From an uncultured Gammaproteobacteria bacterium (GTDB lineage: Bacteria; Pseudomonadota; Gammaproteobacteria; CAMYKB01), in contig CAMYKB010000004.1 of the NCBI GenBank assembly GCA_947258875.1, positions 4,179-38,323 on the forward strand: a stretch of DNA of 34,145 bases. The letters are read 5' to 3'. The position numbers and the translations under genes are program-made. Each line of letters starts with the position of its first letter. The stretch's first letter is position 1. This document shows, in pieces, positions 1 through 34,145 of this stretch. The notes under the pieces were generated by a model that saw only the letters and a program-made list of their open reading frames with translations, did not search any database and was not told the DNA's origin.

Positions 1-133
1 ACGAACTAGTAAGGGAATGACGAACTAGTAAGGGAATGACGAACTAGTAAGGGAATGACGAACTAGTAAGGGAATGACGAACTAGTAAGGGAATGACGAG
101 GTGATAAAGGAACGACTAGGTGACAAGGGAATG
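1..133. repeat. 19-bp tandem repeat array, truncated by window edge
   Basis: Five identical 19-bp units (acgaactagtaagggaatg) lie at 1-19, 20-38, 39-57, 58-76 and 77-95. Two diverged units of the same length follow at 96-114 and 115-133, after which the pattern dissolves. The array starts exactly at base 1, so it probably continues to the left. The unit length is not a multiple of three and contains tag and taa, so it is not a coding repeat. There are no spacers, so it is not a CRISPR array. The core gggaatgacga resembles one arm of the common intergenic gggaatgacg-type repeats of proteobacteria; that resemblance is from memory. Confidence 0.97.
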
Positions 134-246
134 ATGAGTCAGGTTTGGAGCGATCGAATAACTTCGACTATGACAGAACCAGCCAGCATTAGGCTGTATG
201 TTGGCTGTTAAACAAAAAATTATGAACAAAATATTACAAACAAAAC
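134..246. other. non-coding leader upstream of corC
   Basis: No reading frame or RNA gene is recognisable between the repeat array and corC. The last 50 bases are AT-rich and could hold the corC promoter, but I see no hexamer pair with good spacing. An ATG at 222 is out of frame with corC. Confidence 0.5.
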
Positions 247-1104
247 ATGAACGAACAACCTGATTCCGCTACTTCACAGAAGGGCTGGTTGGAACGTCTC
301 AGCCATTTATTATTGGGTGAGCCGATGGACCGCGAGCAGTTGATCGATCTGCTGCGCAATGCACATCAACGCGAATTGCTCGATGTTGATGCGTTAAGCA
401 TGATTGAAGGCGTTATGCAGGTGTCCGAAATGCGGGTGCGCGATATCATGATCCCGCGTTCACAAATGGTAGTAGTTGATTCGAAGTTGGGTATCCAGTC
501 CATGTTGCCCCTCATCATCGAATCGGCGCACTCACGTTTTCCGGTAATCGGTGACAGCCGCGATGAAGTGCTTGGCATCTTGTTGGCCAAGGATTTGTTG
601 CGTTATTTCGTAAGCGAAAATGATGATGAGTTCGTGTTGGAAGATATTCTGCGTCCTGCGGTCATCGTGCCGGAGAGCAAGCGCCTCAATATCCTGCTGA
701 CCGAATTTCGTACCAGTCGTAATCACATGGCCATCGTAGTCGATGAGTATGGTGGGGTGTCCGGTCTGGTGACTATTGAGGATGTGCTGGAACAGATCGT
801 TGGTGATATTACCGATGAGCACGATATCGATGAAGATGCCTATATTTATAAACATTCTGAATCGCGATATTCGGTGAAGGCGCTGACGCCGATTGAGGAC
901 TTCAATGAGTATTTTGCCAGCGATTACAGTAATGAGGAATTCGATACCATCGGTGGTCTGGTGCTCAGCCGTTTTGGACATCTGCCCAAACGTGGTGAAA
1001 TGGTAACTATAGACCGTTTCCGTTTTGAGGTACTGCGTGCGGACAATCGACGCATATATTTATTGAGGATGGAGATTACTCCTGACTCGACTGCTTCGTC
1101 CTGA
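247..1104 (+). CDS. corC: CorC/HlyC-family CBS-domain protein (magnesium/cobalt efflux)
   Basis: This is a 285-residue soluble protein with two CBS domains (about 62-120 and 128-190) and a C-terminal CorC_HlyC transporter-associated domain (about 205-275). Family-typical motifs are [11 protein letters not shown] (64-74) and [16 protein letters not shown] (164-179). The E. coli homologue (YbeX/CorC) is linked to magnesium/cobalt resistance and ribosome maturation; the biochemical role is less settled than the name suggests. It ends 14 bases before lnt, the same corC-lnt pair as in E. coli, so co-transcription is likely. In E. coli ybeZ and ybeY lie upstream; here the upstream sequence is a tandem repeat. 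The ATG start has no strong ribosome-binding site. Confidence 0.93.
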
Positions 1105-1118
1105 AGGCTCGCTCACGC

Positions 1119-2657
1119 ATGCCGATATCAACGGTAGCTCACAAGCTGCGTGATTTGTTCGATACGCGCCCTGCGCTGAAATATACTGTTTCATTTATAT
1201 CTGGTACGTTGCTGGTGCTTGCATTTGCGCCGTTCGCGCTGCGTATTTTCAGCATCATCGCACCTGCAATCCTGTTTCTTGTTTGGCTACGGTGTAAGCC
1301 GCGACAGGCCTTCTGGTGTGGTTACTGGTTTGGGCTGGGCTATTTTGGCTTCGGCGTATCCTGGGTATTCCATAGTATCTTTGTATTTGGTGCGGCGCCT
1401 TTCTGGCTGGCGCTGATCATCACAGCATTGTTTGTACTGTTTCTCGCATTGTTTCCGGCGTTGACCGGATGGTTGGTGAATCGCTATATGGCGGGTGGTG
1501 CCGTGCTACGCCTCGCGTTGCTTTACCCGACGATATGGGTGCTGCTTGAGTGGGTGCGGGGTTGGATACTGACCGGATTTCCCTGGTTACAACTGGGGCA
1601 GGCGCATGTCGATACCCCGTTGGCGAATATAATGCCGGTTGCGGGCGCCTTGTCTGCGGGCTGGTTGTCGTTGTTATTGTCGGGTTTGTTTGTTTTATTG
1701 TTAGTGTTGCCTGGGAAGCGCCGGTTTATAGTCTTAGGTACAGCGATGATGATTGCCATGGTCTGTATCGGGCTGGGAAAAATCAACTGGACTGCGCCAT
1801 CAGGTGCTGCGATCACGGCCAGCCTTGTTCAGGGGAATATCGCCCAGGACGTCAAATGGCAGAAAGGTCAGCGGGTCGCCACCATGCAATTGTACCGTGA
1901 TATGACGCGCGCGCATTGGGGTAGTGACTTGATAGTCTGGCCGGAAACGGCAATACCTGCCTACTATCATCACGTCGATGAGCCGTTCTTGCAACCGTTA
2001 CGTGAGGAAGCGCGCCAGCATGGTAGCGAGTTGCTGGTGGGTTTATTCTACCTCGATAAGCAAACCGAGCAGGGATACAACAGCCTCGTTGCGCTCGGCG
2101 ATGAGGTGGCGGTGTATCACAAACGTCACTTGGTGCCTTTTGGTGAATACATGCCGTTCAGGTGGTTACTGGACTGGCTCAAAGACATGTTGATTATTCC
2201 CATGTCGGATTTGAGCGCAGGAGAGGGTAAACCCGTGCTCGAATTAAAGTCTATTAAGGCCGGTATCTCGATCTGTTACGAGGATGCCTATGGTAATGAA
2301 GTCATCGACGCTCTGCCGCAAGCCGATATGCTGGTAAATGTCAGTAACGATGCCTGGTTTGGTGATTCTCTGGCACCACACCAGCATCTTGAGATTGCAC
2401 GTTTGCGCGCGCTGGAAAGCGGCCGTTATCTGTTGCGCGCCACCAATACCGGTATCTCGGCTATTATTGACCACAAGGGCAGGGTCATTGAACGCTCGCC
2501 CCAGTTTGAACGCCATGTGCTGACAGCCAAAGCAGTGCCGCGGCAGGGGCTTACTCCCTACGCGCGCGTGGGTAATTGGGGTATCGTACTGACGTTAGTG
2601 GTTCTGTTATCGATTACAGGCGTGCTGTTTGGGTTTCGGAGAAGACATGGTCTATAA
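1119..2657 (+). CDS. lnt: apolipoprotein N-acyltransferase Lnt
   Basis: This 512-residue inner-membrane enzyme adds the third acyl chain to the N-terminal cysteine of lipoproteins, which is needed for Lol export to the outer membrane. The N-terminal half (about 20-230) is a run of hydrophobic segments, followed by a periplasmic nitrilase-fold domain and a final membrane helix near 487-505. The catalytic triad is visible: E276 in WPETAIP, K335 in VYHKRHLVPFGEYMPF and C386 in GISICYEDAYG, closely matching E. coli E267/K335/C387. Its length matches E. coli Lnt (512). It follows corC by 14 bases. The stop codon overlaps a good -10 box that probably serves the next gene. The lipoproteins LptE and the DUF4398 protein in this window would be substrates. 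Confidence 0.97.
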   Translation: MPISTVAHKLRDLFDTRPALKYTVSFISGTLLVLAFAPFALRIFSIIAPAILFLVWLRCKPRQAFWCGYWFGLGYFGFGVSWVFHSIFVFGAAPFWLALIITALFVLFLALFPALTGWLVNRYMAGGAVLRLALLYPTIWVLLEWVRGWILTGFPWLQLGQAHVDTPLANIMPVAGALSAGWLSLLLSGLFVLLLVLPGKRRFIVLGTAMMIAMVCIGLGKINWTAPSGAAITASLVQGNIAQDVKWQKGQRVATMQLYRDMTRAHWGSDLIVWPETAIPAYYHHVDEPFLQPLREEARQHGSELLVGLFYLDKQTEQGYNSLVALGDEVAVYHKRHLVPFGEYMPFRWLLDWLKDMLIIPMSDLSAGEGKPVLELKSIKAGISICYEDAYGNEVIDALPQADMLVNVSNDAWFGDSLAPHQHLEIARLRALESGRYLLRATNTGISAIIDHKGRVIERSPQFERHVLTAKAVPRQGLTPYARVGNWGIVLTLVVLLSITGVLFGFRRRHGL

Positions 2658-2658
2658 T
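2629..2658 (+). promoter_or_regulatory. predicted sigma70 promoter for manC
   Basis: A perfect TATAAT lies at 2653-2658 and overlaps the lnt stop codon. TTGGGT at 2629-2634 sits 18 bases upstream as a moderate -35. The predicted transcript would begin near 2665, about 65 bases before the manC ATG, so manC may be expressed independently of corC-lnt. Confidence 0.45.
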
Positions 2659-2730
2659 TTAAAGGATATAGTGCGGCTACAGGGATAGTTGTCACCTGAC
2701 ATTACCATCAGGCAAAAAAAGGATTACGCA

Positions 2731-4185
2731 ATGTCACAATCAATTGATACATCCGCGATCACACCTGTTATTTTATCCGGCGGTTCCGGGACGAGGTTGT
2801 GGCCTATGTCGCGGCAACTCTATCCCAAGCAATTTATTCCCCTGACGGGCGAGTCCAGTTTATTTCAGCAAACTATCCAACGCCTGGAAGGCATGGGGTG
2901 CCATGCACCGATCGTGGTGTGTAATAACGAACACCGTTTTATGGCTGCAGAGCAACTGCGCCAGGCCGGTGTTGAGCAAGGTTGTGTCATGCTTGAACCG
3001 ATGGCACGCAATACGGCGCCTGCCATCGCAGTGGCAGCCTTACAGGCTATGGAGGATTCCAAAGATGCGGTGTTGCTGGTATTACCTGCAGATCACCTCA
3101 TTCATGATGAAGCTGCATTTCATGCTGCTATTCAGGACGGTGTAAAAGCCACTGCATCGGGTGCCTTGATCACCTTTGGTGTGGTACCGGACCGACCTGA
3201 AACCGGCTATGGCTACATTCGGCAGGGCGCGGTTGCTGAGATAAACGGCTTGCAGGGAAGTCTCTATGCTGTGGATGCCTTCGTGGAAAAACCCGATCAA
3301 AAAACGGCGCAGGACTATATCGTGTCTGGAGAGTATCTCTGGAACAGCGGCATGTTCATGTTCAGGGCAGCTGATTACCTTGCTGACTTAAAGGTGCATG
3401 CACCGGAAATCTATGAGGCTTGTGTGCTGGCCTTTGAAAGACGCAGCAAGGACCTGGACTTTGTGCGTCTGGATAAGGATGCCTTCGCTGTGTCACCGGG
3501 CAATTCCATTGATTATGCGGTGATGGAAAAAACCAGCCGGGCAATGGTGTTGCCGTTACGGGCGGGTTGGAACGACGTGGGTTCCTGGCATTCGCTGTGG
3601 GATGCGGAGAGTATAGAAACTGAGGATAATGTCACCATCGGCGATGTCATGGCAGAAGATTGCCGGGGTTGTTATATCAATGCCAACCACCGTCTGGTTG
3701 CAGCCGTAGGCATGAATGATTATGTTATCGTTGAAACCGCCGATGCCGTATTGGTGACGCCACGTGGACGCTCACAGGATGTGCGTAAGATTGTCGATCA
3801 GTTAAAGGATGCCGAGCGTGATGAGATCATGCTGCATCGTAAGGTCTACCGTCCCTGGGGGGCGTATGAAGGCATCGATTCGGCCGATCGTTTCCAGGTT
3901 AAGCGCATTACCGTTAAGCCGGGTCAAAGTCTTTCGCTACAGATGCATCATCATCGTGCCGAGCACTGGATTATTGTCAGAGGCACCGCCAGGATCACAC
4001 GCGACGATGAGGTCTATATGTTGAGTGAGAACGAATCGACGTACATCCCGATAGGCGCCAGGCACCGTCTGGAAAATCCCGGCATGATTCCACTGGAAAT
4101 GATAGAGGTGCAGTCAGGCGCCTACCTCGGTGAAGACGATATCGTGCGATTCGAGGATAACTACGGAAGAAAAGGCAGTTCTTAG
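2731..4185 (+). CDS. manC: mannose-1-phosphate guanylyltransferase / mannose-6-phosphate isomerase (type II)
   Basis: This 484-residue two-domain enzyme, of the AlgA/ManC/XanB type, makes GDP-mannose for exopolysaccharide or O-antigen. The N-terminal nucleotidyltransferase shows LSGGSGTRLWPMSRQLYPKQ (about 15-34), then FVEKP and YLWNSGMFMF. The C-terminal cupin isomerase domain starts around RPWGAYEGID and contains QMHHHRAEHWIIVRGTA, whose His and Glu residues bind metal. I chose ATG 2731 over an upstream in-frame TTG (2689) because AAAAAAGGA lies just upstream and the protein then starts like its family. No sugar-nucleotide or glycosyltransferase genes flank it. The only polysaccharide-related neighbour is the Wzz-like gene at 4934-6187. 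The symbol manC is used for the family; algA or cpsB could equally apply. Confidence 0.94.
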   Translation: MSQSIDTSAITPVILSGGSGTRLWPMSRQLYPKQFIPLTGESSLFQQTIQRLEGMGCHAPIVVCNNEHRFMAAEQLRQAGVEQGCVMLEPMARNTAPAIAVAALQAMEDSKDAVLLVLPADHLIHDEAAFHAAIQDGVKATASGALITFGVVPDRPETGYGYIRQGAVAEINGLQGSLYAVDAFVEKPDQKTAQDYIVSGEYLWNSGMFMFRAADYLADLKVHAPEIYEACVLAFERRSKDLDFVRLDKDAFAVSPGNSIDYAVMEKTSRAMVLPLRAGWNDVGSWHSLWDAESIETEDNVTIGDVMAEDCRGCYINANHRLVAAVGMNDYVIVETADAVLVTPRGRSQDVRKIVDQLKDAERDEIMLHRKVYRPWGAYEGIDSADRFQVKRITVKPGQSLSLQMHHHRAEHWIIVRGTARITRDDEVYMLSENESTYIPIGARHRLENPGMIPLEMIEVQSGAYLGEDDIVRFEDNYGRKGSS

Positions 4186-4223
4186 GTTTGAATTTTTAGT
4201 TTTTAATTGGGTGGGTTTTGTAG

Positions 4224-4250
4224 GATGGGTGGAGCGCAGCGTAACCCATC
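4224..4250. repeat. interspersed palindromic repeat (GATGGGT...ACCCATC)
   Basis: GATGGGT (4224-4230) and ACCCATC (4244-4250) form a 7-bp inverted repeat around ggagcgcagcgta. The whole block (taggatgggtggagcgcagc followed by gtaacccatc) matches from memory a very common intergenic repeat of gammaproteobacteria, often mistranslated as peptides reading GWVERS.THH. A spurious 69-codon frame across here does contain VGWVERSVTHH. Confidence 0.75.
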
Positions 4251-4294
4251 ATTCAAACTGGTCTTTGGCGCACACAAATACCATCTTGTTTCGC

Positions 4295-4318
4295 GTTCCC
4301 ACGCTGGAGCCTGGGAAC
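4295..4318. repeat. interspersed palindromic repeat (GTTCCCA...TGGGAAC)
   Basis: GTTCCCA (4295-4301) and TGGGAAC (4312-4318) are perfect inverted repeats. The internal GCT/AGC also pairs, leaving one C-C mismatch. The sequence corresponds to the widespread gttcccacgctccagcgtgggaac family as I recall it. It could fold in RNA and help end transcription from either convergent gene, but there is no adjacent T run of terminator quality. Confidence 0.7.
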
Positions 4319-4347
4319 CAGAAAAAAGTATTGTATTAATGTCTTTC

Positions 4348-4376
4348 CTGGCGGCCTTTGCGTCTTTGCGGTAAAA
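4348..4376. repeat. interspersed repeat remnant (tttgcgtctttgcggtaaaa type)
   Basis: ggcggcctttgcgtctttgc followed by ggtaaaa resembles a third common intergenic repeat family (accgcaaagacgcaaagg on the other strand) seen in many environmental proteobacterial genomes. It contains the direct repeat ctttgcg/ctttgcg. The assignment is by memory of the motif only. Confidence 0.5.
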
Positions 4377-4396
4377 GTTATTTTGTTACCTTCAGG

Positions 4397-4909
4397 CTAA
4401 ACTTTGGCACGCTTAAACTCGGTTTTGTGGCATTTTGGGCAGGGTGGAATATGCCCGGGTTTTGTGAATTGCAACTGCTCACCGCAATGTTTGCACACCA
4501 GTGCGCCGGGCCCTGTGATTTCGCCAGTACGATAACTGTTGGCTTGCTGTGCGCGATTCGCGAGATTAGATAGTTCCACGCGGGTCTTATCCGCAACCTG
4601 TAGCATCAGGTCCAGTAGGTTAGCCTCGATCAGGTCAATGTCGATACGCAACCAGTTCTTGAATTCGGATCCGGAAGTATTGAGGTGCTCGGCGATATCT
4701 GTGATATCACGTTTAATATAGTCGCCCAGTTTTTCGGCCTCTTCGCTGCTGATTTCGCCTAATTCCACGGCCTTGTCGCGCGCCACCTTGATGGCGTGCT
4801 CCAGTGTTGGTCGGGTTTTCTCTTCAGCGGCCTCAAAGGTATGTTTCACGCGTTCCAGTATGCTGTGATAGCTGCGCGCCGTGTGTTCCGTATGCTCTTT
4901 TTTGGTCAT
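4397..4909 (-). CDS. YbeL-like zinc-ribbon protein (DUF1451)
   Basis: This 170-residue protein has a charged, helical N-terminal part and a C-terminal zinc ribbon with Cys pairs CKHC (139-142) and CPKC (157-160). The stretch TGEITGPGALVCKHCGEQL closely resembles the C-terminus of E. coli YbeL, whose gene is also next to leuS. The function is unknown. It is read from the same strand as the Wzz-like gene, 24 bases downstream of that gene's stop, so the two may be co-transcribed. The ribosome-binding site is weak. It ends convergently with manC across the repeat-rich junction. Confidence 0.87.
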   Translation of the reverse strand: MTKKEHTEHTARSYHSILERVKHTFEAAEEKTRPTLEHAIKVARDKAVELGEISSEEAEKLGDYIKRDITDIAEHLNTSGSEFKNWLRIDIDLIEANLLDLMLQVADKTRVELSNLANRAQQANSYRTGEITGPGALVCKHCGEQLQFTKPGHIPPCPKCHKTEFKRAKV

Positions 4910-4933
4910 ATCAATATATCCAGGTATGCACGA

Positions 4934-6187
4934 TCATGCTGCTTCGTCTGCCAGCCGTTGTTTTAGCTTTCTGGAAATCTCGAGATAGATCACGGCGGCA
5001 AAGGCAGCAAATAACCCGAGAACCAGGCCTGCCAGCAGAAACAACTTCTTGTTGGTGATGTCCTGGATGGAGCGCGACGGTCCGGCCAAAATCCGTGTAG
5101 GGACGATACCTTCAATCTGCGCCTTGATTTGCGCGATGGATTGCTCCTGCTTTGCAATATTAATATCGCGCTCGTATTTAAGTTTGGTGTCTTTGGTATC
5201 AAGATTGGCCAGTTTATCTGAGGCGATGATGATATCGGTACCCAGTTTTTGCTCACGGGTGACCAGCTCGACATTAATCTTTTCGATTTCAGTGGTTCTC
5301 TGGTTGTTAAGGCGTAAGCGTTCTCCATCAAGCAGCATGAGTGTCATGGCGGATGAGGCTTCGCCAGTCCTTTTAACGGCTTGTTCGCGCTGCTTGTCGA
5401 GCCGTTGCGTCAGTTCCTCGATTTCTTTCAGACGCGATTCCGCTAGCTGGTTCTGCTTTTTCAATAATGATTTTTGAAATTCCAGGTTCTTGATCTCAAG
5501 GCCGAAAGATTTCTTTTCCTGCTGGATATCTTTTAGATCTGATTTGGCTTTTTCAATATTAATATTGGTTTTTTGTAGTTCGAGATTGAACAGGTCATCG
5601 TTTTTCAGTTCCAATAATTTTACTTTTGCCTCATAAAGCCCTGCCTCGAGTTTTGATTTTTCGATATTGATGCGTTGCCGATGATCAGTGAGCAATTGGT
5701 TCGCAACCTGTTGTTGTAATCCGGTTACCAGCTCTTCTTTGTCTTGAATGGCTGCACTGCTGAGGACAATGATATTACTCTTTTTGGGGCTGCTCACTTT
5801 TATAAGATCAGTAGAGATGTCGTCATTGGTTGTTGCGGCGTCGTGCAATACCGTGGGGACGTAGCCTTGTGTCAGTTTGGCGACAACGGCATCTGCGGGT
5901 TCGAGCAGCTCGTTATTGGATAGCAGTCCTAGTTCAAAACGTGTTGTATAATTGTATTTTGATGATATTAACAATGCGGCCAACAGGCTCAGCAGCACCG
6001 GCACCACGAACGCAATCAGCATAACCTTTTTGTGTTTGACGAACACCACCAACAGATCCAGTAGGTCGATTTCATCCTCCATGGCATAATCCGGGATGGT
6101 GTTGATACTGTCTGGGCCTGATGAGCGACGCTGGCTCTCTTCAGTGCTACGCTTGATATGTTCGATATCGGGTTTACTGGCTGACAT
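4934..6187 (-). CDS. Wzz/FepE/Etk N-terminal domain protein (polysaccharide chain-length regulator-like)
   Basis: This 417-residue protein has the polysaccharide co-polymerase plan: a cytoplasmic N-terminus, TM1 at about 54-75, a long charged periplasmic coiled coil (about 150-340, rich in E/K/Q), and a C-terminal TM near 390-412 (LFLLAGLVLGLFAAFAAVIY) ending in a short basic tail. An EIDLLDLLVVFVKHKK motif precedes TM1, as in Wzz proteins. Wzz proteins set O-antigen or exopolysaccharide chain length with a Wzy polymerase; no wzy, wzx or glycosyltransferase is nearby, so the target polymer is unknown. There is no C-terminal tyrosine-kinase domain. I chose ATG 6187, preceded by AAGGA, over an in-frame ATG 66 bases upstream. 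It is probably transcribed with the YbeL-like gene. Confidence 0.82.
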   Translation of the reverse strand: MSASKPDIEHIKRSTEESQRRSSGPDSINTIPDYAMEDEIDLLDLLVVFVKHKKVMLIAFVVPVLLSLLAALLISSKYNYTTRFELGLLSNNELLEPADAVVAKLTQGYVPTVLHDAATTNDDISTDLIKVSSPKKSNIIVLSSAAIQDKEELVTGLQQQVANQLLTDHRQRINIEKSKLEAGLYEAKVKLLELKNDDLFNLELQKTNINIEKAKSDLKDIQQEKKSFGLEIKNLEFQKSLLKKQNQLAESRLKEIEELTQRLDKQREQAVKRTGEASSAMTLMLLDGERLRLNNQRTTEIEKINVELVTREQKLGTDIIIASDKLANLDTKDTKLKYERDINIAKQEQSIAQIKAQIEGIVPTRILAGPSRSIQDITNKKLFLLAGLVLGLFAAFAAVIYLEISRKLKQRLADEAA

Positions 6188-6327
6188 TCTGGGTCCTTGG
6201 GTAACTGAAATTATTCTATCCTGAGCCGAAGCGTACAGCCTGATCCTGGGCAACCCGGTAGCTGTAGTACAGATTGTAACCGAAGAGTCCTTCCCCTATA
6301 AGTCTATAGGCCCATTTTATTGATCTG

Positions 6328-6356
6328 TTGGGATTTATTGTCTTCATCTATACAAT
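6328..6356 (+). promoter_or_regulatory. predicted sigma70 promoter for leuS
   Basis: TTGGGA (6328-6333), a 17-base spacer and TACAAT (6351-6356) give a plausible promoter with a start near 6363, about 55 bases before the leuS ATG. A small inverted repeat, CCTATA (6295-6300) and TATAGG (6305-6310), lies just upstream in the divergent region. I see no leucine leader peptide or T-box structure. Confidence 0.45.
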
Positions 6357-6407
6357 GTGCAGGCTTAAGAGCGGGGTCGGCGCTACGATTCCCGGAATAT
6401 CAACTAA

Positions 6408-8873
<2,466 letters not shown>

Positions 8874-8905
8874 GCGCGTGGCTTGCAAGTAACGTGCATA
8901 CATAA

Positions 8906-9430
8906 ATGAATAATCAATATTCACCAATACGTCCCGCATTATTGATGCTGTCAGCGGTATGTTTATTGGCGATCAGTGCTTGCGGTTTTCACATGCGTGG
9001 TGCCACGCGCTTGCCCGCAGTCGTATCGGCAATTTATATCTCCGGGCTGGATACGAATGGCGCGTTTGCTGTTGATCTCAAACGACAGCTAAAAGTCAAT
9101 GGGGTGAAGGCCGTTGAGCAGGCCAAGGCGACCTCAGTCCTGAAGATTACCCGCAGGGAGCAGGGCCGTCGTGTCCTCACAGTAGGGCAGGATGGCAAAG
9201 TGCGCGAATACGAGTTGTATCTGCTCATCTCCTTCGAGGTCAATTCCCGGGAGGGCAGTAGCCTGTTGGAGAACCAGACCATCAATCTTAGCCGTGATTT
9301 CATCTTTGATCAGGATGATGTATTGGGCAAAGCCGCAGAACAGGAACTGATCTACGATGACATGAACAGTGATGCGGTGCGGCTGATTATTTATCGTCTG
9401 CAGGCGATTTCGGGAACTGAAGGTCGATAA
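8906..9430 (+). CDS. lptE: LPS-assembly lipoprotein LptE
   Basis: This 174-residue outer-membrane lipoprotein plugs the LptD barrel during LPS insertion. It has a lipoprotein signal peptide with lipobox ISAC (Cys26) followed by GFHMRG, the hallmark start of mature LptE. The region FDQDDVLGKAAEQELIYDDM near the C-terminus is also family-typical. The residues after the Cys (G, F) do not include an Asp, so the protein should be sorted to the outer membrane. It follows leuS. In the usual arrangement holA would come next, but here two genes on the other strand intervene and holA is 3.7 kb away. Confidence 0.95.
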   Translation: MNNQYSPIRPALLMLSAVCLLAISACGFHMRGATRLPAVVSAIYISGLDTNGAFAVDLKRQLKVNGVKAVEQAKATSVLKITRREQGRRVLTVGQDGKVREYELYLLISFEVNSREGSSLLENQTINLSRDFIFDQDDVLGKAAEQELIYDDMNSDAVRLIIYRLQAISGTEGR

Positions 9431-9456
9431 GCATGTCCGGCAAATGGCTGCGTGCT

Positions 9457-10350
9457 TCAGTCAGTGTCATGTGCCACAGCATGAGCAGCAATGACTTTGG
9501 CTATAGCCGCTGAATCGAGTTCACCATCCCCCAACTCAATGAGTTCGTCGAGATAAGCCTGCGCTTGCAGTGCGCCTTGCAATTTCAGTCCCAGTGCTTC
9601 GGCGGTTTCGTTGACGATGCGCATGTCTTTTTGATGTAACTTGACCTTAAAGCCCGGCGTATACTCGTCCCGCAGGATACGTTGTCCGTGGATTTCAAGT
9701 ATCTTGCTGCCAGCAAAGCCGCCCAGTAATGCCTCACGTACGCTGGCGGCATCAACCCCGGCGGTTTTGGCGAGTAGCAGGGCTTCGCTGACTGCTGCAA
9801 TAGTACCTGCCACCACGATTTGGTTGCAGGCCTTGGTGATTTGTCCGGCGCCATGATCGCCGATGTGTACAATATTCTTCCCCATACATTCAAATAATGG
9901 ACGTACCCTTTCGAAGCTGGCGAGTTTGCCGCCGACCATGATCGAAAGCGTACCTGCGATGGCGCCCTTGTCGCCACCCGAAACAGGAGCATCCAGCATT
10001 TCAATGCCTTTATCAGCCAACTTGTTGGCAAGTTCGATGGTCCGCGTGGGCGAGATGGTGCTCATATCGACCACAATGTCTCCGGGCTCCGCGCCCTGTA
10101 TGATGCCGGAATCGCCTGTAATGACCTCTTCGACATCGGGGGTATCGGAGACAATCGTGAATATGATGGCGCACTGTTTGCCAACTTCAGCAGGACTGCC
10201 GCAGAGCTTGGCGCCGGCATCGGCAAGCGGTTGGGCGGCCTCAGGGCGGCGTGCGTAAACTGCCAGAGAATAACCGGCCTTGATAAGATTCAGTGCCATT
10301 GGCTGGCCCATGATGCCCGGCCCGATAAAGCCGACAAGTGGTTTGTTCAT
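9457..10350 (-). CDS. NAD(P)-dependent beta-hydroxyacid dehydrogenase (GarR/GlxR type)
   Basis: This 297-residue enzyme belongs to the 3-hydroxyisobutyrate dehydrogenase / tartronate semialdehyde reductase family. It has an N-terminal Rossmann motif GFIGPGIMGQPMALNL (7-22), substrate loop DAPVSGGDKGAIAGTLS (120-136) and catalytic Lys in GAGQITKACNQ (K173). The best guess is 2-hydroxy-3-oxopropionate reductase, but the substrate cannot be fixed from sequence; succinic-semialdehyde or glyoxylate reductase relatives share these motifs. No glycerate kinase, hyi or gcl gene is nearby. ATG 10350 is preferred to a TTG two codons earlier; GGGGA lies upstream. It is read towards lptE and is downstream of the DUF1631 gene on the same strand, separated by a strong hairpin. 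Confidence 0.85.
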   Translation of the reverse strand: MNKPLVGFIGPGIMGQPMALNLIKAGYSLAVYARRPEAAQPLADAGAKLCGSPAEVGKQCAIIFTIVSDTPDVEEVITGDSGIIQGAEPGDIVVDMSTISPTRTIELANKLADKGIEMLDAPVSGGDKGAIAGTLSIMVGGKLASFERVRPLFECMGKNIVHIGDHGAGQITKACNQIVVAGTIAAVSEALLLAKTAGVDAASVREALLGGFAGSKILEIHGQRILRDEYTPGFKVKLHQKDMRIVNETAEALGLKLQGALQAQAYLDELIELGDGELDSAAIAKVIAAHAVAHDTD

Positions 10351-10419
10351 ATGCAAGATCCCCGTCGCATGATCCTGACAACCATGTTTTTGTTGTATAT
10401 CCGCGTGAAGGTAACAGAC

Positions 10420-10465
10420 AACACCGTAGCGCTTGAACCGTGCTGGTGCAAGCGCTACGGGTGTT
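10420..10465. terminator. 46-base near-perfect hairpin between DUF1631 gene and reductase gene
   Basis: The left arm at 10420-10435 (AACACCGTAGCGCTTG) pairs with 10449-10465 over 16 base pairs with a single bulged G. The 13-base loop (10436-10448) can pair further (ACC/GGT). It lies 25 bases beyond the DUF1631 stop on the minus strand, where a terminator would be expected. The following minus-strand sequence (gtctgttacctt) has only a weak T tract, so it may instead be an mRNA-stabilising hairpin or a palindromic repeat element. Confidence 0.55.
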
Positions 10466-10489
10466 CAGGGAGGTTCGGTATTGAGACGC

Positions 10490-12895
10490 TTACGGTAGTT
10501 TGTTCTTGATATTGTTTATTACAGAACTGAGCGCGCTATCAAAACGATTGTTGTCATTGAGAAGTTTGCTGCGGCCCTCATTGTAATCGTCGACAAAGCA
10601 TTCGATTTCAATTTCAAGTATACCGCGCCCAGTACGGTCGACAAACAGAAGTTGTCCGGTGTCTTCTAGAATTGCTGAAAGTTTGAGACGTCTGCGTGCG
10701 CGTCCCTCACCCTGGTAGATTTCAAACCACGAATTGGGGCGAACTTCTTCGGGGATACTATTTATTAAATCATCCAATTCGATTTCGGCTTTGCTTATCA
10801 TTTCAGAGACATCATTTGCCGATTTTTCGATCAGGACGTCTTGAATTTCTTCTGCGGATGCTGCCTCGTCATCGATGGAGTTGTCGGTAGAATCATCTTG
10901 CTCTTTTTCTTCGGTATCCGTAAACAGTGCTACGACTTTGTTGTCTGCAATACTGTTAGAGGCAGGTTCATCTTCCTGCGTTGATGCAGCGGCACTCTCA
11001 TCAGGAATTTCTATTGTAGCAGCCAGAGCAACTTGTTGTTGTAGTTCCCAGTCCATGCGCAATTTCTCGGTGCGCAGTTCGTACCAGTTGACAATTTCTT
11101 CAAACAAAAATTGGTGTTCTGGGTGTGATGGAATCGTCTTTTCTAATTTTTGACGTATGTCTTCAAAGAACGTGGCGTCGCTAGATGTAAGGCGATTAAT
11201 TTGCTCGAAGTTAGTATAGGATTGGGCATTTTCAATAAGCTGTTTGACTGTCTCTACAGCTGCCTGCCATTCTTTTGATTTGCCGCCCTGTTCCAGGTAC
11301 ACCAACCCCATATAGTATGCCCAGCATTTTGTTGTAAAGCGCTGCAATATGTCGGGTACTCGAGTGCCACGCATTTGGTGTTTGAGCGTACTGATTACAG
11401 TACGTTTTGCTGCGGAACGTTTGGCGCTGATTTGTGCCTGATGCCTGATCTTGGTTTCCAGTTCACGCGCTTTTCTGGTGAACTCCTCATGGATCGGTTC
11501 GATTAATTTCAGTGCGGTAACGAAAGTGTCGGTTTCAGTTTCAAAATCGTTAACGATGAGCTTGGTGGCGGCTTTGAGCGATGTAAAATCCGTATCCTTT
11601 ATTGTCCGGTTCGAGATACCAATATTTGCCATCTGGTTGAGCAGCTGGCGAGCCGGATGTGCAGAATCCTGGAAAAATGCGAAATCAATCAATGCCAGCT
11701 TGATGATCGGTAATTGCAGTCTTGCAAGCAGGCCTTTGACTTCATTGGATAGCGTGTCATCTCCCAGCATAGTGTTAAAAGTCTGGGTAACGAAATCTAT
11801 GACCTTCTTTTCGTTTTCAATCACCCCTGTGGCGACAGTGCTACCCGCTTCATAAAGTGCGCATGTTGCCGCGGATATGATTTCTTCGGTATTCAGGGGC
11901 GTGTCACTGTTCGCCTCGGCATGCTGTACCACGGTGAGCGCCTGGATAAGCTGAGAGCGTTGATGCTGTGTGCTATTGGTGTCGCCAGTCGGGAATTCCA
12001 CATGCAGCAGGTTTTGCAGTTCTTCACGATCTATACTGTAGTGGCGGTAAGGAATCTTGCTGATATCATGATGGTGGTGTAATTCAATATCTCTTTCGTG
12101 ATTGTTTTGCTCCTGGGCTAAGCGTAGCTCGGCTTCTCGAGCCCAGGCCTCGATTTCCACCGGTGCAAAAAACTCACCCGTGCTCATACTATCTATTTCT
12201 TTTGCGGTGGGGGGGCTGTATTCCGGCTCAAGATCTTCCTCCGTCATCGGTTCGCTGATGAATTGACCGGGAAAGTTGTCATCAGGAGTTGTGTCACCAT
12301 CAGTAATGATGTGATTGGCTTGCCGGTACAACTCTTTAAGTTTGCTAAACAGCTTTTCGTTAAAGAGTTGATGCAATATATATTTTCCTTCATCACTGAT
12401 AGGCAATGATTCAAGGCACACCTTGTAGGGTAAATATATCGAGCGTGGATCCATGCAATGCGGATTTAACGATCCGGCGGGCAATTGTGTGCCGAGATGG
12501 CGGAGTTGCGCGTGCAGGAGTTTGAGAGAATTTTTGTAGCGCTGTTCTGCTGTGTTTATAGACTGTTCGAAATGGTGAGCCAAAGGATCATTGGCAGTAT
12601 TGCTGCCATCTGTTGTGTGCGATAGTGTGGCGGTTTCGAAGTTTGCGCCAACCTCGTCGAGATACTCCGCGGCAACAGATTCACGCAACGCATAAAATGC
12701 TGCCAATGTGTCGTAATGTTTGCCAAGGTCGATACGGGTGCAACTTGCCGGGTTTCCAGCAATTGCTTCGATCTCGCGCAAACTGACGGCGAGGGTTTCA
12801 TAAAGCGCCGTTCGTAATCTGGCAACGATATGATGTATGTCCTGTTTCTGGTCCGATTTGGCGCTCTCGGACTTGCTGCTGAGAATCCTAAGCAT
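10490..12895 (-). CDS. DUF1631 family protein
   Basis: This is an 801-residue cytoplasmic protein with no signal peptide or membrane segment. I recognise the DUF1631 layout: a helical N-terminal region with LRTALYETLAVSLREIEAI near residue 30, a long helical middle, an acidic low-complexity stretch (about 640-710, rich in E, D, S and A), and a conserved C-terminus with RRLKLSAILEDTGQLLFVDR and a final FDSALSSVINNI. The family's function is unknown. The gene opens divergently from holA, 218 bases away. It is positioned with the reductase as a minus-strand block inside a plus-strand core operon. The ATG lacks a strong ribosome-binding site. Confidence 0.82.
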   Translation of the reverse strand: MLRILSSKSESAKSDQKQDIHHIVARLRTALYETLAVSLREIEAIAGNPASCTRIDLGKHYDTLAAFYALRESVAAEYLDEVGANFETATLSHTTDGSNTANDPLAHHFEQSINTAEQRYKNSLKLLHAQLRHLGTQLPAGSLNPHCMDPRSIYLPYKVCLESLPISDEGKYILHQLFNEKLFSKLKELYRQANHIITDGDTTPDDNFPGQFISEPMTEEDLEPEYSPPTAKEIDSMSTGEFFAPVEIEAWAREAELRLAQEQNNHERDIELHHHHDISKIPYRHYSIDREELQNLLHVEFPTGDTNSTQHQRSQLIQALTVVQHAEANSDTPLNTEEIISAATCALYEAGSTVATGVIENEKKVIDFVTQTFNTMLGDDTLSNEVKGLLARLQLPIIKLALIDFAFFQDSAHPARQLLNQMANIGISNRTIKDTDFTSLKAATKLIVNDFETETDTFVTALKLIEPIHEEFTRKARELETKIRHQAQISAKRSAAKRTVISTLKHQMRGTRVPDILQRFTTKCWAYYMGLVYLEQGGKSKEWQAAVETVKQLIENAQSYTNFEQINRLTSSDATFFEDIRQKLEKTIPSHPEHQFLFEEIVNWYELRTEKLRMDWELQQQVALAATIEIPDESAAASTQEDEPASNSIADNKVVALFTDTEEKEQDDSTDNSIDDEAASAEEIQDVLIEKSANDVSEMISKAEIELDDLINSIPEEVRPNSWFEIYQGEGRARRRLKLSAILEDTGQLLFVDRTGRGILEIEIECFVDDYNEGRSKLLNDNNRFDSALSSVINNIKNKLP

Positions 12896-13005
12896 ATGCG
12901 AGCCGCTTACTAGTTGTTATGTGAGAATCTGGGTTGCTCCTGGCCTCTTTTTGGTTTTTTTGGCCCGGCTAACTAGTGTAGGCTACCGCGCCACTCTTGG
13001 AAAAT

Positions 13006-13045
13006 CCCAAAGCCTATTATGGCGACCTTTGGGTTTGATTTTTTT
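13006..13045 (+). terminator. rho-independent terminator-like hairpin facing holA, no known gene before it
   Basis: CCCAAAG (13006-13012) pairs with CTTTGGG (13027-13033), followed by TTTGA and seven T residues (13039-13045). Upstream AAAATC can also pair with GATTTT. The T run makes this a plus-strand terminator, yet the nearest upstream plus-strand gene is lptE, 3.6 kb away. It therefore either ends a short unannotated RNA starting within 12896-13000 or blocks antisense read-through from the DUF1631 locus into holA. Confidence 0.6.
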
Positions 13046-13113
13046 GCCTTTTGTCGGCTCACAAGAGCCTGTCTCGCGCTATACTGTAGTTTCCGCGATT
13101 TACAGGCTCGATT

Positions 13114-14109
13114 GTGAAAATACGGTTAAATCAGCTCTCACAGCACTTGCAACGTGGCCTGGCGCCAGTATATCTGGTATCAGGGGATGAGCCATTGCAG
13201 GCCATGGAGGCCGCCGATGCCATACGCTCGCATGCCCGTGAGCAGGGTTATTCCGAGCGCCAGATCATGAGCGTGGAAACTGGTTTTGACTGGTCCGGGC
13301 TGGCAGCGGCTACGGATAATCTTTCCCTGTTTGCGGAGCGCAAGCTAATCGATTTACGCATGCCTACAGGCAAGGCCGGGGTTGCGGGTGGTAAGGCCCT
13401 TGCGGAATATGCCAAACAGCCCGCCGAAGACACGCTGCTGCTTATCCAGACCGGTAAACTGGATCGATCCGCCGCCAACAGCGCCTGGGTCAAGGCGGCT
13501 GATAAGGCCGGGGTACATTTGCAGGTGTGGCCATTGTCGCAAACAGAGCTCATCGACTGGATCGCAACGCGCCTACGGCAACGCGGTTTTAAGCCTGAAC
13601 GTGAAGCCGTGCAATTACTGACAAATCGGGTGGAAGGCAATCTGTTGGCTGCAGCTCAGGAAGTTGAGAAATTAAGTCTGTTATACCCGCAGGGTGCGTT
13701 GAATGTGCAACAGGTGCTGGCCGCGGTTGCGGATACATCACGTTATAGCGTGTTTGATCTTGCGGATGCGGCGTTGGCAGGCAATACAGTGCGCGCAGTA
13801 AAAATTCTTGATGGGTTGCGGGCAGAGGATGTCAAGCCGCCGCTGGTGTTATGGTCACTCGCAGATCAGCTGCGCCAGCTGGCAGCCATGTCGCATGAAC
13901 TGGCGCGTGGAATGTCGATGGATGCAGTACTGAGACCCGTGTGGGCCAAGCGGCAGGCGTTGATGCGCAAGGCCTTGTCTCGGCAGCGCCCCGAGACGTG
14001 GCTGCGGTTGTTAAGACGGTGTGCCCATGCCGACCGTGTCATCAAGGGCCAGACGCAAGGTAAAAGCTGGGATGAATTGTTACAATTGGCAGTCGGGCTT
14101 AGCCAATAA
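13114..14109 (+). CDS. holA: DNA polymerase III subunit delta
   Basis: This 331-residue clamp-loader subunit opens the beta clamp. The N-terminus MKIRLNQLSQHL...LAPVYLVSGDEPLQAMEAAD is the standard HolA opening with a degenerate P-loop, and the AAA+-like fold is followed by the C-terminal collar region (SRYSVFDLADAALAGN...LLRRCAHADRVIKGQ). The start is GTG at 13114, preceded by acagg. A TATACT at 13080-13085 is a possible -10 box, without a good -35. The gene is separated from lptE by the minus-strand block and begins the run holA-proA-nadD-rsfS-rlmH. Confidence 0.95.
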   Translation: MKIRLNQLSQHLQRGLAPVYLVSGDEPLQAMEAADAIRSHAREQGYSERQIMSVETGFDWSGLAAATDNLSLFAERKLIDLRMPTGKAGVAGGKALAEYAKQPAEDTLLLIQTGKLDRSAANSAWVKAADKAGVHLQVWPLSQTELIDWIATRLRQRGFKPEREAVQLLTNRVEGNLLAAAQEVEKLSLLYPQGALNVQQVLAAVADTSRYSVFDLADAALAGNTVRAVKILDGLRAEDVKPPLVLWSLADQLRQLAAMSHELARGMSMDAVLRPVWAKRQALMRKALSRQRPETWLRLLRRCAHADRVIKGQTQGKSWDELLQLAVGLSQ

Positions 14110-14169
14110 TCGAAATGGCAGGTGATAGCTCATGGCTGGCTTGCCGACTAATTAACTGATGAGTAATAG

Positions 14170-15453
14170 ATGAACGCAATCCCTGAAAATACTGGTTTAT
14201 CAATCCCTGACTACATGGCGGGCCTGGGGCGTGCCGCGCGCCGTGCATCGCAGCAACTCAATCAGGTTGACAGCGGCCGCAAAAATGATGCACTGCTGGC
14301 CATAGCTGATGCCCTAGAGGCTAATTATGATGCGTTACTCTCGGAAAACGAAAAGGACCTGCAGGCTGGCCGCTCCAATAACCTGGAGGCGGCCTTGCTG
14401 GATCGTCTGACACTGAATGCAGACCGCGTTGCGGGCATGGCTGAGGGCTTGCGACAAATCGCCGCCTTACCCGATCCGGTGGGAGAGATTACCGATCTCT
14501 GCTACCGGCCTTCAGGCATACAGGTAGGTCGCATGCGTATACCACTGGGTGTGATTGGCATCATCTATGAATCGCGACCCAATGTGACGGCGGATGCCGC
14601 CGGCTTGTGTCTCAAGGCGGGTAACGCCTCGATCCTGCGTGGCGGTTCAGAGGCGATACATTCCAACAAGGCGATTGCCAATTGTATTCGCCTGGGCCTC
14701 GCGCGGGCAGGTTTGCCAGAACAAGCCGTGCAACTGATCGAGACAGTAGAGCGTAGTGCTGTAGGTGAACTGCTGCGTATGAAAGACAGCGTCGACATCA
14801 TTATCCCGCGAGGTGGTAAAGGTCTGATTGAACGCGTCAGCCGCGAATCACTGATACCTGTAATAAAACATCTGCATGGTGTGTGTCATGTTTATATCGA
14901 TGATCAGGCCGATATGGAAAAGGCGTTGGCCATCGCAGTGAATGCCAAGACGCACCGTTATGGCGTGTGTAACGCTATGGAAACCCTGTTGGTTGCCGAG
15001 GCGGCCGCAGCAGATATATTGCCAGCATTGAAGGCAAAATATGATGAGAAGGGTGTGGAATTACGGGGCTGTCAAAAGACCTGCAGCATACTTGACGGGA
15101 TCAAGCCAGCTGTGGAACAGGACTGGTCCGAGGAGTATCTGGCGCCCATCCTGTCGCTACGTGTGGTGGCTGATGTAGATGAGGCCATGCAGCACATCGC
15201 GATTTATGGTTCTGCGCATACCGATGCTATTGTCACTGAAGATTATTCACGTGCGCGGCGTTTCCTGCGTGAGGTGGACTCCAGTTCTGTTATGGTTAAT
15301 GCATCCACGCGCTTTGCCGATGGTTTCGAATATGGGTTGGGTGCGGAAATTGGTATCAGCACAGATAAGCTGCATGCGCGCGGCCCGGTTGGGTTGGAAG
15401 GGCTGACAACACAAAAATATATCGTGTTGGGCGACGGGCAGATTCGTGTTTAA
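14170..15453 (+). CDS. proA: gamma-glutamyl phosphate reductase
   Basis: This 427-residue cytoplasmic NADPH-dependent enzyme reduces gamma-glutamyl phosphate to the semialdehyde in proline synthesis. It has the aldehyde-dehydrogenase fold with catalytic Cys267 in [14 protein letters not shown]. Other typical stretches are [20 protein letters not shown] and [19 protein letters not shown] at the C-terminus. The length is close to E. coli ProA (417). It sits between holA and nadD, an order also found in pseudomonads. The partner proB is not in the window. Confidence 0.97.
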
Positions 15454-15498
15454 TTTGCTGTTTCGCAACGTTGAGAAGAGTCGGATCACGCTGTATTC

Positions 15499-16121
15499 AT
15501 GATTGGAATCCTCGGGGGGACGTTCGACCCTGTTCATTTTGGGCACATTAAGCCTGCTCTTGATTTATTGCGAGTGTTGCCATTGCAGCAGATTCGTTTC
15601 ATTCCTTGTAACGTGCCGCCACATCGCCCCGCGCCGGTTGCAAGTGCCAGTCACCGCTGGCACATGGTGCAAATGGTGACTGCAAATCAACCAGGGTTTG
15701 CGGCCGACGATCGCGAGTTACGCCGTGCAGGCCCGTCCTACATGGTTGATACCTTGCAGGATTTGCGTGAGGAGCTCGGTGAAGAAAAATCTTTGTGCCT
15801 GATCATGGGTGCTGACGCCTTTGCCGGACTGACCGATTGGTATCGCTGGCAGGAGATTTTGCAATTGGCGCAATAACTGCGCGGCCAGGTTTCGAGTTGC
15901 CGCAGCAAGGTGAACTTGCTGACCTACTAAGAAACTGCCTGGTAGAGGATGTGGAAGTAGTAAAGAGTACGCCTGCGGGCCACATTCTGGCCTGTGAGGT
16001 CAGTCTGTTGGATATCTCTGCGACCGCGATACGTGCACAGATAGCAGGCGGCGGGCAACCGCATAATATGTTACCCGGAAATGTCTGGAATTATATAAAG
16101 AGGCACGGCCTCTACACCTGA
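15499..16121 (+). pseudogene. nadD: nicotinate-nucleotide adenylyltransferase, frameshifted near 15871
   Basis: Frame 1 (15499-15876) encodes the N-terminal half with GILGGTFDPVHFGHIKPA (HxGH nucleotidyltransferase motif) and stops at TAA 15874. The C-terminal half continues in the -1 frame with ITARPGFELPQQ, the ISATAIR motif (normally ISSTxIR) and WNYIKRHGLY, ending at 16121. The break falls in gcgcaataactgcg, after EILQLA. One added base would restore the frame. From family memory the LAH...RPG segment is about 7 bases short, so a 7-base deletion is also possible. No slippery heptamer is visible. The enzyme makes deamido-NAD and is usually essential, so an assembly error is as likely as a true pseudogene. 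rsfS follows 12 bases later. Confidence 0.9.
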
Positions 16122-16133
16122 GTACAGTATAAA

Positions 16134-16487
16134 ATGATGAATATTGACGATCTTGTACACCTTGCTACCGATGCCCTTGAGGATTTGAAGGCGCAGGATA
16201 TCCATATAATCGACGTGCGTGGCAAGACCTCGATTACTGATATCATGATCATAGCCAGTGGCACATCCAATCGGCATGTTAAAGCGCTGGCTGACAATGT
16301 TGCCAGTATGGCAAAACAGGCGGGTATTCAAACTTTGGGCGTTGAGGGTGAAGATGACTGGATACTTGTCGACCTCTGTGATGTCGTCGTGCACGTGATG
16401 CTTCCTAAAGTGCGCGATTTTTACAATCTGGAAAAGCTGTGGTTGACGGACGAGCAGACGACAGACACGTCACTGGCATCACATTAG
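16134..16487 (+). CDS. rsfS: ribosomal silencing factor RsfS
   Basis: This 117-residue protein of the YbeB/RsfS/Iojap family binds ribosomal protein uL14 and prevents 30S-50S joining in starvation. Family-typical stretches are [36 protein letters not shown] and [18 protein letters not shown]. Its place between nadD and rlmH is the conserved gammaproteobacterial order. ATG codons at 16134 and 16137 are adjacent and cannot be told apart. rlmH starts 9 bases after the stop, indicating translational linkage. Confidence 0.96.
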
Positions 16488-16496
16488 TCTTTCAAT

Positions 16497-16967
16497 ATGC
16501 GTATTCACCTGCTGGCGATAGGAACCAGGATGCCGGGATGGGTAGTCCACGCGTTTGAATTGTATGCATCCCGTATGCCCCGCGAGTGTGCAGTGCAACT
16601 GATCGAGATCCCTGCCGAGAAACGTAACAAGTCGCAAGCCGCATCGGTGTGTATCGAGCGCGAAGGCGGACGCTTGTTGGCTGCCATACCCAAAGACTGT
16701 TGGTGTGTCGCGCTGGATGTCACAGGACGCAGCTGGAGTACGTCCGATCTCGCAGGTTATATGCAGGACTGGTTGCAGTCGGGGCGTGATGTCGCGTTGA
16801 TGATAGGTGGTGCGGATGGTCTATCGCAGGCCTGTTTGCAACGTGCTGATATGCGTTGGTCACTCTCGGCGTTGACCTTCCCGCATCCGATGGTGAGGGT
16901 TATCCTGGCTGAGCAACTCTATCGGGCATGGAGTATTATCCAGAATCACCCTTACCATAGAGAATAA
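16497..16967 (+). CDS. rlmH: 23S rRNA pseudouridine-1915 N3-methyltransferase RlmH
   Basis: This 156-residue SPOUT-fold methyltransferase (E. coli RlmH is 155) modifies helix 69 of 23S rRNA. It shows the SAM-binding knot sequence LMIGGADGLSQACLQRAD and the C-terminal LTFPHPMVRVILAEQLYRAW, which ends in NHPYHRE as in the family. With rsfS it forms a 50S-subunit maturation pair. It is the last gene of the holA-rlmH run; maf begins 52 bases later, and I see no terminator between. Confidence 0.97.
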   Translation: MRIHLLAIGTRMPGWVVHAFELYASRMPRECAVQLIEIPAEKRNKSQAASVCIEREGGRLLAAIPKDCWCVALDVTGRSWSTSDLAGYMQDWLQSGRDVALMIGGADGLSQACLQRADMRWSLSALTFPHPMVRVILAEQLYRAWSIIQNHPYHRE

Positions 16968-17019
16968 TTAATGTGACACGAATCCCATAGAGCTAACGGG
17001 GTTCTACACTCATAACACT

Positions 17020-17622
17020 ATGTCTGAACCTGTCGATGTCATACTGGCCTCTGCCTCACCTCGGCGCCAGGAACTCCTGCAGCAAATTGGTGTCCGCTTT
17101 AAGGTGCTGCCCGTACATATAGACGAGGTGCGTCGCAGTAACGAATCAGCTCAAAATTACGTGCAACGTCTGGCGTTGGAAAAAGCGCAGGCAGGTTGGG
17201 ATCGGTCGGCAAGGGATTTACCCGTACTGGGTGCGGATACCATTGTAGTAATTGATAAACAGATACTGGGGAAGCCGGCGAATGCATCCGATGCTGCAAC
17301 GATGTTGTCATTGTTATCGGGGCGGGAGCACCAGGTGCTGACTGCAGTGACTCTACTCGAGGGTGAACGGATTTTATCCGCGTATTGCGCTAGCGTGGTG
17401 CGGTTTCGTGACCTCACTGCTGCAGATATTCAAGCCTATTGTGGTAGTGATGAGCCTATGGGTAAAGCCGGTGCCTATGCGATCCAGGGGCGGGCGGCAA
17501 TCTTTGTCAGGTATTTACAAGGTTCCTACTCGGGGGTTATGGGCTTGCCACTCTTCGAGACTGCAGCGCTGTTGGCTGAATTGGGTGTCGAGGTGTTGCG
17601 GCATGACAATACAATCCCCTGA
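17020..17622 (+). CDS. maf: Maf-family nucleoside triphosphate pyrophosphatase
   Basis: This 200-residue house-cleaning enzyme (YhdE branch) hydrolyses dTTP/UTP and modified nucleotides to monophosphates. Diagnostic motifs are ILASASPRRQELLQQIG (9-25), LGADTIVVIDKQILGKP (about 69-85) with the catalytic Asp, and GKAGAYAIQGRAAIFV towards the C-terminus. It starts the maf-rng-yhdP-tldD order also seen in E. coli. The 165-base gap before rng is non-coding. Confidence 0.95.
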   Translation: MSEPVDVILASASPRRQELLQQIGVRFKVLPVHIDEVRRSNESAQNYVQRLALEKAQAGWDRSARDLPVLGADTIVVIDKQILGKPANASDAATMLSLLSGREHQVLTAVTLLEGERILSAYCASVVRFRDLTAADIQAYCGSDEPMGKAGAYAIQGRAAIFVRYLQGSYSGVMGLPLFETAALLAELGVEVLRHDNTIP

Positions 17623-17787
17623 TGGTTGTTGGCGTGGAAAAGTTTTTAGCAACTCCTAACTCATCGCCAGCATGGCAGTTTGTGGTGGTGGCAACAAAGA
17701 TCATGCGTGCAAATGCTTGAACGGAGAGTGTGGCGCGTTAAAACAATAATAGACAGCGAAATCATAAACTGAGACCTGAAATCTACT

Positions 17788-19275
17788 ATGAGTGAAGAAA
17801 TCCTGATAAACGTAACGCCACAGGAAACACGCGTTGCATTGGTCGAAAACGGAGTGCTGCAAGAGGTCAGTATCGAACGTGATCGGATGCAAGGACTGGT
17901 TGGTAACATCTATAAGGGGTGTGTCAGTCGCGTGATGCCAGGTATGGATGCCGCTTTTGTCGATATAGGCCTGGAAAAGGCCGCCTTTCTGCATGCCTCG
18001 GATGTGATGCAGCGCAGGTTTGATAGTGGCGGGCCCGATATCGAATATGACGAGTCTGCCAAACAGGAACCGATCAGTAGTCTGTTGCGCGAGGGGCAGC
18101 AGCTTCTTGTGCAGGTAATCAAGGACCAGCTGGGTACCAAGGGCGCGCGCCTGACGACACATATTACAATCCCTTCGCGTTATCTGGTGTTGATGCCGAA
18201 TTCAAGCAATGTGGGGATATCCACCAAGATTGAAGATGAGGCGGAGCGCGAGCGCCTTAAAACCATTGTCCAGCAACTCGTAGCCGACCATGATCTCAAG
18301 TGCGGTTACATACTCAGGACCGCTGCCGAAGCTGTACTCGCTGAAGACATTAAACGTGATCTGAATTTTTTATCACGCCTGTGGCGCAATATCAGTGAAA
18401 GCGCTGAGCGTGCGCATGCTGGTACAGTGATCTATGCGGACCTGCCTCTGGCATTGCGTAGCATCCGCGATATGGCTGGGGATGAGGTCGAAAAGGTTAA
18501 AATTGACTCGCGCGAGACGCAGCTGAAAGTAGAAGCGTTTGTGAATCAGTTGGTGCCTGAAATGGTCGGATGTATAGAGCACTATCCGGGCGCACGACCG
18601 ATATTCGATCTTTATGGCACCGAAGACGAAATACAGAAGGCGCTGGAGCGCAAGGTGAACCTGAAATCAGGTGGCCATCTGATTTTTGATCAGACAGAGT
18701 CGATGACCACTATCGATGTCAATACCGGGGGCTTTCTCGGTCATCGTAACCTTGAAGAGACCACTTTCAAAACCAATCTCGAAGCGGCACAGGCCATCGC
18801 TCGTCAGCTACGGCTGCGAAATCTTGGCGGTATCATCATCATTGATTTCATTGACATGTTGCAGGATGAACACAAGCGTCAGGTGATACGCGCTTTGGAG
18901 AAGGCCCTGGAAAAAGATCACGCAAAAAGTAACCTCTGTGATGTCTCGCCGCTTGGGCTGGTCGAAATGACGCGTAAACGCACACGCGAAAGTTTGGAAC
19001 ATGTGTTGTGCGCACCGTGTCCAACCTGTGGTGGTCGTGGCTCCATGAAAACGGCCGAGACTGTTTGCTACGAGTTGTTCCGGGAAATCCTGCGCGAGGC
19101 GCGGCAATATGACACCAATGAATTATTGGTGCTGGCTTCGCAGGAGGTTGTTGATTTACTGCTGGATGAGGAGTCGGCCAGTCTTGCTGAGTTGGAGGAA
19201 TTTATCGGGAAGACCATTAAATTCCAGGTTGAAGCACTGTACACACAAGAACAGTTTGATGTGGTGCTGGTGTAA
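17788..19275 (+). CDS. rng: ribonuclease G
   Basis: This 495-residue endoribonuclease (E. coli 489) matures the 16S rRNA 5' end and degrades mRNA. The S1 domain at about 38-130 begins YKGCVSRVMPGMDAAFVDIG. The Mg-binding catalytic aspartates are D310 (TIDVNTGGF) and D353 (IIIIDFIDM), 43 residues apart as in RNase E/G. The zinc-link CPTC is at 411-414. The long C-terminal scaffold of RNase E is absent, which identifies RNase G. A weak promoter (ttgaac, 16 bases, taaaac) may lie upstream near 17723-17750. Confidence 0.97.
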   Translation: MSEEILINVTPQETRVALVENGVLQEVSIERDRMQGLVGNIYKGCVSRVMPGMDAAFVDIGLEKAAFLHASDVMQRRFDSGGPDIEYDESAKQEPISSLLREGQQLLVQVIKDQLGTKGARLTTHITIPSRYLVLMPNSSNVGISTKIEDEAERERLKTIVQQLVADHDLKCGYILRTAAEAVLAEDIKRDLNFLSRLWRNISESAERAHAGTVIYADLPLALRSIRDMAGDEVEKVKIDSRETQLKVEAFVNQLVPEMVGCIEHYPGARPIFDLYGTEDEIQKALERKVNLKSGGHLIFDQTESMTTIDVNTGGFLGHRNLEETTFKTNLEAAQAIARQLRLRNLGGIIIIDFIDMLQDEHKRQVIRALEKALEKDHAKSNLCDVSPLGLVEMTRKRTRESLEHVLCAPCPTCGGRGSMKTAETVCYELFREILREARQYDTNELLVLASQEVVDLLLDEESASLAELEEFIGKTIKFQVEALYTQEQFDVVLV

Positions 19276-19306
19276 TCCTGGGTTATTTTTCTTGTCTTGA
19301 AATGAT

Positions 19307-22300
19307 ATGAGGTTTTTTATCAGGCGTTTTGCGGCTTACAGTTGGTTGCTTGCAGTGACCGGCCTGGTGTTGTTTGCAATATTAGTTGCAGTGGCCCGCC
19401 TGATGTTGCCGATGATTTCCGATTATCGTCAGGTCATCCAGAGCGAAGTCAGTGTTGCCCTGGGTAAGTCGGTGACTATCGGGCGTATCGAGGGTGAATG
19501 GGATGGAATCCTACCGCGTATTCGCCTGGATGATGTGCGTGTATTTGTAGAGGGTGCGGATAAAGCGCCACTGAGTTTTGAACGTGCTTACGTAAAACCA
19601 AAATACCTCGCTTCCTTGTTCGAGGGTCGTTTCCAGATTAATCAGGTCAGTGTCATTGGTGCGGATTTATCTTTCCTCAGGCAAGAGGATGGCGCAATTA
19701 TCCTTAGCGGGTTTGAATTGCAACAAGTGCCGGATGATGCCCGCCGGGAAGGCTTAATCGATTCACTGAATGAAGTCACGCTTAGCTTACTAAAAAGCCG
19801 TGTCCGCTGGATTGATCGTACGATTGATGTTGAATACCAATTCGATGAAGTCAACATTACTCTGCAATCTGCGGGTGAACGCCACCGTTTGTCGGCAAGC
19901 ATGGTACTGCCGGAGCATGTCGGTAAAGACCTGCGTGTGGGGGTTGATTTCACCGGGCGTCTGAGTGAGCCGGGTGGTTGGTCAGGACAGGTTTATGCGA
20001 ATGCCGTGGGCATGTCAGTCGGGGCACTTGCAGAGCGTAGTATCGCCAAACGTTATGGCCTGGATAAAGGGATCCTTGATCTGGAGAGCTGGAGCGATTG
20101 GCAGCAGGGTCGGCCAGTGCGGGTCCACGGCAGCCTGGGTATACATGAGGCTGGCCTCGATCTTCATGAAAACCGTCGCTTTGCCGGTGCAGCTGCTGAT
20201 CTGGATAGCCTGCAAAGCAATTTTTACTGGCTTAAACAAGAGCACGGCTGGTTATTGGATATAGACGGTCTGGATGTGTCGATCGGCAAGCAGTCATGGC
20301 CGCGCACGGGTATCGGCGTGGAATACACGGCTATGGCGGATGGCGTGCGCGCTCTGCGTCTGAGTTCAGATTATCTCAAGATACAGGATCTTTTGCCGTT
20401 TTTACTGGCGCAAAGCTGGTTGCACGATGATGTCGCGGAACAGCTCATCGCCCACCAGCCGGCTGCCGAGCTGAGTGATACAAAATTATTCTTGAGATTG
20501 GATGCCAACGGGCTGCAGGGCTATTCAGCGAGTGGACGATTTTTAGACCTCGGATTTCATGCGCGCGGGAATGTGCCTGGGGCTTCCGGCCTCGACGGTG
20601 AGTACAGCTTCGATAGCCATGGCGGCGAGCTCATTCTTGAAAGCCGTGACGCTCATTTTGCATATCCCCGTTGGTTTGTAAAAGGTTTCGATATTGATGA
20701 AGTGAACGGGCTGTTCGAGTGGCAAGACGAAAACTCGGAAATACGCCTGTCATCATCATTGTTTACCGTCCGCAATAATGATATCGACGTACAGGGCCGA
20801 GTGAACATGCGAATTAGTGATGCTGCCCCGCATCTTGATTTGCAGCTTGCTTATGCGAACGGCGACATCAGCAAGGTAAAAGATTACTTGCCGCAAAAGA
20901 TCATGCGCCCCAAAGTGGTGAAGTGGCTAACAGAGGGGTTGCTTGCTGGCAGGATAAAATCCGGTGGCCTGGTGTTTCTTGGGCCGCTCGACCAATTTCC
21001 TTTCCGCAAGGGTGAGGGTGTATTTGAAGCCCGCGCTGATGTGGTGGATGGCGTGTTGAATTACAAGCCAGGCTGGCCACAGGCGACGGGCCTTGCAGGT
21101 GAGCTGCTGTTCCGCAATCAATCACTTACAGCAGATGCACAAAGTGGACGGATTCTTGATAGTGTTCTTAAGCAAGGCGAGATTCAGATCAAGGATTTCT
21201 GGCGTGCCGCCGTTGAAATTGAGGGTCGGCTGCAGGGACCGGCGGGTGATGCCCTCGGCTATTTAATACAGACATCGTTGTTGAATCCGCAGGGTGCTGT
21301 CGCTGCGCAGCTGGAGACGCGCGGCGCTATGCAAACAGATCTCGATATCACGCTGCCGTTGGGCGCAAAATCAAAAGCCGTGATACCGCTGCGTGTTGCG
21401 GGTCGCGCCAAATTGAACGACGCCTATTTACGGATAAAATCTGTTGATCTCGCGTTCGAGAATATCAACGGTATGGTTGAATTTACCCCGGAAGGAAGTT
21501 TCGCAAAGGACGTCAGCGCGATATTACGTGGCCGTCCCGTCGAGATCTCGGCGACGCCGGGCCCGGATAACACCACTCAGGTAAATATTGAAGGACAATT
21601 GAGTGCGGAAACCTTATTGCGTGATGTACGCCATCCATTAGCAGACATGTTTAAGGGCTCTACCATGTGGAATGCCTGGGTGGGTATCCCCGCATATGGC
21701 AAGTCGAGCGGGTTGCGTTCCATGCCGATTACGCTGACTTCGGATCTTATGGGGGTGGTTGCTGACCTACCGGCACCGTTTATGAAGGATGGCACGAACC
21801 CTCGTGAATTCGTCTTGAGCACACAGATTATTGAAGGTCGCGAGCATAATCCCATCCGCATCCAATACGGGCAGGATGTGTCAGCTGTTTTTGAAGTCGC
21901 CGGTGACAAGGCAGGGACATATGTGCCGCGTGCAGAATTGCGTGTCAATCGTGGCGAGGCGCAATTACCCAACAAGGGTTTACACGTGAATGCCGGGTTG
22001 CACAACTTGTCTATGAACGATTGGCAGCAATGGTTACGTGATCACCCGGATATCAATATGCCGGGAAAGCAAACCACTCGACGCCCCTCCTTGCTCGAGT
22101 CATTGAGCATGCAGGTTGCTAATCTGCAATGGTCAGGGCAAACCTTCAGTGATTTTAATATCACTCTTAACCGGCAGAATGATGCATGGTTGGGTTATGT
22201 TGAGGCGCCGCTGTTGAAAGGCAAGATTTCCGTTCCGCTGGAGATGAAATCGGGTATCCCGATGGAACTGGATCTGGACTACTTGCAACTGAATGCCGGA

Positions 22301-23191
22301 ATGGGAGAGAAAAATGATGTCGCGATCGACCCGCGCCAACTACCCGCGCTGCGGGTTAACAGCAAGGTCTTTAAGTATAACGATATTGAATTAGCCGATC
22401 TGCATCTTGAAGCAACGCGCCTGGAAGAAGGTTTGCAGGTGCATAACTTCCAGTTCTCGGGGCCGCATTTTTCCGTGCGCGCCCATGGTGACTGGCTGGC
22501 GCTGGCCGCCAAGCAACAGCAGTCGAAATTTCGTATCAATATCGATAGTGATCAGGTAGCGAAAGCGCTTGCGCATGCCGGAATCAAAAACATATTCCAT
22601 GAGGGGACCGCTGAAATAGAGGCCGATGTGCACTGGCCCGATGCGCCGCATCACTTTGCTTTTATCGGTCTTAACGGTAGGGCGCAAGTGCGCATCCGGG
22701 ACGGCCGGCTTCGTGATATCGAGCCGGGTGCCGGACGTTTGCTGGGTCTGTTTAATCTTGGGGTACTGTCGCGGCGGCTGACACTCGATTTCAGTGATAT
22801 CTTCAAGGAAGGTTTCGGCTTCGACAAGATACAGGGTAATCTCTCCTTTGTTGACGCTGATGTGTATACCAATGATTTGCTGATCAAAGGCCCCTCCGCA
22901 GAAGTCGAGATAAAGGGCAGAACCGGGCTGGTGGCGCGCGATTATGACCAGATTGTGACCGTGGTTCCCCAGTTTGGTGCGGGTCTGCCAATTGCAGGTG
23001 CGGTAATCGGGGGGACTGGGGTTGGTGCTGCAGTACTCGTGCTTGAGCGCGCCATGAGGTCGCTGGGTGCTGATATCAGCCGTGTCGGTCAAATCGAGTA
23101 CCAGGTAAAGGGAGCCTGGGACGCGCCTGTGATAGAGCGCATACAAGAGCAGACGGAGGAGCTGCCCATTGACGAGCTGGATGACCATTAG
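19307..23191 (+). CDS. yhdP: YhdP family AsmA-like phospholipid transport protein
   Basis: This 1294-residue protein has one N-terminal transmembrane helix (about 13-35, WLLAVTGLVLFAILVAVARL) and a very long periplasmic beta-rich region, the AsmA-like/DUF3971 architecture (E. coli YhdP 1266). In E. coli YhdP, with TamB and YdbH, forms a hydrophobic bridge moving phospholipids from inner to outer membrane. The C-terminal AsmA signature region contains LRDIEPGAGRLLGLFNLGVL and a final glycine-rich segment. It follows rng by 31 bases, as in E. coli. The large antisense frames in this gene are shadows. Confidence 0.95.
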   Translation: MRFFIRRFAAYSWLLAVTGLVLFAILVAVARLMLPMISDYRQVIQSEVSVALGKSVTIGRIEGEWDGILPRIRLDDVRVFVEGADKAPLSFERAYVKPKYLASLFEGRFQINQVSVIGADLSFLRQEDGAIILSGFELQQVPDDARREGLIDSLNEVTLSLLKSRVRWIDRTIDVEYQFDEVNITLQSAGERHRLSASMVLPEHVGKDLRVGVDFTGRLSEPGGWSGQVYANAVGMSVGALAERSIAKRYGLDKGILDLESWSDWQQGRPVRVHGSLGIHEAGLDLHENRRFAGAAADLDSLQSNFYWLKQEHGWLLDIDGLDVSIGKQSWPRTGIGVEYTAMADGVRALRLSSDYLKIQDLLPFLLAQSWLHDDVAEQLIAHQPAAELSDTKLFLRLDANGLQGYSASGRFLDLGFHARGNVPGASGLDGEYSFDSHGGELILESRDAHFAYPRWFVKGFDIDEVNGLFEWQDENSEIRLSSSLFTVRNNDIDVQGRVNMRISDAAPHLDLQLAYANGDISKVKDYLPQKIMRPKVVKWLTEGLLAGRIKSGGLVFLGPLDQFPFRKGEGVFEARADVVDGVLNYKPGWPQATGLAGELLFRNQSLTADAQSGRILDSVLKQGEIQIKDFWRAAVEIEGRLQGPAGDALGYLIQTSLLNPQGAVAAQLETRGAMQTDLDITLPLGAKSKAVIPLRVAGRAKLNDAYLRIKSVDLAFENINGMVEFTPEGSFAKDVSAILRGRPVEISATPGPDNTTQVNIEGQLSAETLLRDVRHPLADMFKGSTMWNAWVGIPAYGKSSGLRSMPITLTSDLMGVVADLPAPFMKDGTNPREFVLSTQIIEGREHNPIRIQYGQDVSAVFEVAGDKAGTYVPRAELRVNRGEAQLPNKGLHVNAGLHNLSMNDWQQWLRDHPDINMPGKQTTRRPSLLESLSMQVANLQWSGQTFSDFNITLNRQNDAWLGYVEAPLLKGKISVPLEMKSGIPMELDLDYLQLNAGMGEKNDVAIDPRQLPALRVNSKVFKYNDIELADLHLEATRLEEGLQVHNFQFSGPHFSVRAHGDWLALAAKQQQSKFRINIDSDQVAKALAHAGIKNIFHEGTAEIEADVHWPDAPHHFAFIGLNGRAQVRIRDGRLRDIEPGAGRLLGLFNLGVLSRRLTLDFSDIFKEGFGFDKIQGNLSFVDADVYTNDLLIKGPSAEVEIKGRTGLVARDYDQIVTVVPQFGAGLPIAGAVIGGTGVGAAVLVLERAMRSLGADISRVGQIEYQVKGAWDAPVIERIQEQTEELPIDELDDH

Positions 23192-23432
23192 TCCCTAAAA
23201 CCGTTGTGGTTAGACAGACGGAGGGTCAAAAAAGGCTGATTTGATGGTATCCTGCGAACAGTAGTGATTTGCAAGGACGCGAGCGTCTATTCCTCGTAAG
23301 CATAAGACCTGACTTACAGTTGTGTCTGATCGCTGACGGCGCCCGGGACCGGGTGGCGCATGAATCCGTCCAGGCATTTCATCGAGTAACGTAGCGTTTA
23401 CTCCTGTTCACAAAATACGGGATCTGTAATCT
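23192..23432 (+). other. 241-base structured non-coding spacer before the nitrilase gene
   Basis: There is no plausible gene on either strand. Several short hairpins are visible: GTAAG/CTTAC near 23298-23320, a GC-rich gcgcccgggaccgggtggcg segment at 23339-23358, and GAGTAA (23384-23389) with TTACTC (23398-23403). No T run follows them. It may be a structured 5' leader or simply hold a promoter; I recognise no known riboswitch or 6S RNA. Confidence 0.35.
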
Positions 23433-24263
23433 ATGAAAAAGGTTGCCGCCATTCAAATGGCGTCTGGCCCCAATGTCGAAGCAAATCTGCTTGAAGCAGG
23501 TCGCTTGGTCACGAATGCCGTCGATGCGGGTGCAGAGCTGGTCGTTCTGCCAGAAAATTTTGCACTAATGGGCATGTCGGAACTCGATAAGGTCAAAATT
23601 CGTGAAGCCGAAGGTGACGGCCGTATCCAGGGCTTTCTTGCCGAACAAGCAAGTAAGCACGGTGTTTGGCTGGTGGGTGGGACGCTGCCCCTGGAGTGTA
23701 GCGATGCAAATAAAGTTTATGCGGCATGCCTTCTCTATGACGACGAGGGCGCACAGGTTGCCCGTTATGACAAGATCCACCTGTTCGATGTCGAGTTGAT
23801 CGACAGCGGTGAGAGCTATAACGAGTCGTCAACCATAGAGCACGGCAGTGACATCGTGGTGGTGGATACTCCCTTCGGTAAGCTAGGGCTGGCGGTGTGT
23901 TACGACCTGCGCTTCCCGGAATTGTTTCGCAGTATGCTCGACAAAGGCGTAGAGCTGATTACGTTGCCCTCGGCTTTTACAGCGCTGACGGGTAAGGCGC
24001 ACTGGGAGAGCTTGATACGTGCGCGTGCCATAGAAAACCTGTCCTATGTCATCGCCTCCGCACAAGGTGGCTACCATGTAAACGGGCGTGAGACCCATGG
24101 TGATGCCATGATCGTCGATCCCTGGGGTCATATACTTGATCGTTTGCCACATGGTTCTGGCATAGTGGTCGCCGATATTGACCTCGCGCGACTGCGTTCC
24201 ACCCGCCGGAGTTTTCCGACTATTGAACACCGCCGCCTTGCATGTGAGGTTAGCGCGTCATGA
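23433..24263 (+). CDS. nitrilase-superfamily carbon-nitrogen hydrolase (Nit1/NitFhit-like)
   Basis: This 276-residue amidase has the full catalytic triad: E41 (LPENFALMG), K114 (RYDKIHLFD) and C156 ([14 protein letters not shown]). The sequence around [18 protein letters not shown] resembles Nit1-type enzymes, which hydrolyse deaminated glutathione in metabolite repair; that substrate is inferred. Its place between yhdP and tldD is common in non-enteric gammaproteobacteria. It overlaps tldD by 4 bases (ATGA), so the two are translationally coupled. Confidence 0.9.
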
Positions 24264-25702
24264 GCACAGCTCTTGATATTGCGCGCGCGCATATCTTGAG
24301 TCCTGCAGGGCTTGAGGATCGCGATTTGGACGGCGTAATGTCCAGCCTGTTGGGCGCTGCTATTGATAATGGTGACCTGTATTTTCAGTTGAGCAGGCAC
24401 GAAGCATGGTCGCTGGAAGATGGCGTCGTCAAAGATGCCAGCTATAACGTCGATCAGGGCGTAGGCCTGCGCGCCATCAGTGGTGACAAGACAGGTTTTG
24501 CCTATTCCGATGAAATAATATTGCCGGCGTTGCTGGAAGCCTCGAAAGCTGCGCGCAGTATCGCACGCAGCGGTACCAGTGGTAGTTTGCAGAGCTGGCA
24601 GCAACGCAGTGGTCATGCGTTATACATGCCTGAGAATCCGTTGGACAGCTTGCAGGCGCAGGATAAAATCGAATTATTGCAACGTATTGATGGCGAAGCG
24701 CGCCGCCAGGATACGCGCGTCAAGCAAGTCATGGTGAGTATCAGCGGTGTGCACGATATCGTGATGGTGATGGCCAGTGATGGCACGGTGGCTGCTGATG
24801 TGCGGCCGTTGGTACGTTTTAATATCAATGTGATTGTGGAGCATGAGGGGCGTCGTGAGCAGGGTAGTGCAGGTGGCGGAGGTCGCTTTGGTTATGATTA
24901 CTTCCTGCAGGACAGCCGGGCCGAGGGTTATGCGCGTGAGGCGGTACGCCAGGCCCTGGTGAATCTTGAAGCCGTCGATGCTCCCGCAGGCAACATGACG
25001 GTTGTGTTAGGTGCTGGCTGGCCCGGTGTACTATTGCATGAGGCTATCGGTCACGGTCTTGAGGGTGATTTTAATCGCAAGGGTACATCGGCGTTTTGTA
25101 ATCGTATTGGCGAACAGGTCGCCAGCCCGGGTGTTACCGTAGTCGATGACGGCACGCTGCCGGAACGGCGCGGATCCCTGAATATTGATGACGAGGGTTC
25201 GCCGACACAGTGCACTACGCTTATTGAGAACGGGATTCTCAAAGGCTATATGCAGGATAAACTCAATGCCAGACTCATGGGTGTTGCAGCCACCGGTAAC
25301 GGCCGCCGCGAATCTTATGCGCACCTGCCTATGCCGCGCATGACCAACACCTACATGCTTGCCGGTAACCATGATCCACAAGAAATTATCGCCTCCGTCG
25401 ATAACGGTTTTTATGCCGTAAACTTCGGTGGCGGTCAGGTTGATATCACCTCTGGCAAGTTCGTATTTTCCGCCTCAGAGGCATATCTGATCAAAAATGG
25501 CAAACTGGCCGAGCCTGTCAAGGGCGCTACCCTGATTGGCAACGGCCCTGATGTGCTGACTCGTGTGTCCATGGTAGGTAATGACCTGCAGCTGGATGCC
25601 GGAGTAGGTACCTGTGGTAAGGATGGCCAGAGCGTGCCGGTTGGCGTAGGCCAGCCCACCTTGCGTATCGACGGGATGACCGTAGGCGGCACATCAGGCT
25701 GA
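24260..25702 (+). CDS. tldD: metalloprotease subunit TldD
   Basis: This 480-residue protein (E. coli 481) is the catalytic half of the TldD/TldE heterodimer, which degrades unfolded peptides and processes microcin B17 and CcdA. The zinc site is visible as [11 protein letters not shown], an HExxxH motif with H260 and H264. The C-terminal [31 protein letters not shown] is diagnostic. It begins inside the last codons of the nitrilase gene. pmbA, the partner subunit, starts 82 bases downstream, so both halves are in one run here, unlike E. coli. Confidence 0.97.
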
Positions 25703-25784
25703 TGTCCAAAAGCAGTGGCGTTTCTACCGCGCTGGCATTGAAAATCCCAATCACCTTAATAAAGCTTCACATGAGGATGTTTAC

Positions 25785-27128
25785 GTGGCGGCTATAAATA
25801 CCCTGCAACAGGATAACGACACATGTCGTGATTTGGTTGCGCACATAATCGATAAGGCCAAACAGTGCGGCGCCAGTGCCGCCGAAGTAGGCGTTAACAT
25901 CAACAAAGGCCTGTCCGTTAATGTGCGCGAAGGTGAAGTTGAGACACTCGAACACCACAACGACCGAGGGTTGGGTGTCACGGTGTATTTTGGTCAGCGG
26001 AAAGGTTCAGCAAGTACCTCAGACCTGAATATGAATGCGGTTGATGGCGCGTTACAAGCGGCCTGCGATATTGCGCGCTTCACTGCAGAAGATCCCTGTT
26101 CTGGGCTTGCCGACGAGGCCTTGATGGCCCGTAATATCCCGGATCTGGAGCTGGATCATCCCTGGGACATTACGCCACTGCAGGCGATCGAACTGGCACA
26201 GCGCAGTGAAACGGTAGCGCGTGAGGCGGATGCGCGTATTGTGAATACTGATGGCGCATCGTTGAGTAGCGTGCGTGGCAGCTCGGTGTATGGCAACAGC
26301 CATGGTTTTATTGGGGCATATAATACAACGCGGCATAGCCTCAGTTGTTCAGTCATTGGCGAGCAAGATGGAAATATGCAGCGCGACTATTGGTATAGCG
26401 TGGCGCGGGATAGCAAGGAATTGGAAACGCCCGAGGCTGTAGGGGGGAGGGCGGCGGAGCGTACGCTACAACGCCTCGGTGCCGTTAAGTTATCCACTCG
26501 GCAATGCCCTGTAATCATCTCGGCTGATCTTGCCCGTGGCTTGTTGGGGCATTTTGTCTCCGCCATTAGTGGTGGCGCCTTATATCGCCAAGCTTCATTT
26601 CTGCTGGATTACCTCGGCAAGCGTGTATTTCCGGAGTTTGTGTGTATCCAGGAGCAACCCCACCTGAAACGTGCGCTGGGTAGTGCCGCGTTCGACAGTG
26701 AGGGTGTGGCTACACACAGCAGAGATATTGTCATTGATGGTGTTTTACAGTCCTACGTGTTGAGCAGTTATTCGGCTTGCCGACTGGGCCTAGAGACTAC
26801 CGGTAATGCTGGCGGTGTGCATAATCTCGGAATTACCCCTGGTGAACAGGATTTGCAGGGTTTGATAAGGGCCATGAATACCGGGCTGTTGGTGACCGAG
26901 CTCATCGGTCATGGTGTCAATACCGTAACGGGAGATTATTCTCGCGGTGCTGCAGGCTTCTGGGTGGAGAATGGTGAGCTCGCTTATCCTGTAGAGGAGA
27001 TTACGATTGCAGGTAATCTCAAAGAAATGTTCATGCAGATTGTGGCGGTGGCGAACGATGTCGATCGCCGCGGTAGTATCTACAGCGGTTCACTATTGAT
27101 CGAACAAATGACAATAGCTGGTGAGTGA
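25785..27128 (+). CDS. pmbA: TldE/PmbA, non-catalytic partner of TldD
   Basis: This 447-residue TldE subunit (E. coli PmbA 450) lacks the HExxxH site, as expected for the partner. Typical segments are GLSVNVREGEVETLEHHNDRG near the N-terminus and HNLGITPGEQDLQGLIRAM, TGDYSRGAAGFWVENGELAYPVEEITIAGNL near the C-terminus (given here in two parts). The start is GTG 25785, preceded by GAGGA at a good distance; ATGs at 25771 and 25777 are out of frame. The yjgA (darP) gene that often neighbours pmbA is absent. It ends 10 bases from the convergent DUF3108 gene. Confidence 0.95.
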   Translation: MAAINTLQQDNDTCRDLVAHIIDKAKQCGASAAEVGVNINKGLSVNVREGEVETLEHHNDRGLGVTVYFGQRKGSASTSDLNMNAVDGALQAACDIARFTAEDPCSGLADEALMARNIPDLELDHPWDITPLQAIELAQRSETVAREADARIVNTDGASLSSVRGSSVYGNSHGFIGAYNTTRHSLSCSVIGEQDGNMQRDYWYSVARDSKELETPEAVGGRAAERTLQRLGAVKLSTRQCPVIISADLARGLLGHFVSAISGGALYRQASFLLDYLGKRVFPEFVCIQEQPHLKRALGSAAFDSEGVATHSRDIVIDGVLQSYVLSSYSACRLGLETTGNAGGVHNLGITPGEQDLQGLIRAMNTGLLVTELIGHGVNTVTGDYSRGAAGFWVENGELAYPVEEITIAGNLKEMFMQIVAVANDVDRRGSIYSGSLLIEQMTIAGE

Positions 27129-27138
27129 AGCGTTAGGA

Positions 27139-27906
27139 TCAGAGTTGCGGCGTGCCTGTGTTTCCCTGCTGCCACTTTACATCGGTAAGTTGCATCGACA
27201 TTACGGTGTTACCATATTCCTGTTTCTCGATCTTCACCGGTAGGTTATGTAGTCGTTTTGCGTACCAGCCGGTATAGGTGGTCTTTTTCTTGTTATTCCG
27301 CACACGTTGAATCTTGATGGTTTCCAACTTGCCTAGTGCAGTATCGATTGTTTCACTACCCAGATTGGTAAAGTTGTAGGTGACTAATTTGCCCTTGTTA
27401 ATGACAGGATAGCTGAGGTTTTGCGCACCGTTGACGGCGTCACGCATCAGTGCGAGCTGTAGTGAAAAGTTATCCATTGTACCTTGTGGTAATTCAATGG
27501 TCTGTTGTTGCCCCTTTTTCTCGATGGTTGCCTTCTGTTGGGCCCAGTCAAAGCGGTAATACAGATTGCGATTCTTGTCGCTGCCAATGAGTTTATAAGT
27601 GTACTCGAGCGGCAGGATCTGGTTGTCTTGTTCGGTCATTACGCTGTTTTCTATCGCCTTGTGTTTTTTAAACAATGCGGCTGCGATCCCGATCGGTTTG
27701 CTACGGGATTGGTAGGTCAGTATATCGCCTTCGCGTTGCAGGCTGATTGTCGAGCGTGCGACACTCATGCCACTATAGGCGACCTTGTATTCCGCGGTGA
27801 AGGAGGGAATGGGAGCGGAGGTGCTGTCATCAGCAGTGATAGTTGCCGCTGCAAGGCTGCATGCGATTGCAAGTAGCAGGCAAAGACGTTTTTTTATAAG
27901 GTTCAC
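27139..27906 (-). CDS. DUF3108 exported protein
   Basis: This 255-residue protein has a cleavable signal peptide (basic NLIKKR, then hydrophobic to about residue 25, likely cut after TADD or ATITA). The remainder is a beta-rich periplasmic domain matching DUF3108, with FTAEYKVAYSGMSVARSTISL early and KLVTYNFTNLGSETIDTALG in the middle. Its function is unknown. The start is GTG and overlaps the purN stop by 4 bases (GTGA), so it is translationally coupled to purN. The link of DUF3108 to purMN recurs in gammaproteobacteria. Confidence 0.85.
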   Translation of the reverse strand: MNLIKKRLCLLLAIACSLAAATITADDSTSAPIPSFTAEYKVAYSGMSVARSTISLQREGDILTYQSRSKPIGIAAALFKKHKAIENSVMTEQDNQILPLEYTYKLIGSDKNRNLYYRFDWAQQKATIEKKGQQQTIELPQGTMDNFSLQLALMRDAVNGAQNLSYPVINKGKLVTYNFTNLGSETIDTALGKLETIKIQRVRNNKKKTTYTGWYAKRLHNLPVKIEKQEYGNTVMSMQLTDVKWQQGNTGTPQL

Positions 27907-28580
27907 TTTGCGGTTACCTTAATGGGTAATTCATCTGCCATGATGGCTTGCATTAATGGTTTGTTATCCATATACACCTGATTGTTGTTCATTTTGATGC
28001 GTCCTGTGCAATACCAGCTGACCGCAAGTGGGTAGATGATATGTTCCTGATGCACTACGCGCGTGGTAAGGCTTTCTACATCATCGTTATCCAATACCGA
28101 GATCTTGGACTGGATGATCACTGGCCCACCATCCAGTTTGCTGGTAACAAAATGAACACTGCATCCGTGGTAATCGACGCCGGCGTCCAATGCGCGCTGG
28201 TGGGTGTTGAGGCCACGAAAATTCGGTAGCAGGGAAGGGTGAATATTCAACATGCGGCCTTCAAAATGACGAATGAAATTGTCTGTCAGGATGCGCATGA
28301 AGCCTGCCAATACCACTAGCTCAGGTTTGTAGACTTCGATGCGCTGCATTAGTTCAGCGTCAAATTTCTCACGGCTGTCGAATTGCGTATGATCGATAAC
28401 CTCGACCGGAATGCCGTGTCGTTGCGCGCGTTCCAGGCCATATACACCAGCACGGTTGCTGATCACGGCCTTGATCTCGCCTGTGATATCGCCGCTGTGG
28501 ATTGCGTCGATGATGGCTTGCAGGTTGCTGCCATTACCCGAGATCAGGACAACAATGGGTAATGGACTCTGTTTACTCAT
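27903..28580 (-). CDS. purN: phosphoribosylglycinamide formyltransferase
   Basis: This 225-residue GAR transformylase uses 10-formyl-THF in purine synthesis. It has SGNGSNLQAIID (14-25), the catalytic residues N112 and H114 (LNIHPSLLPNFRG) and D150 (SKLDGGPVI), with the same 38-residue spacing between N and D as E. coli PurN (N106/D144). It is slightly longer than E. coli PurN (212). It follows purM by 3 bases, so it lies in an operon purM-purN-DUF3108. Confidence 0.97.
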   Translation of the reverse strand: MSKQSPLPIVVLISGNGSNLQAIIDAIHSGDITGEIKAVISNRAGVYGLERAQRHGIPVEVIDHTQFDSREKFDAELMQRIEVYKPELVVLAGFMRILTDNFIRHFEGRMLNIHPSLLPNFRGLNTHQRALDAGVDYHGCSVHFVTSKLDGGPVIIQSKISVLDNDDVESLTTRVVHQEHIIYPLAVSWYCTGRIKMNNNQVYMDNKPLMQAIMADELPIKVTAK

Positions 28581-28583
28581 GCT

Positions 28584-29639
28584 CTATTTATAGTCTACTG
28601 CTGGAGCAGTGCTCGACGCTTCGACATGACCAATCACCCGAGATTCGATACCGTCGCTGGCACAATGCTCCAAGAGCGTATCGACCTCATCTTGAGCTGC
28701 CAGAATCATCATGCCGATTCCACAGTTGAAGGTGCGTAGCATTTCGCTTTCTTCCACCCTGCCCTGTTTTTGAAGCCAGTGGAAGATTTCCGGGCGCTGC
28801 CAGCTGGAGGTATCGATGATGGCCCGAGTTCCTTGTGGTAGCACGCGCGGCAGGTTTTCCGTAATGCCTCCGCCTGTAATGTGGGCCAGGGCATGTAGAC
28901 TGCTTTTTTGAATAACAGGCAGCAGGGTCTTAACGTAGATTCGCGTGGGCGTGAGCAGGGTTTCACCCAGTGTCGAATCGGCAAATGGCATATCGAGTGG
29001 GCTGCCGCTGACATCGATGATCCTGCGTATTAAGGAGTAGCCATTAGAGTGTGGGCCACTCGAGGCCAGTCCAATGATCACGTCGCCGCTCTGCACGCGT
29101 GCCGGATCCAGCATTTGATCCTTTTCGACCACGCCGACACTGAAACCGGCCAGGTCGTATTCGTCTTCTGCATACATGCCCGGCATTTCTGCGGTTTCGC
29201 CGCCGATCAATGCCGCCCCGGCCTGTAGACAACCCTCGGTAATGCCCTCGATGACTGCGGCCGCATCACCCACACATAATTTGCCGGTGGCGAAGTAATC
29301 CAGGAAGAACAGAGGTTGCGCGCCTGAAACTACGATGTCATTGACGCACATTGCCACCAGGTCTATGCCAATTGTGTTATGTATACCAAGCTCTTGCGCC
29401 AATTTTAGTTTAGTGCCCACGCCATCTGTCCCGGATACCAACACGGGATTACGGTAGCGGTCAGCTGCCAATTCGAACAGGCCGCCAAAGCCGCCCAGCC
29501 CGGACAGCACGCCGGGTATCCGGGTGCGTGCGACTGCGGGTTTGATACGCTGCACCAGTTCATCTCCGGCATCGATATCAACTCCCGCGTCGCGGTAATT
29601 GAGTCCCTGTGGCGGCTTGTTTTGCGGGGGTATGGACAT
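28584..29639 (-). CDS. purM: phosphoribosylformylglycinamidine cyclo-ligase (AIR synthetase)
   Basis: This 351-residue ATP-dependent enzyme makes aminoimidazole ribonucleotide. Diagnostic stretches are [20 protein letters not shown] at the N-terminus, [45 protein letters not shown] and [18 protein letters not shown] strong ribosome-binding site AAGGAG (complement of 29646-29651) lies 6 bases before the ATG. It is the first gene of the purM-purN-DUF3108 operon and is divergent from the pgsA-like gene. A PurR operator was not recognised. Confidence 0.97.
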
Positions 29640-29768
29640 GATTTACTCCTTGGCACGGGCGCATGATGTTAGCGGTCTGTATCGGGCCTGTAAACTCGTA
29701 ATCGCCCTGATTCCAGGTGATCTTGTGTTATGTTTGCTACAGAGTCACAGATAACCGTCTGGGTTGAA

Positions 29769-29797
29769 TTCAGTGTGTCCAGCGCATTGCGTATAAT
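29769..29797 (+). promoter_or_regulatory. predicted promoter for pgsA-like/perM/hda operon
   Basis: A perfect TATAAT lies at 29792-29797 with TTCAGT 17 bases upstream (29769-29774) as a weak -35. The predicted start near 29804 leaves a leader of about 34 bases before the GTG at 29838. This is in the 198-base divergent region shared with purM. Confidence 0.5.
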
Positions 29798-29837
29798 TAC
29801 GGTAGGGAAGGTCGATTTCATGGGGTCTGGATAGCCG

Positions 29838-30404
29838 GTGAATACTACATATTTTCGTCATATTCCCAACGTAATTACTGTTGTGCGCTTGTTGCTAGTG
29901 CCATTGCTGGTCAACTTGATGTTGCAGCAACGTTACACCGGGGCGTTGTTGTTGATGGTGCTGATGGGTGTTTCAGATGCGGTGGATGGTTTTTTGGCCA
30001 AACACTATAACTGGCGCAGTGTGTTGGGCGCTTATTTGGACCCGCTGGCAGATAAGACCATGCTGATTGCCACATATATCACCCTGAGTTGGCAGGCCTT
30101 ATTGCCCTTGTGGCTGGTGGTTGCGGTGGTACTGCGGGATGCGGTGATACTGCTTGGCGCGTTTGTCTATCATATGTTGACGAACAAGCTTGAGATGGAG
30201 CCCAGTATTGCCAGTAAGGTTAATACATTTTTTCAGATTGTGCTGGTGTTGGCTGTAATACTCGGGCAGTTGACGGCTATACCTGGGTGGTTGTTGGCAG
30301 CACTTATTGGCCTCACATTGCTGGCTACGCTGTACAGTGGCATTGGTTATGTCATCGAATGGGCGAAACGTGCCCACAAGGAGCTTAATGTTGAGTCTCA
30401 CTGA
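29838..30404 (+). CDS. CDP-alcohol phosphatidyltransferase (PgsA-like)
   Basis: This 188-residue integral membrane enzyme has five or six hydrophobic segments. The active-site motif is complete: D47-x2-D50-G51-x2-A54-K55-x8-G64-x3-D68-x3-D72, with Lys replacing the usual Arg, a variant I recall from PgsA2-type proteins. It is probably a phosphatidylglycerophosphate synthase, but whether it is the main one or a paralogue cannot be told. The start is GTG; an ATG at 29819 runs into a stop. The last 17 bases overlap the start of perM. Confidence 0.85.
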   Translation: MNTTYFRHIPNVITVVRLLLVPLLVNLMLQQRYTGALLLMVLMGVSDAVDGFLAKHYNWRSVLGAYLDPLADKTMLIATYITLSWQALLPLWLVVAVVLRDAVILLGAFVYHMLTNKLEMEPSIASKVNTFFQIVLVLAVILGQLTAIPGWLLAALIGLTLLATLYSGIGYVIEWAKRAHKELNVESH

Positions 30405-31458
30405 TTCGCAAAAATGGTTCATCCTGGTGTTGTTGGTGGTGGGCAGTATCTTGATTTATCTGCTGTCGCCGATGCTTACACCGTTTCTGATCGCGGGCCT
30501 GCTCGGCTATCTGGGTGACCCGCTAGTAGACCGTTTGCAAACCTGGAAGTTATCCAGGACCATTGCTGTGCTACTGGTATTTATCAGTATGTTTCTTATG
30601 ATTTCCCTGATCGTTGTGCTGCTGGTACCGGTGATTGAGTCTCAGTTCGTAAAACTGATCCATGCTCTGCCGGGTTATGTGGGCTGGCTCAACGAGACCT
30701 TGCTGCCCTGGCTGCAGGCGCGTTTTGGTATCGAAGGACCATTGCTCAGCCAACAGGAATTGCAGAATATTCTGGGTGAGCATTGGCAGAAGGCTGGCAG
30801 TGTTGCGGCCTATGCGCTCAATACACTATCAAAGTCCGGCTTATTGCTGCTGGGATGGTTGGCTAATCTGGTATTGATTCCGGTTGTGACCTTTTACATG
30901 TTACGTGATTGGGATCATTTCGTTGCCTATATCGATGACTTGTTGCCGCGTAACCTGCAGTCTAATGTGGCCAGCTTTGCCAGTGAAGTGGATGATGTCC
31001 TCAGCGCATTCCTGCGGGGGCAGTTGATGGTGATGCTGGGGCTGGCAGCGATATATGCATCAGGTCTGTGGATCGCGGGTGTAGAGTTTGCCCTGCTTAT
31101 TGGGCTGATTGCCGGCCTTGTGAGTTTCGTCCCATACCTGGGATTCATTGTCGGGATTGTTGTAGCCGCTGCCGCAGTGATGTTTCAATCCCAGGACTGG
31201 ATACAACTAATCTACGTGGTTGCGGTATTTGGCGTAGGGCAGCTGATTGAAGGTACGCTGCTGACGCCCTGGCTAGTGGGTGACCGCATCGGCTTGCACC
31301 CGGTGGCCGTTATCTTCGCAGTGCTGGCGGGTGGCCAGTTATTTGGTTTCTTCGGCGTATTGCTGGCCTTGCCAGTGGCCGCGGTACTGTCAGTCATCGT
31401 ACGTCATATGCATCGCAGCTACGTCGCAAGCACCCTGTATCAGACCGACATTGTCTGA
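30388..31458 (+). CDS. perM: AI-2E/PerM family membrane permease
   Basis: This 356-residue membrane protein has about eight hydrophobic segments, with WFILVLLVVGSILIYLLSPM first and a characteristic GLVSFVPYLGFIVGIVVAAA followed by LTPWLVGDRIGLHPVAVIFA. Its length equals E. coli PerM (353). The substrate is unknown; family members have been linked to AI-2 export and Na/H antiport. I chose ATG 30388, with AAGGAG at 30378-30383, over a longer frame from 30307. It overlaps the pgsA-like gene by 17 bases, and hda begins 2 bases after its stop. perM next to hda and purMN is a conserved arrangement. Confidence 0.9.
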   Translation: MLSLTDSQKWFILVLLVVGSILIYLLSPMLTPFLIAGLLGYLGDPLVDRLQTWKLSRTIAVLLVFISMFLMISLIVVLLVPVIESQFVKLIHALPGYVGWLNETLLPWLQARFGIEGPLLSQQELQNILGEHWQKAGSVAAYALNTLSKSGLLLLGWLANLVLIPVVTFYMLRDWDHFVAYIDDLLPRNLQSNVASFASEVDDVLSAFLRGQLMVMLGLAAIYASGLWIAGVEFALLIGLIAGLVSFVPYLGFIVGIVVAAAAVMFQSQDWIQLIYVVAVFGVGQLIEGTLLTPWLVGDRIGLHPVAVIFAVLAGGQLFGFFGVLLALPVAAVLSVIVRHMHRSYVASTLYQTDIV

Positions 31459-31460
31459 GA

Positions 31461-32162
31461 ATGAATAAACCAGCCGAGCAACTTGCGCTAAATGTGCGCT
31501 TGCGTGAAAGTGCCACTTTCGGTAGCTATCATGCTGTTGGTAACCAGGCAGCGCTTGCCAGTATCCAGGCGCTGGTTGCGGGTGACAGCGAAGAACAGAT
31601 TTATCTTTGGGGTGGGACAGGTACCGGGAAAAGTCACCTGTTGCAGGCCGCTTGTAATGCACAGGCTACGCAATTCCAACCAGGAGCATATATTCCACTC
31701 GACCATTTCCCAGCTTCCGGAGCGCAGCTTCTGGAAGGGATGGAACAGCTACCATTGATATGCCTTGACAACGTTGATGTCATAGCCGGTCAGCCTGAGT
31801 GGGAGCGCGGTCTGTTTAACCTGATCAATGCTACGCGCCAGGCGGGTCATCATCTCCTGATGGCTTCACGTCAGAACCCCTCGGCACTTGATATCCATCT
31901 GCCCGACCTGGCGTCACGCCTGCTGTGGGGGCCAGTGTTTCATCTACGATCACTTGATGATGCGGGTAAGTTGTCTGCGTTGCAGATGGATGCTTCACAA
32001 CGGGGGTTCGAATTATCAGAAGATGTGGCGCGCTTCCTTATGCATCACTGTGCGCGGGATATGCGGAGCCTGCAAGCTTTACTGGAACGTCTTGATTTAG
32101 CGTCGTTACAGGCGCAGCGGCGTATTACTATCCCGTTTATCAAAAGCGTACTCAATTTGTAG
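31461..32162 (+). CDS. hda: DnaA regulatory inactivator Hda
   Basis: This 233-residue AAA+ protein, DnaA-like but without DNA-binding domain IV, stimulates DnaA-ATP hydrolysis when bound to the sliding clamp. A clamp-binding motif QLALNV (7-12; E. coli QLSLPL) is at the N-terminus, with Walker A GGTGTGKS (51-58) and Walker B in PLICLDNVD. The C-terminal FLMHHCARDMRSLQALLERLD contains the sensor-2 arginine. It is translationally linked to perM. holA in this window is another clamp-related gene but is distant. Confidence 0.94.
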   Translation: MNKPAEQLALNVRLRESATFGSYHAVGNQAALASIQALVAGDSEEQIYLWGGTGTGKSHLLQAACNAQATQFQPGAYIPLDHFPASGAQLLEGMEQLPLICLDNVDVIAGQPEWERGLFNLINATRQAGHHLLMASRQNPSALDIHLPDLASRLLWGPVFHLRSLDDAGKLSALQMDASQRGFELSEDVARFLMHHCARDMRSLQALLERLDLASLQAQRRITIPFIKSVLNL

Positions 32163-32246
32163 AAACGCGTTGTAAACGCCATTTACTTAAGGAGCGCCTG
32201 ATTAATTCATACCGGCAAACCTGAGCCCAAAAGTAATGAGACGCCT

Positions 32247-32612
32247 TTACGCTGAATCAATGCTGCGCAATTTTTCCTGACGGCCTTTTGCGCGTGCATA
32301 TAATACACAGCCGATGAATAGTGACACACTGGCAACAATCTCCAGTATTCCGTAAATGCGGGTATCCGCGTTAGCGGCATTGGCCACCCCCAGCGAAAAA
32401 TACAGCAAGGCGAGAAACGCCGTCCATGCATGGGTATAGGCCCGGCCGTGGAGTAATCCACGTAGCGGGAATAATAGCGGAGCCAGCATAATAATCAGTA
32501 CCAGCGCTCGGGGCAGTTGTGCTGGCGGCTGCACCCAGGCATTCCAGACTAGTATCAGCGCCAGCAATCCAAAATATCCCAGCAGACTGAGGTTGCGAGC
32601 AAACACAATCAT
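32247..32612 (-). CDS. DUF2069 small membrane protein
   Basis: This 121-residue protein is mostly four hydrophobic helices (about 7-25, 33-50, 60-80 and 85-103) with a basic C-terminal tail (RAKGRQEKLR). It matches DUF2069, of unknown function. It begins 9 bases after the wrbA stop and is the last gene of the arsC-like/wrbA/DUF2069 run, a grouping common near hda. It ends convergently with hda. Confidence 0.83.
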   Translation of the reverse strand: MIVFARNLSLLGYFGLLALILVWNAWVQPPAQLPRALVLIIMLAPLLFPLRGLLHGRAYTHAWTAFLALLYFSLGVANAANADTRIYGILEIVASVSLFIGCVLYARAKGRQEKLRSIDSA

Positions 32613-32621
32613 GTCGTTTAT

Positions 32622-33589
<968 letters not shown>

Positions 33590-33706
33590 TCCTTCTCCTT
33601 ACCGGTTTTGCAGCTTGACGCTTTACGGATCCGGTGATAATTTTGCTTTGAAATCACAGGGTTACTGCATTGATTAGTGTGCGTATTAACGACAAGTGTT
33701 GCAATT

Positions 33707-34006
33707 ATGACATGTTTTTGTATTGACGGATTAAAGCGTAGCGCTGTCGCTGTCTTGTTGACGGTGTTGCTATGTGGTTGCGTTACAGCACCCGTACAGG
33801 AAATGAGCGATGCCCGTCAGGCATTGCAGGCGGCGCAAGCGGCACATGCTGCGGTCATCGCCAGTGAGGTTTACGCAGCGGCACAACAGCAGTTGCAACA
33901 CGCTCAAGCGGCCATCGATAAAGGTGATTATCGTGTGGCGGAGCGTCATGCAAAACAGGCAAGGGCGTTGGCTATCGAGGCACGTCAGCAGGCGTTATCC
34001 AAATGA
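33707..34006 (+). CDS. small DUF4398-type lipoprotein
   Basis: This 99-residue protein has a lipoprotein signal peptide (KRSAVAVLLTVLLCGC, lipobox LCGC, Cys25) followed by an alanine- and glutamine-rich helical region matching DUF4398 (SDARQALQAAQAAHAAVIAS, YAAAQQQLQHAQAAIDKGDY). Proteins of this family are usually coupled to OmpA-like peptidoglycan-binding proteins; none is visible here before the window ends. I prefer ATG 33707 to the in-frame GTG 33677 because it gives a normal-length signal peptide. A possible promoter TTGACG with GATAAT (33615-33641) lies upstream with a short 15-base spacer. Confidence 0.78.
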   Translation: MTCFCIDGLKRSAVAVLLTVLLCGCVTAPVQEMSDARQALQAAQAAHAAVIASEVYAAAQQQLQHAQAAIDKGDYRVAERHAKQARALAIEARQQALSK

Positions 34007-34067
34007 TACCCGCTTGTGATCCATGGCTGGTATGACATTGCACGTGCAAGCGCAGCTAGACCTATAG

Positions 34068-34145
34068 ATGATGCAGCCGGCGCAGTCTCAGTGTGTGCGG
34101 TGTTATGTTGCTGGCCAGGTGCAGGGTGTATTTTTCCGTGCATCG
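34068..34145 (+). CDS. acyP: acylphosphatase, N-terminal part (runs off window)
   Basis: Reading from ATG 34068 (or the adjacent 34071) the frame is open to the last base and encodes 26 residues ending CYVAGQVQGVFFRAS. This is the acylphosphatase signature (GxVQGVxFR) containing the catalytic Arg. The fragment is too short to appear as a long open frame, but the motif is specific. Acylphosphatases hydrolyse acyl phosphates and average about 90 residues, so roughly two thirds of the gene lies beyond the right edge. Confidence 0.85.
   Translation, partial: MMQPAQSQCVRCYVAGQVQGVFFRAS

Follow-up and report, generated by a model that had tools for sequence, protein, structure and literature searches.

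Nicotinate-nucleotide adenylyltransferase, NadD (NCBIfam NF000839/TIGR00482; structures 1k4k and 1yul), is known as an uninterrupted protein, and its gene is essential in Escherichia coli, where nadD can be removed only when another copy is supplied (PMC1249556). Genes that appear frameshifted in a single genome form a second point of reference: such singletons probably reflect indels or errors of sequencing (PMC3711429), and assemblies often contain spurious frameshifts, to an extent that varies with read coverage and chiefly where coverage is low (PMC11017572). The nadD gene described here lies within a 34,145-nucleotide stretch of a contig from an uncultured gammaproteobacterium (hereafter, the window). 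It shares with known NadD its sequence, its motifs, its neighborhood and its length outside one junction, but departs from it in carrying a 7-base deletion and an in-frame TAA in the deposited sequence. Compared with singleton frameshifts and spurious assembly pseudogenes (PMC3711429, PMC11017572), it is alike in showing one indel, no additional decay and an arrangement unshared by relatives, whereas it differs in that seven bases are lost and that 434 kb of the same genome hold no other break. No report of a frameshifted nadD was found among the top matches of a literature search.

The gene begins with an ATG at 15499, and its zero frame encodes 125 residues ending in WQEILQLAQ, followed by a TAA at 15874–15876. 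This N-terminal part (15499–15876, forward strand) carries the nucleotide-binding motif GGTFDPxHxGH as GGTFDPVHFGH and matches NF000839 over profile positions 9–130 of 219 (E = 1e-52). The C-terminal part (15873–16121, forward strand) lies in the −1 frame relative to the start, is open from 15816 and intact to its TGA stop at 16119–16121, carries the ISxTxIR-type motif as ISATAIR, and matches profile positions 134–216 of 219 (E = 4.7e-16). The single continuous frame of about 210 residues seen in NadD is therefore interrupted by the TAA at 15874 and the change of frame. An initial annotation, made from the sequence alone, had proposed exactly this split, with two recognizable halves in different frames, the second in −1, and intact genes on either side; the flanking genes do read full-length in the neighborhood proA-nadD-rsfS-rlmH. 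It had also placed the TAA directly after EILQLA; the stop is real but the adjacency is not, since a Gln codon, CAA (15871–15873), intervenes. Because of the TAA and the frame change, set against 98 relatives that are all continuous, the locus as deposited is a broken copy of nadD; more specifically, it is best explained as an ordinary chromosomal nadD whose deposited sequence carries one deletion of 7 bases. Elsewhere in the window, a 439-residue open reading frame without an NCBIfam match (4937–6253, reverse strand) is flanked by leuS and the gene of a zinc-ribbon protein, and a DUF1631 protein of 801 residues, a family without known function (10493–12895, reverse strand), adjoins holA on the opposite strand.

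The size of the lesion was determined by aligning both halves with NadD from 98 relatives, collected through whole-genome and contig searches and none closer than the class. Across 38 alignment columns around the junction (15871–15882, forward strand), not one of the 98 relatives has a gap, and the window NadD falls two residues plus a base, or 7 bases, below their length; the earlier estimate of about 7 thus proved exact. In an AlphaFold model of one relative (L038; mean pLDDT 94), the junction corresponds to a strand at residues 125–130, which, reading from the known structure of such proteins, we take to be one of the core strands of this Rossmann-like fold. The model thereby places the missing piece within a core beta strand of NadD, at a helix-to-strand step. 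A perfect 5-bp inverted repeat, GCGCA-ATAAC-TGCGC (15868–15882, forward strand), spans the junction and was considered as a cause of the deletion, but we give it little weight: perfect 5-bp inverted repeats cover 7% of window positions and comparably GC-rich ones about 2%, too common to count.

We examined the need for NadD in the rest of this genome (3.01 Mb, 67 contigs, 98.5% complete). NadA and NadC, like salvage by nicotinate phosphoribosyltransferase, yield nicotinate mononucleotide, and NadD alone passes this product on to NadE. NadA, NadC, nicotinate phosphoribosyltransferase and NadE, the last with a glutaminase-type N-terminal domain, are all present and intact. Only four proteins in the genome belong to PF01467: the broken NadD, CoaD, HldE and RibF. 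A profile built from 30 NadD sequences, run at E values up to 10, returned both halves of the broken gene, a weakly matching piece of CoaD and nothing else, so that the search for a second NMN/NaMN adenylyltransferase gave only CoaD, HldE and RibF besides nadD itself. With no other such enzyme in the genome, and with NadA, NadC, nicotinate phosphoribosyltransferase and NadE all kept, cells of the living lineage must have a functional NadD.

No PnuC was found in the genome. On contig C6 (G000:C6:58343-59254; L122 and L123) we noted a membrane protein of 462 residues that is a distant relative of the NTP/NDP exchange transporters (TLC family), in a genome that holds full sets of NAD and nucleotide-cofactor genes. 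This protein scores 38.6 bits against a family cut-off of 387, far below that cut-off, and we do not count it as evidence of NAD uptake. These results bear on the proposal that NadD is genuinely lost and the loss fixed, with NAD coming from a different enzyme or from uptake, a reading that we consider quite unlikely. It can draw on the presence of the lesion in the sequence, on the distant transporter relative and on the small part of the genome that a 98.5% complete assembly leaves unseen; against this, the genome lacks both a second adenylyltransferase of the NadD kind and PnuC, the transporter match falls far short of its family cut-off, and all other NAD genes sought are kept beside a nadD that has not decayed. 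The initial annotation had raised an alternative route to NAD as an offset to the lesion and had suggested searching for a second nadD, a nadM or a salvage route. Salvage is indeed represented by nicotinate phosphoribosyltransferase, but this enzyme still needs NadD, no second adenylyltransferase was found, and the idea of an offsetting route is not supported.

The state of the broken gene constrains the age of the lesion. Mean identity to relatives is 36% for the C-terminal half versus 53% for the N-terminal half; judged by the relatives' own relation between N- and C-terminal identity, the C-terminal half has a residual of −0.015, which lies within the spread of intact relatives, a quarter of which fall lower. 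Among residues conserved at 90% or more in relatives, it retains 9 of 10 and the N-terminal half 27 of 31, the junction residue itself being one of the four losses. Outside the junction, no second lesion or further decay was found in nadD. Because the C-terminal half is not decaying, the lesion is either very young or absent from the living genome.

Two rival readings have both parts of the gene still in use. In the first, ribosomes might shift by −1 before or at the TAA, yielding a full-length NadD two residues short, and this would suit a gene that is needed, whose halves are both conserved and whose −1 frame is already open ahead of the TAA, giving an overlap of both frames that runs from 15816 to the stop. 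Within that overlap, however, no slippery heptamer of the form X XXY YYZ occurs between 15810 and 15877, and a stimulatory RNA structure is not evident (z = −0.45, with 67 of 200 shuffles folding at least as well). Nor is the split-frame arrangement conserved: all 98 relatives read NadD in one frame, and the class survey described below likewise revealed no conserved arrangement. Any −1 product would, moreover, lack two residues at a helix-to-strand step whose length does not vary. A frame break confined to one genome and absent from homologues is what an indel or sequencing error, rather than a programmed event, should produce (PMC3711429). Recoding, which the initial annotation had listed among its explanations, is for these reasons highly improbable.

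Still less probable is a two-piece enzyme, in which each half would be translated on its own and the two would then join into an active NadD. Each half does carry one conserved motif, but the break cuts a core strand, relatives do not show the arrangement, and no convincing start signal was seen for the C-terminal half, the only common in-frame start codons near the junction being TTGs, at 15837 and after the junction. That the deletion is fixed and the NaMN adenylyltransferase is made from a recoded or two-piece NadD we regard as very unlikely, and even fixed loss, recoding and a two-piece enzyme taken together remain improbable.

We then asked how often such breaks occur, both in the class and in this genome. 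Of 281 class members searched, 259 had a NadD match at E 0.001 among the matches listed; a few of these (E of 3e-4 to 9e-4) are too weak for a confident NadD, leaving roughly 255 NadD-bearing genomes. Re-examination covered 28 other genomes with two NadD matches, a design that single-match genomes having lost a half could escape, and identified at least one other frame-broken nadD, in G253 (1.0 Mb genome). There, nadD lies in two frames (L146; G253:C11:36400-37500), the second piece holding two TAA codons. In G016 the gene is split across contigs, and the remaining second matches either share an open frame with the first match or lie away from it, on another contig or at another place in the genome. 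Frame-broken nadD is thus rare and scattered in the class. Within the genome itself, a codon-usage scan of 434 kb of sampled sequence, in which 223 stops were testable for coding continuation in a different frame, identified nadD as the only real frame break. Two further candidates, L141:1508 and L143:19389, proved on reading to be ordinary neighboring genes, the latter presumably YebC-like and RuvC-like genes in succession, as recognized by sequence. The assembly is not generally poor or error-ridden, and some weight therefore remains for a genuine recent mutation.

Taken together, we favor, with a probability of roughly 0.8, a reading in which the living lineage carries an intact, ordinary nadD and the seven bases would be missing only from the deposited sequence, through an assembly or consensus error, or from a very recent or minority allele. 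On this reading, the population probably still contains an intact allele. Between its two forms, an assembly or consensus error has about an even chance of being correct, and a mutation of very recent origin or minority status in the sequenced DNA is possible at clearly lower odds. Two observations stand against this explanation: a 7-base loss is atypical of a homopolymer slip, and the 434 kb scan contains no other frame break.

Unless raw reads say otherwise, the nadD break is thus best seen as something ordinary rather than as working biology. It offers a caution, in that a single small indel is enough to give a NAD pathway with all its other steps the look of a defective one, which could wrongly be taken to mean that the organism depends on external NAD. 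Were the lesion instead fixed, it would suggest that an essential enzyme is made in an unusual manner, and a recoded or two-piece NadD, if true, would represent a new mode of expression for an essential enzyme of NAD synthesis.
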